Source: Flavobacterium sp. KJJ | GTDB lineage: Bacteria > Bacteroidota > Bacteroidia > Flavobacteriales > Flavobacteriaceae | Reading direction: 5' to 3' | Assembly (NCBI RefSeq): GCF_000708595.2 | Contig: NZ_JARP01000001.1 | Coordinates: 1,178,001 to 1,242,000, forward strand | Length of the DNA stretch: 64,000 bases | Shown here: positions 1-64,000 of the stretch, piece after piece | How positions within the stretch are numbered: position 1 is the first letter of the stretch | How the letters are laid out: every line of letters starts with the position of its first letter | Notes under the pieces: model-generated | Seen by the model: only the letters and a program-made list of their open reading frames with translations | Told to the model about the DNA's origin: nothing | The model's database searches: none | Position numbers and translations under genes: made by a program

Positions 1-336
1 GTAAACACTTTCTTTCTTAAAGTGCAAAGTCAATAAATAATAAACTACTGCTCTGTATTTATGTTTGTTGGATTTGCCGTATTTATCTAAAACTGCACTA
101 ATTGCAGTATCTAAATCAGGACTATCCTTCAATCCTAATTTCTTAATTAAGAAATTCTTTTTTACAGTATCTAACTCCGATTGCTGCGATCCCGCAACTG
201 TAGACGAATCACCATTATAGATTGAAGGCCCGCAACCTATGGTCACTTTAGTCAACAAATCCATGTTTGGAGTTACTCCACATTTTTCTTTTAAATCCTC
301 GGCATACTTTTTAATTAATTCTTCTCTTGCGCTCAT
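1..336 (-). CDS. DUF2853 family protein (3' end at or past window edge)
   Basis: Reading the minus strand from an ATG at 336 gives 112 open codons that reach the left edge. The protein begins MSAREELIKKYAEDLKEK and contains VTIGCGPSIYNGDSS and KNFLIKKLGL, which I recognise as the small DUF2853 family found widely in Bacteroidetes and some proteobacteria. That family is about 110 residues, so only the last residues and the stop are likely missing. No biochemical role is known to me. It lies 90 bases downstream of menD on the same strand, so co-transcription is possible. The family call rests on recall of the motif pattern, not on a search. Confidence 0.8.
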   Translation of the reverse strand, partial: MSAREELIKKYAEDLKEKCGVTPNMDLLTKVTIGCGPSIYNGDSSTVAGSQQSELDTVKKNFLIKKLGLKDSPDLDTAISAVLDKYGKSNKHKYRAVVYYLLTLHFKKESVY

Positions 337-426
337 AATAAATTTAAATTGATTACATAATTATGCAGTCAAAAGTAAATTTTAATTTTGCTTTTTAATT
401 TATTTTAACAAACTTTAACTTACAAA

Positions 427-2088
427 TTAAATCAGTTCTTTAAAGTATTGTTTCAAAATAACATCGTTTTCAGAAGTAGGAGTAAAAATTTCTAGAATAG
501 TTGGAGCATCATTGTGAGTAAACAATGTGGCGATATTTTCTTCTAATGACTTTACATCAGTTGCTGTTAAATAATTCATCTTGTACATTTTAGCCAAATG
601 CTCCGCAGTCAGCTTATGCGACGTTTCGAAATAAGTATTAAAAACAGGTTTTTCTTCATGACCAGGCAAAATTCTAAAAATTCCTCCTCCTCCATTATTA
701 ATCAAAATAATTTTGAAATTTTTTGGAATGTATGAATTCCAGAGAGCATTGCTATCGTATAAAAAACTAACATCGCCCGTAATAAAAACGTTTGGTTTTT
801 GACTTCCGACAGCAGCACCAATAGCTGTTGACGTACTTCCATCAATTCCACTCGTTCCTCTATTGCAGAATACTTCGATTGAAGGATCTATATGTATTAA
901 CTGTGCGTATCTAATAGCCGAACTGTTGCTGATTTGCAACTGACTATTTTTAGGCAAAGCTTCTATAACTTTCTCAAAAACTTTAAAGTCAGAAAATGTA
1001 GTTTTTTCTAAATATTTCTTCCTTTTTATTTTTCGAAGTTCATAAATAGAATTGATTTTCGAAAAATAATCACTTTGTGTAAAAGAAGTTTTATTTAATA
1101 GAGAATTGAAGAAATCATTTGGCTGCATTACAAAATGTTGTGTCAATGCGCTAAACGTATCGTAAGCACGCAAGGTATCAATATGCCAATGGTGTTTTGG
1201 TTTGTATTTTCTTAAAAAAGCTTTGATTCTTTTTGATACAATCATTCCACCAAAAGTAACTAATATTTCAGGCTGAAAACCTTTAAAATCAGCATCTTCA
1301 AAAGGTGTAATTAAGGTATCGATGCTATTAATAAAGCTTGGATGATGCAAATTAGAAGTTGTTTCGGTCAGTACTACTACTGAAGGATCAGAAGCAAAAT
1401 TTTCTACTGTTTTTTCATCGATAGAATTTGATTCGTTCACACCAACTAAAATCAGTTTTCGCTTTGCTGCATTCCAGATTGCAACAAAATCTTCTTCGTT
1501 TTCAATAATTTTTGTTCCGAGAATTTCGTCAGAATGTGTAATCTTTGGTTCTACTGAAAGCGCTTCAACTGTTTCGTACAATGGCTCTTCAAAAGGTGCA
1601 TTTATATGAACTGGACCTTTTAAAAGAATCGCAGTTTCTATGGCTTTATTGATTTTTAAATCATTTTCAGCAGAAGCCTCTTCCGTTAAATTTGCGTTGA
1701 AAACAGCATGATTCTGAAAAACATTTTCCTGACGAATCGTTTGTCCGTCACCAATGTCAATTTTGCTTTGAGGACGATCTGCAGAAATCACGATTAACGG
1801 AATCTGACTGTAAAAAGCTTCGGCAACAGCCGGATAATAATTCAATAACGCAGATCCTGAAGTACAAACAATTGCCGTTGGTTTTTTAGTTTGTTGCGCG
1901 ATTCCCAAAGCAAAAAATGCAGCACATCGCTCATCTGCAATACTGTAACATTTAAAGTTTGAATTTTCGGCAAATCCTATAGTTAAAGGTGCGTTTCTTG
2001 AACCTGGAGAGATTATAATATTGGTGATTCCTTTTGCTGAACAAATTTCGATAATGCTTTGTGCAAGCGGTATTTTGGGGTAAATCAT
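427..2088 (-). CDS. menD: 2-succinyl-5-enolpyruvyl-6-hydroxy-3-cyclohexene-1-carboxylate synthase (menaquinone synthesis)
   Basis: MenD is the thiamine-diphosphate enzyme that joins 2-oxoglutarate-derived succinic semialdehyde to isochorismate, the first committed step of menaquinone synthesis in the cytoplasm. The 553-residue length is normal for the family. Visible signatures are SPGSRNAP at residues 27-34, the cofactor-activating Glu53 in DERCAAFF, and the C-terminal TPP/Mg motif starting GDVSFLYDSN at about 438 and running to NNGGGGIF at about 464. It starts at ATG 2088 and is followed by the DUF2853 gene. A TAnnTTTG -7 element lies about 60 bases upstream. Menaquinone is the usual respiratory quinone of flavobacteria, so this is a core gene. 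No other men gene is inside the window. Confidence 0.95.
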   Translation of the reverse strand: MIYPKIPLAQSIIEICSAKGITNIIISPGSRNAPLTIGFAENSNFKCYSIADERCAAFFALGIAQQTKKPTAIVCTSGSALLNYYPAVAEAFYSQIPLIVISADRPQSKIDIGDGQTIRQENVFQNHAVFNANLTEEASAENDLKINKAIETAILLKGPVHINAPFEEPLYETVEALSVEPKITHSDEILGTKIIENEEDFVAIWNAAKRKLILVGVNESNSIDEKTVENFASDPSVVVLTETTSNLHHPSFINSIDTLITPFEDADFKGFQPEILVTFGGMIVSKRIKAFLRKYKPKHHWHIDTLRAYDTFSALTQHFVMQPNDFFNSLLNKTSFTQSDYFSKINSIYELRKIKRKKYLEKTTFSDFKVFEKVIEALPKNSQLQISNSSAIRYAQLIHIDPSIEVFCNRGTSGIDGSTSTAIGAAVGSQKPNVFITGDVSFLYDSNALWNSYIPKNFKIILINNGGGGIFRILPGHEEKPVFNTYFETSHKLTAEHLAKMYKMNYLTATDVKSLEENIATLFTHNDAPTILEIFTPTSENDVILKQYFKELI

Positions 2089-2147
2089 TCGTATGGCGTA
2101 TTTCTTTTGGAAAGAAAATCTAAGATTAAAGATTTCTTTTGATACTA

Positions 2148-2155
2148 CAAAGTTA
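2148..2155 (-). promoter_or_regulatory. -7 element of menD promoter
   Basis: The minus strand reads TAACTTTG, an exact match to the Bacteroidetes -7 consensus TAnnTTTG, 60 bases before the menD start. No TTG lies at the right distance upstream, so only half of the promoter is seen. Confidence 0.45.
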
Positions 2156-2221
2156 CAAACTTCGCATTTGATTTTACTTATATATTAGGAAGATATTAAG
2201 AGTGGTTTTAGAAAAAGGGAA

Positions 2222-2229
2222 TATATTTG
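2222..2229 (+). promoter_or_regulatory. -7 element before the thioredoxin-like gene
   Basis: TATATTTG matches TAnnTTTG exactly. Transcription would start near 2236, leaving a TTG at 2243 almost no leader, which favours the ATG at 2261 as the start of the downstream gene. No clear -33 TTG is present. Confidence 0.45.
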
Positions 2230-2260
2230 TAAAAGCGAAATTTTGATAAAAAAACTCAAT

Positions 2261-3439
2261 ATGCGTTTCTTATATATATTCTTTCTTTTCATTTCATTCC
2301 AAACCGTAAAATCTCAAAATCAGTTTGTTCCAGAAGACACTCCCTACAAAACTGCTTTAGAAACGGCTAAATTACAAGGAAAACCGCTTTTTGTAATGCT
2401 TTACGCTGATTGGTGTCCGCACTGCAACCAAATGAAAAAAGAGGTTTTTAGCGATCCGAATGTCATTTCCTTTTTGAAAAAAAACTTTATTTGCGCTTGG
2501 AAAAACATTGAAAAAGAAGAAGGAATTGCGCTTAAGGATAAATTTAATACTAAATCATTGCCTACGTTTTTATTTATTGATCCGAATAATGAAACGCTTT
2601 TGTATGGCTTAAAAGGCGAAATGAAAACGCCTGAATTTATGACTGAAGCCAATAATGCCTTAAATTTGAAAATGCAATTGCCCTATTTAGAAAAAGAGTT
2701 TCTTGCAAATCCGAGCAATTCGAGTAAATTCTTTTCTTATTTGAATACTTTAAAAAAAGGAAAAGACAGAACCGATTTATCACCGCCAACTCACATTTAC
2801 CTGAATACACAGTCTGATGTTCAATTAGTAAGCGAAACCAATTGGAGAATTATTGCAAATGGAGTAACGGATATTAATTCGAGAGAGTTTCAATATGTTT
2901 TAAAACACCAAAAAGAGTTTGCTGCTGTAGCTTCTCAAAATCGTGTAGACCGCAAAATAGAAAGTATTGTAAACGAATTGCTTCGCCCGTATGTCGATAA
3001 TTTAGATACTGTAAACTATTATAAACAAAGAGAAATTGCAAAATCGATTCGATTGCAAAAGACAGATTCTCTAGTTTTTAAGTTTGATTTGACTTTAGCA
3101 GAAAGAACTGAAAAATGGCAGTTTTACAAGAAAGTAACCCTAGAAAACGCTCAAAAGCTAGTTTGGAATGACGCCAGTTTCCTGAAAAATATAGGTCAAA
3201 CATATTTGAAGCATATTAAAGATACTGAAAGTTTAAAAAAATCGATTTCTTGGGTAAAACATTCGTTAGAATTAAATGATTCTTATGATGGAAATTTGCT
3301 CCTCGCACGACTTTACGATAAAATAAAAGATAAAAAAATGGCTTTGCAATATGCAAAAGACGCTAAAACTATTTCTAACGAAATGAATTGGAATTCGAAA
3401 GAAGTTGATACTTTACTGGCAGAATTAAATACAAAATAA
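2261..3439 (+). CDS. secreted thioredoxin-family protein with CPHC motif and C-terminal helical repeats
   Basis: A 392-residue exported protein. The ATG at 2261 gives a clean signal peptide (MRFLYIFFLFISFQTVKSQ); a TTG at 2243 would put six residues in front of it and sits too near the putative promoter. A thioredoxin fold follows, with the redox motif W51-C52-P-H-C55, a DsbA-like CPHC rather than CGPC, and a probable cis-proline in KSLPTFLFID near residue 104. The remaining 250 residues look alpha-helical and end in a TPR-like stretch (SLELNDSYDGNLLLARLYDK). It probably handles thiols of exported proteins in the periplasm, but the substrate is unknown. An acetyltransferase gene follows after 15 bases, probably in the same transcript. 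Confidence 0.8.
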   Translation: MRFLYIFFLFISFQTVKSQNQFVPEDTPYKTALETAKLQGKPLFVMLYADWCPHCNQMKKEVFSDPNVISFLKKNFICAWKNIEKEEGIALKDKFNTKSLPTFLFIDPNNETLLYGLKGEMKTPEFMTEANNALNLKMQLPYLEKEFLANPSNSSKFFSYLNTLKKGKDRTDLSPPTHIYLNTQSDVQLVSETNWRIIANGVTDINSREFQYVLKHQKEFAAVASQNRVDRKIESIVNELLRPYVDNLDTVNYYKQREIAKSIRLQKTDSLVFKFDLTLAERTEKWQFYKKVTLENAQKLVWNDASFLKNIGQTYLKHIKDTESLKKSISWVKHSLELNDSYDGNLLLARLYDKIKDKKMALQYAKDAKTISNEMNWNSKEVDTLLAELNTK

Positions 3440-3454
3440 CACTACATAATTACC

Positions 3455-3952
3455 ATGAACCTAAACCTTAGACCCGCAACTGTAAATGATTTGCAAAAAA
3501 TTCTTGATATTGTAAATCATTCTATTTTACATACCACTGCAAATTATAACTATGATATTCAAACACTTGAAGTGCAAACGAAATGGTTTGAAGATAAAAA
3601 AGCTAAAAATCTTCCGATTGTGGTAGCGGATTTAGATGGCGAAGTTGTTGGATTTGGAAGTTATGGGCAATTTCGTGAAAAGATTGGTTATCAATATACT
3701 GTGGAGCATTCTGTTTATGTGGTCGATCACGTAATAGGAAAAGGAATAGGATCGAAATTATTGACTGAATTAATTCGCTTAGCAAAAGAACAAGGTTATC
3801 ATTGTATGATTGGTGCTATCGATGCTGATAATGCAGGAAGCATTGCTTTTCATGAAAAATACGGATTTGTTATTACAGGAACTATTCGAGAAGTTGGTTA
3901 TAAATTCGATTACTGGCTTGATTTGGTTTTTATGCAGTTAATATTGGTTTAA
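3455..3952 (+). CDS. GNAT N-acetyltransferase, phosphinothricin acetyltransferase-like
   Basis: A 165-residue single-domain GNAT enzyme that would transfer acetyl from acetyl-CoA to an amine. The order of motifs resembles the Pat/Bar group: an N-terminal LRPATVNDLQKILDIVNHSI, the central HSVYVVDHVIGKGIGSKLL holding the CoA-binding R/Q-x-x-G-x-G/A loop (here IGKGIG, about residues 92-97), then IGAIDADNAGSIAFHEKYGF and a terminal GYKFDYWLDLVFMQ. The real substrate cannot be told from sequence; many Pat-like enzymes act on methionine sulfoximine or other amino acids. It follows the thioredoxin-like gene by 15 bases. Confidence 0.85.
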   Translation: MNLNLRPATVNDLQKILDIVNHSILHTTANYNYDIQTLEVQTKWFEDKKAKNLPIVVADLDGEVVGFGSYGQFREKIGYQYTVEHSVYVVDHVIGKGIGSKLLTELIRLAKEQGYHCMIGAIDADNAGSIAFHEKYGFVITGTIREVGYKFDYWLDLVFMQLILV

Positions 3953-4029
3953 CCGCAAAGAATCATTCTCTACATTTTGTCATTTCGTGGTACGAGAAAT
4001 GACCTAAGTATTGCAACTAATAAATTACA

Positions 4030-4078
4030 AAAAAATCCACAAACTTGAATTATAAATTTTCAAGTTTGTGGATTTTTT
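4030..4078. terminator. bidirectional intrinsic terminator
   Basis: An 18-base perfect stem (4030-4047 with 4061-4078), 13-base loop, with an A-run on the left and T-run on the right. It lies between the convergent acetyltransferase and glutathione peroxidase genes and can end both transcripts. Confidence 0.85.
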
Positions 4079-4097
4079 GTTTTAGACAGTAATCTAA

Positions 4098-4679
4098 TTA
4101 ACTTTTTATCCAGTTGATAACTTCTGGTTCTGTAACTAACGTTTTTGGCTTAATAACTTTAACCAATTCGCCTTTTTCGTTGATTAAGTATTTTTGAAAA
4201 TTCCACTCTACTTCAGAATCTTGCAAACCGTTTTTAGATTTTTGAGTTAAGAATTTATAAACATCAGCCATGTCATCACCTTTGACAGAAATCTTGTCCA
4301 TCATTGGAAAAGTTACCCCATAATTTTGTTGACAAAATGTCTGAATTTCCGCGTTTGTTCCCGGTTCTTGAGATGCAAAGTTGTTAGCAGGAAACCCTAC
4401 AATTACGAAACCTTTGTCTTTATATTCTTTGTAAACTGCTTCAAGATCTTTGTATTGTGGTGTTAACCCACATTTTGATGCTGTGTTTACAATTAGAATT
4501 TTCTTTCCCTTTAAAGAAGCAAAATCAAAAGTATTTCCTGATAAATCTTCAACCTTAAATTGATAAATGGTTTCTTTTGCCATGACTTCTGTTTTAGGTT
4601 TATTTGTTGTTTTTTGAGCTTGAACTTGCGAAGCCATCATAAATAATGCACTGCAAACTAAGAATACTATATTTTTCAT
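4098..4679 (-). CDS. secreted glutathione peroxidase family protein (thiol peroxidase type)
   Basis: A 193-residue exported peroxidase. The N-terminus MKNIVFLVCSALFMMASQVQA is a signal peptide ending AQ|A-Q, so the enzyme should work in the periplasm. The glutathione peroxidase fold starts near residue 36. The peroxidatic residue is Cys70 (NTASKCGLTPQ), not selenocysteine; FPANNF follows near 97 and a candidate resolving Cys116 lies in EIQTFCQQNYGV, the arrangement of thioredoxin-dependent members. The catalytic Trp/Asn motif VEWNFQKYL is near residue 168. It probably reduces hydroperoxides with thioredoxin-like donors rather than glutathione; that donor is inference. It stands alone on the minus strand. 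An AAAACGTTTT palindrome lies upstream. Confidence 0.9.
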   Translation of the reverse strand: MKNIVFLVCSALFMMASQVQAQKTTNKPKTEVMAKETIYQFKVEDLSGNTFDFASLKGKKILIVNTASKCGLTPQYKDLEAVYKEYKDKGFVIVGFPANNFASQEPGTNAEIQTFCQQNYGVTFPMMDKISVKGDDMADVYKFLTQKSKNGLQDSEVEWNFQKYLINEKGELVKVIKPKTLVTEPEVINWIKS

Positions 4680-4713
4680 TTTTTAATTTTTTATAAAATT
4701 AGTTAAAATCTAT

Positions 4714-4729
4714 TTTACGAAAACGTTTT
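4714..4729. promoter_or_regulatory. candidate operator containing AAAACGTTTT
   Basis: TTTACGAAAACGTTTT lies 35-50 bases upstream of the glutathione peroxidase start. A nearly identical 16-mer (one base different, TTAACG...) lies upstream of the GH31 gene at 57458-57473 in the same orientation relative to its gene. The core AAAACGTTTT is a perfect palindrome. The binding protein is unknown. Confidence 0.35.
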
Positions 4730-4768
4730 GAATGTTTTATTTTTCATTAAACATACGTTAAAAAAAAT

Positions 4769-4799
4769 GAAGCCTAAGGTTAATCAGACCTTAGGCTTC
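4769..4799 (-). terminator. intrinsic terminator of a minus-strand transcript
   Basis: A perfect 12-base stem (4769-4780 with 4788-4799) with a 7-base loop. On the minus strand the stem is followed by an A and then eight T, so it ends transcription coming from the 5.2 kb side, where no large gene exists. Confidence 0.75.
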
Positions 4800-5053
4800 C
4801 CCCCATACAAACAAATCAAACCATGAATTAATCTTATGCGTATTATCGCTTTATATTTTAAATTTATAGCTGGTGCCTCTCGGTTATAGTGAAAATTAAT
4901 TTTAAAACCCTAATTCGTAATTCCCTATTTTATTTAATTTCAATGGCGTTTATAATGGAAAATTTTCTCTGTCTTTTAATCTGGGAATTCCTGTTTTTAA
5001 ATTAAATTTCGGTTTGGAAGTCCGAGGACACCAACTATTAAACTATTTTCTTT
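4800..5053. other. non-coding stretch between terminator and small ORF
   Basis: No ORF of convincing length in any frame. Together with the 41-codon ORF at 5054-5179 and the terminator at 4769-4799 it would form the 3' half of a roughly 400-base minus-strand transcript. The minus strand contains short protein-like phrases in shifting frames, which could be a decayed gene, but I cannot assign them. Confidence 0.35.
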
Positions 5054-5179
5054 TTAAAATTTATTGCCAAAAGCTGTTTTAATTATTTCTTTTTGCAACT
5101 CGCTTCCGTTAAAATTCGTTAGTGCTAAAATGCTGGTCAAACCAACAATCAATATTTTTAACTTATTTATACTGACCAT
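5054..5179 (-). CDS. candidate 41-residue secreted or membrane peptide
   Basis: A minus-strand ORF from ATG 5179 to TAA encodes MVSINKLKILIVGLTSILAL followed by 21 polar residues. The basic start and hydrophobic residues 9-20 look like a signal peptide or a single membrane anchor. I do not recognise the family. Support is indirect: the ORF sits in an 850-base gap, reads toward an isolated perfect terminator at 4769-4799 that no other gene accounts for, and is on the strand that the terminator serves. No clear ribosome site or exact promoter consensus is visible. It could instead be the leader of a regulatory RNA. Confidence 0.35.
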   Translation of the reverse strand: MVSINKLKILIVGLTSILALTNFNGSELQKEIIKTAFGNKF

Positions 5180-5531
5180 CACGCTAATTTTATTTACTGA
5201 GATTATATTTACATTTTTTGTTCTTAAAAACGTTAAATTTTAAAGAGAATTCTATCATTTCAATTCTTTAAATAACTGCATCTCGATATCCTTTAAAGTT
5301 TTTCTGCTATTTTAATAGATATTCATTTCATGTTATAATAGCATTTACGTAACTGGATTGCTTTTGGTTTTAAAAAATTGAAAAAAAAGTGATTTTTTTT
5401 TTGAATCCCTTATTTTACTAGGTTTTTGGTTGTTAAAAAAAAATAAATTTTTACAAAAAAATAAAGTAACTTTATCTCAGGTAATAAAATAATGTTTAAT
5501 AATTTTAGTTTAAACTTTAAAATCCAAATCT
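5180..5531. other. upstream region of ECF sigma gene, no gene seen
   Basis: Very AT-rich. It contains a run of ten T near 5393-5402 and nine A near 5440. TAACTTTA, one base off the -7 consensus, occurs about 65 bases before the sigma gene start. I see no further coding potential. Confidence 0.4.
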
Positions 5532-6062
5532 ATGAGTCAAGAAGAATTGTTAGTTTTAATTTACAAAAAAGACGAAAGAGCTTTTACCCATTTGTATGAT
5601 ATGTATGCGAAAAGTCTATTTTCCGTAATTAATGTACTAGTTAAAAATCGCGAAGAAGCAGAAGATGTTTTGCAGGAAGTTTTTGTCAAAATATGGAAAA
5701 ATATCGATTCTTATAATGAAAGCAAAGGACGATTTTACACCTGGATCCTTAATATTGCTCGAAATACGTCGATTGATAAGTTAAGATCTAAAAATTTTAA
5801 TAACAGCCAAAAAAACCTTTCCTCAGATAATTTCGTAAATCTGTTAGATGACAGTAATAAACTCATCAATAGAATTGATACAATTGGAATACAAGAATTT
5901 GTAAAAAAATTAAAACCAAAATGTATTGAGATCATTGATTTATTATTTTTCAAAGGATATACCCAACAAGAAGCTTCAGAAGAATTGGCATTGCCATTGG
6001 GAACTATCAAGACACAAAACAGAAACTGTATTAACGATTTACGTAATTATTTAAAAATATAA
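5532..6062 (+). CDS. ECF sigma-70 family RNA polymerase sigma factor (SigK-like)
   Basis: A 176-residue ECF sigma factor with only regions 2 and 4. Region 2 spans about residues 15-80 (FTHLYDMYAKSLFSVI, EEAEDVLQEVFVKIWKNI, the DVLQEVFVKIW core-binding helix being typical). Region 4 spans about 120-172 (IEIIDLLFFKGYTQQEASEE, then LGTIKTQNRNCINDLR), a -35 binding helix-turn-helix. The stop codon shares one base with the next gene's ATG (TAATG), so the pair is translationally coupled. The partner is an RskA-type anti-sigma factor, so the sigma factor is probably held at the membrane until a signal releases it. Its targets are not visible here; self-regulation is likely but unproven. Confidence 0.9.
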   Translation: MSQEELLVLIYKKDERAFTHLYDMYAKSLFSVINVLVKNREEAEDVLQEVFVKIWKNIDSYNESKGRFYTWILNIARNTSIDKLRSKNFNNSQKNLSSDNFVNLLDDSNKLINRIDTIGIQEFVKKLKPKCIEIIDLLFFKGYTQQEASEELALPLGTIKTQNRNCINDLRNYLKI

Positions 6063-6850
6063 TGGAAGCACAAGAGTATATAGAATCAGGAATTCTAGAA
6101 CTATATGTTTACGGTTTACTAACCGAAACTGAAAATCTAGAAATAGCAGAATTAGCGAAAAAAAATCCCGAAGTTGATCAGGAAATAATTGCGATAGAAA
6201 AAGCTATTGTGGCTTTATCATCAAGCTTCTCTCCTTTCCACTCGGTAGCTAATTTTGAAAAGATAAAAGCCCGTCTAGAACTGAAACATGGCAAAGTAGT
6301 CGATATGAAACCAACATCAAACTGGTCTCAATATGTCGGTTGGGCTGCTGCTGTATTATTGCTTCTAGGATTTGGGTACCAAACTTTAGAATTGACCAAA
6401 ACAAAGGAGGCTATTGCTACAGTTGGCAATGAGAAAACTAAAATTGAGAGAGATTATGCCTACTTAGGACAGCAAAATAAAGAAATCGAGAAAAGTTTAA
6501 CAATTGTAAGAGACATTAAAAACACTGGTGTAACGCTTGGCGGTCAAGCTGTTTCGCCGACGTCTTTTGCAAAAGTATATTGGAACAAGGACACAAAAAC
6601 GACTTATATAGATGCCGCTGGTTTGCCAAAGCCTCCAAAAGGAATGGTTTATCAAGTTTGGGCTTTAAAATTAAGTCCAGTACTTACGCCAACAAGTATT
6701 GGTTTATTAAGCGATTTTGAAGGAAATCCTCAAAAAATATTCGCAGTAGACCGTACAAACGAAGCAGAAGCTTTTGGTATTACACTAGAACCTGCTGGCG
6801 GAAGTTTAACTCCGACAATGACACAGTTATATACTTTAGGAAAAGTTTAA
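6062..6850 (+). CDS. membrane anti-sigma factor, RskA type
   Basis: A 262-residue single-pass protein that should bind and restrain the sigma factor encoded one base upstream. Residues 1-75 form the cytoplasmic sigma-binding part (MEAQEYIESGILELYVYGLL, then ENLEIAELAKKNPEV). The membrane helix is about 91-107 (YVGWAAAVLLLLGFGYQ). Residues 110-150 are a charged coiled coil, and 155-262 match the extracytoplasmic RskA C-terminal domain (KVYWNKDTKTTYIDAAGLP, MVYQVWAL, GITLEPAGG). No CxxC or His zinc motif is seen in the N-terminus. The signal sensed is unknown. In the related mycobacterial system release follows proteolysis. Confidence 0.88.
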   Translation: MEAQEYIESGILELYVYGLLTETENLEIAELAKKNPEVDQEIIAIEKAIVALSSSFSPFHSVANFEKIKARLELKHGKVVDMKPTSNWSQYVGWAAAVLLLLGFGYQTLELTKTKEAIATVGNEKTKIERDYAYLGQQNKEIEKSLTIVRDIKNTGVTLGGQAVSPTSFAKVYWNKDTKTTYIDAAGLPKPPKGMVYQVWALKLSPVLTPTSIGLLSDFEGNPQKIFAVDRTNEAEAFGITLEPAGGSLTPTMTQLYTLGKV

Positions 6851-6872
6851 AAGAAAATTTGTCATAAATTCT

Positions 6873-6908
6873 AAACGCGTATTAATTAATTTTAATATGC
6901 GTTTTTTT
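6873..6908 (+). terminator. intrinsic terminator after anti-sigma gene
   Basis: A 12-base stem with one G-T wobble (6873-6884 with 6893-6904) followed by a T-run to 6908. Confidence 0.7.
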
Positions 6909-6943
6909 ATTATTTTTAGCACAGCCAAAAACCAAAATTAATC

Positions 6944-7333
6944 ATGAATAGAACTTTACTTTTAAGAATTGCTGTTGCTATTATATTACTTACGCATTCT
7001 ATTTTTGGAATGTTCGACAACGGAATTAATGATTTCGGAAATCTATTTCTGAATCAAATTGGCTTTGCTCCTTTTGGAGTATTCCTGGCTTGGTCAATAA
7101 AATTATCGCATGTTGCTGCCGCAATACTTTTAATTTCAAATAAATACATTAAGCTTGCTGGATTTGTAACCATTTTTGTTTTATTGATGGGTATTGTTTT
7201 GGTTCATTTTAAAGAAGGCTGGTTTGTAGTGGGCGGTGGCAGAAATGGTGTTGAATATAATTTTTTGCTAATAGTTGTCTTATTGGCAATTATGTATCCT
7301 GATGGTTTCAAAAAAGAAAATAAAGTTTTATAA
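6944..7333 (+). CDS. small four-helix membrane protein, DoxX-like
   Basis: 129 residues with four hydrophobic segments (about 5-22, 40-62, 66-88 and 103-120) and short loops, the DoxX/SURF4-like layout. The N-terminal LLLRIAVAIILLTHSIFGMF and the late GRNGVEYNFLLIVVLLAIMY, with a glycine-rich loop before the last helix, agree with that family, whose role is loosely tied to redox or lipid metabolism and is not settled. It starts about 35 bases after the terminator of the sigma operon and is followed after 16 bases by the DUF3667 gene, so the two may share a transcript. Confidence 0.65.
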   Translation: MNRTLLLRIAVAIILLTHSIFGMFDNGINDFGNLFLNQIGFAPFGVFLAWSIKLSHVAAAILLISNKYIKLAGFVTIFVLLMGIVLVHFKEGWFVVGGGRNGVEYNFLLIVVLLAIMYPDGFKKENKVL

Positions 7334-7349
7334 ATTTTAAAGAAATAAT

Positions 7350-8084
7350 ATGGAAATAATCTGTAAAAACTGCCATCAGGCTTATACCGGACATTATTGT
7401 AACAATTGCGGACAGCCCGCTGAAACTCATAAAATAAACGGTCATTTTTTATGGCACGATATTCAGCACGGATTGCTTCATTTTGACCAAGGAATTCCAT
7501 ATTCTCTAAAACAATTATTTACCAGACCCGGGCACTCTATTCGTGAATTCATTGAAGGAAAAAGAATTAAACATTTCAAACCTTTGTCGTTAGTTGCTGT
7601 TCTTGGAGCTTTTTATGGTTTTTTATGCCATTATTATAAGATCAATTTATTTGCAAATTCAGACAATCCTGATTTTGATTTAACTGACTATAATGAATGG
7701 ATGGCAACACACTTTTCATGGATAACCATAGCTACTATACCCATATATACAGTTGGCACCTTTATAGTATTTAGAAAACAAGGCTATAATTTTTTTGAAT
7801 TTTTTGTTCTTAATACTTTTAAAGCCTCACAGCGACTTTTTGTGCAAATTTTGACATTTCCTGTATTATTATATTTGAGCAGTAAAAATCATGTTGAGAA
7901 GTTTTCAACTATGACTTACATAATTGGAATTTTCTTGACGTTTTGGACGAATATTCAATTTTTTAATAAAATATCAAAAATCAAGGCATTCTTTTTAACT
8001 ATACTAAGTCACCTAATATTTTTAATTTGTTTTATTATCATAGTCATTATAGTGCTTGCAATAATAGGAAAGCTCCCAAAATAG
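7350..8084 (+). CDS. DUF3667 family membrane protein with N-terminal zinc ribbon
   Basis: A 244-residue protein of the Bacteroidetes DUF3667 family. The N-terminus carries a rubredoxin-like zinc ribbon, Cys5-x2-Cys8 and Cys17-x2-Cys20. It is followed by the family block HDIQHGLLHFDQGIPYSLKQ with LFTRPGHSIREFIEGKRIKH, then four to five membrane helices (about 85-105, 125-145, 160-180, 190-208 and 220-242). No function is established. The gene follows the DoxX-like gene by 16 bases. The zinc ribbon and membrane part suggest a membrane-associated regulator or assembly factor, which is only inference. Confidence 0.8.
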   Translation: MEIICKNCHQAYTGHYCNNCGQPAETHKINGHFLWHDIQHGLLHFDQGIPYSLKQLFTRPGHSIREFIEGKRIKHFKPLSLVAVLGAFYGFLCHYYKINLFANSDNPDFDLTDYNEWMATHFSWITIATIPIYTVGTFIVFRKQGYNFFEFFVLNTFKASQRLFVQILTFPVLLYLSSKNHVEKFSTMTYIIGIFLTFWTNIQFFNKISKIKAFFLTILSHLIFLICFIIIVIIVLAIIGKLPK

Positions 8085-8143
8085 ACCATATATAAATAAA
8101 AAGAAGAAAAATAATCGAATATATTCTCTTTGTAATTATTTAT

Positions 8144-8175
8144 ATCGTAATATTGCAATATAAATATATTACGAT
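8144..8175. promoter_or_regulatory. nested palindromes, probable ArsR operator overlapping the start codon
   Basis: A perfect 10-base inverted repeat, ATCGTAATAT at 8144-8153 and its complement at 8166-8175, brackets a second perfect 12-base palindrome ATATTGCAATAT at 8150-8161. The right arm includes the ATG of the regulator gene at 8174. Dyads of this sort at the start are typical of self-repressing ArsR-family genes. Confidence 0.7.
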
Positions 8176-8506
8176 GGGAGCTACAAAATCAGATTACTTT
8201 ACAGATAATCAAAACGAACTGGGTAACCTAACTAAGGCATTGGGGCATCCTGCACGTATTGCTATAATCGAATATTTATTAAAAGTAAATACTTGTATTT
8301 GTGGCGATATTGTAAACGAACTTCCTCTCTCCCAGCCTACTATTTCCCAGCATTTAAAAGAACTTAAAAATGCCGGATTAATAAAAGGAAGCATTGAAGG
8401 AAATGCAATTTGCTATTGCATCAATGAAGCTGGCTTTGATAAAATTAAAAGTTTTTTCAACCTAGTGACAAATCATATAGAGAAAAGAAACAAAGAATGT
8501 TGTTAA
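8174..8506 (+). CDS. ArsR/SmtB family metalloregulator
   Basis: A 110-residue winged-helix repressor. The ATG at 8174 is used rather than the TTG at 8153, which lies inside the operator dyad. The DNA-binding part is LTKALGHPARIAIIEYLL, then LPLSQPTISQHLKELKNAGLI (about residues 19-70). Cys41 and Cys43 in NTCICGDIVNEL correspond to the alpha3 C-x-C type thiolate site of ArsR, and the protein ends in Cys109-Cys110, so As(III) or a similar thiophilic metal is the likely ligand. It probably represses its own operon through the dyad at 8144-8175. The next gene, a DUF6428 protein, lies 18 bases downstream. No arsC, acr3 or arsB follows in this window, which is unusual. Confidence 0.88.
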   Translation: MGATKSDYFTDNQNELGNLTKALGHPARIAIIEYLLKVNTCICGDIVNELPLSQPTISQHLKELKNAGLIKGSIEGNAICYCINEAGFDKIKSFFNLVTNHIEKRNKECC

Positions 8507-8524
8507 TCAGTAAATCAAATTATT

Positions 8525-8998
8525 ATGAAACTTTCAGAAATAAAAAAAATACTAACTACTCTCGAAACGGTAAATTTTAAATTACCAAACGGAAATTTTG
8601 TTCCAGAACATTTTCATGTAACCGAAGTAGGTTTAATTACAAAAAACTTCATTGATTGTGGCGGGGTTGTCCGTAATGAAACTGTTGTCAACTTTCAGCT
8701 TTGGGATGCAAACGATTTTGAGCACCGTTTAAAACCTCAAAAATTAAATCACATTATTGAACTTTCGGAAAAAATATTAGGGATCGAAGATTTTGAAATT
8801 GAAGTTGAATATCAAGACACTACCATTGGCAAATATGATTTAGGTTTTAATGGAAAAGATTTTGAACTGCTAAATAAACAAACTGCTTGCTTAGCAAAGG
8901 ATCAATGTGGCATACCCTCAGAAAAACCAAAAATGAAGCTGACACAGTTAAATGGAGAAAGTTCAAATTCTTGCACACCTGACGGAGGTTGTTGTTAA
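8525..8998 (+). CDS. DUF6428 family protein with Cys-rich tail
   Basis: A 157-residue soluble protein that I recognise as the DUF6428 family, common next to arsR in flavobacteria. It opens MKLSEIKKILTTLETVNFKL and has VPEHFHVTEVGLITKNFIDC then VRNETVVNFQLWDANDFEHR near residue 30-70. The C-terminus is rich in cysteine: Cys in CLAKDQCGIP and a terminal SCTPDGGCC (Cys150, 156, 157). A free vicinal Cys pair at the end suggests metalloid binding, perhaps a chaperone or scavenger; no activity is known to me. It is co-transcribed with the ArsR gene and ends at a strong terminator. Confidence 0.75.
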   Translation: MKLSEIKKILTTLETVNFKLPNGNFVPEHFHVTEVGLITKNFIDCGGVVRNETVVNFQLWDANDFEHRLKPQKLNHIIELSEKILGIEDFEIEVEYQDTTIGKYDLGFNGKDFELLNKQTACLAKDQCGIPSEKPKMKLTQLNGESSNSCTPDGGCC

Positions 8999-9022
8999 AT
9001 TTTAAAACTGCTAAACATTTAC

Positions 9023-9069
9023 ATTCATAAAAAAAGGTTCAACTTATCGTTGAACCTTTTTTTATGAAT
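9023..9069. terminator. strong bidirectional terminator
   Basis: A perfect 21-base stem (9023-9043 with 9049-9069) with a 5-base loop and A/T tracts inside the outer stem. It separates the convergent DUF6428 and ccsBA genes. Confidence 0.88.
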
Positions 9070-9092
9070 TAATAATTACTTCTAATAATTAT

Positions 9093-12000
9093 CTATTTTT
9101 TTACTTTTTTATTCTTGTAATATTTATGGTATTTAGGATATGTGATTGCTCCAATAACAGAAATTGTTGCCAATGAATACCAAATCCAATTTAGAGAATG
9201 TGCTTCTCCGCTTGCGTATGAATGCAGTCCAACCAAATGGAAATTTACTCCATAATATGTGAATAAAATAGAGATAAACGCGAACATACTCATTAAATTA
9301 AAAAACCATTTTCCGCGTAAAGCTGGCACAAAACGTGCGTGAATTACAAATGCATAAACCATAATAGAGATTAAGGCCCAAGTTTCTTTTGGATCCCAGC
9401 CCCAGTAACGTCCCCAGCTTTCATTCGCCCATTGTCCTCCTAAAAAGTTACCAATAGTTAACATAATTAGACCAATTGTCAATGCCATTTCATTGATATA
9501 GGTAATCTCTTTTATGTTTAATTCCATTTTAGCTCTGTTCTTTTCAGTTGTAAAGAAAATCAACAGCAGTGCAACGAAACCTAAGATCATTCCTAGTGCA
9601 AATGGGCCATAACTTGCTACAATTACAGCAACGTGAATCATTAACCAATAAGAGTTTAAGACAGGCTGTAAATTGGCGATTTCTGGATCAATCCAGTTCA
9701 TGTAGGCAGCCATTAAAATCATTGCTGTAACAAAAGCAGATGATGCTACAGTCAGTTTTGATTTTCTGTCAAAAGCCAATCCAAAGAACATGGTCGCCCA
9801 TGCCACATATATAATTGATTCATAAGCATTACTCCAAGGTGCGTGTCCTGAAATATACCAGCGGGCAATTAATCCTAAAGTATGAAGGGCAAATAAAAAC
9901 CCAACAATAATATGGAATCCATTTACTGTAAAACGAAGCCATTTTTTCTCAAAAAAGATATTTATAATCGTAAAAATCAACATCAAGATTGACGCTGTAA
10001 TATACCAATATGGCAATTTTTTGAAAACGTCATATTTATTATAAGCGATTTCTGCATCAATTTTTTGTTCGCTAGGACGTACTTTGCTTCCAAATTTCTT
10101 TTGAAAACCATTAATGCTTTCAACCAATTGATCAGCTGTATTGAAGTTTTTAGAAATGGAGGCATTATTTAAAGCACTGAAATATAATGGCAGAATTTGC
10201 TTTACATACGTAGAATCCATTCCTTTTAATGCGCCGTGCTCTCTTTCTAAATACGAAACCCATTTATTGTTTGGATCATTCGGAATAGGGAAAATTTTCA
10301 AAATACTGCCACTCAAAGCAGATTCCATTAGATTAACTTTTTTATCCGTTTCGATAAAATCTTTTTCAAACTGATTCGGATTTGCTGCTTTATAAGCTGC
10401 ATCTAAATAAGGAGAAAGTTTATAATTACCGTTAGCATCAAAAAATTGTACAAACGGAGCATGTTTTGCATCTTTTTCTACACCAATAATTTTACGAATA
10501 CTGTCATTCCCTGATCTTAAATAAATAAGCGGAATCTGAATCCAAACCTGAGCGTATTGTGTCATTGACAAAAATACCTGATCAGAATTCATTCCGTTAT
10601 ATGTATCACTCTGACTTACTTTTCTCAACAATTCAGATGAAAAAGTATTAATAGGCTTCATTCTTCCTCCAGCATCTTGAATAATCAAACGTCCAAATTT
10701 TGCTGCATGCGCTTCTGGAGCTTTATAAATCGTTAATAACGAATCTAACTGTCTCTGACTTGGTGCAGCAGTAACGTGATTTGCATGATCATTTGGGTCT
10801 GTCGTGTGATTGTGATCGTGGCCAGGAGTGTGAACGTGAGGTGCTTGAGCAAAACCACTCAAACTGATCATTAATAATAAAATTGTAATCAGTTTTTCTT
10901 TTTTCTTTTTTACATTTTCTAATTTTCTTTTCAAATCAGTAAAACGAGAATCTTTAGTAAACATAATTGCCATTAATCCGAAAAATAACATAAAATACCC
11001 TAAATAAGTTATCGAAGTTCCCCAGAAATCGTGGTTTACAGATAAAACTGTTCCTTTTTCATCCGGATCAAAAGATGATTGAAAAAAACGATATCCTTTA
11101 TGATCTAAAACGTGATTCATATAAATATCTGCATTAAAAGTTTCTGCAGAATCCTGAACGGTAACTTTACTTTCAAAAGCCGAATAGCTTTTTTCTGTTC
11201 CTGGATATTTAGTTGCAATAAAATCGTTCAATTTAATTTTGAAAGGCAAAACGTAAGCCTTGCTTCCGTAGAATAAACTGTATTCTATTTTTCCAATTTT
11301 AACGGTTTGCGGTTCACCAATACTGCCTTTAGAACCTAAAAGTCTTACTTCTTTTTCCTGTCCTTCTGCTTTTACTTTTACAATCAAGGCATCGGTATGC
11401 GATTTCGCTTTAAAATCATTATTAGAATCATAATCAACAATTCCTTTTACAGCAGGATCTGGAAAAACAATTCTAATATCACCTATACTATATAACGAAC
11501 GCATCATTAAAGGCTGGACGTTATCTTTGGTCACGCTTCCTTTAAATTTGTCTGCCATTCGCATGAATTCTCCTTCAAAAGGTGTCTGAATTGTATATTT
11601 TTCTCCTTTTGTATTTATATTAATTGCTCCGTCAGTCTGTTTATTCAAAGCAAATAAAACATTGTGAATGTTTTGAACTTCTCCTTCCTTTAAGAAATGT
11701 TCCTCACGTCCGCCTGCTCCGGCTTCAACTAATTTAAGGTACAAAGTTCCGCTTGGGTCTGGTTTTATAGTTTCTTTAGCACCCATAATATAGTTTACAT
11801 AAGTCACCTCAAAAGGGGTTTCATCAAACTTGCCAGACATACTGAAATTATTATTGGTAACCGGTGACAATAAAAGGTTTTTCTCAAAAACTCTTCGTTT
11901 CATTTCACCTTTATATTCTCCATCTGCAAAAACAGTCAGGAATGTTTTGTCTGAATAAATTTGGTTTTCTGCAGCGCCTTCACGAATGGGCATCATGCCT

Positions 12001-12305
12001 TCATAGCTGATATAACGTGTAATAAAAGCTCCTAAAATGATAAAAACAAAAGCAATATGAAGTAATAAAGTTGCCCATTTTTCTTTTTTATGCAATTGGT
12101 ATCGTTTAATATTTCCGAAGAAATTAAGCATAAAAACAGCCATTATTGCTTCAAACCACCAAGTATTGTAAATTAAAATTCTGGCTGTATCTGTGTTGTA
12201 CTTACTTTCGATAAAAGTTCCAACACCCATTGCGATTGCAAATGTTAAAAAAAGAACGGCCATTAATCGTGTAGAAAACAAAAAAGAGAATATTTTTTTA
12301 TTCAT
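9093..12305 (-). CDS. ccsA: fused cytochrome c biogenesis protein CcsBA (ResB-CcsA)
   Basis: A 1070-residue System II cytochrome c synthase that would carry heme across the membrane and attach it to CxxCH apocytochromes. The N-terminal third is ResB/CcsB-like, with membrane helices near 10-30, 45-62 and 78-98 and a long periplasmic domain ending at a helix near 435-455. A second hydrophobic segment at about 470-487 ends FAQA like a signal peptide and is followed by a His-rich stretch (about 490-510). After another soluble domain come the CcsA helices and the tryptophan-rich WWD heme loop GGQWANESWGRYWGWDPKET at about 956-975. Conserved external histidines are likely in GLHSYASGEAHS. It is a single-gene minus-strand unit. 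Confidence 0.93.
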   Translation of the reverse strand: MNKKIFSFLFSTRLMAVLFLTFAIAMGVGTFIESKYNTDTARILIYNTWWFEAIMAVFMLNFFGNIKRYQLHKKEKWATLLLHIAFVFIILGAFITRYISYEGMMPIREGAAENQIYSDKTFLTVFADGEYKGEMKRRVFEKNLLLSPVTNNNFSMSGKFDETPFEVTYVNYIMGAKETIKPDPSGTLYLKLVEAGAGGREEHFLKEGEVQNIHNVLFALNKQTDGAININTKGEKYTIQTPFEGEFMRMADKFKGSVTKDNVQPLMMRSLYSIGDIRIVFPDPAVKGIVDYDSNNDFKAKSHTDALIVKVKAEGQEKEVRLLGSKGSIGEPQTVKIGKIEYSLFYGSKAYVLPFKIKLNDFIATKYPGTEKSYSAFESKVTVQDSAETFNADIYMNHVLDHKGYRFFQSSFDPDEKGTVLSVNHDFWGTSITYLGYFMLFFGLMAIMFTKDSRFTDLKRKLENVKKKKEKLITILLLMISLSGFAQAPHVHTPGHDHNHTTDPNDHANHVTAAPSQRQLDSLLTIYKAPEAHAAKFGRLIIQDAGGRMKPINTFSSELLRKVSQSDTYNGMNSDQVFLSMTQYAQVWIQIPLIYLRSGNDSIRKIIGVEKDAKHAPFVQFFDANGNYKLSPYLDAAYKAANPNQFEKDFIETDKKVNLMESALSGSILKIFPIPNDPNNKWVSYLEREHGALKGMDSTYVKQILPLYFSALNNASISKNFNTADQLVESINGFQKKFGSKVRPSEQKIDAEIAYNKYDVFKKLPYWYITASILMLIFTIINIFFEKKWLRFTVNGFHIIVGFLFALHTLGLIARWYISGHAPWSNAYESIIYVAWATMFFGLAFDRKSKLTVASSAFVTAMILMAAYMNWIDPEIANLQPVLNSYWLMIHVAVIVASYGPFALGMILGFVALLLIFFTTEKNRAKMELNIKEITYINEMALTIGLIMLTIGNFLGGQWANESWGRYWGWDPKETWALISIMVYAFVIHARFVPALRGKWFFNLMSMFAFISILFTYYGVNFHLVGLHSYASGEAHSLNWIWYSLATISVIGAITYPKYHKYYKNKKVKK

Positions 12306-12469
12306 TTTTGAGGAATTACATTGTATAAAAGTGCCACAAAAGTACTCAAAAATGTTGAGTTCTAATATTTGTGATTTGTTAATTAAAACTAAAAATGACT
12401 TGATTTTAGATGCTAATATAGCGCATCTAGATGTTAATTCTTACAAAGAAATTCTTTGCACCAATTTCT

Positions 12470-12498
12470 TTGAATATTGATATTTTTTTATAGATTTG
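12470..12498 (+). promoter_or_regulatory. Bacteroidetes-type promoter of GH28 gene
   Basis: TTG at 12470-12472, an 18-base spacer and TAGATTTG at 12491-12498 fit TTG-N17-20-TAnnTTTG exactly. Transcription would begin near 12505. Confidence 0.75.
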
Positions 12499-12512
12499 TG
12501 TAATCGATTACA
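12499..12512. promoter_or_regulatory. LacI/GalR-type operator over the GH28 start site
   Basis: TGTAATCGATTACA is a perfect 14-base palindrome with a central CG, the form bound by LacI-family regulators and close to the cre consensus. It begins one base after the -7 element and covers the predicted transcription start, so bound repressor would block initiation. No LacI gene is in the window. Confidence 0.7.
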
Positions 12513-12618
12513 TTATTAATTCTCATTTTAAGATTAGTCATTTTTAAATTATCTTTAAAAAATGGTTTCCCTATTAAGAATTAAGGCTATCTCTAACCAA
12601 ACCTCTAATTATAATTGC

Positions 12619-14307
12619 ATGAAAACTAAACCAATTAATTCATTCTTCTTTGCATTGACAGTTGTTATGACTGGCTTATGTACAGACTCCCTTGCTCAAA
12701 ATTCAAAATCTGACGAAACGTATAAGAATATTGAATTTAAAATGGCAAAAGTCAAGGAGCCTATTATTCCAAAAAATACGGTAAATATTACAGATTTTGG
12801 TGCAGTAAACGGTGGTTATGTTTTAAACACAAAGGCTTTCTCCGATGCCATAGAGGCTGTTTCTAAAAAAGGTGGCGGTAAAGTTATTATTCCGCCTGGA
12901 GTTTGGCTTACAGGCCCAATTATCCTAAAAAGCAATATTGAATTGCATGCTGAAACTGGCTCATTAATAAAATTTTCTCCAGACAAAAGCTTATATCCCA
13001 TTATTGAAACCAGTTTTGAAGGACTAAATACATGGCGCTGCATCTCTCCTATTTATGGCAAAAATCTAGAAAATGTTGCCTTTACTGGAAACGGTGTTTG
13101 GGATGGTTCAGGAGAAGTTTGGAGGCAAGTTAAAAAGAGTAAATTGACAGAAAGCCAATGGAAAAAAATTATTGCTTCAGGCGGTGTTTTAAATGATAAA
13201 AAAGAAAGCTGGTATCCATCTGAGACTTTCATGAAAGCTTCTGTTGGAGCTGATCAAAATGTACGTCTGGATTTAAAAACCAAAGAAGAATTTGAGGCGA
13301 TTCATGATTTCCTGCGTCCGGTAATGGTAAGCATTCAAAACAGTAAAAGAGTGCTTTTTGACGGACCTGTTTTTCAGAATTCTCCAGCCTGGAACATTCA
13401 TCCATTAATGGTCGAAGATTTAATCGTTCGTAATGTTACGGTTCGAAATCCTTGGTATTCTCAAAACGGAGACGGTCTTGACGTTGAATCTTGCAAAAAT
13501 GTGGTAATTGAAAATTCAAGTTTTGATGTTGGTGACGATGCAATTTGTATAAAATCAGGTAAAGATAAAGACGGACGCGATCGCGGTGTTCCGTGCGAAA
13601 ATATTATTGTCAAAAACAATATCGTTTATCACGGACACGGTGGCGTAACAGTTGGAAGCGAGATGTCTGGAGGCGTAAAAAATCTTCATGTATCAAATTG
13701 TACTTTTATGGGAACCGATGTTGGATTGCGTTTTAAAAGTACGCGCGGACGTGGCGGAGTTGTTGAAAATATCTTTATTTCAGATATTTTTATGACTGAT
13801 ATTCCATCACAGGCAATTTCTTTTGATTTGTACTATGGAGGAAAATCTATTGCTGAAACGCTTGCTGAAGGAGGCATTAAAGTGGCCAATAAAATAATGC
13901 CTGTTAACGAAGAAACTCCTCAATTTAAAAATATTTTAATAAAAAATATTACAATTGCCGGCGCTTATCAAGCTGTATTTTTGCAAGGTCTGCCTGAAAT
14001 GAATCTCGAAAATATCGAAATATCAAACCTGACTGCAAAAGCAGAAAACGGTTTTTCTATTATCGACGCAAACGGAATAAAAATCAGCAATGCTAAATTA
14101 GATATTGCAAAACCAACAGTATTTGAAATTTATAATGGTAAAAATATGACTTTCAAAAATATTGAATTCAGTTCGAATTCAGCAAAAGCAATTACAATTG
14201 ATGGTGAGGCAAGTTCGAATATTGAATTTGTTACCGATAAAAAATCAGATTTTTCTAAAAAAACAGTTATTGGAGAAACGGTTCCTAAAGGCACAGTAAA
14301 ATTCTAA
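12619..14307 (+). CDS. secreted glycoside hydrolase family 28 (polygalacturonase-like)
   Basis: A 562-residue exported right-handed beta-helix enzyme that would hydrolyse galacturonan or a related pectin oligomer. The ATG at 12619 is chosen because it gives the signal peptide (MKTKPINSFFFALTVVMTG...DSLAQ); the ATG at 12562 adds 19 residues before it. GH28 motifs are all present: NGDGLDVES near 282, GDDAICIKSG with the Asp pair at about 306-307, GHGGVTVGSE with the His near 339 and RFKS near 371. The first motif has NGDGLD where classic enzymes have NTD, as in exo-acting members. The gene is alone, with its own promoter, operator and terminator, and no SusCD pair is adjacent. Confidence 0.9.
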   Translation: MKTKPINSFFFALTVVMTGLCTDSLAQNSKSDETYKNIEFKMAKVKEPIIPKNTVNITDFGAVNGGYVLNTKAFSDAIEAVSKKGGGKVIIPPGVWLTGPIILKSNIELHAETGSLIKFSPDKSLYPIIETSFEGLNTWRCISPIYGKNLENVAFTGNGVWDGSGEVWRQVKKSKLTESQWKKIIASGGVLNDKKESWYPSETFMKASVGADQNVRLDLKTKEEFEAIHDFLRPVMVSIQNSKRVLFDGPVFQNSPAWNIHPLMVEDLIVRNVTVRNPWYSQNGDGLDVESCKNVVIENSSFDVGDDAICIKSGKDKDGRDRGVPCENIIVKNNIVYHGHGGVTVGSEMSGGVKNLHVSNCTFMGTDVGLRFKSTRGRGGVVENIFISDIFMTDIPSQAISFDLYYGGKSIAETLAEGGIKVANKIMPVNEETPQFKNILIKNITIAGAYQAVFLQGLPEMNLENIEISNLTAKAENGFSIIDANGIKISNAKLDIAKPTVFEIYNGKNMTFKNIEFSSNSAKAITIDGEASSNIEFVTDKKSDFSKKTVIGETVPKGTVKF

Positions 14308-14327
14308 ATAAATCAAAATCAATGCTT

Positions 14328-14371
14328 AAGTCCGCAGTTATAATTACTTTGGTAATTATAACTGCGGACTT
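14328..14371 (+). terminator. terminator after GH28 gene
   Basis: A perfect 20-base stem (14328-14347 with 14352-14371), 4-base loop, ending in a short T stretch. Confidence 0.82.
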
Positions 14372-14472
14372 TTAAATTTTGTTCAAAATATTGAATTTAG
14401 AAGTTATTTTAAACGTAAGACAAACGAATTTAAAGCCATTCGATTTAAAAAAAATAATGCTAATTTTGCGAT

Positions 14473-15234
14473 ATGATTCGAATAACGCTAATTGGTTCCG
14501 GAAATGTTGGGCAGCATTTAATAAAAGCTTTCTCTAAAAGTGAGACTGTCGAAATTGTACAAGTATTTTCTAGAAAAAAGGAAACTTTAGCTTCTTTAAT
14601 TGATTATGACAAAATTGTTGATGATTTTGCAGAATTAAAAGAAGCTGATTTATACATTATAGCAGTTTCTGATAATGCAATTTTAGAAGTTTCTAAACAA
14701 TTGCCTTTTCAAAACCAGCTTGTGGCTCATACTTCTGGCGCTGCTTCTTTAGAAACTTTAGACTTAAAAAACAGAAGAGGCGTTTTTTATCCGCTTCAAA
14801 CTTTCTCTAAAAGCAAAGAGGTTGATTTTTCTACTGTTCCGCTTTGTCTGGAAGCTGAGAATACTTTTGATTTTCGTGTTTTAGAAACTGTTGCAAAAGG
14901 TATTTCCAATGCTGTTTTCCCAATAAATTCAGATCAGCGGAAAGCTTTGCATGTTTCAGCTGTTTTTGTGAACAATTTCACGAATCATTTATATCAAATT
15001 GGTCAGGAAATTTGTGATGAACATCAGGTTCCTTTTGATATTCTAAAACCTTTAATTCAGGAAACCGCTGAAAAAATCAATACGCTTGATCCGATTGATG
15101 CTCAAACAGGCCCGGCAAAACGCAATGACTCAATAACAATTGAATCGCATTTGGATTATCTAACCAATCAAAATCAAAAAAATATCTATAAAACACTAAC
15201 ACAATCTATACAAAATAATGACAAAAAGTTATAA
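14473..15234 (+). CDS. Rossmann-fold and DUF2520 domain protein (putative NAD(P)-binding oxidoreductase)
   Basis: 253 residues. The N-terminus MIRITLIGSGNVGQHLIKAF has the G-x-G-x-x-G dinucleotide loop of a Rossmann fold (residues 8-13), followed by VFSRKKET and IIAVSDNAI like the F420/NADP-dependent oxidoreductase family. Residues about 125-250 match the helical DUF2520 domain (HVSAVFVNNFTNHLYQIG, then TGPAKRNDSITIESHL). The layout recalls pantothenate or glycerol-type dehydrogenases, but no substrate is known. It overlaps the KdsC-like gene by 17 bases, and this neighbourhood (DUF2520, KdsC, UbiA, Maf) is a compact block, suggesting a shared transcript. Confidence 0.85.
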   Translation: MIRITLIGSGNVGQHLIKAFSKSETVEIVQVFSRKKETLASLIDYDKIVDDFAELKEADLYIIAVSDNAILEVSKQLPFQNQLVAHTSGAASLETLDLKNRRGVFYPLQTFSKSKEVDFSTVPLCLEAENTFDFRVLETVAKGISNAVFPINSDQRKALHVSAVFVNNFTNHLYQIGQEICDEHQVPFDILKPLIQETAEKINTLDPIDAQTGPAKRNDSITIESHLDYLTNQNQKNIYKTLTQSIQNNDKKL

Positions 15235-15745
15235 AGAAATAATGAACGACATTACAACATTTGTTTTTGATGTTGATGGCGTACTTACAGACAGTTCCGT
15301 TTTTGTAACCAATGAAGGAGAAATTCTTCGTACAATGAATATCCGTGACGGTTATGCAATGAAAGCAGCTGTTGAGAGCGGTTATAATGTCTGTATTATT
15401 TCTGGAGGAAGCAACGAAGGTGTTCGTGTTCGTCTTCGCAATTTAGGAATCGCCGACATTCATTTAGGAACGCCAGATAAAGTAAAAACTTTTAAAGAAT
15501 ATACTGATACTTACAATATAAACCCAGAACAAGTGTTGTATATGGGCGATGATATTCCGGATTATCATGTAATGAAGTTAGTTGGGTTGCCAACATGCCC
15601 ACAAGATGCAAGTCCAGAAATAAAAAATATTTGCCGCTATATCTCGCACGTGAAGGGCGGAAAAGGTGCTGCGCGCGATGTAATAGAACAAGTAATGAAA
15701 GTACAGGGAAAATGGATGGAATATTTTAATGGAAAACACGATTGA
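15218..15745 (+). CDS. HAD-IIIA phosphatase, KdsC-like
   Basis: A 175-residue cap-less HAD phosphatase. The nucleophile and acid/base aspartates are Asp18 and Asp20 in FVFDVDGVLTDSS; motif II is CIISGGSNEGV; motif IV is MGDDIPDYHVM. Length, the missing cap and the LTDSSVFVTNEGE block fit 3-deoxy-D-manno-octulosonate 8-phosphate phosphatase (KdsC), which supplies Kdo for lipopolysaccharide; such enzymes are tetramers. The reaction remains a family inference because HAD-IIIA relatives act on several sugar phosphates. The start at 15218 overlaps the previous gene by 17 bases, and an ATG at 15242 is a possible alternative. Confidence 0.82.
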   Translation: MTKSYKEIMNDITTFVFDVDGVLTDSSVFVTNEGEILRTMNIRDGYAMKAAVESGYNVCIISGGSNEGVRVRLRNLGIADIHLGTPDKVKTFKEYTDTYNINPEQVLYMGDDIPDYHVMKLVGLPTCPQDASPEIKNICRYISHVKGGKGAARDVIEQVMKVQGKWMEYFNGKHD

Positions 15746-15746
15746 T

Positions 15747-15788
15747 AATTGTGAATTGTGAATTGTGAATTATGAATTGTGAATTATA
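15747..15788. repeat. heptanucleotide tandem repeat (AATTGTG)
   Basis: Six units of seven bases: AATTGTG three times, AATTATG, AATTGTG, AATTATA. It begins at the stop of the KdsC-like gene and lies in the 95-base spacer before the UbiA gene. Such short repeats are common between flavobacterial genes and may vary in copy number. Confidence 0.8.
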
Positions 15789-15840
15789 GAGCAAGACTTT
15801 GAACCTTTGTTGCTATGAACCTTTGAAACTTAAGAAAAAA

Positions 15841-16767
15841 ATGAAATACCTCAAACTCATTCGATATAAAAACTTATTGATGCTTGCTTTTATGCAGATT
15901 TTGTTTCGTTATGCTTTTTTAAAACAGCAAAATATTCCGCTCGCTTTAGCAGACTGGCAATATGGGCTATTAGTTTTAAGCACTGTTTTATTGGCCGCAG
16001 CAGGTTATGTTATCAATAATATTCTTGATGTTGCTACAGACACAATTAATAAACCAAATGATGTGCTTGTTGGAAAAGGAATATCTGAAACCAGCGCTTA
16101 TAATATCTATATCGGATTGAATATTACGGGTGTTGCTATTGGTTTTGTGTTGTCAAATATTATCATGAAGCCGAGTTTTGCTACCATTTTTATTTTAATT
16201 GCATCACTGCTTTACTTTTATTCTACTAGTTTAAAGCAAATTATGATTTTAGGTAATTTTATAGTTGCCTTACTATTGGCGCTGAGCGTTATAATCATTG
16301 GAATTTTTGATTTATTTCCGGCAACAATTCCTGACAATCAAGCACAAATGGCGAGTGTATTTTCTATTTTGCTCGATTATGCATTATATGCTTTTATGAT
16401 AAACTTTATTAGAGAAATAATTAAAGATATAGAAGATGTAAATGGTGATTACAATCAAGGAATGAATACTTTGCCTATTGCAATTGGAATTAACAGAGCC
16501 TCTAAAATTGCTTTAGGATTTGCTGTTATTGCATTTATTTTATGTTTGCTTTACATCAATACATACTTTTTTTCAAACAAATTGTACATTGTAACGCTTT
16601 ATGCTTTTGCCTTTATTTTAGCACCTTTATTGTACTTTATAGTTAAAATATTTACTGCAAAATCGCCAAAAGATTTTCATCATTTGAGTACTATTTTAAA
16701 ACTGATTTTGCTTTTCGGAATTCTGTCAATACTGGTAATTCACCTAAATCATCTATATAATGCTTAG
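15841..16767 (+). CDS. UbiA family prenyltransferase, geranylgeranylglycerol-phosphate geranylgeranyltransferase-like
   Basis: A 308-residue polytopic prenyltransferase. The ATG at 15841 (MKYLKLIRYKNLLMLAFMQI) is preferred; a start at 15799 would place the repeat-rich spacer in the coding region. The first metal motif N59-x3-D63-x3-D67 (NNILDVATD) and a second motif around REIIKDIEDVNGD mark the active site for a polyprenyl diphosphate. About eight membrane helices are visible. Bacteroidetes members are usually named geranylgeranylglycerol-phosphate geranylgeranyltransferase; whether it makes an ether lipid, a quinone or a heme side chain cannot be told. It overlaps the Maf gene by 8 bases. 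Confidence 0.82.
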   Translation: MKYLKLIRYKNLLMLAFMQILFRYAFLKQQNIPLALADWQYGLLVLSTVLLAAAGYVINNILDVATDTINKPNDVLVGKGISETSAYNIYIGLNITGVAIGFVLSNIIMKPSFATIFILIASLLYFYSTSLKQIMILGNFIVALLLALSVIIIGIFDLFPATIPDNQAQMASVFSILLDYALYAFMINFIREIIKDIEDVNGDYNQGMNTLPIAIGINRASKIALGFAVIAFILCLLYINTYFFSNKLYIVTLYAFAFILAPLLYFIVKIFTAKSPKDFHHLSTILKLILLFGILSILVIHLNHLYNA

Positions 16768-17344
16768 AGAAAAACTTAAAAAATACACTTTAATTTTAGC
16801 TTCTGGATCTCCTAGAAGACAGCAATTTTTTAAAGATTTAGATCTTGATTTTGAAATTAGACTAAAAGATATAGAAGAGATTTACCCTCCTGAATTAAAA
16901 GCGGTTGAGATCACAGATTATTTGGCTGAACTAAAGGCAAGTGCTTTCGAAGGCGAATTAAAAGAAAATGAGATATTAGTAACAAGCGACACCATTGTCT
17001 GGCATCAAAATAAAGCATTAGGAAAACCAAAAAGTGCGGAAGATGCTTTTGAAATGATCAAATCCTTGTCGAATACAACGCATGATGTAATTACGTCGGT
17101 TTGCTTTAAAACTAACACTTCTTCTACTCTATTAAATGATATTACAAAAGTTACTTTTAACGAATTGTCAGACGAGGCTATTTTGTATTATATTGATAAT
17201 TACAAACCTTATGATAAAGCCGGTGCTTACGGAATTCAGGAATGGTTTGGTTTTATGGCAGTTGCAAAAGTCGAAGGCTCTTATACCAATGTTATGGGAC
17301 TTCCCACAGCTAAAGTTTATGAATATTTGAGTACTTTAGTGTAA
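16760..17344 (+). CDS. Maf-like nucleoside triphosphate pyrophosphatase
   Basis: A 194-residue Maf/YhdE-type enzyme that would hydrolyse dTTP, UTP or modified nucleotides to monophosphates. Signatures are ILASGSPRRQQFFKDL near residues 13-28, VTSDTIVWHQNKALGKP with the catalytic Asp near 75, and YDKAGAYGIQEW near 153-164. The family's role in clearing non-canonical nucleotides or in septum control is general knowledge. The start overlaps the UbiA gene by 8 bases, and the MscS gene follows after 10 bases, so translation is probably coupled along this run. Confidence 0.92.
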   Translation: MLREKLKKYTLILASGSPRRQQFFKDLDLDFEIRLKDIEEIYPPELKAVEITDYLAELKASAFEGELKENEILVTSDTIVWHQNKALGKPKSAEDAFEMIKSLSNTTHDVITSVCFKTNTSSTLLNDITKVTFNELSDEAILYYIDNYKPYDKAGAYGIQEWFGFMAVAKVEGSYTNVMGLPTAKVYEYLSTLV

Positions 17345-17354
17345 AAATTAATTT

Positions 17355-17885
17355 ATGTTTTCTTTTAAAGAATATAGCCAGGAAATATTAGCCACCGTAA
17401 TTCTTCTTCTTACTCTAGTAGCTTTAAGAGTTATTATTGCAAAATTGATTCGACGTTACGCCAGCACCAGTCAGCTATTAGAACATCGCACAAATTTAGT
17501 TATCAAATACATTCATTTGTTGATGAATATTCTAGTAACTATCAGTCTGATTGTGATTTGGGGAGTTGATACGAAAGACATTTTTATAACGGTATCGTCG
17601 ATCGCTACTGTTATTGGTGTCGCAATGTTTGCACAATGGTCTATTTTAAGCAACATTACTTCTGGAATGATTTTGTTTTTTTCATTTCCCTTTAGAATTG
17701 GAGATACTATAAAAATTCACGACAAAGATTTTCCTATAGAAGCCGAAATTGAAGATATAAGTGCCTTTCACGTAAATTTGAGAACAAAAGAAGGCGAAAG
17801 AATCATTTTTCCAAATAATTTGCTATTGCAAAAAGGAATATCCATCATGCCAGCGCATTACGAAGAAAAAGAGTTTTTTGATTAA
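17355..17885 (+). CDS. short MscS-type mechanosensitive channel
   Basis: A 176-residue MscS-like channel. Helices are at about 8-28, 43-66 and a pore-lining TM3 around 72-105 (SSIATVIGVAMFAQWSILSN, then MILFF), followed by the beta domain (FRIGDTIKIHDKDF to RIIFPNN). The C-terminal alpha/beta vestibule domain of full MscS is absent, so this is a minimal member. It probably opens under membrane tension to release solutes in hypo-osmotic shock. It follows maf by 10 bases. Nothing suggests truncation by mutation, since the reading frame ends cleanly. Confidence 0.85.
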   Translation: MFSFKEYSQEILATVILLLTLVALRVIIAKLIRRYASTSQLLEHRTNLVIKYIHLLMNILVTISLIVIWGVDTKDIFITVSSIATVIGVAMFAQWSILSNITSGMILFFSFPFRIGDTIKIHDKDFPIEAEIEDISAFHVNLRTKEGERIIFPNNLLLQKGISIMPAHYEEKEFFD

Positions 17886-18003
17886 AAATTTGGTGGGAAT
17901 TTTATAACGTTATTTTAGAAACGTAGAACGTTATTTATGTATTAAAAAAGGAATTTTGTTTAGATATTTTACTAAACTATAAAACCTAAATTTTTTAATA
18001 CAA

Positions 18004-19104
18004 ATGATTCGAACAATACAATTTCCATTTTATGCTAAACTTTCTTTGATTTTAGTAAGTTTAATTTGTTTTGCTTTTATTTTTTGTATTGGAAAAGATA
18101 TAATTACTCCTGTTTTAATGGCATTTTTATTTGCTGTTTTACTCCTTCCTCTTTTTACATTTTTGAACACAAGGCTGAAGTTCCCTAGACATCTTGCTGC
18201 AGCCATTTGTGTTTTGTTATTTGCTTCTTTTATTGCTGGTATACTCTTTTTTATTTCCTACGAAGTCAGTGATATGGCGAATGATTTTGAAACTATTAAG
18301 AAAAATACAAATGTTTTTATAACAGAGATACATAAATTTGTCAAAGAGAATTTTCATATAAGTATTGGAGAACAGAAGAAATATTTAGATAATGTTACCA
18401 AAGATTCTGTAAAAAATGGCGGAGGTACTATTGGCTCAGCTATAATATCAATAACTGATCTTCTTTTAGACTGCACTATTATTCCAATTTATACCTTTTT
18501 ATTTTTATTATATAAAGATCACTTTGTACTGTTTTTAGCAAAATTAATTTCTAAAGAAAACCACGCCGCCTTAAAAGATATTTTAGCACAAATTAAAGTT
18601 TCTATTAATAATTACATTATCAGTTTAATATTTGAAATGATTGTTGTTTCAGTTTTAACAAGTTTAGGACTTTGGATAATTGGAGTAAAATATTTTATTT
18701 TATTAGGATTAATAACTGGAATTCTGAATCTAATACCTTATATCGGAATTTTAATTGCAGGAATCATTACAGTCTTAGCATCATTAACTGGAACTCCAGA
18801 TACATCAATAATTCTAGGCATTTTAATTGTCAATGTCATTGTTCAATTAATTGATAATAACATACTTGTGCCGTTAATAATCAATTCAAAAGTCGAAATT
18901 AATGCCTTTGTATCTATCATGGGAATTATCGTTGGCGGCGCTGCGGCTGGAATTTCGGGTATGTTTTTGGCTATTCCGCTTTTAGCGATTTTGAAAATTA
19001 TTTTTGAAAGAATTGAATCATTAGAACCTTGGGGCTACTTAATGGGAAACCATATGCCTAAAAAATTTACTTGGAGAGTTCGTCGAGCTAAGATTGAGAA
19101 TTAA
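18004..19104 (+). CDS. AI-2E family transporter (PerM-like)
   Basis: A 366-residue polytopic protein with eight membrane helices in the PerM/AI-2E arrangement: four helices up to residue about 170, and a C-terminal bundle with GLITGILNLIPYIGILIAG and the conserved NNILVPLIINSKVEINAF (about 280-300). The family includes the E. coli AI-2 exporter and Na+/H+ antiporters, so the substrate is open. It is preceded by a 118-base gap that holds a direct repeat AACGTTATTT (near 17908 and 17928). An outer-membrane protein gene follows after 74 bases. Confidence 0.85.
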   Translation: MIRTIQFPFYAKLSLILVSLICFAFIFCIGKDIITPVLMAFLFAVLLLPLFTFLNTRLKFPRHLAAAICVLLFASFIAGILFFISYEVSDMANDFETIKKNTNVFITEIHKFVKENFHISIGEQKKYLDNVTKDSVKNGGGTIGSAIISITDLLLDCTIIPIYTFLFLLYKDHFVLFLAKLISKENHAALKDILAQIKVSINNYIISLIFEMIVVSVLTSLGLWIIGVKYFILLGLITGILNLIPYIGILIAGIITVLASLTGTPDTSIILGILIVNVIVQLIDNNILVPLIINSKVEINAFVSIMGIIVGGAAAGISGMFLAIPLLAILKIIFERIESLEPWGYLMGNHMPKKFTWRVRRAKIEN

Positions 19105-19178
19105 ATAATATTATTTTTAAAGTAAGAAATAACACCTATATTCATACAAAACCTAATTTTATATAGAAAAAATACTGA

Positions 19179-21011
19179 ATGTCGCTAAACAATAAAATAA
19201 TCGTTTTTGTCTTTTTATGTTTTTGTCTGCAAAGCACATATGCTCAAGTAGATAAAACAAAAAAAAATAATACAGTTAAAAGAGACAGCGCAGAAGTATA
19301 CACTAAAATTAGAAATTATTCTAAAAAGAATAAATTTACCCAAACACTGCATAAACTTTTGTTTAGAGCAAATAAACCCAGAAAAAAGGAAGATTTAATT
19401 ATCCCAAGTGATACTGCAAATTATAATGGCAAAATCATTCGAAAAATTAATATTATAACGTTAGATCCATTTGGTCATTCTCTTATGGATACCACACAAA
19501 CTCCAAAAAATTGGGGAGAACGTACGGGTAACAGACTTCATTTAAAAACAAAAAGAATTGCCATCACTAATTTATTGCTTTTCAAAAAGAACTCATCTTA
19601 TGACAGCTATAAAGTACAGGAATCTGAACGTTTGATTCGATCGCAGAAATATGTTACTGCAGTTCGAATTACAAATGAAGTCGTTGGTGCTGCATCAGAT
19701 TCTGTTGACGTTACCATACGAGTTTTAGATTCTTGGAGTACGATTCCGAGATTTTCCATATCAAGCAATCAAGTTTCAGTCGGGTTTAAAGAAAAAGATT
19801 TTTTTGGCTCAGGACAACAGCTTGAATATCGCTTTACGAATCGTTTTGATGATGGTCAAAATGGAAATGATGTTACCTACACAGTTCCAAATATCAAAAA
19901 CACCTATATAGGAGCTGCTTTGCATTACAAAATGGACCTTGATGATAATTATGTAAAAAGTATCAATATTGAACGGTTATTCTATTCTCCTTTAACCAAA
20001 TGGGCTGGCGGTGTTTACATTGCTCAAAATTTTAGGAAAGATACATTGCAGGCTCCAGATATGACGTATGCTTATCAGCCATTTAAATATAACTCACAAG
20101 ATTTATGGGCAGGAAAGGCCAGCAAGGTTTTTGCTGATGAAAAAAATGGGGTTACAAATTTGATTGTAACAGGTCGTTTTTTAAATGTAAATTTTACCGA
20201 AACTCCAACTGAGTTATACGATCCGACTCATTTTTATTCTGATGAAAAACTTATTTTATCTGGAATTGGAATCAATACTCGAAAATTTATAAAAGACAGC
20301 TACATCTTTAGAAACGGACAGACTGAAGATGTACCAATAGGAAGAATTTATGGCGTTACTGTAGGTTATCAATATAAAAATACAATATGGCGGCCGTATG
20401 TAGGCGGGCAATTTTCATTTGGAAATTATTATCGATGGGGGTTTATGAGTATGAATTTTGAAGCTGGTACTTTCTTTCATGAATCGAAAACCTATCAAAC
20501 GGCATTTTCGATGGAAACAAATTACTTTACAAAACTATACAGTATAGGAAAATGGAAATTAAGACAATTTGTTAATCCAAAATTGGTTCTTGGTATAAAC
20601 CGAGAAAACATTATTGGAGACGAGCTTAATATTAATGAAGAAAATGGATTAGCAGGTTTTAACAGCGCTATTTACGGAACGAACAAATTACTATTATCGC
20701 TTCAGACACAAACTTATACGCCTCATGCGCTTTGGGGCTTTCGTATGAATCCGTTTTTTAATTATTCAATTGCAGTTTTAGGAAGTCCGAATAATGCCAT
20801 GTCTCGAAACAAAGCATATTCTAAAGTAACTCTTGGTCTTTTAATCAGTAATGATTACTTGGTATTCAGTTCTTTTCAATTATCACTGTCATATTATCCA
20901 AAAATACCTTTTGATGGTGATAATGTATTTAAAACCAATACTTTTGAAAATACAGATTACGGTTTACAAAATTTTGAACTGGCTAAACCCAGAGTTGTAG
21001 ATTATAAATAA
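19179..21011 (+). CDS. outer-membrane beta-barrel protein, BamA/TamA-like
   Basis: A 610-residue protein with a signal peptide (MSLNNKIIVFVFLCFCLQSTYAQ). Residues about 80-185 resemble a single POTRA domain (NGKIIRKINIITLDPFGHSL, then VQESERLIRSQKYVTAVRI and VDVTIRVLDSWSTIP). From about 190 to the end are alternating amphipathic strands typical of a 16-strand barrel. This is the layout of Omp85-like proteins, but much smaller in its periplasmic part than BamA, so it may be a specialised relative rather than the essential insertase. I do not recognise a named gene. It stands after the AI-2E permease. Confidence 0.65.
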   Translation: MSLNNKIIVFVFLCFCLQSTYAQVDKTKKNNTVKRDSAEVYTKIRNYSKKNKFTQTLHKLLFRANKPRKKEDLIIPSDTANYNGKIIRKINIITLDPFGHSLMDTTQTPKNWGERTGNRLHLKTKRIAITNLLLFKKNSSYDSYKVQESERLIRSQKYVTAVRITNEVVGAASDSVDVTIRVLDSWSTIPRFSISSNQVSVGFKEKDFFGSGQQLEYRFTNRFDDGQNGNDVTYTVPNIKNTYIGAALHYKMDLDDNYVKSINIERLFYSPLTKWAGGVYIAQNFRKDTLQAPDMTYAYQPFKYNSQDLWAGKASKVFADEKNGVTNLIVTGRFLNVNFTETPTELYDPTHFYSDEKLILSGIGINTRKFIKDSYIFRNGQTEDVPIGRIYGVTVGYQYKNTIWRPYVGGQFSFGNYYRWGFMSMNFEAGTFFHESKTYQTAFSMETNYFTKLYSIGKWKLRQFVNPKLVLGINRENIIGDELNINEENGLAGFNSAIYGTNKLLLSLQTQTYTPHALWGFRMNPFFNYSIAVLGSPNNAMSRNKAYSKVTLGLLISNDYLVFSSFQLSLSYYPKIPFDGDNVFKTNTFENTDYGLQNFELAKPRVVDYK

Positions 21012-21039
21012 GATAAAATATTTTGCATTTTTTTTCTAG

Positions 21040-21067
21040 TTTTTAAATTGTCGGAACAATTTAAAAA
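21040..21067. other. perfect hairpin in intergenic region
   Basis: A 12-base stem (21040-21051 with 21056-21067) with loop CGGA, 29 bases after the barrel gene. It lacks a T-run, so it may be an operator or RNA end rather than a simple terminator. Confidence 0.4.
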
Positions 21068-21144
21068 TCAAAAACTTATAAAAAAACTAGCCTTAATTAG
21101 CTCGTTAAAATGCTCAATTTATTCGACCAAATACATTCTGTTTT

Positions 21145-21152
21145 TATTTTTG
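21145..21152 (+). promoter_or_regulatory. -7 element before the His-rich protein gene
   Basis: TATTTTTG matches TAnnTTTG. It is 52 bases before the start; no TTG is found at the right distance. Confidence 0.4.
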
Positions 21153-21203
21153 GCACAGTATATGAATATCCCTAAACAGGATTAACATTAAAACTTAAAA
21201 AAA

Positions 21204-21722
21204 ATGAAAACAATAAAAATAGCAATCGCCGGATTATTTCTATTGGTTGCAAATGCCACACAAGCCCAAGTATCAATTAACGTTAATATAGGAACACCTC
21301 CAGCTTGGGGTCCTTCAGGATATTCAGAAATGGAATATTATTATTTGCCAGACATTGAGGCTTATTATGATGTTCGAGCTTCTCAATTTATTTATTATGG
21401 AGGCGGAAGATGGGTTAGAACAACCTATTTGCCAAGACAATACAGAAACTACGATTTATATGGAGGATACAAAGTTGTTTTAAATGACTACCACGGAAGA
21501 ACACCATATACTTATTTTGATCGTCATAGAGTAAAATACTATAAAGGATATCACGGTGAACCACAAAGACCTTATAAACCAAGACCCGTTTATGGTTACA
21601 ACGATCGTCATGATGATCACAGAGATTTCAAACACAATGATAGACATCATGACAAACATGATAGACACGATAGAGACGACAGACACGATGATCACCATGG
21701 AAATGGTCACGGAAGAAGATAA
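21204..21722 (+). CDS. small secreted protein with His/Asp/Arg-rich tail
   Basis: 172 residues with a signal peptide (MKTIKIAIAGLFLLVANATQAQ). The middle part is tyrosine-rich (MEYYYLPDIEAYYDVRASQF and similar) and looks like a small beta domain. The last 45 residues are built almost only of His, Asp, Arg and Lys with repeated R-H-D and D-R-H-D-D units (about residues 130-172). Such tails bind divalent metals or nucleic acid/polyanions. I recall similar flavobacterial secreted hypothetical proteins but no function. It is monocistronic, with its own terminator. Confidence 0.7.
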   Translation: MKTIKIAIAGLFLLVANATQAQVSINVNIGTPPAWGPSGYSEMEYYYLPDIEAYYDVRASQFIYYGGGRWVRTTYLPRQYRNYDLYGGYKVVLNDYHGRTPYTYFDRHRVKYYKGYHGEPQRPYKPRPVYGYNDRHDDHRDFKHNDRHHDKHDRHDRDDRHDDHHGNGHGRR

Positions 21723-21744
21723 AAACTGTTAAATAACAATTTTA

Positions 21745-21781
21745 AAAAAAGAGCATCAAATATTTTGATGCTCTTTTTTTT
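21745..21781 (+). terminator. terminator after His-rich protein gene
   Basis: A 17-base perfect stem (21745-21761 with 21765-21781) and a T-run continuing to 21785. Confidence 0.85.
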
Positions 21782-21962
21782 TTTTAACTAAAAACTAGTA
21801 GTACCAATTCTAATGTTTGATTAATCAATATAAACAAACAATAGATTAAAGAGCTTTCAGATATAATTAGAGGTTTTTATTTTGTAATACATTTTCTTAA
21901 AAAAGAGAATCAATAACCAAACATTAACATTTCATTTAAATACTCATCAACAATATAATTAG

Positions 21963-21970
21963 TATTTTTG
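21963..21970 (+). promoter_or_regulatory. -7 element of the PIG-L gene
   Basis: TATTTTTG, an exact TAnnTTTG, 30 bases before the PIG-L start. No matching TTG upstream. Confidence 0.4.
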
Positions 21971-21999
21971 AAGCACTTTCAAAAACACCTAATCACGCT

Positions 22000-24531
22000 A
22001 TGCGAAAAATTCAGTTACAAATTCTTTTATTTTTTTTAACAGGGATTTCTATTTGTTTTGCACAACAACCACAAAAACCAAGTTCTGTAGAAATTTACAA
22101 TCAAATTAAAAAACTAAACTTTTTAGGTTCCGTTTTATATGTTGCTGCTCATCCAGATGACGAAAACACACGTTTGATCTCTTATATGGCAAACGAAATG
22201 AACGCCAGAACTGGGTATTTATCCTTAACACGAGGTGATGGAGGACAGAATTTAATTGGCCCGCAATTGCGCGAATTATTAGGTGTTATCAGAACTCAGG
22301 AATTAATTGAAGCTCGTAAAATTGATGGCGGTGAACAGTTTTTTTCGCGCGCAAACGATTTTGGTTTTTCTAAAACTCCAGACGAAACTTTACAAATATG
22401 GGATAAAGATAAAGTCCTTGCTGATGTAGTCTGGACCATCAGAAAATTTCAGCCAGACGTTATTATTAACCGATTTGATCATCGCTCGCCAGGAACTACG
22501 CACGGACATCATACTTCTTCAGCCATACTGAGCGTTGAAAGTTTTAAATTAACAAATGATCCTAAAATATATCCCGAACAATTAAAATATGTTAAACCTT
22601 GGCAGGTAAAAAGACAATTTTTTAATCCGTCTTGGTGGTTTTATGGAAGCCAGGAAAAATTTGATGCTGCTAATAAATCGAAATTCACCAAATTAGAAAC
22701 TGGTGTTTATTATACTGGAATTGGAAAATCGAATCAGGAAATTGCTGCTTTAAGCCGAAGCCGCCACCAATCACAAGGATTTGGAAGTACGGGAGCACGT
22801 GGAGAAGAAACTGAATTTCTAGAACTTATTAATGGAGAAAATCCTAAAGAACGTGATAATTTGTTTGATGGAATTGACACGACTTGGAACCGAGTTAAAA
22901 ACGGAAAACCAGTTGGTGATTTGATTTCTAAAATCATAACGAAATATGATTTCAGCAATCCGTCAGCCAGCATTCCTGAATTGGTAAAGGCATACGAAAT
23001 GATTGAATCTTTAGACGACGATCATTGGAAAACCCTAAAAGCAACAGCAATAAAAAATATTATTGCCTCTTGCTCCGGATTATATCTAGAAGCTGTTGCC
23101 AGCGAACAAGAAGCAACACCAGGAAGTACTATTAAATTAAGTCTAGAAGCGATAAACAGATGTGCTGTTGAAATGCAATTGGCAAGTGTAACCTCATTGC
23201 CTGACAATAAAACGACGATCCAAAATAGTATTTTAAAAAACAATAACGACCAAAAAATAAACCTTCAAATACAGCTTCCAAATAATTTGGAATATACACA
23301 GCCTTATTGGTTAAAGGAAAAAGCAAGTGTTGGAATGTACACGGTTTCGAACCAAGAAAATATTGGAATTCCAGATATTATAAGAGAAGTTAAGGTTGTT
23401 TTTAATGTAAAAATCAGCGGTGTTGAAATTCCGTTTGAGCGCACAGTTGTTTACAAATACAACGATGGCGTAAAAGGCGAAATGTATAATTTTCTCGATA
23501 TAGTTCCAGAAGTTACAACTTCGATTTTAGAAAAAGTATTGATTTTTAAAGATACCAAAAGCAAAATGATTCCAGTAAAAGTTCGTGCTGGAAAAGATGC
23601 AATAAAAGGAAATTTACAACTTGATTTACCAAAAAGCTGGGTAGTTTCTCCCAAACAAATTGCATTTTCTTTAGATAAAAAAGGAAACGAGCAAACCTTT
23701 TATTTTGAAGTTATTCCTCCAGTAAATCCAGAAGAAGCTGTTGCCAAAAGTATTGTTACCGTGGATAATAAACGTTTTGATAAAGACCAGACTATTATTG
23801 ATTATCCGCACATTACCAAACAAATGGTTTTAAAACCGGCCGAATCAAAATGCATTCGAATTGACCTAAAAACTTCTGGAGATGCTATTGGCTACATTAT
23901 GGGTGCTGGCGACGAAGTTCCAGAAAGTTTAACGCAGATGGGATATAAAGTCACTCTTTTAAAACCAGAAGAAATCACGCCTGAAAAACTTGATTCATTT
24001 AGTACCGTTATTACTGGAATTCGGGCATATAATACTGTAAATGCTTTAGCAAACAAACAAAAAATACTTTTTGATTTTGTAAAAAGCGGTAAAAATATGA
24101 TTGTGCAATACAATACATATGGCAAAATGGTAACTGACCAGATTGCGCCTTATCCGTTAAAAGTTTCAAATGATCGTGTGACTGAAGAAAATGCTAAAAT
24201 TACTTTTCTAGCACCTAATCATCCTGTTTTAAATACACCAAACAAAATCAGTATAAAAGATTTTGAAGGCTGGACACAAGAGCAAGGCTTGTATTATCCT
24301 AATGAATATGACCCTGCCTTCACTCCTATTATATCTTCTCATGATAAAGGTGAATCTCCTAAAGATGGTGCATTATTAGTAGCGCCGTATGGAAAAGGAT
24401 ATTATATTTACACCGGTTTAAGCTTTTTTAGAGAGTTGCCAGAAGGTGTAGCCGGTGCGTATCGATTACTTTCAAATATCATTTCGCTGAAACAGCCAAT
24501 AGAAGCTCCTAAACAAGAATTTAAGCAATAA
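22000..24531 (+). CDS. secreted PIG-L family deacetylase with C-terminal amidotransferase-like domain
   Basis: An 843-residue exported protein (signal peptide ending near residue 21, SICFAQ). The N-terminal LmbE/PIG-L domain has the zinc motif A-H51-P-D-D54-E (AAHPDDENTR) and a second metal-binding THGHH near 167, so it should remove an acetyl group from an amino sugar conjugate. Residues about 350-610 look like beta-sandwich modules. The final 200 residues (MGAGDEVPESLTQMGYKVTL, then STVITGIRAYNT and GKGYYIYTGLSFFRELP) resemble a glutamine-amidotransferase/ThuA-like fold without an obvious catalytic Cys. It heads a transcript with a 35-residue peptide and a sodium symporter, which suggests uptake of the deacetylated product. 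Confidence 0.85.
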   Translation: MRKIQLQILLFFLTGISICFAQQPQKPSSVEIYNQIKKLNFLGSVLYVAAHPDDENTRLISYMANEMNARTGYLSLTRGDGGQNLIGPQLRELLGVIRTQELIEARKIDGGEQFFSRANDFGFSKTPDETLQIWDKDKVLADVVWTIRKFQPDVIINRFDHRSPGTTHGHHTSSAILSVESFKLTNDPKIYPEQLKYVKPWQVKRQFFNPSWWFYGSQEKFDAANKSKFTKLETGVYYTGIGKSNQEIAALSRSRHQSQGFGSTGARGEETEFLELINGENPKERDNLFDGIDTTWNRVKNGKPVGDLISKIITKYDFSNPSASIPELVKAYEMIESLDDDHWKTLKATAIKNIIASCSGLYLEAVASEQEATPGSTIKLSLEAINRCAVEMQLASVTSLPDNKTTIQNSILKNNNDQKINLQIQLPNNLEYTQPYWLKEKASVGMYTVSNQENIGIPDIIREVKVVFNVKISGVEIPFERTVVYKYNDGVKGEMYNFLDIVPEVTTSILEKVLIFKDTKSKMIPVKVRAGKDAIKGNLQLDLPKSWVVSPKQIAFSLDKKGNEQTFYFEVIPPVNPEEAVAKSIVTVDNKRFDKDQTIIDYPHITKQMVLKPAESKCIRIDLKTSGDAIGYIMGAGDEVPESLTQMGYKVTLLKPEEITPEKLDSFSTVITGIRAYNTVNALANKQKILFDFVKSGKNMIVQYNTYGKMVTDQIAPYPLKVSNDRVTEENAKITFLAPNHPVLNTPNKISIKDFEGWTQEQGLYYPNEYDPAFTPIISSHDKGESPKDGALLVAPYGKGYYIYTGLSFFRELPEGVAGAYRLLSNIISLKQPIEAPKQEFKQ

Positions 24532-24543
24532 ACATTCATAAAA

Positions 24544-24651
24544 ATGGAAGCTAAAAAAACAAAAAAATGGAAAAAAAGCTACACTTATGTTTTGGTGGCG
24601 AATGCTATTTACATTCTGATTTTTTTCTTAATAATGCAATTATACTCATAA
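24544..24651 (+). CDS. 35-residue single-pass membrane peptide
   Basis: ATG 24544 to TAA 24651 encodes a peptide starting with ten mostly basic residues (MEAKKTKKWKK) and one hydrophobic helix (YVLVANAIYILIFFLIM) before a short tail. It sits 12 bases after the PIG-L stop and 3 bases before the symporter start, tight spacing that argues for a real gene. By position and size it could be a small accessory subunit of the sodium symporter, as small subunits are known for some solute carriers. I do not recognise the family. Confidence 0.6.
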   Translation: MEAKKTKKWKKSYTYVLVANAIYILIFFLIMQLYS

Positions 24652-24654
24652 CCT

Positions 24655-26379
24655 ATGCAATTATTTGATTGGATCGTACTGATTGTCACGCTTTTATTTA
24701 TTGTTGGATATGGCTCTTGGAAAACCAAAGGCAGTAAAAACGTTGAAGATTTTATTTTAGGAAACAACGAAACACCTTGGTACACAGTTGGACTTTCGGT
24801 AATGGCCACGCAAGCGAGTGCTATTACTTTTTTATCAACTCCTGGACAGGCTTATCATGACGGAATGGGTTTTGTGCAGTTTTATTTTGGACTGCCAATT
24901 GCAATGATTGTAATTTGCTTGACCTTTATTCCGTTATATCATAAAAATAAAGTCTTTACGGCTTATGAATTTCTAGAAAAGCGTTTCGACTTAAAAACGC
25001 GATCGCTTGCTGCAATACTTTTTTTAGTACAGAGAGGTTTAGGAACCGGACTTACTATTTATGCTCCAGCAATTATTTTATCGGCACTTTTAGGATGGAA
25101 TTTAACTTTAATGAACATTATAATTGGTGTTCTTGTCATTATCTATACTTTTTCTGGAGGAACAAAGGCGGTTAACGTAACACAAAAACAACAGATGTTT
25201 GTTATCATGTCGGGAATGTTTATTACGTTTTTCCTGATTTTGCATTATTTGCCAAACGATATGACTTTTACAAGCGCGATGCATATTGCGGGCGCGAATG
25301 ATAAAATGAATATTGTTGATTTCTCTTTTGATCCTGAAGAAAAATATACTTTTTGGAGCGGTATAACGGGTGGTTTTTTCTTGGCACTAGCCTATTTCGG
25401 AACAGATCAATCTCAAGTTGGACGTTATTTATCTGGAAAATCAGTTCGTGAAAGCCAAATGGGATTAATCATGAACGGACTTTTAAAAGTGCCAATGCAG
25501 TTTTTTATTCTGTTGACCGGAGTTATGGTTTTTGTGTTTTTTCAATTCAATCCAGTGCCGTTAAATTTTAATCCAAATAATAAAATTGTTATTGAAAAAT
25601 CAGCTTATAAAGAAGAATATCATGCTTTAGAAAAAAAACTAAGCACACTTTCAGAAGACAAAAAAGTCATCAATTTATTGTATATCGATCAGCTAAATCA
25701 GGATTACGATAATCCAATTTTGCGAAAAGAACTAGTAGCACTGTCAAATAAAGAAAAAGATTTGCGCGACCGTGCAAAAGAAATTATTTCGAGAGCAGAC
25801 AGCAACAGTGAAACCAATGATAAAGATTATGTGTTTTTTCACTTTATTCTGCATTATTTGCCAAAAGGACTCATCGGATTATTGTTGGCTGTAATTCTAT
25901 CGGCAGCAATGTCTTCAACAGCTTCAGGATTAAACGCTTTGGCTTCGACAACGGCAATTGACATTTACAAACGAAATCTTAAAACCGAGAAATCAGAGAA
26001 GCATTATTTAAATGCAACCAAATTTTTTACACTTTTCTGGGGAATAGTAGCTATTCTTTTTGCCTGTGTAGGAACTTTATTTGAAAACTTAATTCAGCTG
26101 GTAAACATAATTGGTTCTATTTTCTATGGAACCGTTTTAGGGATCTTCTTAGTCGGATTTTACCTTCGTCGCGTTCAGGCACAGCCTATGTTTTATAGCG
26201 CAATAATTAGTCAAATCACCATTTTTATCATCTATTATTTCATGATTTACAAGCAAGAAAAACTAGGTTATTTATGGCTGAATTTCATTGGAGCAATTTT
26301 GACTATTGTACTGTCGTTGTTGATGCAGCTTATCTTTTTTAAAGGTAAACCAAGTGAAGATGAAGTTGTTTTGGAGTAA
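24655..26379 (+). CDS. sodium:solute symporter (SSS family)
   Basis: A 574-residue inner-membrane symporter with about 13-14 helices in the SSS/LeuT-like layout. Diagnostic stretches are GSKNVEDFILGNNETPWYTV then ATQASAITFLSTPGQAY in helix 1-2, and FLALAYFGTDQSQVGRYLSG in the middle. A hydrophilic insertion of about 80 residues (around 305-385, rich in Lys and Glu) precedes AVILSAAMSSTASGLNAL, which holds Na-site Ser residues. The substrate is unknown. Linkage to a secreted PIG-L deacetylase suggests an amino sugar or a related conjugate. It begins 3 bases after the 35-residue peptide gene. Confidence 0.88.
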   Translation: MQLFDWIVLIVTLLFIVGYGSWKTKGSKNVEDFILGNNETPWYTVGLSVMATQASAITFLSTPGQAYHDGMGFVQFYFGLPIAMIVICLTFIPLYHKNKVFTAYEFLEKRFDLKTRSLAAILFLVQRGLGTGLTIYAPAIILSALLGWNLTLMNIIIGVLVIIYTFSGGTKAVNVTQKQQMFVIMSGMFITFFLILHYLPNDMTFTSAMHIAGANDKMNIVDFSFDPEEKYTFWSGITGGFFLALAYFGTDQSQVGRYLSGKSVRESQMGLIMNGLLKVPMQFFILLTGVMVFVFFQFNPVPLNFNPNNKIVIEKSAYKEEYHALEKKLSTLSEDKKVINLLYIDQLNQDYDNPILRKELVALSNKEKDLRDRAKEIISRADSNSETNDKDYVFFHFILHYLPKGLIGLLLAVILSAAMSSTASGLNALASTTAIDIYKRNLKTEKSEKHYLNATKFFTLFWGIVAILFACVGTLFENLIQLVNIIGSIFYGTVLGIFLVGFYLRRVQAQPMFYSAIISQITIFIIYYFMIYKQEKLGYLWLNFIGAILTIVLSLLMQLIFFKGKPSEDEVVLE

Positions 26380-26451
26380 ATAATAAAGCAAACAGATAAA
26401 TTAAATATAAATGTTAAGTCATTTCGAAGCACCATAATTTAAAAATAAAAT

Positions 26452-26559
26452 ATGATTAAACGGATTCTTATTTTTGGTGTTTGTATCAGTTTAATTCAAA
26501 CTTTGCTTTATTTTATTTTTTTAATATTACTTCAATATGTTTTTGATAAACAATATTAA
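26452..26559 (+). CDS. candidate 35-residue hydrophobic peptide
   Basis: ATG 26452 to TAA encodes MIKRILIFGVCISLIQTLLY continuing as a hydrophobic helix and ending in LQYVFDKQY. It has a basic start, one long membrane span and a polar end. It lies 72 bases after the symporter. No family is recognised and no ribosome site is visible; chance ORFs of this length are frequent in AT-rich DNA, so the case rests on its composition. Confidence 0.35.
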   Translation: MIKRILIFGVCISLIQTLLYFIFLILLQYVFDKQY

Positions 26560-26596
26560 CAAAAATCATAAAATGCTAATTCTCCATCAAAATCTT

Positions 26597-26604
26597 TATC
26601 TTTG
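26597..26604 (+). promoter_or_regulatory. -7 element before the 4-helix sensor gene
   Basis: TATCTTTG matches TAnnTTTG exactly, 41 bases before the start codon. Confidence 0.4.
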
Positions 26605-26644
26605 AGAAGCTAATCATTTGTAAATTTCTTTTAAAATCAGCATT

Positions 26645-27274
26645 ATGAAAGATTTAAAAAAATACAGCAACAAAACAAAAGCCGCTTTTATCTTGCTTGT
26701 CGTTATGCTGATTATTGTTTTAAATAATTTCAACACACTTCAAAATTCAAAAAAAGTAAACGAAAATATTAATGCAATTTATAAAGATAGATTGGTTGTT
26801 GCGCATTATATATTTCAATATTCAAAAGAAATTAATTTTATAAAAACGGAAGCCGAAAAGCTTGGCCTAAGTGACAATGTAAAGAAAAAAGAAATCATTA
26901 AAACTCTAAATATTGTTCATAATATCGATGATTTATATGCTAAAACTGTTTTGACAAATAAGGAGAAAGAACATTTTGATGCTTTCTTATCTTCCTGTAA
27001 AGAAATAAATAATCAAGTTGAAAATAATAACTGGAATAAAATTGCTTATTCGAGCGAAGCAGCCTTGAAAACATTAGAATCCTTGTCACAAATTCAGATT
27101 AAGGAAGGAAAGGCAAAACTAGCAAGTGCCAATGCCATGTATAATGATAATAATAGTCTTGGACAGCTTGAAATTGCGTTGCTTATTATTCTTGGAGGCA
27201 TAACTTTTTATTTGCTTATCGTAAAGAAAACAAAAAAAACAATTAAAATTCCAGAACCGCCGAGCTTGAATTGA
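26645..27274 (+). CDS. membrane protein with four-helix-bundle (4HB_MCP-like) sensor domain
   Basis: A 209-residue protein with a membrane helix at about 13-30 (AAFILLVVMLIIVLNNF), a helical periplasmic domain of about 140 residues and a second helix near 175-192 (LEIALLIILGGITFYLLIV). The periplasmic part has the length and heptad hydrophobicity of the MCP four-helix bundle. Unlike chemoreceptors it ends 17 residues after the second helix, with no HAMP, signalling or kinase domain. It must therefore act through a partner, or is a stand-alone sensor. No partner is adjacent. Confidence 0.6.
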   Translation: MKDLKKYSNKTKAAFILLVVMLIIVLNNFNTLQNSKKVNENINAIYKDRLVVAHYIFQYSKEINFIKTEAEKLGLSDNVKKKEIIKTLNIVHNIDDLYAKTVLTNKEKEHFDAFLSSCKEINNQVENNNWNKIAYSSEAALKTLESLSQIQIKEGKAKLASANAMYNDNNSLGQLEIALLIILGGITFYLLIVKKTKKTIKIPEPPSLN

Positions 27275-27344
27275 AAGTCAAGTTTAGTATAGTTTGATTT
27301 GTTTCAAGTTTAAGGTTTCATTTTTCTACTCTTTCAAATAACAA

Positions 27345-27375
27345 AAAAATCCAAAACTAAAAGCTTTGGATTTTT
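27345..27375. terminator. bidirectional terminator
   Basis: An 11-base stem (27345-27355 with 27365-27375) flanked by an A-run and T-run, between the convergent sensor and DUF2911 genes. Confidence 0.75.
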
Positions 27376-27405
27376 ATATTTTATAATTAAAAAAATTAAA
27401 AGAGA

Positions 27406-28248
27406 TTATCTGCTCCACTCAGCGATACTGTCCTTGTTCATTTTTACGTAATCTTGATTGTTTGCAGTCTCAGCAGCAGCTAATGAAGCTTTTGCTGTTT
27501 CGATTGCGCCTTTTTTATCTCCTTGTTTTGCTTGAATCAATGATTTTAATCTCAAGATAAAATAAGGTTTATCTGTGCTCATTTCTAAAGATTTATCAAC
27601 ATACGTTCTAGCTGTTTCAATACTTCCGTTTGATGAAAATAAATATTGCGAAGCAGCATAATAATCGTTTGCAGTTGGTCCAGCCAAAGTTTTTTCGATA
27701 CTTGCAGTTGCATTTTTAGCAGTTGGAACTTCAAATTTTAAAGCTACATGAGAATTCTCCCAAGCCATTTCTAAATAGCCAAAATTAGGATCTAAACCAT
27801 TAATTCCAATTGTAAAAGTCTCAACAGGAGTTGGCAAAGCATCTTCTTTAACAGTAGTTCTCAAAGCAACATATGCATCACTCCAATTTTCTGGCAATCC
27901 CCAGTTGTCTGTAGAAAGGTAGAAAATTACTTCCCAGCTTTCAATTTTCGGAATAGTATAAATTGCGTATTTTCCTTTTTTCAAAGTTTTTCCGTCGATA
28001 ACAACATCATCACTAAAATTGATAATGGTGTTTTCATTAGCACCAGTTCTCCACAATTTACCAAACGGAACTAAATTTCCAAATACCGCTCTGCCTCTAG
28101 CTCCCGGTCTTGAATACGTTACTTCAACATCTGTCAAACCAACTGTTTGTTTAATATATCCTTTTGGACTCGCTTGTGGTGTTTTAATTTGTGCATCTGC
28201 AGCAAAAGGTGCTATTACAATAGCTAATGCAATAAGTAGTTTTTTCAT
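27406..28248 (-). CDS. secreted DUF2911 domain protein
   Basis: A 280-residue exported protein; signal peptide MKKLLIALAIVIAPFAADAQ. Residues about 25-175 are the DUF2911 domain (TVGLTDVEVTYSRPGARGRA, then VFGNLVPFGKLWRTGANENT and LKKGKYAIYTIP). The C-terminal 90 residues contain two TPR-like helices (YYAASQYLFSSNGSIETART, LRLKSLIQAKQGDKKGAIET). DUF2911 is widespread in Bacteroidetes without a known role; a periplasmic binding function is plausible. The gene has a full consensus promoter and is monocistronic. Confidence 0.87.
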   Translation of the reverse strand: MKKLLIALAIVIAPFAADAQIKTPQASPKGYIKQTVGLTDVEVTYSRPGARGRAVFGNLVPFGKLWRTGANENTIINFSDDVVIDGKTLKKGKYAIYTIPKIESWEVIFYLSTDNWGLPENWSDAYVALRTTVKEDALPTPVETFTIGINGLDPNFGYLEMAWENSHVALKFEVPTAKNATASIEKTLAGPTANDYYAASQYLFSSNGSIETARTYVDKSLEMSTDKPYFILRLKSLIQAKQGDKKGAIETAKASLAAAETANNQDYVKMNKDSIAEWSR

Positions 28249-28270
28249 TCTTAGGTTTATTTGTTTTCTT

Positions 28271-28298
28271 CAAATTTACAAATTCAATTAGCGAACAA
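28271..28298 (-). promoter_or_regulatory. Bacteroidetes-type promoter of DUF2911 gene
   Basis: On the minus strand TTG (28298-28296), a 17-base spacer and TAAATTTG (28278-28271) match the consensus exactly. The start codon is 23 bases further. Confidence 0.75.
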
Positions 28299-28317
28299 TT
28301 GTTAAATTTAACTTAAT

Positions 28318-28980
28318 TCAAGAAACAAGTTGTGATATTTTTTGCGCGTTTAATTCAGTAAAATCATTGATAATCAAATCAGCATCTGATAAATCCTGTA
28401 ATTTCGAATGATGACTGTTATAACCAACACAATAAATTTCTGCTGCTTTTGCTGCTTTTACTCCATTTGTACTGTCTTCAATAACAATACAATTTTCCTT
28501 TGGAGCAATTGATAACGAAGCTGCGTGCAAGAAAATGGCTGGATTTGGTTTAGATTGCGGGAAATCTTCTCCACTTACAATGTGCGTGAAATATTGGTGC
28601 AGATTAAATCTTGTAAAAACACGATCAATTGTAACTTTAGATGCAGAAGAAGCTAAAATTAACTGAATTCCGTTTGCGTATAAATCTTTAATTAAATCTT
28701 CAACTCCTTCTAATAGAAATAAATCTTCTTTAGTATCAAAAGCATCGTTAAAAATATTTCTTTTTCTCTGAATCAAATCTTCAACCTCATGCTCTATAGT
28801 CGGAAAAAATCCTTTTAAAGTTTGAAATGTATTTCGTGTAGAAAATCCGGTAAACGAAGTGTACATTTCTTCAGTAACTTCGATATTTAGTTCTGAAAAT
28901 TGTTTGTAATAAGCATAACGGTGAACGGGTTCTGTGTCCACAATTACGCCGTCCATATCAAAAATTACTGTTTTAATCAT
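28318..28980 (-). CDS. HAD family hydrolase, beta-phosphoglucomutase-like
   Basis: A 220-residue HAD protein with a helical C1 cap. Motif I is VIFDMDGVIVDTEP (Asp nucleophile near residue 8), motif II LASSASKVT, motif III KPNPAIF with the catalytic Lys, motif IV VIEDSTNGVKAA. This set with the ENTRY-like EPVHRYAY segment fits the beta-phosphoglucomutase/phosphoglycolate phosphatase subgroup, which acts on sugar phosphates. The substrate is unknown. It lies between DUF2911 and tcdA on the minus strand, with spacers of about 70-80 bases rich in short repeated phrases. Confidence 0.85.
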   Translation of the reverse strand: MIKTVIFDMDGVIVDTEPVHRYAYYKQFSELNIEVTEEMYTSFTGFSTRNTFQTLKGFFPTIEHEVEDLIQRKRNIFNDAFDTKEDLFLLEGVEDLIKDLYANGIQLILASSASKVTIDRVFTRFNLHQYFTHIVSGEDFPQSKPNPAIFLHAASLSIAPKENCIVIEDSTNGVKAAKAAEIYCVGYNSHHSKLQDLSDADLIINDFTELNAQKISQLVS

Positions 28981-29062
28981 TTTTTTAAAGTTTCTAAGAT
29001 TCTGAGTTAGTAAGTCATTAAGTTTTTTTGCTTTAAGTTAAACACTTAGCAGCTTAATATCT

Positions 29063-29776
29063 CTATTTGCTCAACAAATGTCTAATTACGGTTTCTGCAG
29101 CGTGAAGACCAAATAAACCTGGCATATAACTGTTTGTTCCGTAGAAAGATTTTTTAAAGTTTTTTCCGTCGGTTAGTTTTAAGCTTTTTTCATCTTGAAT
29201 TTCAGATGAGAAAACTACTTTCAATTTGTTGATTTTTACAGCTTTTAATCTCTTACGGATTGCTTTTGAGAAATAGCAGTTTATCGTTTTAGAGATATCA
29301 GCCACTTTTACTTTTGAAGCCATCATTTTTCCGCCTGCACCCATGCTGCTAATGATTTTGACTCTTTTGCGTTTTGCTGCAATAATCAAATTAAGTTTTG
29401 GCGTAATGCTGTCAATACAATCTAAAACATAATCAAATTCTGGAGAAACAATTTCGAACGCGCGCTCTGGAGATAAAAATTCCTGAACTCGAGTGAGTTT
29501 TAATTCTGGATTAATATCCATTAAACGATCACCAACAATAGTAATTTTTGGCTGTCCAACAGTTGAATGCAAAGCGGGCAATTGTCTGTTAATATTTGTA
29601 ATATCCACGACATCTCCATCAACAATCGTCATATTCCCCACTCCTGCTCTTGCTAAAAACTCAGCAGCAAATGATCCAACGCCACCTAACCCAACTACTA
29701 AAACATTTGAGTTTTGCAAATTCTGTAATCCATCTTTTGTAAATAAAAGCTCGGCTCTTTCTGTCCACTCTGCCAT
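29063..29776 (-). CDS. tcdA: tRNA threonylcarbamoyladenosine dehydratase
   Basis: A 237-residue E1-like enzyme. TcdA (CsdL/YgdL) uses ATP to cyclise t6A37 of tRNA to the hydantoin ct6A. The nucleotide loop is VLVVGLGGVGSFAAEFLARA (G29 to G34), then the adenylate-binding DGDVVDITNINRQ and SMGAGGKM. The YgdL-specific block FSKAIRKRLKA and SSEIQDE confirm the subgroup over ThiF and MoeB. The metal CxxC pairs of ThiF/MoeB are not seen. The C-terminus lacks the membrane helix of the E. coli protein. It is followed by the HAD gene and preceded by the tatD gene, all on the minus strand. Confidence 0.9.
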   Translation of the reverse strand: MAEWTERAELLFTKDGLQNLQNSNVLVVGLGGVGSFAAEFLARAGVGNMTIVDGDVVDITNINRQLPALHSTVGQPKITIVGDRLMDINPELKLTRVQEFLSPERAFEIVSPEFDYVLDCIDSITPKLNLIIAAKRKRVKIISSMGAGGKMMASKVKVADISKTINCYFSKAIRKRLKAVKINKLKVVFSSEIQDEKSLKLTDGKNFKKSFYGTNSYMPGLFGLHAAETVIRHLLSK

Positions 29777-29809
29777 ATAATTCTTTTGTTTATTTTAATT
29801 TAAATTTGT

Positions 29810-29862
29810 TTCAAGGTTAAAGATTAAAGTTTCACGTTTCAGGTTTAAAGTTTCACCATAAC
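29810..29862. repeat. degenerate GTTTCA/GGTTTAAAG repeat patch
   Basis: The spacer between tatD and tcdA contains GGTTAAAGATTAAAGTTTCA, then GTTTCAGGTTTAAAGTTTCA, a chain of six- to eight-base units. Related phrases occur near 27300 and 39310. Confidence 0.5.
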
Positions 29863-30516
29863 TCAAAACTTCCTTTCAAATACTTCTTCAAAATTACTAG
29901 AGATAATATCTTGTAATTCTTTGATAGTTATATTCTTATATTCTTTAGCAAGATTATAAACCTGTATAATATCTTCTTCAATTGTATCGGTTTCTAAAAA
30001 AAAACGATCGTTTGGTATGTCCTGAAAAACTGTTTTTAATTCTGGATTTCTGAGCAAATATTTTCCAAATGAAAGATAAAATCCGTCCTTAATAAGCTGA
30101 TTCGCAATTTGGCTGTTTTTTGAAAAGCCATGAATAATCATCGGAACCGAAATTTTCATTTTTTTCTTTATTGCAGTTACTTCCTGAAAAGCAGCAACAC
30201 AATGAATTACAACTGGTTTTTTATATTTTTCTGCCAAAGCCAATTGTTTTTCAAAAACTGTAATTTGTTGTTCCAGCGGTATTTCGATTCGTTTATCTAA
30301 ACCACATTCTCCAATTGCGAAACAATTTTCTGTTTGTAATTTTTCTTCTATAATTTTTAAATCAGCATCAACTCTGTCTGCCACAATATGCCAAGGATGA
30401 ATTCCGATTGAATAAAACGGAATTGAAGCATCAAATTCTTGCGGATATTGATTTACCAATTCTAAAACGTTAGACTGGCTGGTAAATTGATGTGTATGAA
30501 AATTAAAAAATTCCAT
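29863..30516 (-). CDS. TatD family metal-dependent hydrolase
   Basis: 217 residues, a little shorter than E. coli TatD (260). The metal ligands are visible: H7-x-H9 in FNFHTHQF, Glu in AIGECGLDKR near 98, His in VIHCVAAF near 133, His in IIHGFSKN near 155 and Asp in FLETDT near 197. The family are DNA exonucleases or D-tyrosyl-type hydrolases with a TIM barrel; which reaction applies here is not known. The gene shares one base with the upstream DUF1684 gene stop (TAATG), so they are translationally coupled. Confidence 0.88.
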   Translation of the reverse strand: MEFFNFHTHQFTSQSNVLELVNQYPQEFDASIPFYSIGIHPWHIVADRVDADLKIIEEKLQTENCFAIGECGLDKRIEIPLEQQITVFEKQLALAEKYKKPVVIHCVAAFQEVTAIKKKMKISVPMIIHGFSKNSQIANQLIKDGFYLSFGKYLLRNPELKTVFQDIPNDRFFLETDTIEEDIIQVYNLAKEYKNITIKELQDIISSNFEEVFERKF

Positions 30517-31115
30517 TAATGAAACGTTTTAACTCCTGCCCTAATCTCAACATTCAAATCGTTTTCTAAAGGAACAAGCGGACATGAATACTTATGATTA
30601 TAAGCGCAGTACGGATTATATGCTTGATTAAAATCGACCACTATACTATCTCCCTTTGGAATTTTAAGATCGATATATCTTCCACCTATATAACTTTCTT
30701 TCCCGCTCGTTAAATCAGAAAAAGGCAAAAACAAATGATCTTTGTATTCTTTTTGTTTTGAAAGATCAATGCTTCTATAAACATTCAATTGCAAAGCAAC
30801 GCCGTTTAAATTAAAATATAAAGTGCCGTACTTAATGTATTTTGGTGTTCTCGTTCCGGTAGTTTTCATTTCAAAAACTTTCTCATTTTTAGCTTTTACC
30901 AACTTTGCGTTCACGAAAAACTTTTCATTTATGGGGTAAAATTCTAAAGCCTTAAAAGTTTTTAAATCTTCCTCCATCAACGGACTTGTCTTAGCATCAG
31001 CATATTCGGCATTTATTGTTTTCTGAAATTTGACAACTTCATTTTGATCAAATTTCTTTTGGCTAAAGCCGAAATTAACAAGCAGCAAAACGATATAAAC
31101 AATACTATTTTTCAT
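30516..31115 (-). CDS. secreted DUF1684 domain protein
   Basis: A 199-residue exported protein. The ATG at 31115 is used (signal peptide MKNSIVYIVLLLVNFGFSQ); the 29 extra codons upstream would overlap a full consensus promoter. The DUF1684 signature is at the end: GGRYIDLKIPKGDSIVVDFN, then QAYNPYCAYNHKYSCPLVP, with three invariant-looking Cys or His positions. The family is wide in bacteria with no firm function. It is the first gene of a two-gene unit with tatD. Confidence 0.87.
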   Translation of the reverse strand: MKNSIVYIVLLLVNFGFSQKKFDQNEVVKFQKTINAEYADAKTSPLMEEDLKTFKALEFYPINEKFFVNAKLVKAKNEKVFEMKTTGTRTPKYIKYGTLYFNLNGVALQLNVYRSIDLSKQKEYKDHLFLPFSDLTSGKESYIGGRYIDLKIPKGDSIVVDFNQAYNPYCAYNHKYSCPLVPLENDLNVEIRAGVKTFH

Positions 31116-31130
31116 CTTATAAATTTTGAG

Positions 31131-31161
31131 CAAAAATAGTTTAAAAGTAACAAAGCGACAA
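31131..31161 (-). promoter_or_regulatory. promoter of DUF1684-tatD unit
   Basis: Minus strand TTG (31161-31159), 20-base spacer, TATTTTTG (31138-31131), an exact consensus match. The start codon follows 15 bases later. Confidence 0.75.
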
Positions 31162-31184
31162 CCAGAATACGTGACAAAGTTTTC

Positions 31185-31192
31185 TAACTTTG
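31185..31192 (+). promoter_or_regulatory. -7 element of the MFS permease gene
   Basis: TAACTTTG matches TAnnTTTG, 22 bases before ATG 31214. A TTG start at 31190 would lie inside it, which supports the later ATG. Confidence 0.45.
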
Positions 31193-31213
31193 CTGCAAAC
31201 AACAGAATTTATA

Positions 31214-32431
31214 ATGCTCAAAACTGCTTTCAATCATTATATCAATAATTTTCGTGGATTTTCAAGAGAAATTTGGATACTTACCCTGGTTACATTTATC
31301 AATCGCGCTGGCACGATGGTACTTCCTTTTTTATCTAAATATCTAAAAGAAGATCTTCAATTTACTTATAATCAAGTAGGTTGGATAATGGTTTCTTTTG
31401 GTTTAGGATCGATGTTAGGTTCGTGGCTTGGCGGAAAACTTTCAGATAAAATTGGATTTTACAAAATCATGATTTTTAGTTTGTTTACCAGTGGCGTTTC
31501 GCTTTTCTTCATACAATATATTACAACTTTCTGGGGACTTTGCATCGCCATGTTTGTTTTAATGGTCATTGCCGATATGTTTCGACCAGCAATGTTTGTT
31601 TCTCTTGGCGCTTATGCAAAACCAGAAAATAGAACGCGTGCCTTAACTTTAGTACGTTTGGCGGTAAATCTTGGCTTTGCTGCAGGACCGGCTTTAGGCG
31701 GTTTAATTATTATGGGAATTGGATATCAAGGACTATTTTGGGTTGACGGAGCATCTTGCATTATTTCGATTTTAATATTTGCTCTATTAGTTAAGGAGAA
31801 GAAAAAAGCTGTTCACGACGATAAAATGGAAATTCCAGCAGAAATAAAATCGGTTTTTCATGATCGTATTTTTTGGGTTTTCTTATTTGTGAGTTTTGTT
31901 ACCGCCATGATTTTCTTTCAGCTTTTTACAACTTTACCTTTATATCATAACGAGAAGTTTGGTTTAAGCGAATTCCAAACCGGACTTTTAATGACCTTAA
32001 ACGGGCTTTTGATTTTTGCTCTCGAAATGCCAACTGTTGGTTTTATGGAAAGAAAAGGCTTTCCTAAAATCAGAATTATCATTCTGGGTTCTTTTATTAT
32101 GGCCTTGAGTTTCTTCTTATTATTAATTAACGTTTGGGCTGGCGTACTGATTTTTAGTATGATTTGTATCTCAATTGGCGAAATTCTAACTTTCCCTTTT
32201 TCGAATGCTTTTGCTTTAAGCCGTGCACCGCGTGGCCAGGAAGGTCGTTACATGGCACTTTATACGATGAGTTTTAGTCTAGCGCACATTATCAGTTCTA
32301 AAGTTGGTTTCGAAATCATTACTCGTCTCGGTTATCAAACCAACTGGCTTTTTATGGCTTCGACAGGAGTTTTTGCTACTCTTTGCTGTGTATGGATAAA
32401 AAATGCATTACTTCGAGAAAAAGTTTACTAA
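31214..32431 (+). CDS. MFS transporter (MdtH/YttB-like drug efflux type)
   Basis: A 405-residue permease with 12 predicted helices. The ATG at 31214 (MLKTAFNHYINNFRGFSREI) is chosen over a TTG inside the promoter. The MFS motif A loop is between helices 2 and 3 (GSWLGGKLSDKIGFYKIMIF, about residues 66-85); RAPRGQEGRYMALYTM lies near the end. The resemblance is to multidrug or unknown-substrate exporters of the DHA1 group; substrate specificity is not visible. It is transcribed divergently from the DUF1684 gene, the two promoters lying within 60 bases. Confidence 0.82.
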   Translation: MLKTAFNHYINNFRGFSREIWILTLVTFINRAGTMVLPFLSKYLKEDLQFTYNQVGWIMVSFGLGSMLGSWLGGKLSDKIGFYKIMIFSLFTSGVSLFFIQYITTFWGLCIAMFVLMVIADMFRPAMFVSLGAYAKPENRTRALTLVRLAVNLGFAAGPALGGLIIMGIGYQGLFWVDGASCIISILIFALLVKEKKKAVHDDKMEIPAEIKSVFHDRIFWVFLFVSFVTAMIFFQLFTTLPLYHNEKFGLSEFQTGLLMTLNGLLIFALEMPTVGFMERKGFPKIRIIILGSFIMALSFFLLLINVWAGVLIFSMICISIGEILTFPFSNAFALSRAPRGQEGRYMALYTMSFSLAHIISSKVGFEIITRLGYQTNWLFMASTGVFATLCCVWIKNALLREKVY

Positions 32432-32524
32432 ATTTTTAATTTCATATAAACAATTCAATTTCAATTTATTAGATTAAATTTGAAAGGCTTTATTATGCGT
32501 TTATTTTAAATCAAACTTAAAAAA

Positions 32525-32569
32525 TAGTTAAATAACTACTTTTGTAGTTGTGTAACTATAAAAATAGTT
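32525..32569. promoter_or_regulatory. BlaI operator cluster and -7 element
   Basis: Three perfect dyads overlap here: TAGTTA-AA-TAACTA (32525-32538), AACTAC-N4-GTAGTT (32534-32549) and AACTAT-N4-ATAGTT (32554-32569). The last two are centred 20 bases apart, two DNA turns. The first contains the -7 element TACTTTTG (32537-32544). BlaI dimers bound here would block transcription of the whole blaIR run. No such dyad precedes the second blaI copy. Confidence 0.75.
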
Positions 32570-32595
32570 GTAAGTTTGATTTAAAATTAGAACAC

Positions 32596-32964
32596 ATGCA
32601 AAAGTTAACCAACAAAGAAGAAGAAATCATGCATATTTTATGGAAGCTTAAAAAAGCATTCGTAAAAGAAGTACAGGCAGAAATCACAGAAGATCAGCCT
32701 CATTATAACACACTTTCGACTATTGTTCGTAATCTTGAGGAGAAAGGTTTTGTAGCGCACAATGCTTTTGGAAATACACACCAATATTATCCAATTATAA
32801 CTTTAGAAGCGTACAGCAAAAAGTATATGAAAACGGCTATTGATAATTATTTCAACAGTTCTTATAAAAATATGGTTTCGTTTTTTGCCAAAGAAGAAAA
32901 AATCTCTGCCGCAGAATTACGCGAAATTTTAGCCATGATCGAAACTCCAAAAGAAGAAAAATAG
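32596..32964 (+). CDS. BlaI/MecI/CopY family repressor, copy 1
   Basis: A 122-residue winged-helix repressor. The ATG at 32596 (MQKLTNKEEEIMHILWKLKK) is chosen, since a 16-residue extension would overlap the operator. The DNA-binding half is residues 5-72 (AEITEDQPHYNTLSTIVRNL then EEKGFVAHNAFGNTHQYYP). The dimer half follows (TAIDNYFNSSYKNMVSFFAK). In classic systems BlaI/MecI is cleaved at an Asn-Phe bond after the partner M56 protease senses a signal. It precedes the M56 gene by 6 bases and is 90% or so alike to the second copy at 34612, so the pair arose by tandem duplication. Confidence 0.92.
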   Translation: MQKLTNKEEEIMHILWKLKKAFVKEVQAEITEDQPHYNTLSTIVRNLEEKGFVAHNAFGNTHQYYPIITLEAYSKKYMKTAIDNYFNSSYKNMVSFFAKEEKISAAELREILAMIETPKEEK

Positions 32965-32970
32965 TTGTTT

Positions 32971-34575
32971 ATGGAAGCACTTTTCACTTATATCGCAAAA
33001 TCAGCTGGATTAATTATATTGTTTTATTTTGCCTATTATTTTTTGTTGCGCAAAGAAACTTTTTTTAATAGTAATCGATGGTTTTTATTAGCTGGATTAA
33101 TAACATCTTTAACGCTTCCCTTCTTGGTTTATACTAAAACTGTCTGGGTTGATCCTACTCCAATTTCAAACTTAAATTATTTATCGTACAGCCAACAAGT
33201 TGAAAAAGATACTTTTGAAATTAATTGGAATTTAGTTTTACTTACCATTTACGGACTTGGCGTTTTAGCTTTAGTAGTGAAATTTGCTTTCGACTTTTAC
33301 AGCTTAAATTCTGTTTTAAAAGGAAAAAAAATACAGCAGCAGGCAGACTTTAAATTTGTTGATGTTAATGAAAACATCGCACCTTTTTCTTATTTTGAAT
33401 ATATCGTTTACAACTCATCAATGTTTACGGAATCAGAATTAGAAAATATTATTGAGCATGAAAAAGTGCACAGCGATCAAAATCACACTATCGATGTTTT
33501 AATTTCGAGAGGCTTTTGTATTCTCTTTTGGTTCAATCCTGTAATGTGGTTTTATAAAAAAGCAATTGTTCAAAATCTTGAATTTATTGCTGACAAAGAA
33601 GTTGCACAAAAAATATCAGATAAAAAAGCCTATCAATACACGCTTTTAAAAATTACAACTCATGAAAGTTGTCTATCAATCACTAATCATTTTTATCAAT
33701 CATTAATCAAAAAACGAATCGTTATGTTAAACAAAAATCAATCAAAAAAGAGAAATTCTTGGAAGTATTATGTAGTAATTCCAGCACTTGCCGCTTTTGT
33801 GCTTTTATTTCAAATTGAAGTAATTGCTAAAGAAAAAAGAGAAATTTTAAAGGAAATTAAAGGTGAAAAAGAATCTGTTGATGTTTATAAAATCAGCAAA
33901 ACAACTACAGATCAGCAATTAAAAGAAATGGCTGAAAAAATGAAGCTAAATCACAATGTTGATGCCAAGATCACGGATGTTGAAAGAAATTCTAACAATG
34001 AATTAATCGCCATTAGATTTGATTTAACAAGAGGTTCTGAGCAATCGCAATCGTATCGCGTTAAAGGGAGCAAAGCAATCAAGGATTGTGAAATTGTTAT
34101 TGAAACTGAAAGTGACGGTTCTAAGAAAATAGGCTTAAAGACTGAGGATAAAGAAAATGAAGTAAAAGCCATCGATAAAGAACGTAAAGTTGAAGTAAAA
34201 AAAGTTCAAAATTCTAAAATTGCAAGTGATGTTAAAACTACTAATAATACTTATACAAGCATTAGCACAAGCACTAGTACAAATACTAACGATACTAATG
34301 TAAACGGAAAAGCTAATACAAATACTTCTGTTAGCGTAAACGTAAACAGTAATGCTAAAACGCCTACAGTGGTTCACGTATCTACAGATGGTAAAAATAC
34401 AAGTACGCATTTGACACAACTAGTTGTCATCGATGGAGTGATTTCAAATATTACAAATACTAAAGATCTTGAAAATTTGAAGATTGGATCTGTTAATGTA
34501 CTGACTGGCGACAATGCAACAGGCAAATATGGAGACCAAGGTAAAAATGGTGTCCTTGAAATTGAAACTAAATAA
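32971..34575 (+). CDS. BlaR1-like M56 family membrane metallopeptidase, copy 1, TonB-plug-like tail
   Basis: A 534-residue membrane protease sensor; ATG 32971 mirrors the start of copy 2. Helices lie at about 5-24, 36-54, 86-108, 178-196 and 266-284. The zinc site is H163-E-x-x-H167 (IEHEKVHSDQ) with a third ligand in EFIAD near 204-208. After the last helix comes a small periplasmic domain (about 305-395), a low-complexity Asn/Thr/Ser stretch (about 420-467) and an ending that mimics the TonB receptor plug (about 485-534, VNVLTGDNATGKYGDQGKNG), which is a habit of Bacteroidetes M56 proteins. It would relay an envelope signal by cleaving the BlaI repressor. No beta-lactamase is nearby. Confidence 0.88.
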   Translation: MEALFTYIAKSAGLIILFYFAYYFLLRKETFFNSNRWFLLAGLITSLTLPFLVYTKTVWVDPTPISNLNYLSYSQQVEKDTFEINWNLVLLTIYGLGVLALVVKFAFDFYSLNSVLKGKKIQQQADFKFVDVNENIAPFSYFEYIVYNSSMFTESELENIIEHEKVHSDQNHTIDVLISRGFCILFWFNPVMWFYKKAIVQNLEFIADKEVAQKISDKKAYQYTLLKITTHESCLSITNHFYQSLIKKRIVMLNKNQSKKRNSWKYYVVIPALAAFVLLFQIEVIAKEKREILKEIKGEKESVDVYKISKTTTDQQLKEMAEKMKLNHNVDAKITDVERNSNNELIAIRFDLTRGSEQSQSYRVKGSKAIKDCEIVIETESDGSKKIGLKTEDKENEVKAIDKERKVEVKKVQNSKIASDVKTTNNTYTSISTSTSTNTNDTNVNGKANTNTSVSVNVNSNAKTPTVVHVSTDGKNTSTHLTQLVVIDGVISNITNTKDLENLKIGSVNVLTGDNATGKYGDQGKNGVLEIETK

Positions 34576-34611
34576 TATTTATTTCAATTTCTTTAAAAAA
34601 AAACAATTACC

Positions 34612-34980
34612 ATGCACAAACTAACCAATAAAGAAGAAGAAATAATGCATATTTTATGGAAGCTCAAAAAAGCTTTTGTAAAAGAAATTCAGGCAGAAAT
34701 CACCGAAGATCAGCCGCATTATAATACGCTTTCGACTATTGTTCGCAATCTCGAAGATAAAGGATATGTAAGTCATAATGCCTTTGGAAATACGCATCAA
34801 TATTATCCAATTATAAGTATTGAAGATTACAGCAAAGGCTTTATGAGTACTGCAATTGATAATTATTTCAACAGTTCTTATAAAAGTATGGTTTCATTTT
34901 TTGCCAAAGAGGAAAAAATTTCTGCGGCAGAATTACGCGAAATCTTAGCTATGATTGAAACTCCGAAAGAAGATAAATAA
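34612..34980 (+). CDS. BlaI/MecI/CopY family repressor, copy 2
   Basis: 122 residues, nearly the same as copy 1 with conservative changes; for example the wing reads EDKGYVSHNAFGNTHQYYP and the dimer helix TAIDNYFNSSYKSMVSFFAK. Identical length and the same end (AMIETPKEDK versus EEK) show a gapless tandem copy. Since the DNA-binding helix is almost unchanged, it should recognise the same AACTA-type dyads, so the two repressors may form mixed dimers. It starts 36 bases after the first M56 gene and 6 bases before the second; no own operator is seen. Confidence 0.92.
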   Translation: MHKLTNKEEEIMHILWKLKKAFVKEIQAEITEDQPHYNTLSTIVRNLEDKGYVSHNAFGNTHQYYPIISIEDYSKGFMSTAIDNYFNSSYKSMVSFFAKEEKISAAELREILAMIETPKEDK

Positions 34981-34986
34981 TCGTTT

Positions 34987-36741
34987 ATGGAAGCACTTTT
35001 CATTTTTATTGCAAAATCAAGTGGACTATTAGTATTGTTCTACTTTGCTTATTATTTTTTATTGCGCAAAGAAACTTTCTTTAACAGTAATAGATGGTTT
35101 TTATTGGCAGGTTTAGTAACCTCAGTCGCTTTGCCTTTTTTAGTTTATACTAAAATTGTCTGGGTCGATCCTACTCCACTGCCTGTAATGAATTATTCTC
35201 AAGTTTATTATCCTCAAACTGTTCAAGAAGAAACATTCGAAATCAACTGGAATTATGTTGCGCTTGCTATATACATAATTGGCTTTATTGCTCTAATAAT
35301 AAAATTTGCAGCAGATTTTTATAGTTTGAATTCGGTTTTAAAAGGCAAAAAAGTAGAACAGCAAGCTGATTTTAAATTTGTCGATGTAAATGAAAATATC
35401 GCTCCGTTTTCTTATTTTGATTATATCGTATACAACTCATCAATGTATACGGCATCAGAATTAGAAAATATTATTGAGCACGAAAAAGTACACAGCGATC
35501 AGCATCATACTGTAGATGTATTGATTTCTAGAATATTTTGTGTGTTGTTTTGGTTCAATCCAATAATTTGGCTTTACAAAAAAGCAATTCTTCAAAATCT
35601 TGAATTTATCGCTGATAGTGAAGCTGCAAAAAAAATATCAGACAAAAAAGCGTACCAATACACGCTTTTAAAAATTACAACACATGAAAGTTGTGTTGCA
35701 ATCACCAATCATTTTTATCAATCATTAATCAAAAAACGAATTGTCATGTTAAACAAAAATCAATCAAAAAAAAGTAATTACTTGAAGTATTATGCAATAC
35801 TTCCTGCCCTTGTAGCCTTTGTGTTTTTATTTCAAATTAAAACTATTGCACAAGAGAAAAAAGAAGCTCACGAAGTTTCTGAAAAAATATCTTCTACAGA
35901 TGTATACAAAATCAAAAAAAATACAACAGATGAAGAATTAAAAACAATGTCTGAAAAACTGAAAAAAAATCATGATGTTGATGTCGCTTTTTCTAATGTA
36001 AAAAGAAATGCTGAAAAAGAATTAACTGCTATTACAGTAGAAGTTACAAAAGGAACAGAAGAAATTCAAACCATTCAAATTGAAGGTGATAAAGCGATTA
36101 AAAGCTGTGGAATTGTTATTACAACAGAAGATAACGGCTCTAAAAAAATTGACGTAGTTACAGATGGCGGTATTGATAAGCCAATGACAATCAGAAATCG
36201 CGTTGTAGAAATTAAAGAAACAGATAGTGATGGTGCTTCAATTGCAGATATAGCGCCTCCAGCTCCTCCTGTTCCGCCAGTTTCGCCTGTTGTTCCTCCT
36301 GCTCCTGTTGCACCTGCATTTCCTGCAGGAATGGTGCCTCCAGTTCCTCCTCTTGATATGTCGAAAATGCCTAAAGCGCCAAGTGTTCCAGCAAATGTGA
36401 ACGATAAGGCTGCTATGAAAAATTTCGAAAAAGAAATGGCTGAATTTGAAAAAAAGATGGAAGCCTTTCAACCAGATTTATCTGCTTACGAAAAACAAGT
36501 AGCAGAAGCAATGTCGAAAAGAGGCGCTAATTATGAAAAAGAAATGGCAAAATACGAAATTGCAATGGAAAAATTTAGCGCAGATATGGAAAAATACAGC
36601 GCTTCTATGGAACAATCATTCGGAAAAGATTTTGAAGAAAAAATGAAAAAATTTGAAAAGGAAATGAAAGTTTACGAGAAAACCATGAAAGAAAATGAAA
36701 AGGACATGAAGAAATGGGAAAAAGAAAGTAAAAAATCTTAA
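34987..36741 (+). CDS. BlaR1-like M56 family membrane metallopeptidase, copy 2, with proline hinge and coiled coil
   Basis: 584 residues. The first 395 residues align with copy 1: same five helices and a zinc site H165-E-x-x-H169 (IEHEKVHSDQ). The tail is different. Residues about 420-460 form a Pro/Ala/Val hinge (units such as PPAPPVPPVSP), and residues about 475-584 form a charged helix with Met and aromatic residues repeating every seven positions (KEMAKYEIAMEKFSADMEKY and similar). There is no TonB-plug-like ending. This suggests a long rod in the periplasm, perhaps reaching cell wall or outer membrane. The ligand is unknown. It ends the four-gene run and is followed by a terminator. Confidence 0.87.
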   Translation: MEALFIFIAKSSGLLVLFYFAYYFLLRKETFFNSNRWFLLAGLVTSVALPFLVYTKIVWVDPTPLPVMNYSQVYYPQTVQEETFEINWNYVALAIYIIGFIALIIKFAADFYSLNSVLKGKKVEQQADFKFVDVNENIAPFSYFDYIVYNSSMYTASELENIIEHEKVHSDQHHTVDVLISRIFCVLFWFNPIIWLYKKAILQNLEFIADSEAAKKISDKKAYQYTLLKITTHESCVAITNHFYQSLIKKRIVMLNKNQSKKSNYLKYYAILPALVAFVFLFQIKTIAQEKKEAHEVSEKISSTDVYKIKKNTTDEELKTMSEKLKKNHDVDVAFSNVKRNAEKELTAITVEVTKGTEEIQTIQIEGDKAIKSCGIVITTEDNGSKKIDVVTDGGIDKPMTIRNRVVEIKETDSDGASIADIAPPAPPVPPVSPVVPPAPVAPAFPAGMVPPVPPLDMSKMPKAPSVPANVNDKAAMKNFEKEMAEFEKKMEAFQPDLSAYEKQVAEAMSKRGANYEKEMAKYEIAMEKFSADMEKYSASMEQSFGKDFEEKMKKFEKEMKVYEKTMKENEKDMKKWEKESKKS

Positions 36742-36765
36742 TCAAATTATTCAGTTTCAAGAAAA

Positions 36766-36797
36766 AAAGACTTTGCCCAACCGCAAAGTCTTTTTTT
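36766..36797 (+). terminator. terminator of the blaIR run
   Basis: An 11-base perfect stem (36766-36776 with 36783-36793), 6-base loop, T-run to 36797. Confidence 0.82.
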
Positions 36798-36823
36798 ATA
36801 TCTTTGAAAAAAATAAACCTGCC

Positions 36824-36967
36824 ATGTATAAAATTTTAGCCAAAATAAATAAAATTCTTTTACCTAGTTTTACGAAACAAGGTTTAGACATTTCTAAAGC
36901 AAAAAAATGGCAAATGGCTATTATTGGGTATCGTGCTTACATAACAAAACGTGCTTTGGGTAGTTAG
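36824..36967 (+). CDS. 47-residue conserved small protein
   Basis: MYKILAKINKILLPSFTKQG then LDISKAKKWQMAIIGYRAYI and TKRALGS. The ATG at 36824 is chosen because the upstream in-frame ATG at 36773 lies inside the terminator stem. I recall close relatives through the flavobacteria, some named 'SsrA-binding protein' in databases although they are far too short to be SmpB; that label is probably wrong. The peptide is basic and helical with a possible amphipathic helix. Function is unknown. Confidence 0.7.
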   Translation: MYKILAKINKILLPSFTKQGLDISKAKKWQMAIIGYRAYITKRALGS

Positions 36968-37070
36968 AAGTTTTATTAAGTTGAATGAATTTCAGCGACT
37001 TATTCTTACTATAAAATAAGAAATGTTTTTTTAACTCATTTCTAATTCTTCTATTACAAGTTTCTTCCTC

Positions 37071-37916
37071 ATGAAAAATAAAGATTTTAATATTCCGCCA
37101 GTTCCGGCAGTACTTTTAGCAATCATAAGTGTTCAATCTGGTGCTGCAATTGCAAAAACGCTTTTCCCTGCGATTGGAGCTGCGGGAACAGCCTCGATTA
37201 GAATTGGTATTTCAGCTATAATTTTACTTATAGCATACAGGCCAAATCTGTTTAAAATCACATCACAACAATGGAGAATTGTAGTTCCGTACGGTTTATC
37301 GTTAGGGGCAATGAATTTGATTTTTTATATGGCCATTGAACGAATTCCAATTGGTTTAGCCGTTACTCTAGAATTCATCGGACCCTTATTGGTCGCAATA
37401 ATTGGTTCTAGACGTTTAATAGATTATTGTTGGGTTTTGCTCGCTGGAGCCGGAATAGTTTTAATCGCTCCTTGGACAAACGATCGTGTCGATTCTCTTG
37501 GTGTTATATTTGCCCTTTTAGCTGGTGCGCTTTGGGCAGCTTATATTATTTTGGGAGGTAAAATATCTAAAATTATGAATGGTGGTCAAGCCGTATCGAC
37601 CGGAATGTTATTTGCAGCAATCTTAATATTACCTTTTGGTTTTTACGAAAATGGTTTGGCTAATCTTACTCCGAAACTTTTTGGAATGGGCATTGCTTTA
37701 GCCCTTTTATCTAGTGCAATTCCGTTTACATTAGAAATGAAAGCTTTGGGTCAGCTTCCTCCTCGCACTTTTAGTATTCTAATGAGTTTAGAGCCTGCAG
37801 CTGCTTCTATTTGCGCTTTTATTTTCTTGCAGGAGAATCTTAGCTTTTATGAAATTCTAGCTGTCGTTTGTGTTGTAATTGCTTCCGCGGGATCAACGTT
37901 GACTGCTAAAAGATAA
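37071..37916 (+). CDS. EamA family (RhtA-like) exporter
   Basis: A 281-residue DMT-superfamily permease with ten helices in two EamA repeats (about 8-130 and 145-278). Phrases such as FPAIGAAGTASIRIGISAII, MNLIFYMAIERIPIGLAVTL then EFIGPLLVAI, and LEMKALGQLPPRTFSILMSL with EPAAASICAFIFLQE agree with RhtA, the threonine/homoserine exporter. Export of an amino acid is thus the best guess. It is a single gene with a terminator immediately downstream. Confidence 0.85.
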   Translation: MKNKDFNIPPVPAVLLAIISVQSGAAIAKTLFPAIGAAGTASIRIGISAIILLIAYRPNLFKITSQQWRIVVPYGLSLGAMNLIFYMAIERIPIGLAVTLEFIGPLLVAIIGSRRLIDYCWVLLAGAGIVLIAPWTNDRVDSLGVIFALLAGALWAAYIILGGKISKIMNGGQAVSTGMLFAAILILPFGFYENGLANLTPKLFGMGIALALLSSAIPFTLEMKALGQLPPRTFSILMSLEPAAASICAFIFLQENLSFYEILAVVCVVIASAGSTLTAKR

Positions 37917-37940
37917 TTAAAATCATCACTTTATAAAAAT

Positions 37941-37970
37941 AAAAAAGTCCTGTATTTACAGGACTTTTTT
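37941..37970. terminator. bidirectional terminator
   Basis: An almost loopless 30-base palindrome: stem 37941-37952 with 37959-37970, A-run left, T-run right, between the convergent EamA and fasciclin genes. Confidence 0.82.
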
Positions 37971-37995
37971 GATTGTATTCTTTTGCTTTTGAAGA

Positions 37996-38550
37996 TTATT
38001 GTTTTGGCAACAAAACAGTATCCACAACATGAATCACACCGTTTGATTGATTAACATCTGCAATTGTAACTTTAGATTTGTTACCATTTTCGTCAGTAAT
38101 GTATAAATCTTTTCCGTCCATCCAAGCAGTCAAAGTTCCACCGCTTACAGTTTTAAGAGTCGCTTTTCCTTTACCCATTTTAATTGCTTTAGCGATGTCA
38201 GAAGAATTCATTTTTCCTGCCACAACATGGTAAGTCAAAATTGTTTGTAACATTTTAAGGTTTTCTGGTTTCAATAAAGTCTCAACAGTTCCTGCTGGCA
38301 ATTTATCGAATGCAGCATTTGTTGGAGCAAAAACAGTAAATGGTCCTTTGCTTTGTAATGTTTCTACTAATCCAGCTGCTTTTACTGCGGCAACTAATGT
38401 AGTATGATCTTTTGAGTTTACTGCATTCTCAACAATGTTTTTTGTTGGGTACATTGCTGCTCCACCAACCATTACAGTTTTTTGTGCAAATGATGTAAAT
38501 CCAAATCCTAATGCTAAAATTGCTACTGCTAAAAATTTTCTAGTTTTCAT
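37996..38550 (-). CDS. secreted fasciclin (FAS1) domain protein
   Basis: 184 residues: a signal peptide (MKTRKFLAVAILALGFGFTSFAQ) and a single FAS1 domain, about residues 48-182. FAS1 marks are GPFTVFAPTNAAFDKLPAGT (H1), LTYHVVAGKM and NGVIHVVDTVLLP (H2). Bacterial FAS1 proteins are mostly surface or periplasmic adhesion modules. It is not followed by other genes on its strand and ends at the bidirectional terminator. No lipobox or C-terminal sorting domain is present. Confidence 0.92.
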   Translation of the reverse strand: MKTRKFLAVAILALGFGFTSFAQKTVMVGGAAMYPTKNIVENAVNSKDHTTLVAAVKAAGLVETLQSKGPFTVFAPTNAAFDKLPAGTVETLLKPENLKMLQTILTYHVVAGKMNSSDIAKAIKMGKGKATLKTVSGGTLTAWMDGKDLYITDENGNKSKVTIADVNQSNGVIHVVDTVLLPKQ

Positions 38551-38760
38551 AATGAATGTTTTAAGTTATAAGCTCATTTACGCGGTAATATTGGTTTTGG
38601 TTTTACGGAAAATTAAAATAATTGAATTTATTATTGAATAATTCTCAAAACACATTGTAAAACAGGCTATTGATGATAAAAAAAAAATTTTATTATTTTT
38701 AATAATTTCGTGATTTTGCTTTCTTTTTATTCCTAATTTTAAATTCAAAACTCATTCACT

Positions 38761-39291
38761 ATGCAAAATCTACCTAAAAAAGTTAGAAGTAAAAAGTTAA
38801 GTACAAGAGTTGATTTAACCGCAATGGTCAGTGTTTCGTTTTTGCTGATTATATTTTTTATGGTTACAATTGAATTGGCTAAACCTAAAGTTTTAGAATA
38901 CGGCAGACCCGATTGTGATGATTGCTTTGAAAATTCTGCTTGTCATATGCCAGATGAAAACCGCACTTTTACAATACTTTTAGATGATCATAATAAAATA
39001 ATTACTTATTCGGGATTAATATTTGTCCCTATTGATGGCCCAAAAGAAATGAAATATGGTAAAAGTGGGATTAGAAAGGAACTACTAGAAAGAAATAAAA
39101 AAGTTTTAGAATATTCAGCGCAACGAGGAAAACCTGGCAAAGGAATTACAGTTATTATTAAACCTAGCAATAAATCTAATTACGGTAATTTAGTTGATAT
39201 TTTAGATGAAATGAAAATTGCAGGCATAAATTCTTATTCAATTTTGGATGAATTTACTCCAGAAGAATCAAAATTATTAGCTGTGAAATAA
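38761..39291 (+). CDS. orphan ExbD/TolR-type biopolymer transporter
   Basis: A 176-residue ExbD/TolR-like protein: a cytoplasmic start, one helix (about 21-40) and a periplasmic domain. The ion-relay Asp is likely Asp18 in RVDLTAM, at the head of the helix. Unlike ExbD of TonB systems it has a cysteine insertion after the helix, Cys52-x2-Cys55-x5-Cys61 (DCDDCFENSACHM), and the periplasmic part is longer than usual. No exbB/tolQ or tonB partner lies nearby, so it must use a distant partner or do something else. Single gene, terminator downstream. Confidence 0.8.
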   Translation: MQNLPKKVRSKKLSTRVDLTAMVSVSFLLIIFFMVTIELAKPKVLEYGRPDCDDCFENSACHMPDENRTFTILLDDHNKIITYSGLIFVPIDGPKEMKYGKSGIRKELLERNKKVLEYSAQRGKPGKGITVIIKPSNKSNYGNLVDILDEMKIAGINSYSILDEFTPEESKLLAVK

Positions 39292-39368
39292 TCAAAATTT
39301 CTATTGAAAATAAGAAACCTGAAACTTCTAACAAATAAAAACTGAAACAAAATATAAAGAATAAAAAA

Positions 39369-39394
39369 AAAGTCCCACATTACTGTGGGACTTT
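39369..39394. terminator. bidirectional terminator of rpsA and exbD
   Basis: An 11-base stem (39369-39379 with 39384-39394), long A-run to its left, which becomes the T-run for rpsA on the minus strand. Confidence 0.8.
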
Positions 39395-39415
39395 CTATTT
39401 AGAGGAAACTAAGAA

Positions 39416-41194
39416 TTATTTTTTCTCAGTTTTTTCCATTTTAGCTTTTAATGCAGCTAATACATCATTGTTATCTCCTAAAGTTGCAGCTGGTGCATTA
39501 GTAGTAGAGTTAGATGAAGTATTTTCAGTTGCAGCTTTCACGTTTTTCTCTTCTTCTTCACGGAAGATAGCAGTGTGAGAAGCAACTACTCTTTTGAATT
39601 CTTTGTTGAATTCGATTACTTTGAAATCAGCTGTATCACCTTTTTTCAATTTCTTTCCGTCTTCTTTTTCAAGGTGACGAGTAGGAATGAAAGCAACGAT
39701 ATCATCTCCGAATTCTACAGTAGCTCCTTTGTCAACGATTTCAGAAATTTCACCATTGTGGATAGTTCCTACAGCGAAAGAATCTTCGTATTGATCCCAA
39801 GGATTAGCAGTAGTTTGTTTGTGACCTAAAGATAATTTACGTCCTTCAACATCTAATTCTAATACAACTACATCAAGTTTTTCACCAACATTTACAAATT
39901 CAGATGGGTGTTTGATTTTCTTAGTCCAAGATAAGTCAGAGATGTAAATTAATCCATCAATTCCTTCTTCTAATTCTACGAAAATACCAAAGTTTGTAAA
40001 GTTTCTAACGATACCTGTATGTTTAGAACCTACTGGATATTTAGAAGTAATATCAGTCCATGGATCTTGAGTCAATTGTTTGATACCTAATGACATTTTA
40101 CGGTCATCTCTATCTAAAGTTAAGATAACAGCTTCAACAACATCTCCAACTTTTACGAAATCCTGAGCAGAACGTAAATGAGTAGACCATGACATTTCAG
40201 AAACGTGGATTAAACCTTCAACACCTTCAGCAACTTCGATGAAAGCACCGTAATCAGCGATTACAACTACTTTACCTTTTACTTTATCACCAATAGTTAA
40301 ATTAGCATCTAAAGCATCCCATGGGTGAGCGTTTAATTGTTTCAATCCTAATTGAATTCTTGTTTTCTCATCATCGAAATCAAGGATTACAACGTTTAAT
40401 TTTTGGTCTAATTCAAGAACTTCACTTGGGTGGTTGATTCTACTCCAAGAAAGGTCAGTAATGTGAATTAATCCGTCAACACCACCTAAGTCAATGAATA
40501 CTCCATAAGAAGTAATGTTTTTAACAACACCTTCTAATACTTGTCCTTTTTGTAATTGACCGATGATTTCTTTTTTCTGTACTTCGATATCAGCTTCGAT
40601 AAGCGCTTTATGAGATACAACAACGTTTTTGAATTCGTGGTTAATTTTTACCACTTTGAATTCCATCATTTTGTTTACATATACATCGTAGTCTCTAATT
40701 GGCTTAACGTCAATTTGAGAACCAGGTAAGAAAGCTTCAATTCCGAAAACGTCAACGATCATACCACCTTTAGTTCTGCATTTTACAAAACCATTAACGA
40801 TTTCTCCTGTTTCATTTGCAGAAATAACTCTATCCCAAGATTTAATAGTACGTGCTTTTCTGTGAGATAATACTAATTGACCTGTTTTGTCCTCACGGAT
40901 GTCGATTAATACTTCTACTTTGTCACCTACTTTTAAGTTTGGGTTGTAACGGAACTCGTTTAAAGAAATAACACCTTCAGATTTAGCATTGATATCAACG
41001 ATAACGTCTCTATCTGTAATTCTAACAACAACTCCTTCAACTACTTCTTCTTGATCTGTAGCGATGAAAGTTTTAGATACTAGTTCTTCAAACTCTTGTA
41101 AGTTTTTCTCATCAACTGCATCAATTCCTTCTTGGAAGTTATGCCAGTTAAAATTTGCTAAAAACTCTTCTTGTGATTTTAATTGTTCAGACAT
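39416..41194 (-). CDS. rpsA: 30S ribosomal protein S1
   Basis: 592 residues with six S1 RNA-binding repeats (about 55-120, 140-205, 225-295, 310-380, 395-465 and 480-545). Repeat phrases such as GVFIDLGGVDGLIHITDLSW, GAFIEVAEGVEGLIHVSEMS and GIFVELEEGIDGLIYISDLS are plain. S1 melts mRNA leaders on the small ribosomal subunit, a task of special weight in Bacteroidetes, which rarely use Shine-Dalgarno pairing. A Ser/Thr/Asn-rich linker and a Lys-rich end close the protein. The gene has an exact consensus promoter, a 110-base leader with a hairpin, and its own terminator. Confidence 0.96.
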   Translation of the reverse strand: MSEQLKSQEEFLANFNWHNFQEGIDAVDEKNLQEFEELVSKTFIATDQEEVVEGVVVRITDRDVIVDINAKSEGVISLNEFRYNPNLKVGDKVEVLIDIREDKTGQLVLSHRKARTIKSWDRVISANETGEIVNGFVKCRTKGGMIVDVFGIEAFLPGSQIDVKPIRDYDVYVNKMMEFKVVKINHEFKNVVVSHKALIEADIEVQKKEIIGQLQKGQVLEGVVKNITSYGVFIDLGGVDGLIHITDLSWSRINHPSEVLELDQKLNVVILDFDDEKTRIQLGLKQLNAHPWDALDANLTIGDKVKGKVVVIADYGAFIEVAEGVEGLIHVSEMSWSTHLRSAQDFVKVGDVVEAVILTLDRDDRKMSLGIKQLTQDPWTDITSKYPVGSKHTGIVRNFTNFGIFVELEEGIDGLIYISDLSWTKKIKHPSEFVNVGEKLDVVVLELDVEGRKLSLGHKQTTANPWDQYEDSFAVGTIHNGEISEIVDKGATVEFGDDIVAFIPTRHLEKEDGKKLKKGDTADFKVIEFNKEFKRVVASHTAIFREEEEKNVKAATENTSSNSTTNAPAATLGDNNDVLAALKAKMEKTEKK

Positions 41195-41212
41195 GCTGAT
41201 AAAAAATTTGTA

Positions 41213-41255
41213 TTCTGTTTTTCTTGAGTTTCTTAAAGCGATAGAAAAAACAGAA
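41213..41255 (-). promoter_or_regulatory. hairpin in rpsA leader
   Basis: In the mRNA sense, a perfect 10-base stem of TTCTGTTTTT (41255-41246) with its complement (41222-41213) lies 19-61 bases before the start codon. The position would suit leader control, including S1 binding to its own mRNA. Confidence 0.4.
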
Positions 41256-41312
41256 GTTGTTTTACATAAATAGTTGATACCTAATGGAAACTCTTCTCTG
41301 CCAAAAGGTTTG

Positions 41313-41342
41313 CAAAATTAATACATTTTTTTGTAATAGCAA
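41313..41342 (-). promoter_or_regulatory. promoter of rpsA
   Basis: Minus strand TTG (41342-41340), 19-base spacer, TAATTTTG (41320-41313): a full match to TTG-N17-20-TAnnTTTG. Confidence 0.78.
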
Positions 41343-41359
41343 AACAATTCCAAATGATT

Positions 41360-41510
41360 ATCAGCCAATTACTCAGGAGCAACAAATTTAGGACTTTAAG
41401 GCCTTCAGTCCCGCTATCCGTTTCAATCTTTTATGCCTCCCGAAGCTTCGGGACCGGCACAAAAGGAGTTCCACTTCTATCGGGGCTAGATTAGAAATTT
41501 ATTTTCAATA
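41360..41510. other. recurrent flavobacterial intergenic sequence, not a gene
   Basis: The plus strand holds an open stretch with the phrases RPSVPLSVSIFYASRSFGTG and VPLLSGLD but no good start. I recall this phrase pattern (tcccgctatccgtttcaat ... atcggggctag) as a repeated intergenic sequence of Flavobacterium genomes. It includes the palindrome CCCGAAGCTTCGGG. Confidence 0.45.
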
Positions 41511-41523
41511 AGACTTATAAAAC

Positions 41524-41556
41524 AAACCCGACAGGTTTTTGAAACCTGTCGGGTTT
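41524..41556. repeat. REP-like palindrome, GACAGGTTT type
   Basis: A perfect 15-base stem (41524-41538 with 41542-41556) with a 3-base loop, of the ACCCGACAGGTTT/AAACCTGTCGGGT kind. No gene ends at it in either direction apart from the oxidoreductase 85 bases away. Confidence 0.65.
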
Positions 41557-41597
41557 ACAATATGAATTTAAATGTTAGTTGTAATAAATATAGACCC

Positions 41598-41618
41598 GCA
41601 AGGTTTTTTGAACCTTGC
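41598..41618. repeat. REP-like palindrome, GCAAGGTT type
   Basis: An 8-base stem (41598-41605 with 41611-41618). It resembles the preceding palindrome in layout (GACCCGCAAGGTT...) and lies 24 bases past the oxidoreductase stop on that gene's strand, so it could also serve as its terminator. Confidence 0.55.
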
Positions 41619-41641
41619 AGGAGAACCACGTCTTGCAAATA

Positions 41642-42187
41642 TCATTTCAGATCTTTAACATAATTTATCAAACTATCTGCATACAATCTTGCTCGTTCTT
41701 TTATTTGATCTTCTGTAAAACCATCAACTACAGATGTTCCGTGAAAAAACATCGGATCTAAAAAGTTCATTTGAACAAAATAAGCTGTTTGTTCTATATT
41801 TTTAAAAAATTCGGTTATTCTAAAATTATGTTTTCCTAAAGGTTTGTACTCCTGCTCCACCGAGCCTACTGTAACACTTGCCAAAAGTTTTTTGCCTTTC
41901 AATTTATCTCCTTTCGAACCATAAGCAAACTGATGTTCGAAAACCACATCAAACCATTGTTTTAAAATACCTGGCATATTATACCAATATAATGGATATT
42001 GCAAAACTACAATTTCATGTCGAAGTAGTGCTTTTTGCTCCTCTTCAATATTGATATTAAAATCCGGATACAATTCTGCAAGGTTTCGAATTTCTATGTC
42101 TGAATTTTTTCTCTCAATTTCTTCAATAATTGCTTTATTTGCAATTGATTTTTTTATTTGTGGGTGTCCCAAAATTAGTAATGCCAT
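41642..42187 (-). CDS. NAD(P)H-dependent flavodoxin-fold oxidoreductase (KefF/MdaB-like)
   Basis: 181 residues with the flavodoxin-like fold of the quinone reductase family. Marks are ALLILGHPQIKKSIANKAI at the start, VLQYPLYWYNMPGILKQWFD (about 76-95, the FMN-binding loop), then FAYGSKGDKLKGKKLLASVT. Such enzymes reduce quinones or other electrophiles with two electrons. It is read divergently from an HxlR-type regulator 99 bases away, a common pair in which an electrophile-sensing HxlR controls the reductase. Confidence 0.87.
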   Translation of the reverse strand: MALLILGHPQIKKSIANKAIIEEIERKNSDIEIRNLAELYPDFNINIEEEQKALLRHEIVVLQYPLYWYNMPGILKQWFDVVFEHQFAYGSKGDKLKGKKLLASVTVGSVEQEYKPLGKHNFRITEFFKNIEQTAYFVQMNFLDPMFFHGTSVVDGFTEDQIKERARLYADSLINYVKDLK

Positions 42188-42220
42188 TTTTTTAATTTTA
42201 TACTATCATTTTTATAGCAA

Positions 42221-42251
42221 CAAAATTATTTATAGTTTTACAGTCCTGCAA
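42221..42251 (-). promoter_or_regulatory. promoter of the oxidoreductase gene
   Basis: Minus strand TTG (42251-42249), 20-base spacer, TAATTTTG (42228-42221). Full consensus match. ACTATCA occurs at 42202-42208 and again at 42254-42260, flanking the promoter, and may be the HxlR site. Confidence 0.72.
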
Positions 42252-42286
42252 TAACTATCAGATTGGATAGGTTAAAACCAAAAAAT

Positions 42287-42658
42287 ATGAAAACAGAATG
42301 CCAGATGGATTTGATTAAGCTCCAAGGAAAAATTTATCCCTGCACGGTAAGTTTAGTCATGGATTTAATGGGAGGAAAATGGAAAGCTGTAATTCTCTAT
42401 CATCTAAAAGATAATTCAAAAAGATACAACCAACTCCGCAAAGAAATGCCAGCTGTAACAGAACGGACTTTAAGCCTGCAGCTCAGACAACTTGAAGAAG
42501 ACGGTTTAATTTTTAGAAAAGTCGAAGGAGAAAAACCTCCAATTAAAGTCACTTACGGTTTAACTGAATTTGGAAAATCTTTCAGAAAGGTTTTAGATTC
42601 TATAACAGAATTAGGAAATTCGATCACTTTAAATAAAGGAGAATTTATTAATAAATGA
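42287..42658 (+). CDS. HxlR family winged-helix regulator
   Basis: A 123-residue HxlR-type dimeric regulator. The ATG at 42287 (MKTECQMDLIKLQGKIYPCT) is preferred over a TTG at 42263. The fold is in residues 20-100: VSLVMDLMGGKWKAVILYHL, RYNQLRKEMPAVTERTLSLQ then LRQLEEDGLIFRKV and IKVTYGLTEFGKSF. Two cysteines near the start (Cys5, Cys19) include the position used by redox-sensing members such as HypR/YodB. Its likely target is the adjacent divergent oxidoreductase. Confidence 0.9.
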   Translation: MKTECQMDLIKLQGKIYPCTVSLVMDLMGGKWKAVILYHLKDNSKRYNQLRKEMPAVTERTLSLQLRQLEEDGLIFRKVEGEKPPIKVTYGLTEFGKSFRKVLDSITELGNSITLNKGEFINK

Positions 42659-42669
42659 TGTAAAACAAA

Positions 42670-42703
42670 AAGGCCGATAGATTTTTAAAAATCTATCGGC
42701 CTT
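42670..42703. terminator. bidirectional terminator
   Basis: A 34-base perfect palindrome with 17-base arms (42670-42686, 42687-42703) between the convergent HxlR and NupG-like genes. Confidence 0.8.
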
Positions 42704-42722
42704 AAATATTAAATATATAATT

Positions 42723-44099
42723 TTAATGACTCAAATTCTCCAACTCCTTCGGATCATGTTTATGTTTAAACAAAACAGCAAAAGCAATTGCAATAACCAA
42801 AGCATAAGCCGCAAATGACAACCAGATAGTATGCCAGTCTTTCATTAAAATTGGATTGCTAAATATTCCATCTGTAGAAATTGAATTTCCTTGACCTTTT
42901 ACAAAATCCAACATTTTTGAGTTTGTAGTTTCGGTTTGTAAAAATCCAGCTAATTCAGTTGTGTTATGAAATGATTTGGTAAAGAAACGGTCAATTGCCC
43001 AGCCAGAAGTTAAACTTCCTAAAACTGCTCCTACTCCATTTGTCATCATCATAAACAATCCTTGTGCAGAAGAACGTATTTTAGAATCTGTATTACTTTC
43101 TACAAATAATGAACCTGAAATATTAAAGAAATCAAATGCCATTCCGTACACAATACAAGATAAAATAATCATCCATAATCCGCCTACAGGATCTCCAAAA
43201 GCAAATAATCCGAAACGCAATACCCAAGCTAGCATACTAATCAACATAACTTGTTTGATTCCAAAACGTCTTAAGAAAAACGGAATTGCCAGAATAAATA
43301 AGGTTTCAGAAACTTGAGAAATCGACATAATAATAGTCGAATATTTAATTACGAAAGAATCAGCATATTTTGGAAAATGTTTGAATTCATCTAAGAAAAC
43401 ATCTCCGTAAGCATTTGTCAACTGTAATGCACCTCCTAAAAACATAGAGAATACAAAAAACAAAGCCATTTTATAGTTTCCAAAAAGTTTAAAAGCTTCT
43501 AAACCTAAAGTTTCTACCAATGAAGCATTTTCTTTAGTTAAACGCTGTGGTTCACATTTTGGTAATGTAAAAGCGTAAATTCCTAGAATCAAAGCACCAA
43601 TTCCAGCAATATAAAACTGATATTCGGTTGCTTTGCTTCCGCTTAAGTTGGTAATCCACATTGCGGCGATAAAACCAATTGTTCCCCAAACTCGAATTGG
43701 CGGAAAATCTTTTACTATATTTTTATTGTTTAATTTTAAAGAAGTATACGAAATAGAGTTGCTCAAAGCAATTGTCGGCATATAACAGCACATCGCAGCA
43801 AACATCACGTAAATAAAATTATCTGGTGTTGTTATTTGAGCGATTCCAAACAAAACAACTGCATATAATATATGTAGAAAACCGTATAACTTTTCGGCAT
43901 TAACCCATCTGTCAGCGATAATACCTGTAAGAGTAGGCATAAATAAAGAAGCAATTCCCATGGTTCCAAACACTAAACCAAACTGAGTTCCTTCCCAATT
44001 TTTAGTTCCAAACCAATAATTTCCAATAGTAATAAGCCACGCTCCCCAAACAAAAAACTGAAGAAAACTCATTACAATTAACCTGTTTTTAATTCCCAT
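42723..44099 (-). CDS. NupG-type nucleoside:H+ symporter (MFS)
   Basis: A 458-residue permease with 12 helices. The nucleoside:proton symporter family is recognised from SFLQFFVWGAWLITIGNYWF near the start, GIASLFMPTLTGIIADRWVN and SISYTSL, and LNSIS-like phrasing in the first half, then MAFDFFNISGSLFVESNTDS later. It should import nucleosides with protons across the inner membrane. An extracytoplasmic loop of about 50 residues near 390-440 is long. It lies next to cmk, itself a nucleotide-salvage enzyme, on the same strand with a 68-base gap; whether they share a transcript is unclear. Confidence 0.85.
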   Translation of the reverse strand: MGIKNRLIVMSFLQFFVWGAWLITIGNYWFGTKNWEGTQFGLVFGTMGIASLFMPTLTGIIADRWVNAEKLYGFLHILYAVVLFGIAQITTPDNFIYVMFAAMCCYMPTIALSNSISYTSLKLNNKNIVKDFPPIRVWGTIGFIAAMWITNLSGSKATEYQFYIAGIGALILGIYAFTLPKCEPQRLTKENASLVETLGLEAFKLFGNYKMALFFVFSMFLGGALQLTNAYGDVFLDEFKHFPKYADSFVIKYSTIIMSISQVSETLFILAIPFFLRRFGIKQVMLISMLAWVLRFGLFAFGDPVGGLWMIILSCIVYGMAFDFFNISGSLFVESNTDSKIRSSAQGLFMMMTNGVGAVLGSLTSGWAIDRFFTKSFHNTTELAGFLQTETTNSKMLDFVKGQGNSISTDGIFSNPILMKDWHTIWLSFAAYALVIAIAFAVLFKHKHDPKELENLSH

Positions 44100-44167
44100 A
44101 TGATGAAATTGTCTTTAAGATAAAATGAAGCGGTAAAACTACCATTAAAAATGATATCTACAAAAAA

Positions 44168-44860
44168 TTAAGCTGTTTTAACAACATCATTTACTAATTC
44201 TAAAACGGCAGTAAATTGTTCTTCTCTGGTTAAGTAAGAATTATCTATTTCAATTGCGTCATCGGCAATTATCAAAGGAGAATCTTCACGGTGCGTATCT
44301 ATATGGTCACGATCAACCACATTCTTCAGAACTTCTTCGTATGATACATTATCACCTTTTTGCTGTAATTCGTCAAAACGACGCTGTGCACGAGTTTCAG
44401 CACTTGCCGTCATGAAAATTTTAAGTTCAGCATCTGGAAAAACTACAGTTCCTATATCTCTTCCATCCATCACAATACCTTTGTTTTTTCCCATTTCTTT
44501 TTGCTGTTCTACTAATTTAGAACGCACTTCAGAAACTTCGGCTACTTTGCTCACAAAATTTGAAACCTCAATAGTTCTAATTTGCTTTTCTACATTTTCA
44601 CCATTTAAATACATTTCACCAAAACCTAAGTCAGCATTAAATTTAAATTCCAGCTGAATTTTAGGCAAAGCTTCAATTAAAGTTTTTTTATCAAAAAAGT
44701 CACCTCGGATAAGTTGATTTTTCATAGCGAAATAAGCCACAGCACGATACATAGCACCAGTATCAACATAAACATATTCTAACTCTTTTGCCAATTGTTT
44801 TGCCAAAGTGCTCTTTCCTGTTGATGAAAATCCGTCGATAGCAATGATGATTTTTTCCAA
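44168..44860 (-). CDS. cmk: (d)CMP kinase
   Basis: A 230-residue cytidylate kinase that phosphorylates CMP and dCMP with ATP. The P-loop is G10-F-S-S-T-G-K-S-T18. Following motifs are YVYVDTGAMYRAVAYFAMKN, the MDGRDIGTVVFPDAELK region near 130 that is diagnostic of Cmk, SAETRAQRRFDELQ and RDHIDTHREDSPL. Length and motif order are normal. A TATATTTG element (44922-44915) lies 55 bases upstream. It follows the L,D-transpeptidase-like gene on the same strand after a terminator. Confidence 0.96.
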   Translation of the reverse strand: MEKIIIAIDGFSSTGKSTLAKQLAKELEYVYVDTGAMYRAVAYFAMKNQLIRGDFFDKKTLIEALPKIQLEFKFNADLGFGEMYLNGENVEKQIRTIEVSNFVSKVAEVSEVRSKLVEQQKEMGKNKGIVMDGRDIGTVVFPDAELKIFMTASAETRAQRRFDELQQKGDNVSYEEVLKNVVDRDHIDTHREDSPLIIADDAIEIDNSYLTREEQFTAVLELVNDVVKTA

Positions 44861-44914
44861 TTTTTTATTTTTTAAATTTTTGTAGGCTTAAAGTTTTAGG
44901 AAACTTTAATAATG

Positions 44915-44922
44915 CAAATATA
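44915..44922 (-). promoter_or_regulatory. -7 element of cmk
   Basis: Minus strand TATATTTG, exact TAnnTTTG. A TTC, not TTG, lies 20 bases upstream. Confidence 0.4.
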
Positions 44923-45026
44923 TTGCTTTTGCTTTTTATATGGAACAGTCTAACAATAAGCAATAAAAATATTATATGAAATACATTGCTTTATACGAAG
45001 TTATGAATTAAAAAAAATTCAAAAAA

Positions 45027-45069
45027 AAACTATTGTTACTGATGAAAATTCCTCAATAACAATAGTTTT
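45027..45069 (-). terminator. terminator after L,D-transpeptidase-like gene
   Basis: A 13-base stem (45027-45039 with 45057-45069) with an A-run on its left that serves as T-run on the minus strand. Confidence 0.7.
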
Positions 45070-45090
45070 ATATATTTCAATGAATACTTT

Positions 45091-45693
45091 CTAGTAATAA
45101 ATATCTAATACGATATTTGATTTTGAATTATCAATGTATTTTTCAATTCTTTTAAAGAATTGTTCGTTAACCATTGGACATCCATGACTATTACTTATAT
45201 AATAATCTTGCTCTTCATAAGGCACAGCCGAGTAATAATGTAAAACAATCGCTCTTGATAAAGCATTATTGTTGGTTTCATCAAGACCTGTTAATCGATA
45301 TGCTTTTCCGAAAATTCCTTTGTAGTTTTTTCCGATAACGTATCTGCCTAATGCTGTGCAGTTAGAGTTAGGCGTATTGCTAAATCTTAAACTTCCTTTT
45401 ACTCCAGTTTCTGATCCAGATCCGTGAGCTACAAGACCTTGATCTAGAATTTTATTGTTTACTAAATCGTAAACAAAAAAACGGTTTTTGCCAGAAGGTA
45501 TTCTCATGTCGACAAAGAAAGCAATCTTAGTATTGTATTTAGGATCAATACTAATCATATTTCTTATTTCACTTACCCTATTATTTATCCTTTCTATTTC
45601 TAAATTGGTAATGGTAGTTTCTTTTTTGTTGTAAAGTTTTGAACCCGTTAAAAACCCTACGGTAATAAACAAAAATAGATGGAATATTTTCAT
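45091..45693 (-). CDS. murein L,D-transpeptidase catalytic domain protein (YkuD_2-like)
   Basis: A 200-residue exported protein (N-terminal hydrophobic helix, about 3-18). The catalytic domain is of the YkuD_2 type, with the motif S169-H170-G-C172-P-M (SHGCPM); Cys172 would form the acyl-enzyme and His170 assist. FAVDMRIPSGKNRFFVYDL-like strands and VAHGSGSETGVKGSLRFSNT precede it. Members are thought to form 3-3 cross-links or attach proteins to peptidoglycan, though some act elsewhere. It starts 4 bases after the porQ stop, so the two are almost surely co-transcribed. Confidence 0.88.
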   Translation of the reverse strand: MKIFHLFLFITVGFLTGSKLYNKKETTITNLEIERINNRVSEIRNMISIDPKYNTKIAFFVDMRIPSGKNRFFVYDLVNNKILDQGLVAHGSGSETGVKGSLRFSNTPNSNCTALGRYVIGKNYKGIFGKAYRLTGLDETNNNALSRAIVLHYYSAVPYEEQDYYISNSHGCPMVNEQFFKRIEKYIDNSKSNIVLDIYY

Positions 45694-45697
45694 AAAA

Positions 45698-46717
45698 TTA
45701 TTGAAAATTTAAAATTAGACCAAAAAGACTTGTATTAGCTGCCAATGTATATCTCGAATATGAATAATTAAATTTTAACCTATTCATTTTTAAACCGAAT
45801 CCTAATGAAACTCCTGAAAAATTACGTTGATCTTCAACTCTTAATTCTTCTCCTCTTCTAAAATTATAACCTAAACGCAGATTAAATGCTTTTTTAGGAA
45901 ATAATTCAACTCCAAAAACAACATGTCGCAAAGCGTTGTTTACGAACGAAATCTTTTCACTGCTTGTTGACCCATCAATATTAGTTTCTCCTCGAACGGG
46001 GTTCGAAAAAGAGATATTCCATTGTTGCAAATTTTCTAACGAAAGATGCCAACGAAGCGGAACATGCTCCAATTCTTGAGAAACTCCAGCAATGATTTCA
46101 AAGGGCAAATTCTCCCGGATTCCTGAATAAGTAGTAAACTGCGTACCAATGTTTCGAAATACTAGGGCCAAATTTACATAATTATTTGGAATTTCATACA
46201 TAATTCCCACATCAATTGCACCGCCAATAGAATTATAAGTTTCTAAAGTAGAAGTTATTAGCTTTGTACTTACACCAATATGCAGATCTGTAAAGGGAAC
46301 ATTGTAAGCGTAGCCCAGTGTCAGCGCGCCTTCACTACCTGAAAAATTTGTAGTCGCCTGCCCATTTTCATCATAACCTTCAAAGGATCCGTAATTTACA
46401 TAACTGACTCCTGCGTAAAAAGTTTGTACATGTCTGTCATAAGTATATGCATACGAAGCGGTTCCATAAGAAGCTTCTCCATAATAACTGCCATAGTTCA
46501 TTGCAAGGTGATTATCCATATCCTCGTTTAAAACAGCTGGGTTAAACATAACTTGATTGACATCATCATCATAAATGGTAATTGTTTTTCCTCCTAACGC
46601 TGCCTGTCTTGGCGAAGACGTTAAATTAAGGAATTGATAAGTGTAACGCCCTCCAACTTGTCCGAAAGAAACGGAGCAAACTAAGATAAAAAAAAGTAAA
46701 ACAGATTGTTTTAACAT
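45698..46717 (-). CDS. porQ: type IX secretion system protein PorQ
   Basis: A 339-residue outer-membrane beta-barrel of the PorV/PorQ (FadL-like) group. The ATG at 46717 (signal peptide MLKQSVLLFFILVCSVSFGQ) is chosen; the longer frame to 46825 would cross the lon terminator. Marks include GGRYTYQFLNLTSSPRQAAL then GGKTITIYDDDVNQVMFNPA near the start, which are typical of PorQ, and a C-terminal strand ending in FGLILNFQ. PorQ works with PorU, PorV and PorZ in attaching secreted cargo to A-LPS in Porphyromonas; in flavobacteria its role is less clear. The order lon, porQ, transpeptidase-like, cmk is conserved as far as I recall. Confidence 0.9.
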   Translation of the reverse strand: MLKQSVLLFFILVCSVSFGQVGGRYTYQFLNLTSSPRQAALGGKTITIYDDDVNQVMFNPAVLNEDMDNHLAMNYGSYYGEASYGTASYAYTYDRHVQTFYAGVSYVNYGSFEGYDENGQATTNFSGSEGALTLGYAYNVPFTDLHIGVSTKLITSTLETYNSIGGAIDVGIMYEIPNNYVNLALVFRNIGTQFTTYSGIRENLPFEIIAGVSQELEHVPLRWHLSLENLQQWNISFSNPVRGETNIDGSTSSEKISFVNNALRHVVFGVELFPKKAFNLRLGYNFRRGEELRVEDQRNFSGVSLGFGLKMNRLKFNYSYSRYTLAANTSLFGLILNFQ

Positions 46718-46816
46718 GCTTTTGGGGCGATTCCTATATGGGAATAACGCAAATACAAATATAAAATTATATAACAGGAAAAATAAAATTAACTCTAAAA
46801 TAAATTCCAACAAAAA

Positions 46817-46856
46817 AAAATCCAAATTCCAATAGTAAAATTGGAATTTGGATTTT
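46817..46856 (-). terminator. terminator of lon
   Basis: A 16-base perfect stem (46817-46832 with 46841-46856), left A-run serving as T-run for the minus strand. Confidence 0.82.
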
Positions 46857-46880
46857 AAATATTATTTTTTTTATTGAAGC

Positions 46881-49334
46881 TTATTTCAATGTTTTTGCAT
46901 TTTTTGCATTTTGATCCGTTAAGGCCAAAGCTAAAACTTCGCTCATTTCTTTTACATAATGAAAAGTAAGACCTTCCAGATATTCCGCTTTGATTTCATC
47001 AATATCACTTTTATTTTCGTGGCATAAAATGATTTCTTTAATCCCAGCTCTTTTTGCGGCTAGAATTTTTTCTTTAATACCTCCCACTGGCAAAACTTTT
47101 CCGCGAAGTGTGATTTCACCGGTCATCGCTAAGCTTTTCTTTACTTTCTTTTGTGTCAGCAAGGAAACTAGAGAGGTCAGCATCGCAATACCTGCGCTTG
47201 GACCATCTTTTGGTGTTGCTCCTTCTGGAACGTGTAAGTGAATGTTATATTTTTGAAATAAAGCTACATCTAATCCTAACTTCTTTGCATTTGCTTTAAT
47301 ATATTCTAAAGCAATTGTTGCTGATTCTTTCATTACATTTCCAAGATTTCCTGTAATAGTCAGCGAACCTTTTCCCTCAGAAATTAAAGATTCAATAAAA
47401 AGAATATCGCCGCCAACGCTTGTCCAGGCAAGACCTGTAACAACTCCGGCAACATCATTGTTTTCGTATTTATCACGTTCTAATCTTGGTACACCTAAAA
47501 CAGTTATAATGTCTTCATCTGTAACTTTTTTATTGTACTCCTCTTCCATCGCAACTGCTTTTGCTGCATTACGAATTACTTGAGCAATCTTAGTTTCTAG
47601 ATTACGAACTCCAGATTCGCGAGTGTAGCCTTCTACAATTTTTTCTAATTGTTTTTTACCAATTGTCAAATCTTTATTAGTTAGACCGTGTGCTTCTAAT
47701 TGTTTAGGAAATAAATGCCTTTTAGCGATTTCTACTTTTTCTTCAATCGTGTAACCTGACATTTTGATCACTTCCATTCTGTCACGCAATGCTGGCTGAA
47801 TTGCAGCCATATTATTAGAGGTAGCAATAAACATTACTTTTGATAAGTCATAACCCATTTCTAGGAAATTATCATAAAAGGCATTGTTTTGTTCCGGATC
47901 TAAAACTTCTAATAAAGCTGAAGAAGGATCGCCGCTGTTTCCGCTTGATAATTTATCAATCTCATCTAAAATAAAAACTGGATTTGATGTTCCGGCTTTT
48001 TTCAAACTTTGTATAATACGGCCTGGCATTGCACCAATATAGGTTTTCCTGTGTCCGCGAATCTCAGCTTCATCACGCAGACCGCCTAATGAAATACGTA
48101 CATATTCACGGCCTAGAGCTTCAGCTACAGAACGCCCAATAGATGTTTTTCCAACTCCCGGAGGCCCTGTCAAACAAATAATTGGCGATTTCATGTCATT
48201 TCTCAGTTTTAAAACTGCTAAATGTTCAATCATTCTTTTTTTAACTTCTTCAAGTCCAAAATGATCCTTATCTAATATTTTTTGAGCAAATTTTAAATCG
48301 AATTTATCTTTAGAATATTCACCCCAAGGCAATTCTAAAAACAATTCTAAATAGTTGCGCTGAATTCCAAAATCAGGAGATTGGGGATTCATGCGACGCA
48401 TTTTAGACAATTCCTTTTCGAAATGTTTCTGCGTTTTTTCATCCCATTTTTTGGTTTTCGCTTTCAGCCCCATTTCGTCCATTTCTTCTTCCTGCGAAAC
48501 GCCTCCCAATTCTTCCTGAATTGTTTTCATTTGCTGGTGCAAGAAATATTCACGTTGCTGCTGATCTAAATCAAAACGAACTTTGGACTGAATGTCATTC
48601 TTCAATTCTAATTTTTGAAGCTCTACATTCATATAACGCAAAGTCTCTAAAGCACGTTCTTTTAATCCATTTATCGAAAGAAGACCTTGTTTTTCTTTTA
48701 CGGATAAATTCATATTAGAAGAAACAAAATTGATTAAAAATGACTGGCTTTCAATGTTTTTAATCGCAAAAGTAGCTTCTGAAGGAATATTTGGACTTTC
48801 TTTGATAATTTGAATCGCTAATTCTTTAACAGAATCTAAAATTGCGGTAAACTCAGTATCATTTTCATCAGGACGTTCTTCTGAAACCTCTTTGATAGTA
48901 GCTGTCATGTAAGGTTCTTCTGAAACAACTTCATCAATTTCAAAACGTTTTTTTCCTTGTAAAATAACCGTAACATTTCCGTCAGGCATTTTTAAAACGC
49001 GCAGAATTCTTGCTACAGTTCCTATTTTATGAATATCCTCTTTTGATGGATCTTCGTCTTCTTCATTAATTTGAGAAACTACACCAATAATTTTTCCTGC
49101 TGCATTGGCATCGTTTATAAGCTTTATAGATTTATCTCTTCCTGCAGAAATTGGAATAACGACTCCTGGAAATAAAACAGTATTACGTAAAGGCAAAATT
49201 GGCAACGAAAGAGGCAACTCTTCGTTATTCATTTCTTCTTCGTCTTCTGGAGTTAGTAATGGAATTAATTCTGCTTCTGAATCAAATTCTTGAAGTGACA
49301 GATTGTCAATGGTAAGTATTTTATGGTTTGACAT
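46881..49334 (-). CDS. lon: endopeptidase La (Lon protease)
   Basis: An 817-residue ATP-dependent protease of the LonA type. The N-terminal substrate domain is about 40-250 (LPILPLRNTVLFPGVVIPIS). The AAA+ module has Walker A GPPGVGKT and the pore-linked ISLGGLRDEAEIRGHRKTYI, and Walker B FILDEIDKLS. The protease domain has catalytic Ser713 in KDGPSAG and Lys in VLPVGGIKEKILAAK near 756. It removes misfolded and regulatory proteins in the cytoplasm. A promoter-like TTG-N20-TATTTTTA, one base off the consensus, precedes it. Confidence 0.97.
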   Translation of the reverse strand: MSNHKILTIDNLSLQEFDSEAELIPLLTPEDEEEMNNEELPLSLPILPLRNTVLFPGVVIPISAGRDKSIKLINDANAAGKIIGVVSQINEEDEDPSKEDIHKIGTVARILRVLKMPDGNVTVILQGKKRFEIDEVVSEEPYMTATIKEVSEERPDENDTEFTAILDSVKELAIQIIKESPNIPSEATFAIKNIESQSFLINFVSSNMNLSVKEKQGLLSINGLKERALETLRYMNVELQKLELKNDIQSKVRFDLDQQQREYFLHQQMKTIQEELGGVSQEEEMDEMGLKAKTKKWDEKTQKHFEKELSKMRRMNPQSPDFGIQRNYLELFLELPWGEYSKDKFDLKFAQKILDKDHFGLEEVKKRMIEHLAVLKLRNDMKSPIICLTGPPGVGKTSIGRSVAEALGREYVRISLGGLRDEAEIRGHRKTYIGAMPGRIIQSLKKAGTSNPVFILDEIDKLSSGNSGDPSSALLEVLDPEQNNAFYDNFLEMGYDLSKVMFIATSNNMAAIQPALRDRMEVIKMSGYTIEEKVEIAKRHLFPKQLEAHGLTNKDLTIGKKQLEKIVEGYTRESGVRNLETKIAQVIRNAAKAVAMEEEYNKKVTDEDIITVLGVPRLERDKYENNDVAGVVTGLAWTSVGGDILFIESLISEGKGSLTITGNLGNVMKESATIALEYIKANAKKLGLDVALFQKYNIHLHVPEGATPKDGPSAGIAMLTSLVSLLTQKKVKKSLAMTGEITLRGKVLPVGGIKEKILAAKRAGIKEIILCHENKSDIDEIKAEYLEGLTFHYVKEMSEVLALALTDQNAKNAKTLK

Positions 49335-49620
49335 AATAATATATAAGTCGTTTTGTCATTAAAAGTTTTATTCTAACTATAAAAAGAACATTAGATAAGG
49401 TAGTTTTAAGGAAAACTTTGCTAAGCGTTTCATTTACAAGATAGGCGATAAAAATAGACAATCATTATGCCAAAAGCAAAAAAATAGACTTTGGAAATTC
49501 AAATTAGAGATCAATTAATACTGAGAAACGCACTATTTTAAAAAAAATTACAATTAATTTTATCAAAAGTGTAACATATCAAAAAAAGTAAAGTCCTTAT
49601 AAAAAACTAGCAACCATTAC

Positions 49621-50175
49621 TTGAGCATAACCAATCAAAATATCGAAGAATTAATCGCGCTTTGTAGAGAAAACAATCAAAAGGCACAATTCGAAATTTA
49701 CAATCGTTACAGTAAAGCCATGTACAATGTGGCATATCGTATTGTAAAAGACGAACATTTTGCACAAGACGTCATGCAAGAAGGTTTTTTGAAAGCGTTT
49801 ACAAAAATAAACGACTACAAGCAAGAAGTCGCTTTTGGGGCGTGGCTCAAGAAAATCGTTGTCAATTACAGCATTGATTTCTATAAGAAGAACAACACTT
49901 TCCAGTTCGAAGATTTGAGCAAAACGCTTTATAAAATCGAAGAAAATGACAGCTTTTTTTCTGAAAATATCGATTTGGATTCACTTAAAGTAAAAGAGGT
50001 TCTAAATGCTATTTTGGATTTAAAAGATAATTACCGAATGGTATTAACGCTCTTTTTTATTGAAGGTTATGACCAAGAAGAAATTTGCGAAGTTTTGAAT
50101 ATTAGCTATGCGAACTGCAGAACTACGTTAAGCAGAGCTAAAGAAAGTTTACGAAAAAAATTAGAGGAAATATGA
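49621..50175 (+). CDS. ECF sigma-70 family RNA polymerase sigma factor (TTG start)
   Basis: 184 residues. The start is a TTG at 49621 (MSITNQNIEELIALCRENNQ); no ATG lies upstream in frame, and the next Met is residue 37, inside region 2, so the TTG is needed for a whole protein. Region 2 is about 15-85 (AQFEIYNRYSKAMYNVAYRI, EHFAQDVMQEGFLKAFTKIN), region 4 about 125-175 (LKDNYRMVLTLFFIEGYDQE, then ISYANCRTTLSRAKESLRKK). Its stop overlaps the next start in ATGA. The operon continues with an anti-sigma-like membrane protein and two secreted proteins, so an envelope signal is likely. Confidence 0.9.
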   Translation: MSITNQNIEELIALCRENNQKAQFEIYNRYSKAMYNVAYRIVKDEHFAQDVMQEGFLKAFTKINDYKQEVAFGAWLKKIVVNYSIDFYKKNNTFQFEDLSKTLYKIEENDSFFSENIDLDSLKVKEVLNAILDLKDNYRMVLTLFFIEGYDQEEICEVLNISYANCRTTLSRAKESLRKKLEEI

Positions 50176-50708
50176 AAAAGGAAAATGACGATTTAGAGCA
50201 ATTATTCAGCAAATTTGAGAATCAATGGGATGTTCATGAAATGAATTCTGATCATCAAATAGATTTCTTAAATAAATTAAACACAAAAAAGCCAAAGAAA
50301 AAAAATTACTGGTTCATGACTGCTATTGCCGCTTCGATAGTTTTAATGCTGGGAATATCTGTTTTTTACAAAAATGAAAAACCTAAAGAATTCAAATTTG
50401 CATCTAAGGAAACACAGCGAACTGATTCTATTTTCTCAATATTAATTGATAATGAACTCGTAAAACTGAAACAAAAAAGTTCGCCTGAAAACGAACAAAT
50501 TATCAATGACGCATTGAAGCAAATGAAAGTTTTTGATGCGGATTATCAAAAAATTATTAATGAGTTGCAAAAGAATGGCGAAAACAAGCAAATAATTTAT
50601 GCCATGATCAGCAATCTGCAAACGCGAATTTCATTTTTGCAGACCGTTTTACAGCGAATTGAAGAAAACGAAAATCTAAAAAACACCACTGATGAAAAAA
50701 CATTATAA
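50172..50708 (+). CDS. probable anti-sigma factor, single-pass membrane protein
   Basis: 178 residues, one membrane helix at about 47-66 (YWFMTAIAASIVLMLGISVF), a short cytoplasmic part (1-46) rich in charge and an extracytoplasmic helical part with heptad-like spacing (SFLQTVLQRIEENENLKN). No family signature is visible; position right after an ECF sigma gene (4-base overlap) and topology are the evidence for anti-sigma function. It lacks a zinc motif. The next gene overlaps by 17 bases. Confidence 0.65.
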   Translation: MKKENDDLEQLFSKFENQWDVHEMNSDHQIDFLNKLNTKKPKKKNYWFMTAIAASIVLMLGISVFYKNEKPKEFKFASKETQRTDSIFSILIDNELVKLKQKSSPENEQIINDALKQMKVFDADYQKIINELQKNGENKQIIYAMISNLQTRISFLQTVLQRIEENENLKNTTDEKTL

Positions 50709-51753
50709 AATTCTTATTCTATTTATTTTGATTCCTTTTTTAGGATTCTCTAATGACGATACTTTAATTTCAAAACAAAAAAATATTAAAAAAACGTTTA
50801 TCGTAAACTCGAATGCAGGAATTGATATTGACAATAAATATGGCAACATTTCAATATCTACATGGGATGAAGACAAAATTGACCTTGACATCACGATTAA
50901 AGTAACAGGCGGAAATGAAACTTGGGTTAATGAAAAATTAAATAGTATTGATGTTGATATTACAGCACTGAAATCAATGGTTACAGCAATTACCAAACTT
51001 GGAAATTCTTCTTTGAAAAGCAAAGGGAGCAGCAATAGTTTTGAAATTAATTATGTGATAAAGATTCCAAAAAACGGAACTGTGAAATTGCTGAATAAAT
51101 ACGGAAATATTAACGCTATATCTTTAGAAGGTTCTACAGATATTACATGCAAATATGGGAAGGTTGTGCTCGGAAAATTAAATAATACAGCTAATAGAAT
51201 TCAGATTGAATATTGCCAAAATTCTACTATTGATTATATTAAAAACGGAACAATCGAAGCGAAATATTCTGGTTTAAAAATAAACGACTCGGGCAATTTA
51301 AACCTTGATACAAGCTATAGTGATTTAGTTCTTTCTGATGGTCAAAACATTAAGTATGACTGTAATTACGGAAATTTAAAATTTCAGAAAATAAATTCAT
51401 TCTCAGGATCAGGAAATTACCTTACAATCTCAATTGCCGAAATTTCTAACAGTGTAAATGTAGAAACGAATTACAGCAAACTAAATATTTCTACGATAAC
51501 CAGCAAAGCAAATAATGTAAATATAAATTCAGGTTATTCTGACGTTTCGCTGGGTTATGACATAAATTATGCTTTTGATTTTGATATTAATACTAAATAC
51601 GGAAATATAAAAAGCGACAACACTTTAGATATTTCAGTAAACGAAAGCAAAAATACAAGCAAAAGAATAAGCGGATTCAATAAGAAAAAAGGACAGAATA
51701 AAGTAGTAATAACTTCTAACTACGGAAACGTAGCACTAATCAAAAGACAATAA
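50692..51753 (+). CDS. secreted beta-helical protein, DUF4097-like
   Basis: 353 residues with a signal peptide (MKKHYKILILFILIPFLGFS). The rest is a regular series of short strands of about 20 residues with recurring Y-G-N/Y-S-D turns (DNKYGNISISTWDEDKIDLD, LLNKYGNINAISLEGSTDIT, KYSGLKINDSGNLNLDTSYS). This is the layout of DUF4097 adhesin-like beta-helices. Such proteins commonly follow ECF operons in Bacteroidetes. The function is unknown. It overlaps the anti-sigma gene and precedes the head-GIN gene by 16 bases. Confidence 0.7.
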   Translation: MKKHYKILILFILIPFLGFSNDDTLISKQKNIKKTFIVNSNAGIDIDNKYGNISISTWDEDKIDLDITIKVTGGNETWVNEKLNSIDVDITALKSMVTAITKLGNSSLKSKGSSNSFEINYVIKIPKNGTVKLLNKYGNINAISLEGSTDITCKYGKVVLGKLNNTANRIQIEYCQNSTIDYIKNGTIEAKYSGLKINDSGNLNLDTSYSDLVLSDGQNIKYDCNYGNLKFQKINSFSGSGNYLTISIAEISNSVNVETNYSKLNISTITSKANNVNINSGYSDVSLGYDINYAFDFDINTKYGNIKSDNTLDISVNESKNTSKRISGFNKKKGQNKVVITSNYGNVALIKRQ

Positions 51754-51769
51754 TCAAAAAATTAAACCA

Positions 51770-52495
51770 ATGAAAAAATTTATTCAATTAACAGTTTGTG
51801 GTGCATTTTTAATAAGTTTTATGGCGAATGCACAATCAAATAAAATTACTGGGAATGGTAAAGTAACAGCAGAAACTAGAACGACTTCAGAATATGACGC
51901 AATAAAAATTTCTGGTTCTTTTGATGTCGACTTAGTTGCCGGAAAAGAGGGCAAAATTATATTGAAAGGAGAAGAAAATATTCTAGATGCAATTATTGTT
52001 GAAGTAGAAGAAAATACTTTGAAAATTTATGTAAAGAAAAATACTAACATTCGTTCAAGTATTGGCAAAAAAGTTCAAGTTACAGTTCCGTTCGATAAAA
52101 TTTCTGAATTAAGTTTGGCTGGATCAGGAGATATTCAATCGAAAAGCACAATCAAAAATGATAAATTCCTGGCTAAACTTTCTGGTTCTGGAAACTTTGA
52201 TTTAGCAATAGATTCAAGCTCTTTAGAACTGAATTTAAGTGGATCTGGAAATGTTCACTTAAAAGGAAGCGCTTCTAATTTCACAACAAAACTTTCTGGA
52301 TCTGGTGATATTGATGCTTCTGATTTAAAATCTAAGAATGTAGATGTAAATGTTTCAGGTTCTGGAAACAGCAAAGTAAACTGCAACGAAAGCTTAACTG
52401 CAAGAGTTTCTGGTTCAGGAGATATTAAATATACTGGAAATCCAGAAAAAAGAGATGTAAAAGTTTCTGGTTCAGGAAATATTTCAAAAGCATAA
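51770..52495 (+). CDS. secreted head-GIN domain protein (DUF2807)
   Basis: 241 residues with a signal peptide (MKKFIQLTVCGAFLISFMANAQ). Two DUF2807-type beta-helical repeats follow. The turn S-G-S-G (or A-G-S-G) occurs about eight times (SLAGSGDIQSKSTIKND, KLSGSGNFDLAIDSSSLELN, KLSGSGDIDAS, SGSGNISKA at the end), one per coil. Family members are found after ECF/anti-sigma pairs and may be autotransporter-like passengers or envelope ligands. Ends the operon; a long stem-loop follows. Confidence 0.88.
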   Translation: MKKFIQLTVCGAFLISFMANAQSNKITGNGKVTAETRTTSEYDAIKISGSFDVDLVAGKEGKIILKGEENILDAIIVEVEENTLKIYVKKNTNIRSSIGKKVQVTVPFDKISELSLAGSGDIQSKSTIKNDKFLAKLSGSGNFDLAIDSSSLELNLSGSGNVHLKGSASNFTTKLSGSGDIDASDLKSKNVDVNVSGSGNSKVNCNESLTARVSGSGDIKYTGNPEKRDVKVSGSGNISKA

Positions 52496-52500
52496 ATTAA

Positions 52501-52576
52501 AAAGCTCAATAATAAAAGATTTCAAAATCATCTAATCAAAAAAAGAACAGAATCTTCGTCTTTATTATTGAGCTTT
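52501..52576 (+). terminator. long-loop stem after the head-GIN gene
   Basis: AAAGCTCAATAATAAA (52501-52516) pairs perfectly with 52561-52576 across a 44-base loop. A 16-base stem with a wide loop is not the usual terminator form, but a T stretch is absent beyond TCTAT. It may be an RNA end or a processing site. Confidence 0.45.
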
Positions 52577-52601
52577 CTATATAAAAACTAGTTGGGGTGT
52601 C

Positions 52602-53909
52602 TTATTCATTTAAGACACCTTTTTTTGGTACTCTTCTTAACAATAAAACTCCAATGGCAAAAAATAATGCTAAAATTACGATTGCAAATCTTGGACTTCC
52701 TGTAATCTGATCAATTATTCCGTAAATGCACATTCCAATTACAATTCCGATTTTCTCGGCAACATCATAAAAACTAAAAAAAGATGCAGTATCTTCAGAT
52801 TCAGGCAATAATTTAGAATAGGTTGAACGTGATAATGCCTGAATTCCACCCATAACAAAACCAATTAAAGTTGCCATAACATAAAAATGAATTGGCAATG
52901 TTATAAAATAAGCCAAAATACATAATACAACCCAAATACAATTTATAACAATTAAAGTTGGAATATTTCCAAATTTAGCTGATGCTCTTGATGTTAAAAA
53001 TGCTCCAATTATCGCAACCAGCTGAATTACTAATATGCAGATAATTAGTCCTACTGTGCTTTCGCTTTCTGAAGACCATTTAATTTCTTGCGCTCCAAAG
53101 TAAGTCGCAACAATCATAACGGTTTGAACAGCCATGCTGTAAACAAAAAAACTTCCTAAATATCGTTTTAAAGAAATATTTTCTGCTAGTAATTTCCAAA
53201 CTTTTTTCAATTCCTTAAAACCGTTAAAAATTACATCTTTAGTAACTTTCTGATTCTCGTTACTATTTCCTTTTGGCAAATAATAATAGGTATATTGACT
53301 GAAAAGAATCCACCAAATGCCAACCATCAAGAATGAGCAGCGCATTGCTACCATTGCATCTGCAACATTTTCGGCTCCCATAATCATTGTTAAATTTACC
53401 ACCAATAAAACAACACTGCCTATATAACCTAAAGAATATCCTTTGGCACTTAATTTATCCTGTTGTTCAGGAAAAGCAATATCTGGCAAATAAGAGTTGT
53501 AAAAAACCAAACTTCCCCAGAAGCCTATTAATCCTAAAAAATAAAAAAGTATTCCTACATAAATATCTTCAAGCTTAAACCAATACAATCCTATACATGA
53601 CAAGGCGCCCATGTAGCAAAAAAATTTCATAAATATTTTTTTATTACCAACATAATCAGCAATACCTGATAAAAATGGTGAAATAAAAGCAACTGCTAAA
53701 AACGCGGCTGCGGTAACAAAACTTATTAAAGCAGAATTTTTAAGATTCATACCAAAGACATCGATATAATGATCTCTATTTAAAAATAACTTTTCATAAA
53801 AAATAGGAAAAACTGCTGATGAAATAACTAATGGATAAACAGAATTAGCCCAATCGTAAAAAGCCCATGCATTTAATAATTTTTTATCTCCTTTAGGTAG
53901 GTTTCTCAT
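52602..53909 (-). CDS. MFS transporter, UMF1 (Atg22-like) family
   Basis: A 435-residue permease with 11-12 helices. The N-terminal LLNAWAFYDWANSVYPLVIS is the diagnostic opening of the UMF1/Atg22 family. Further marks are PFLSGIADYVGNKKIFMKFF (motif A) and MGGIQALSRSTYSKLLPESE near residue 345. In yeast the relative exports amino acids from the vacuole; bacterial substrates are unknown. Monocistronic on the minus strand, ending 26 bases from the ECF operon's long stem. Confidence 0.88.
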   Translation of the reverse strand: MRNLPKGDKKLLNAWAFYDWANSVYPLVISSAVFPIFYEKLFLNRDHYIDVFGMNLKNSALISFVTAAAFLAVAFISPFLSGIADYVGNKKIFMKFFCYMGALSCIGLYWFKLEDIYVGILFYFLGLIGFWGSLVFYNSYLPDIAFPEQQDKLSAKGYSLGYIGSVVLLVVNLTMIMGAENVADAMVAMRCSFLMVGIWWILFSQYTYYYLPKGNSNENQKVTKDVIFNGFKELKKVWKLLAENISLKRYLGSFFVYSMAVQTVMIVATYFGAQEIKWSSESESTVGLIICILVIQLVAIIGAFLTSRASAKFGNIPTLIVINCIWVVLCILAYFITLPIHFYVMATLIGFVMGGIQALSRSTYSKLLPESEDTASFFSFYDVAEKIGIVIGMCIYGIIDQITGSPRFAIVILALFFAIGVLLLRRVPKKGVLNE

Positions 53910-54026
53910 AAAAATGATTTAGTTAATTGGTTACGAATTTATCCATTTTTTATCATAATCAAAGTGATTTTTACTAAATCCTATATTATTAAATTATAAA
54001 CTTTTTAGAATCCTAATTCGCATAAA

Positions 54027-54053
54027 AAAAGCTACTCTTAAAGAATAGCTTTT
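54027..54053 (-). terminator. terminator of the M48 gene
   Basis: A 13-base stem with one mismatch (54027-54039 with 54041-54053), A-run to its left. It is 22 bases past the M48 stop. Confidence 0.65.
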
Positions 54054-54074
54054 ATATTTTTTTTTGAGATATTA

Positions 54075-54884
54075 TTATCTGATTACACCTACTTTAAGCG
54101 CTGTAGCTTTTGCTTCAGGAATTAATTTTTTCAAATTTGCAATTCTTGTCGCATCTGATGGGTGAGTGCTCATAAATTCTGGCGTTCCACCTCCTGCATT
54201 GGCAGACATTCTTGTCCAAAATGTAATAGAGTCATCTGGATTATATCCAGCAATTGCCATTAATGTTAATCCTATTTTATCTGCTTCACTTTCGTTGCTT
54301 CTGCTAAATGGAAGCATCACTCCCACTTCAGAACCTAATCCGTAAGCTTGCGAAAATATTTGTCTTGTTGATTCAGATTTAGAACTTGTTGCCGCATCTA
54401 ATGCTGCACCTCCAATTTGTTGTAACTGTGCTGCACTCATTCTCTGTGCACCATGATTGGCCAAAGCGTGAGACACTTCATGTCCTAAAACTGTAGCTAA
54501 GCCAGCATCATCTTTTGTAATTGGTAAAATTCCTGAATACACCACAATTTTTCCTCCTGGCATACACCATGCATTAACCTCTTTATTTTCGACTAATTTG
54601 TATTCCCAGCGGTAATCTTGTAAATATTGTGTCTGTCCTAAATAAGTTAAATATTTTTCGGCGGCAGCCTTAATTCTTGAACCAACAGTTTCAACTCTTC
54701 TTGCATCTGCAGTTCCTGTGATAACTTTATTTTCAGCAATAAATTTATTGTATTCCTGAAAAGCAGTTGGAAATAATTCGCTGTTTGAAACAAAATTCAA
54801 GTTCTGTTTTCCTGTAATCGGATTAGTTGCGCAGGCACTACACAAGAGCACTGTTGAAACCGCTATAAGTAAATAATTTTTCAT
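54075..54884 (-). CDS. M48 family zinc metallopeptidase, probable lipoprotein
   Basis: 269 residues. The N-terminus MKNYLLIAVSTVLLCSACAT has a lipobox-like SAC18, so the mature protein is probably anchored by Cys18 in an envelope membrane facing the periplasm. The Oma1/BepA-type M48 domain has the zinc motif H135-E-V-S-H139 (VLGHEVSHALANH) and a third ligand in NESEADKIGL near 205. The ending ATRIANLKKLIPEA is typical. E. coli BepA helps LptD assembly and degrades failed outer-membrane proteins; the same quality-control role is likely here. It is 88 bases downstream of GH31 on the same strand. Confidence 0.9.
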   Translation of the reverse strand: MKNYLLIAVSTVLLCSACATNPITGKQNLNFVSNSELFPTAFQEYNKFIAENKVITGTADARRVETVGSRIKAAAEKYLTYLGQTQYLQDYRWEYKLVENKEVNAWCMPGGKIVVYSGILPITKDDAGLATVLGHEVSHALANHGAQRMSAAQLQQIGGAALDAATSSKSESTRQIFSQAYGLGSEVGVMLPFSRSNESEADKIGLTLMAIAGYNPDDSITFWTRMSANAGGGTPEFMSTHPSDATRIANLKKLIPEAKATALKVGVIR

Positions 54885-54972
54885 ATTTTTTAATTTTAAT
54901 TTAATGTAAAAATACGAAAATCACAATTTCGAAATCTTACATAATTAACATAAAAACTATCATAATTTTTAC

Positions 54973-57372
54973 TTATTCTCCAATTATATGAAGTTCATTG
55001 AATTCTTTATCAACAATTAAGAAATGCTCTGTATCAAAGCTAACTTGATCAAATGCTACTTTTTCATTATCAATTTCAATTTCAGTTACTCTAAAAGGCA
55101 ATCCAATTAAATTGATTTTATATTTACTGTATGGTGTATCGTACTTTCCTTCTTTATGAAGCTGCACAATTAATTCTTTCTCTTTTCCGATGGTTCTAAA
55201 AGATAAAAAGCTGTAACGTCCTTTTTTATAATCGTAGCCATCTTGTGCGTCTTCATAAACAACTGATTTTTCTTTACCAAGTTTAAAGTATAAATCAAGT
55301 GTCAATTCATCAAATTCTAATTCTCCCACATATTGCTGTACTGGATATTTTGGAATTATTGCACCTGCTTTTACAAAAACCGGGATTTCATCAAATTTAG
55401 TATCAACCCAAACTTCTCTTCCACCGGTAGTAAACTCATTTGTCCAGTAATTATACCATTCTCCTCTAGGTATATACATACGTCTGCCTACAGCATTAGG
55501 TTCAAGAATTGGGCAAACTAAAATTTGATTTCCAAAGATGAATTCATCATTTCGGTAATGAGTTTGAGTATCATCTTGATCGTAATATACTAAAGGTTTT
55601 AACATCGGAATTCCTTCTTCAATATATTGCCAAAACATGGTATATAAATAAGGAAGCAATTGATAACGAAGACTTACAAATTTTCGAGTAATATTGATTA
55701 CTTCTTCATCAAAAGCCCAAGGTTCCTGATTGCCATGATCTCCAGATGAGTGGGTTCTGCAGAAAGGATGAAAAACACCAAGCTGAATCCAACGCGCATA
55801 TAATTCTCCCGTTGGCTGTTCCGCAAAACCTCCAATATCAGAACCTGTAAAACCCATTCCCGAAATGCACATTCTCTGAACTTGGATATTAGCAATCCAT
55901 AAATGTTCCCAAGTTGCAACGTTATCTCCTGTCCATGAAGACGTATAACGCTGTGCACCAGAATAAGCAGATCTTGTTATTACGAAAGGACGTTTAGGAT
56001 AAGCGAAACGTTTTACACCATGATAAGTTGCTCTGGCCATTTGTGTGCCATAAATATTATGTGCTTTTCTATGACTGCAAGGATTTCCGTCATAAGAGTG
56101 ACGAACATCCATCGGGAAAGTTTTATTAGGAACCTCCATTACAGCTGGTTCATTCATATCATTCCATACACCTTTTACGCCAATGTCTGAAATTAATTCT
56201 TTAAATAATCCAGCCCACCATTCTCTAACTAACGGATTTGTATAATCTGGAAAATTACATTCTCCCGGCCAAACTTTTCCTTTCATATAAGGACCGTCGG
56301 CTCTTTTGCAGAAATAATCTTTTTCTAAAGCTTCCTGATAAACCAAATAATCTTTATCAATTTTAATTCCAGGATCAATGATTACAACCGTTTTAAAACC
56401 ATCTTCAGCCAATTCTGCCACCATTCTTTTTGGATCTGGAAAATATTCTTTACTCCATGTAAAACATCTAAAACCTTCCATATAATCAATATCCAAATAA
56501 ATGGCATCGCACGGAATTTTTAATTCTCTAAACTTTGATGTAATTTCTTTTACCTTAATTTCAGGATAATAGCTCCACTTACATTGATGATATCCTAAAA
56601 CCCATAATGGCGGCAATTCAGGCTTACCTGTAAGATCAGTATAAGTAGTTACTACATCTTCCATTTGTGGGCCATAAATAAAATAATAGTTCATTTCACC
56701 GCCTTCTGCCCAAAAACTGGAAACATTTCTTCTTTCCTGACAAAAATCAAAGAAAGTTCTGAAGGTGTTATCAAAGAAAATGCCGTAAGATTGTTTATTA
56801 TGTAAGCCAATATAAAATGGAACTACTTTATACAAAGGCTCTTGATCTTTTTGGTACGCATATTGATCTGTAGCAAAATTTTCGAGTCTTTTGCCTTTTA
56901 AATTCATTTGAGTGGCTTTGTCGCCAAGACCGTAAAAACATTCTCCATCTTTAGAAGATTTGCTCATTTTTACGATATTACCTCCATATTCGTAACTTTC
57001 TTCCCAATGAAAACCAAGTTCATCTTCGAGAATTAAAAAATCGCTTAAATCGTAAATAGACAAACGAAGATCTGCTTTTTGAATTTTGCATTTAACCTTG
57101 CTGGTTCTAATTTGAAAATAAGTCTCTTCTTCTGTAAGTTCTAAAAAATTATAACCGTGAAGCTGTGTTTTATCTATTGCATACGAAAAATCATTGCTGA
57201 AATAACCTTTTGTAGTAAAGCGAAATCGGATTAAACTGTCTCTAAGAATAGTGACTTTTAAGATTACTTTATTATCTGTATGAAAAAAAATGGAATCGCC
57301 TTCATGCTCATGCGAAACGATTTTTGATGGATATAAATCGCCTTTATATTCTAATGATGTATTTGTAATCAT
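54973..57372 (-). CDS. glycoside hydrolase family 31 alpha-glucosidase (cytoplasmic)
   Basis: A 799-residue retaining alpha-glucosidase without a signal peptide (MITNTSLEYKGDLYPSKIVS). The catalytic nucleophile lies in the family motif GVWNDMNEP near residue 406; the acid/base Asp is in SSWTGDN near 480. Other GH31 marks are LWVLGYHQCKWSYYPE and DAIYLDIDYMEGFRCFTW, and VFHPFCRTHSSGDHGNQEPW. It should release glucose from the non-reducing end of maltodextrin or glycogen fragments. It is 200 bases downstream of glgB on the same strand, has its own -7 element TATGTTTG, and may provide turnover of the polymer made by the glg genes. Confidence 0.93.
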   Translation of the reverse strand: MITNTSLEYKGDLYPSKIVSHEHEGDSIFFHTDNKVILKVTILRDSLIRFRFTTKGYFSNDFSYAIDKTQLHGYNFLELTEEETYFQIRTSKVKCKIQKADLRLSIYDLSDFLILEDELGFHWEESYEYGGNIVKMSKSSKDGECFYGLGDKATQMNLKGKRLENFATDQYAYQKDQEPLYKVVPFYIGLHNKQSYGIFFDNTFRTFFDFCQERRNVSSFWAEGGEMNYYFIYGPQMEDVVTTYTDLTGKPELPPLWVLGYHQCKWSYYPEIKVKEITSKFRELKIPCDAIYLDIDYMEGFRCFTWSKEYFPDPKRMVAELAEDGFKTVVIIDPGIKIDKDYLVYQEALEKDYFCKRADGPYMKGKVWPGECNFPDYTNPLVREWWAGLFKELISDIGVKGVWNDMNEPAVMEVPNKTFPMDVRHSYDGNPCSHRKAHNIYGTQMARATYHGVKRFAYPKRPFVITRSAYSGAQRYTSSWTGDNVATWEHLWIANIQVQRMCISGMGFTGSDIGGFAEQPTGELYARWIQLGVFHPFCRTHSSGDHGNQEPWAFDEEVINITRKFVSLRYQLLPYLYTMFWQYIEEGIPMLKPLVYYDQDDTQTHYRNDEFIFGNQILVCPILEPNAVGRRMYIPRGEWYNYWTNEFTTGGREVWVDTKFDEIPVFVKAGAIIPKYPVQQYVGELEFDELTLDLYFKLGKEKSVVYEDAQDGYDYKKGRYSFLSFRTIGKEKELIVQLHKEGKYDTPYSKYKINLIGLPFRVTEIEIDNEKVAFDQVSFDTEHFLIVDKEFNELHIIGE

Positions 57373-57411
57373 ATCGCTAATGAATTAATTATATAACGCT
57401 AATCTCTATTT

Positions 57412-57419
57412 CAAACATA
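57412..57419 (-). promoter_or_regulatory. -7 element of GH31 gene
   Basis: Minus strand TATGTTTG matches TAnnTTTG; 40 bases before the start. No TTG in the right place, and an AAAACGTTTT palindrome lies about 45 bases further upstream, which suits an activator. Confidence 0.45.
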
Positions 57420-57457
57420 CAAAAAAAGTTAGTAAACGACTATGAATAAAAGGTTTA

Positions 57458-57473
57458 TTAACGAAAACGTTTT
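57458..57473. promoter_or_regulatory. candidate operator containing AAAACGTTTT
   Basis: TTAACGAAAACGTTTT, 86-101 bases upstream of the GH31 start, is one base from the element at 4714-4729 before the glutathione peroxidase gene. The core is palindromic with a central CG, like LacI-family sites. Confidence 0.4.
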
Positions 57474-57574
57474 TTATGAATGAGTGCTAAATTAGCCATC
57501 CAAAAAACGACAATTCGATAATTTAAGCACGCAAAACTGATAAAACAGAATTAAGAAAAATAATTATTGAGACT

Positions 57575-59479
57575 TTATGCGAAAGAATAAACAGTCACAC
57601 TTAGCGGAGGCAAGATTAATTCGACAGAATAATCTCTTCCATCGTAAGGCGAAGATTCAATATTAATTGTTTTAGCATTACAAACACCACTTCCTCCGTA
57701 AATAACAGCATCACTATTAAAAATCTCTTCTAATTGACCTTTTTGTGAAATTCCGATTCTGTAATTTTCTCTAACTACTTGTGTAAAATTGCAAACTATA
57801 ACTACATTTTGATCAGGATTATTTCCTTTTCGAATATAGGATAAAACAGCATTTTGATGATCTGAATAATTAATCCATTCAAAACCTTCGCCAGTAAACT
57901 GTTTTTGATATAAAGCTGGACATGATTTATACAATTGATTTAAATCTGTAACTAACTTTTTTATTCCAGAATGATAATCATATTGAAGCAAATGCCAATC
58001 TAAGCTTTTCTCAAAATTCCATTCGTCGCTTTGGCCAAATTCAGATCCCATGAATAATAATTTGGTTCCTGGGTGCGTAAACATATATCCATACAGCAAT
58101 CTCAAATTTGCAAACTTTTGCCATTCATCGCCAGGCATTTTATTAGCAATAGATTTTTTTCCATAAACGACTTCATCGTGAGAAAATGGAAGCATAAAAT
58201 TTTCAGTAAACGCATAAGTCATTGAAAAAGTTAGATCGTTTTGATGGTATTTTCGGTAGACTGTTTCTTTTTGAAAATATTTTAAAGTATCATGCATCCA
58301 GCCCATCATCCATTTCATTCCAAATCCCAAACCTCCAGTAAACGTTGGTCTAGAAACCATCGGAAAAGAAGTGCTTTCCTCAGCAATAGTCTGAACTCCA
58401 TCAAAATTAGCATAAATAACTTCATTGAATTCTTTAAGAAAACTTATAGTATCAAGGTTTTCTCTTCCGCCATAAATATTTGGTTCCCACTCACCTTCTT
58501 CTCGAGAATAATCAAGATATAACATCGAAGCAACTGCATCAACTCTCAATCCATCGACGTGATAATGCTGCAGCCAAAAAACCGCATTGCTAATCAGAAA
58601 GGCACGAACTTCATTACGCCCATAATTAAAAACTAAACTTTTCCAATCCGGATGATACCCTTTTCTTCGGTCGGGATGTTCGTATAAATGTGAGCCGTCA
58701 AAGAACCCTAAACCGTGCGCATCATCAGGGAAATGTGATGGAACCCAGTCTAAAATTACGCCAATACCAGCCTCATGCAATTTATCGACTAAAACCATAA
58801 AATCCTGCGGTTTGCCAAAACGAGAAGTTGGAGCAAAATATCCTGTCAATTGATAACCCCAAGAAGGATCATAAGGATATTCCATTATAGGCATAAACTC
58901 CACATGCGTAAAACCCATTTCTTTTACATATGCAACTAAATCATCTGCTAATTCTAAATACGTCAAAAAACGATTATGATCAGCTCGTTTCCAAGATCCT
59001 AAATGCACTTCATAAACCGAATATGGTTTGTCTAATGCATTATTATGTTGGCGAGTATTCATCCATTTTTCGTCTTTCCAATTGTAATCCAAATCCCAAA
59101 CAACTGAAGCGGTGTGAGGTGGTTTTTCACAATAAAGAGAAAAAGGATCTGCTTTTTCAGTTACAATTCCATCAATATTGGACTGGATTTTATATTTATA
59201 GAGTGTTCCCTTTGCAATCTCAGGTATAAATCCTTCCCAAATGCCAGAAGAATCCCAACGAACCTGTAAAAGATGTTCGCCTTGTGTCCAATAATTAAAG
59301 TCGCCCACAACAGAGACAGAGTGTGCAGTTGGAGCCCAAACTGCAAAATAAACACCTTTTACTCCATTAACTTCAACTAAATGCGCTCCTAATTTTTCGT
59401 ATAATTTGAAGTGTTTTCCTGCTTTGAATAAATCAATATCAAAATCAGTAAATAGAGAATGCGTGATTACTTTAGACAT
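57575..59479 (-). CDS. glgB: 1,4-alpha-glucan branching enzyme
   Basis: A 634-residue GlgB that makes the alpha-1,6 branches of glycogen. An N-terminal CBM48 domain (about 25-125, GVYFAVWAPTAHSVSVVGDF then NYWTQGEHLL) is followed by the GH13 barrel. The active site is visible: GLRVDAVASMLYLDYSR with the Asp near 310, TIAEEST with the Glu near 364 and FSHDEVV near 436. Shorter than the 730-residue E. coli enzyme because it lacks the first N-terminal module. It is 35 bases downstream of glgC and ends the glgA-glgC-glgB unit. Confidence 0.95.
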   Translation of the reverse strand: MSKVITHSLFTDFDIDLFKAGKHFKLYEKLGAHLVEVNGVKGVYFAVWAPTAHSVSVVGDFNYWTQGEHLLQVRWDSSGIWEGFIPEIAKGTLYKYKIQSNIDGIVTEKADPFSLYCEKPPHTASVVWDLDYNWKDEKWMNTRQHNNALDKPYSVYEVHLGSWKRADHNRFLTYLELADDLVAYVKEMGFTHVEFMPIMEYPYDPSWGYQLTGYFAPTSRFGKPQDFMVLVDKLHEAGIGVILDWVPSHFPDDAHGLGFFDGSHLYEHPDRRKGYHPDWKSLVFNYGRNEVRAFLISNAVFWLQHYHVDGLRVDAVASMLYLDYSREEGEWEPNIYGGRENLDTISFLKEFNEVIYANFDGVQTIAEESTSFPMVSRPTFTGGLGFGMKWMMGWMHDTLKYFQKETVYRKYHQNDLTFSMTYAFTENFMLPFSHDEVVYGKKSIANKMPGDEWQKFANLRLLYGYMFTHPGTKLLFMGSEFGQSDEWNFEKSLDWHLLQYDYHSGIKKLVTDLNQLYKSCPALYQKQFTGEGFEWINYSDHQNAVLSYIRKGNNPDQNVVIVCNFTQVVRENYRIGISQKGQLEEIFNSDAVIYGGSGVCNAKTINIESSPYDGRDYSVELILPPLSVTVYSFA

Positions 59480-59514
59480 ATATAGTTTTTAAGGCAATAA
59501 TTAATTTTAAGTAT

Positions 59515-60795
59515 TTATTCAATTCTAAAATTATCAGAAAGAACAGCTCCTTTTTTTATAACAATAATTCCGTCTTTAATACTGTATAAATCGTTTGTAA
59601 AATTATCTAAATGTTTGCCTCCATTAATATGTACATTATTTCCTATACGTACATTTTTGTCCACAAGCGCATTTTTTATAAAACAATTTTCACCTATTCC
59701 AACATGAATTTTATTGATCGTGCTTTCATGATTCATTTCGTCAAGATCCTGATAGAAATCATTTCCCATTACATAGCAATTTTCAAGCACCGTTCCCACA
59801 CCAATTCTAGAGCGAATACCAATTACTGAGCTTTTAATTTCTTTTGCATTAATAATACATCCTTCAGAAATTAAAGACTGATTTATAATTGAGTTTCTAA
59901 ATTTTGACGGTGGCAATAATCTCGGTCTGGTAAAAATTTTATTCTCATTATCGAATAAATTAAACTCCGGAATATCTGCCGTTAAACCTATATTGGCCTC
60001 AAAAAATGATTCTATATTTCCAATATCTGTCCAATATCCTTCATATTGATAACTTAGTATTTTATGTTTTCCAACTGCTTCGGGAATAATTTCTTTTCCA
60101 AAATCTTTAGTTTCAGGATTGCACATTAATTCTTCCAGTAATGGCTTATTAAAAATATAAATCCCCATTGATGCAAGATATTTTTTACCTTTTTCCTGCA
60201 TTTGCTCACTTACTTCAGATTCCCATTCTGGCAATAATGAAGGATGTGGTTTTTCAATGAAGGCCTGAATCCTATTTTCATGATCCGTTTTAAGAATTCC
60301 AAATTCTGGTGCATCTTTAGCATTAACAGGTAAAGTGGCAATAGAAATTTCTGCGTCTGCGGCAATATGTGCTTCTAACATTTCGTTAAAATCCATTTGA
60401 TACAATTGATCACCAGAAAGAATTAAAGCATGGTCAAAATCGTGTTTCAAAAAATGCGACATACATTGTCTAACAGCATCGGCAGTTCCCTGAAACCAGG
60501 TTGGGTTATCTGGAGTTTGCTCAGCAGCTAGAATATCAACAAATGACTGACTGAAAATGCTAAAATTAAAAGTGTTTTTGATATGTGCATTTAATGATGC
60601 AGAGTTAAACTGTGTCAAAACAAATATTTTAAATATATCAGAATTGATACAATTTGAAATAGGAATATCAACCAATCTGTATTTTCCACCAATCGGAACT
60701 GCCGGCTTTGATCTTGTTTCTGTTAAAGGGAACAAACGCGAACCCTGGCCTCCTCCTAAAATAATAGCAACTACATTTTTCTTTTTAAACTTCAT
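59515..60795 (-). CDS. glgC: glucose-1-phosphate adenylyltransferase
   Basis: A 426-residue enzyme that makes ADP-glucose from ATP and glucose 1-phosphate, the controlled step of glycogen synthesis. The ATG at 60795 (MKFKKKNVVAIILGGG) is used; a TTG at 60804 would add three residues. The nucleotide loop is LGGGQGSRLFPLTETRSKPA, then VPIGGKYRLVDIPISNCINS. The catalytic region has GTADAVRQC and LILSGDQLYQMD, and the second half is a left-handed beta-helix (SRIGVGTVLENCYVMGNDFY). It overlaps the glgA end by 11 bases, so translation is coupled. Confidence 0.95.
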   Translation of the reverse strand: MKFKKKNVVAIILGGGQGSRLFPLTETRSKPAVPIGGKYRLVDIPISNCINSDIFKIFVLTQFNSASLNAHIKNTFNFSIFSQSFVDILAAEQTPDNPTWFQGTADAVRQCMSHFLKHDFDHALILSGDQLYQMDFNEMLEAHIAADAEISIATLPVNAKDAPEFGILKTDHENRIQAFIEKPHPSLLPEWESEVSEQMQEKGKKYLASMGIYIFNKPLLEELMCNPETKDFGKEIIPEAVGKHKILSYQYEGYWTDIGNIESFFEANIGLTADIPEFNLFDNENKIFTRPRLLPPSKFRNSIINQSLISEGCIINAKEIKSSVIGIRSRIGVGTVLENCYVMGNDFYQDLDEMNHESTINKIHVGIGENCFIKNALVDKNVRIGNNVHINGGKHLDNFTNDLYSIKDGIIVIKKGAVLSDNFRIE

Positions 60796-62212
60796 TTTTC
60801 TCAATTATTAAGTTGTATATCTCGATATATTCTTGGCAAACACTTTCCCAGGAATGGTCAGTTTCCATTCCTATTTTTCTAATTTTATTAAAATTTGCTC
60901 TGTCAGCGTACAATTTTACAGCACGATTTATAGAATAGCAAATATCTCCAACTGAAGCCTGATCATGGCAAATTCCGTTTCCATCATCACCAAAATCAAT
61001 TACCGTATCACGCAAACCTCCTGTTCTTCTAACAATCGGAATTGTACCATATCGCAAAGCATACATTTGGTTTAATCCGCAAGGTTCTACTCTAGATGGC
61101 ATTAAAATATAATCTGATCCAGCATATATTAAATGCGCTAATTCTTCATTATAACCAATAAAAACATTGTAATTGCCTTTATAATCATTTCGTAATTGTA
61201 CTAACTGCTCTTCTATAATTGAACTTCCTGATCCTAAAATTAAGATATTTATATTCTCAAAATTCTCAGAGAGTGCTAAAGCAGAGGCTTGTGGCAGTAA
61301 ATCGCCTCCTTTCTCCTCAAATAATCTTCCTATAAAAGTAAAAAGCGGTTTTGTCGGATCTAATTCAAATTGCTCGCATAATTTTTCCTTATTTTTCTGT
61401 TTTCCTATTTCAAAAGTTTCAATTGAATAATTAGCCTCTATCATTTGATCTTTTAGCGGATCCCAAACTTCAATATCAATTCCATTTAAAATTCCCTTTG
61501 ATTTACTTTTAACTGAATTGAACAACGACTCCAATCCATTTGCTGCATGATTAATTTCATTCAAATAACTAGGAGAAACGGTTGTAACTGCATGTGCACA
61601 CTTAACACCAACTGCTAATGAATTCAAAGAATTATTCCACTCCAAAAATCCAACATGAATTAAATTGAACTCAGGCAAATAATGCAATTTGTCAAAGCCA
61701 AACCAGCCTTGGTACAAACCATTATGAATTGTTATTACAGTTCTAACACTTCGCAGAAGTTCATATTTATACGCATATTTAACCAAAAACGGAATCAATC
61801 CGGTATGATGGTCATGACAATTAATAACATCCGGAATTGTTTTTCTTGCTAAAATCCAATCTAATACAGCAATTTGAAAAGATAAAAATCTTTCGATATC
61901 ATCTTCATATCCATAAATGTTTGGACGATTAAACAATTCATCAATTTCTACCAGATATAATTCATAACCGAGTTTATTTGTTGTCTCCCTTAAAATACTA
62001 AACGGAAAATCAAAATTTCCAAGCTTAACACTTCCCCAATGAACACATTCAAAATCATTTTCTTTTCTAAATTTTGTATCATAACAAGGAACTACAACTC
62101 TAACTTTATGACCTGCATTTGTCTGATACTTAGGCAATGCGCCAACTACATCAGCTAAACCTCCAACCTTTGCCATTGGGTAACATTCTGCACTGATATG
62201 AAATATTTCCAT
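60785..62212 (-). CDS. glgA: glycogen synthase (GT5)
   Basis: A 475-residue GT5 glycosyltransferase that adds glucose from ADP-glucose to alpha-1,4-glucan. The ADP-binding loop is EIFHISAECYPMAKVGGLAD (K15-V-G-G-L19, KxGGL). C-terminal marks are FTFIGRLFEEKGGDLLPQAS near 278-300 and the catalytic MPSRVEPCGLNQMYALRYGT with Glu near 375. First gene of the glgA-glgC-glgB unit. The upstream spacer, shared with a divergent hydrolase gene, contains an 18-base perfect palindrome at 62295-62312. Confidence 0.95.
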   Translation of the reverse strand: MEIFHISAECYPMAKVGGLADVVGALPKYQTNAGHKVRVVVPCYDTKFRKENDFECVHWGSVKLGNFDFPFSILRETTNKLGYELYLVEIDELFNRPNIYGYEDDIERFLSFQIAVLDWILARKTIPDVINCHDHHTGLIPFLVKYAYKYELLRSVRTVITIHNGLYQGWFGFDKLHYLPEFNLIHVGFLEWNNSLNSLAVGVKCAHAVTTVSPSYLNEINHAANGLESLFNSVKSKSKGILNGIDIEVWDPLKDQMIEANYSIETFEIGKQKNKEKLCEQFELDPTKPLFTFIGRLFEEKGGDLLPQASALALSENFENINILILGSGSSIIEEQLVQLRNDYKGNYNVFIGYNEELAHLIYAGSDYILMPSRVEPCGLNQMYALRYGTIPIVRRTGGLRDTVIDFGDDGNGICHDQASVGDICYSINRAVKLYADRANFNKIRKIGMETDHSWESVCQEYIEIYNLIIEKNEV

Positions 62213-62294
62213 TTTAGAACTTTATAAACCTATTAATATCTTAATTTGAAAAGTATTTTTGATACAAACCTGTATTTATTGTACTACTTTTATG

Positions 62295-62312
62295 TTTCCT
62301 AAATTTAGGAAA
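62295..62312. promoter_or_regulatory. 18-base perfect palindrome between glgA and hydrolase gene
   Basis: TTTCCTAAATTTAGGAAA is a perfect 18-base dyad, 83 bases before glgA and 40 before the hydrolase ATG. It may be an operator for one or both genes. No T-run follows, so it is not a terminator. Confidence 0.5.
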
Positions 62313-62351
62313 AAATAAGCAAACTAAAGACTCCAAAAAAAAATTATTGAT

Positions 62352-63218
62352 ATGACAAAAAAGACTACTAATCCTACGCAATCTTTAAAAATTCCACAGT
62401 TTATCATATTATCAAGTAGAATATGCACTTTTATTTCAACTAAGCTAGGAACAAAATATGCAGGAAGACTTTTTACAACACCAATAAAACATAAGGTTCC
62501 AAAAAGAGAGCTAGACATGGACCATAAGAGCATTCAAAAAACGGTTTATGTACCTAGTATTAACAAAAGCATTATTACTTATGAATATGGAAAAAGTGAA
62601 CGAAAGATTTTATTAGTTCATGGATGGTCAGGCAGAGGCACACAGCTCTTTAAAATAGCCGATGAGCTTTTAAAAATTGGATATTCTACAATTAGTTTTG
62701 ATGCTCCTGCACATGGTAAATCTAAAGGAAAAACCACAATAATGTCTGAATTTATTGCTTCCATATTAGAAATTGAAAAACAGTTTGGTGCTTTTGAAAT
62801 TGCAATCGGACATTCATTAGGAGGAATGTCTGTTTTGAATGCAATAAAAGATGGCTTTCATGTAAATAAAGCTATAATCATTGGAAGTGGTGATATTGTG
62901 CAGGATATTTTGGAGGAGTTTATTAAAAAATTAGGCCTAAAGAAAAAAATGAGTGAACATCTTCGAGATCTTTTTGAAGATAAATATAAAGTTAAAATGG
63001 ATGACTTTTCAGCATATAAAGCGGCACAAAAAATAAAAATTCCAGTTTTAGTAATTCATGATAAAGATGATCCAGAAGTTCCAGTAAAAGCAGGAATTCA
63101 TATTTATCAACATTTAATGGAAGGAACCTTATTTTTGACAGATGGTTTAGGACATAGAAAAATATTAGGAAATCAAAATGTTATAAAAAAAATACTAGAT
63201 TTCATTAAAATCACTTAA
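62352..63218 (+). CDS. alpha/beta hydrolase
   Basis: 288 residues of the alpha/beta-hydrolase fold. Marks are ILLVHGWSGRGTQLFKIADE (oxyanion loop), FDAPAHGKSKGK, the nucleophile elbow G-H-S-L-G-G with Ser near residue 155, LVIHDKDDPEVPV with the acid near 238 and the His in GLGHRKILG near 265. The N-terminal 75 residues, with a helix around 17-30 that may be a weak anchor, precede the domain. Substrate unknown. It is divergent from the glg unit and precedes the nth-like gene by 48 bases. Confidence 0.85.
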   Translation: MTKKTTNPTQSLKIPQFIILSSRICTFISTKLGTKYAGRLFTTPIKHKVPKRELDMDHKSIQKTVYVPSINKSIITYEYGKSERKILLVHGWSGRGTQLFKIADELLKIGYSTISFDAPAHGKSKGKTTIMSEFIASILEIEKQFGAFEIAIGHSLGGMSVLNAIKDGFHVNKAIIIGSGDIVQDILEEFIKKLGLKKKMSEHLRDLFEDKYKVKMDDFSAYKAAQKIKIPVLVIHDKDDPEVPVKAGIHIYQHLMEGTLFLTDGLGHRKILGNQNVIKKILDFIKIT

Positions 63219-63266
63219 TTTTATAAGAGTTGCAAATATTTTATTTCATTTAAAAAGAAAATTAAA

Positions 63267-63911
63267 ATGGATTTATTTGGAGAAAAATCGAATTGGGAAA
63301 CAAAATTAAAACCAATTTTAAAAAAATATAAAGGAAAAAAACATCCTTTAGAATATGAAAACACCTATCAGTTAATGATTATGGTGATTTTGTCAGCGCA
63401 AGATTCAGATGCAAATATTAATAAAATTGCTCCAGCTTTATTTGAAAAATATTCTACATTAAAAAGTTTATCCAAAGCAGATTCTGACATACTCACACCT
63501 TATATTAGCAAAGTTCGAAATTATCCAACAAAGGCAAAATGGCTTTTAGAAATTGCTCAAACTATTAAAAATGATGAAGATATTCCTTTAACCATGGATG
63601 GATTGACAGCGTTAAAAGGTATTGGAAGAAAATCTGCAAATGTAATTTTAAGAGAAACTAACAAACCTGCTGAAGGTATTATAGCTGATTTACATGTTAT
63701 TAGAGTAGCTCCGCGAATCGGAATAATAAAAGAAAGTAAAGACGGAAATAAAGTTGAAAAAGATTTAATGCAAGCATTACCTAAAAATATCTGGTCGGAA
63801 ATTGGAATGGCAATTTCATTTTTAGGAAGAGAAACCTGCAGACCTATTCCAAAATGTGAAGAATGTTTATTGACAGATATTTGCCACTATTATTTAACCC
63901 AAGTCATTTAA
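63267..63911 (+). CDS. endonuclease III-like DNA glycosylase (HhH-GPD, Fe-S)
   Basis: A 214-residue base-excision repair glycosylase/AP lyase. The helix-hairpin-helix is LKGIGRKSANVIL near 117-130 with the Schiff-base Lys, and the catalytic Asp is in ADLHVIRVAPRIG near 147. The iron-sulfur site at the end is C-x5-C-x2-C-x5-C (TCRPIPKCEECLLTDIC), one residue shorter in the first loop than the C-x6 of E. coli Nth. A conserved block VILSAQDSDANINKIAP starts the domain. It should remove oxidised pyrimidines. Its stop is 89 bases from the right edge. Confidence 0.9.
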   Translation: MDLFGEKSNWETKLKPILKKYKGKKHPLEYENTYQLMIMVILSAQDSDANINKIAPALFEKYSTLKSLSKADSDILTPYISKVRNYPTKAKWLLEIAQTIKNDEDIPLTMDGLTALKGIGRKSANVILRETNKPAEGIIADLHVIRVAPRIGIIKESKDGNKVEKDLMQALPKNIWSEIGMAISFLGRETCRPIPKCEECLLTDICHYYLTQVI

Positions 63912-64000
63912 AACTGCTACTTGCGCCGAGTATCCATTAAGTATACAATCTTCCATAATTTTCTTTTCTTTAATAAAGTAAAAGTGTTTAGACCCTAATG
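63894..64000 (-). CDS. possible 3' end of a minus-strand gene at the window edge
   Basis: On the minus strand an open frame enters from the right edge and ends at TAA 63896-63894, giving 34 residues that look protein-like (GSKHFYFIKEKKIMEDCILN then GYSAQVAVLNDLG). It overlaps the nth-like stop by 18 bases as a convergent gene. Too short to name. Confidence 0.35.
   Translation of the reverse strand, partial: LGSKHFYFIKEKKIMEDCILNGYSAQVAVLNDLG

Follow-up and report, generated by a model that had tools for sequence, protein, structure and literature searches.

To our knowledge, most work on systems that pair a BlaI-family repressor with an M56 protease has concerned beta-lactam resistance. The closest described relatives of the locus considered here are the bla and mec systems of Staphylococcus aureus and Bacillus licheniformis, in which the operator dyad differs from the AACTA-N6-TAGTT element described below. 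According to passages of PMC3305447, three BlaI operators have been described in B. licheniformis, and the staphylococcal repressors MecI and BlaI are interchangeable whereas the receptors BlaR1 and MecR1 are not, which provides a precedent for a shared repressor pool served by distinct sensors.

The window that we analyzed is the whole 64,000-nucleotide stretch of DNA from Flavobacterium sp. KJJ (contig NZ_JARP01000001.1). It contains two BlaI–M56 pairs in tandem (32596-36741), with one promoter ahead of them and one terminator after, as follows:

32514..32529, predicted operator dyad 1, AACTT-N6-TAGTT, one mismatch
32534..32549, predicted operator dyad 2, AACTAC-N4-GTAGTT, 20 bp past dyad 1
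32554..32569, predicted operator dyad 3, AACTAT-N4-ATAGTT, 20 bp past dyad 2
32571..32578, + strand, TAnnTTTG -7 promoter box TAAGTTTG, adjoining dyad 3
32596..32964, + strand, blaI-1, BlaI/MecI-type repressor, 122 aa (Pfam PF03965, E 9.4e-30)
32971..34575, + strand, M56-1, BlaR1-type metallopeptidase, 534 aa (Pfam PF05569, E 2e-14)
34612..34980, + strand, blaI-2, repressor, 122 aa (Pfam PF03965, E 3.7e-30)
34987..36741, + strand, M56-2, BlaR1-type metallopeptidase, 584 aa (Pfam PF05569, E 6.2e-14)
36762..36797, + strand, intrinsic terminator at the operon end

A TTG at 32548-32550, 20 bp upstream of the -7 box, could serve as the -33 element of the consensus. The gap within each pair is 6 bp and that between the pairs 36 bp; gene coordinates and Pfam assignments thus bear out the tandem BlaI/M56 pairs with equal 6-base spacing described in an earlier account made from the DNA letters alone (the sequence-only reading). 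Upstream of the operon lies a gene for an MFS transporter and downstream one for an EamA transporter; Pfam searches detected neither a beta-lactamase nor a PBP gene within the operon or adjoining the blaI–M56 pairs, in agreement with the earlier remark that a beta-lactamase is absent.

The individual proteins resemble their bla/mec counterparts over the conserved domains. The PF03965 repressor domain covers the whole of BlaI (profile positions 1-114 of 115), with PDB matches to 1sd6, 1okr, and 1sd4, and in that alignment F96-F97 falls on N101-F102, the protease-sensitive site of the bla/mec repressors, such that the Phe after the bond is retained and the Asn before it is replaced. The M56 domain scores above the PF05569 cut-off, aligns with the BlaR1 structures 8exs/8exp, and has a HEXXH motif with a downstream Glu: HEKVH at residues 163-167 and E204 in M56-1 (H163, E164, H167, and E204 invariant in set A3), and HEKVH at residues 165-169 and E206 in M56-2 (H165, E166, H169, and E206 invariant in set A2). 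The tandem operon differs from bla/mec in its contiguous 20-bp-phased operator array, in having two sensors and neither a beta-lactamase nor a PBP gene, and in the sensors themselves: no Pfam match to a penicillin-binding (class D-like) sensor domain was obtained for either window M56 protein or for 44 position-1 sensor fragments, and the NCBIfam model blaR1_generic, whose cut-off is 400 bits, scores the window M56 proteins at 33-34 bits.

The array consists of three AACTA-N6-TAGTT dyads with a period of exactly 20 bp, beside a TAnnTTTG box that corresponds to the -7 promoter consensus given in passages of PMC9723704. As that paper places the -7 box at -12 to -5, a transcription start near 32583 is predicted. 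Requiring each dyad to match at least 8/10 positions and scanning periods of 16 to 24 bp, we found a three-dyad array ahead of the first or only blaI in 113/115 distinct upstream regions, with no period other than 20 bp in the range scanned, versus 0/61 distinct regions ahead of the second blaI. A single 8/10 dyad precedes the second blaI in 11/61 regions (8.5 expected), and from 34022 to 35372 the + strand has no TAnnTTTG, hence none shortly before blaI-2; we therefore reject a second promoter there. The sequence-only reading had placed operator and promoter at the first pair only, and this stands with the amendment that the dyads number three rather than two; its proposed operator motif, AACTAY-N4-RTAGTT, proved too narrow, AACTA-N6-TAGTT being the form that fits the array.

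The genome search with AACTAY-N4-RTAGTT suggested at that stage shows no enrichment (6 sites vs 5 in the reversed control), and AACTA-N6-TAGTT as a single dyad is likewise not enriched (11 vs 23). A regulon search with single dyads failed for the same reason, with counts no higher than the reversed-pattern control; of the eight single-dyad sites outside blaI promoters, seven lie within open reading frames of 324-888 aa, and the eighth (C2:395028, locus L015) is spanned by no ATG-started frame. The double dyad at 20-bp spacing occurs in 141/199 Flavobacterium genomes (reversed control, 0/199). Allowing up to three mismatches, it has four matches in the present genome, all at two blaI operons and each with at most two mismatches, and the reversed control has 3; we found no separate target in the genome, the array occurring only at two blaI–M56 operons. 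Two further BlaI–M56 operons in the genome share the BlaI–M56 pair but are single pairs, and three dyads with the 20-bp period stand at the C1:933.6 kb operon. The M56 tail in L010 is repeat-rich by eye, and that in L011 contains a TonB_C domain (PF03544, E 3.3e-9). In other species, we also observed the array near GLPGLI-family genes, at sites that are partly ambiguous, and near PF00144 hydrolase genes.

The two proteases of the window part company toward their C-termini. Of the first six 50-column blocks of the M56-1/M56-2 alignment, four show 82-88% amino acid identity and two 62-65%; the seventh and eighth fall to 54% and 42%, and past about column 400 no likeness is recognisable. In the M56-1 sensor, a periplasmic core domain is joined by a linker rich in Ser, Thr, and Asn to a tail with a putative plug signature of SusC/RagA TonB-dependent receptors (505-534), whereas in M56-2 a similar core domain is followed by a region rich in Pro and then by a long predicted helix (474-583). 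The plug assignment rests on resemblance to TIGR04057 and PF07715: TIGR04057 is matched by 41/44 position-1 M56 proteins (E up to 0.05, best 1e-20) and 0/44 at position 2, and PF07715 by 19/44 position-1 sensor fragments, with the window M56-1 itself at 21.6 bits (E 1.4e-4), under the TIGR04057 cut-off of 46.2. The signature forms the end of the protein; unlike in the receptors, the plug-like module sits on a membrane protease, and M56-1 has no outer-membrane beta-barrel. Pfam revealed no known ligand-binding domain in either sensor of the window. The M56-1 sensor model has a mean pLDDT of 65 (76-93 per ten-residue block over residues 11-100), and a fold search with it returned no match at E ≤0.001; the fourth-ranked hit, a SusC chain with E 0.44, is not taken as evidence. 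The full-length model of M56-2 is poor (mean pLDDT 56, pTM 0.23), and only its long helix was used.

The tandem, with the same order of tails, is common to many Flavobacterium species, among them Flavobacterium johnsoniae (strain CI04, L129), which is genetically tractable. Gene number varies: we observed blaI–M56–M56 arrangements (L075, L120, L134), an M56–blaI–M56 arrangement (L088), two blaI with three M56 genes (L145), and a single blaI accompanied by two or three M56 genes (G129, G024, both already seen before the set of distant loci was chosen). M56-1 is fragmented at L110, L112, and L113, indicating that the plug sensor can be lost.

Likeness between the copies of a locus is graded along the module. 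In the window, BlaI-1 and BlaI-2 are identical at 109/122 residues (89%; 86% at the nucleotide level), and across 59 distinct BlaI pairs the putative cleavage stretch (residues 93-102) is identical between copies in all 59 and residues 37-50 in 55. Over 56 loci, blaI copies resemble each other within a locus more than when cross-paired (0/5000 pairings reach the observed value); the HEXXH domain does so weakly (also 0/5000), and the sensor does not (562/5000). For identity within a locus, the window ranks at percentile 0.83-0.93 in all regions, the sensor included. The graded pattern would be expected if later recombination had kept homogenising the repressor copies but left the sensor tails distinct. 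Since conversion is expected to favor tracts that are already conserved, the likeness of the repressors is not necessarily a sign of selection for a common pool.

The reading that we prefer, at a probability of roughly 0.55, is that of an autoregulated four-gene operon in which two envelope sensors, neither of them for beta-lactams, act on one repressor pool as an OR switch. BlaI dimers formed from either or both copies would occupy the three phased dyads that cover the promoter, holding all four genes low; M56-1, with its TonB-receptor-plug-like tail, and M56-2, with its Pro-rich, long-helix tail, would sense differing envelope states. Either protease, once active, would cut BlaI at the same conserved stretch, and either signal would thus derepress the operon. 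The homogenised repressors, the cleavage stretch shared by all pairs, and the relatives with surplus M56 genes are consistent with such two-input logic. A bolder version, which we consider improbable, holds that M56 proteins carrying parts of uptake machinery (the plug module, TonB_C, and a helix possibly spanning the periplasm) gauge the assembly or energisation of outer-membrane transporters, and that several gauges acting on one recombination-uniform repressor pool form a multi-input OR switch tripped by any envelope fault.

The sequence-only reading had taken the two copies for a young duplication now diverging, and it is true that the repressors and the HEXXH half are highly identical and that over residues 1-262 M56-1 of the window has its nearest row in M56-2 of the same locus (81%). 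Silent sites, however, are heavily diverged (dS 0.74-1.3; in blaI and the N-terminal part of M56, dN is much lower than dS), third-position identity between copies equals that between species, the same tandem and tail order recur in many species, and over residues 1-262 the window's M56-2 is nearer the second copy of L078 (88%). In the M56 trees, a single change divides position 1 from position 2 (with single-copy rows included, 3 changes for position 1 and 7 for position 2), which also rejects independent origins of the two pairs; in the sensor tree, the position-1 rows of L059 and L088 group with distant single-copy rows, and in the poorly supported BlaI tree (13/85 inner branches starred) the positions are mixed. 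An AU test against a window-only duplication gave p 0.049 (log-likelihood difference 59), a borderline rejection because the window copies are among the more homogenised. Judged by these sequences, the tandem duplication is old, and a recent origin is very improbable; the pair would have arisen once, most likely before the radiation of a clade of large-genome flavobacteria. The earlier account thus holds for the tandem duplication, the one promoter, the lack of a beta-lactamase, and the diverged inputs, but not for youth.

Divergence of the tails could also reflect sub-functionalisation of an ancestral single sensor that had both plug-like units and helix, each copy keeping one. Consistent with this, 16/57 single-copy M56 rows match both plug and helix models and tandem copies match one each; the plug matches in single-copy proteins are, however, weak and incomplete (about 10-21 bits for the best unit), the tandem copies themselves served to build the models, and 23 M56 rows from more distant Flavobacterium loci gave plug in 14, helix in 3, and both in 0. 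We consider this origin possible but doubtful, and compatible with the OR switch rather than opposed to it. A rival reading is that the pairs are insulated, each M56 acting on its own BlaI only, so that one transcript serves separate signaling; the logic would then be AND, because one intact repressor would still occupy the array and could suffice to hold the operon. Conserved pair order, mostly short intra-pair gaps, and purifying selection on both copies fit this arrangement, yet near-identical repressors with a common cleavage stretch speak against it, as do genomes in which M56 genes outnumber those for BlaI and one-to-one insulation is impossible; we regard it as unlikely. Somewhat less likely still is a self-limiting operon without repressor-cleavage signaling, in which the M56 proteins have other targets in the envelope or membrane and BlaI only keeps their dose down. 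The confinement of the array to two blaI–M56 operons and the lack of a recognised ligand-binding domain would suit it; full conservation of the cleavage stretch between copies, and the GLPGLI-family (partly ambiguous) and hydrolase genes near arrays elsewhere, speak against it.

Under the OR-switch reading, a single genetic switch may answer two envelope signals, and the doubled pair would offer a natural test of how protease–repressor circuits acquire inputs. The form is widespread in Flavobacterium and has no antibiotic sensor, combining two sensor types in fixed order with one phased array. It suggests a Bacteroidota envelope-sensing pathway, of which we recognised no description in searches covering parts of the openly licensed literature. 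PMC12578637 was discarded, having matched through a catalogue number and similar word starts in the passages retrieved, and PMC10197871 names neither BlaI nor M56 in its table of mutated loci or the other passages covered. Weak leads of putative relation come from passages of two further papers: expression of a BlaI-family gene rises in a Riemerella mutant whose LPS is altered (PMC5294843), and in Porphyromonas gingivalis BlaI and M56 genes show hemin-dependent methylation, BlaI also changing in expression (PMC10470040).

The tandem occupies positions 32596-36741 of the window in the order blaI-1, M56-1, blaI-2, M56-2, with 6-bp gaps within the pairs and a 36-bp gap separating them, and has Pfam support for both repressors and both peptidases; gene coordinates and domain matches thus confirm the earlier description of two blaI-M56 pairs in the same order with 6-bp gaps. 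The surrounding elements are:

Upstream neighbour: MFS transporter gene
Starts 32514, 32534 and 32554: three operator dyads of the form AACTA-N6-TAGTT, spaced exactly 20 bp
Directly after the third dyad: TAAGTTTG, matching the -7 box of flavobacteria
36762-36797: terminator downstream of the tandem
Downstream neighbour: EamA transporter gene

The first dyad (32514) has one mismatch, and the -7 box consensus is TAnnTTTG, as given in the excerpted text of PMC9723704. By tblastn, the upstream MFS gene is kept in 58 of 61 loci, not being found in L072, L086 and L106. The loci closest to the window's blaI-1 are mostly from Flavobacterium, with few exceptions (e.g., [Flexibacter] sp. ATCC 35103 and two Flavobacteriaceae).

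This promoter arrangement recurs throughout the relatives. Among 115 distinct regions upstream of a first or only blaI (pooled from two locus sets sharing some genomes), 113 carry three dyads at 20 bp, each with at least 8 of 10 matches, and 113 have the -7 box behind a dyad; the exceptions are L088 (first blaI missing), L105 (two dyads) and L090 (no -7 box). The array lies inside the last 120 bp in 107 of the 115 regions, where the other periods from 16 to 24 bp gave zero arrays. Before the second blaI, none of 61 distinct regions has an array, and the number of isolated weak dyads there is close to that in shuffled sequence (11 observed versus 8.5 expected), bearing out the claim that only the first pair has an operator. 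A search of 199 Flavobacterium genomes finds a strict 20-bp double dyad (two such dyads 20 bp apart) in 141 and the reversed pattern in 0.

The sequence-only reading took the duplication to be young, which its silent-site divergence contradicts: dS between copies 1 and 2 is 0.74 (NG86) or 1.02 (YN00) for blaI, and 0.77 or 1.33, respectively, over the first 300 columns of M56. Third-position identity of blaI averages 0.66 for copies of the same locus, and across loci is 0.64 for copy 1, 0.66 for copy 2 and 0.62 for copy 1 versus copy 2. Two blaI and two M56 genes of >450 aa are present at 26 of 61 loci (including L059, whose first blaI encodes a shortened, 111-aa product), and the tandem is intact at 40 of 73 loci of a second, separately examined set; outside Flavobacterium, no second blaI copy above 60% identity appeared among the matches listed (to about E 5e-29; 149 family genomes, 148 genera). 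In M56 trees of 87 rows, built separately for residues 1-262 and 263-392, the two positions are one change apart if position-1 and position-2 rows are the only ones labelled. Giving single-copy rows a third label raises this to 3 changes for position 1 and 7 for position 2, because single-copy rows of the tandem clade sit among position-2 rows and, in the sensor tree, the position-1 rows of L059 and L088 group with distant single-copy rows. A tree over residues 1-392 with six long-branch or odd rows removed (81 rows) again needs one change, and forcing the window's M56-1 and M56-2 together in it is 59 log-likelihood units worse, yet with p 0.049. Together, the silent sites, the spread of the tandem and the M56 trees show that the duplication is old and common to many loci, with the window's own copies probably partly re-homogenised.

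If the copies had only diverged after one duplication, a locus's own copy 2 should be no closer to its copy 1 than another genome's copy 2. Across 56 tandem loci (kept from 64 after removal of near-copies), blaI departs from this expectation: its identity is 0.861 within loci versus 0.832 between them, a value reached by 0 of 5000 random pairings, and the own pair ranks in the top tenth at 21 of 56 loci. The effect is weak for the HEXXH domain (0.840 versus 0.833; 0/5000) and M56 residues 1-60 (12/5000), and there is no clear within-locus excess for residues 61-150 (760/5000) or the sensor, residues 263-390 (562/5000). Shared base composition alone is an unlikely cause of this likeness, since the sensor from the same genomes shows no clear excess. 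The blaI tree has 8 changes between positions, with few branches well supported. Among 59 distinct blaI pairs, the stretch aligned to the staphylococcal cleavage region (residues 93-102) is identical within all 59, and residues 37-50 within 55; in the latter segment the window pair differs by E49D.

The architecture of a BlaI repressor with an M56 protease is already known from bla/mec systems; what differs here is the lack of both a penicillin-binding sensor and a neighbouring resistance gene (both tested), and the tandem is not a bla/mec system. On the precedent of BlaI-BlaR1, as described in excerpts of PMC7593790 and PMC3305447, an activated M56 protease would cut BlaI and so free the promoter. 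We infer that both M56 proteins may act on a common BlaI pool, either one being sufficient, because the repressors are near-identical, the array is shared and gene numbers are unequal. AND logic through insulated pairs, each M56 acting on its own BlaI, is possible; recombination favours conserved tracts, and homogenised repressors alone are therefore no proof of selection for a common pool. Repressor and sensor numbers are, however, not bound one to one, which is evidence against strictly insulated pairs. One repressor gene is lost in L075, L120 and L134 (blaI-M56-M56), L088 (G178) has the order M56-blaI-M56, and F. bizetiae (L145) combines two blaI with three M56 genes. Among 20 distant-Flavobacterium loci (19 genomes), the blaI:M56 ratio is 1:3 in G024, 1:2 in G129 and 1:1 in 18, G024 and G129 having been picked for a known second M56, so that 2/20 is not a rate. 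At L088:1404-2538, a 344-aa CarboxypepD_reg-domain protein takes the place of blaI-1 behind the operator array and precedes M56-blaI-M56.

In predicted structures, M56-1 (pLDDT 76-93 per block over fragment residues 11-100) and M56-2 share a strand-helix-strands core domain that follows their last membrane helix, and differ beyond it. The position-1 tail is a flexible Ser/Thr/Asn-rich linker ending in a plug-like unit: the curated model TIGR04057 (SusC/RagA signature) hits 41 of 44 proteins at position 1 (E <=0.05, best 1e-20) and 0 of 44 at position 2, and 19 of 44 position-1 sensor fragments hit PF07715 (Plug) at E <=0.1, the window's own M56-1 fragment not reaching it. The position-2 tail is a Pro-rich stretch plus a helix, about 110 residues long, predicted at residues 474-583 of the M56-2 model. 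By tail models that were built from the tails they classify, making the counts partly circular, two-M56 loci are plug-only at position 1 in 70/70 rows and helix-only at position 2 in 69/70 (one matched neither), the rows being not genomes but entries of two overlapping sets with 61 distinct proteins per class. Where there are three M56 pieces, the last is helix-type (7/7). Single-copy M56 rows (57; 49 distinct) comprise 23 helix-only, 12 plug-only, 16 both (with weak plug matches) and 6 matching neither model, of which four are no longer than 403 aa.

Between the two pairs of L055 (G015), an extra 219-aa piece at 6019-6678, an M56 end with a plug tail, resembles an incomplete tandem duplicate of the sensor. 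The plug-type M56-1 frame is in pieces beside an intact M56-2 in L110, L112 and L113, and also in L069 and L071, taken as the same genomes as L110 and L112, respectively. In a third BlaI-M56 operon of the KJJ genome (L011, C2:604000-614000, at 4082-5673), with no AACTA-N6-TAGTT dyad upstream, the M56 ends in TonB_C (PF03544, E 3.3e-9). This tail, the plug-like tail and the long helix suggest that the sensors respond to the outer membrane, or to TonB-dependent transporters in it. M56 proteins fused to plug or TonB_C domains are listed in domain databases; the openly licensed literature searched gave no description of such fusions or of the tandem.

Outside KJJ, the site-by-site check covered sites among those listed plus 23 further genomes. 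Of 28 double-dyad regions in other species (sites not obviously beside blaI, or genomes with more than one site), 22 adjoin a blaI and 6 do not. The double dyad precedes a PF00144 hydrolase in two genomes (L224:2526 and L270:2337, the L270 protein scoring far under NCBIfam beta-lactamase cut-offs); four more sites, from three genomes, are close to GLPGLI-family genes (L225:2967, L265:2261, L266:2223, L267:2421). Both are possible targets of flavobacterial BlaI in these species; the L265, L266 and L267 sites lie between divergent genes, either of which is a candidate target, and the distance from site start to GLPGLI start exceeds 200 bp in L265 and L266. In the 4.6-Mb KJJ genome, the array occurs only at the window operon and at a second blaI-M56 operon at C1:933.6 kb (L010, C1:929000-940000; blaI 4568-4930, M56 4927-6951). 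There, a 20-bp three-dyad array stands at -81/-61/-41; as judged by eye, the M56 has a repeat-rich tail, and the ORFs downstream resemble an ECF sigma factor and an anti-sigma factor of the FecR type.
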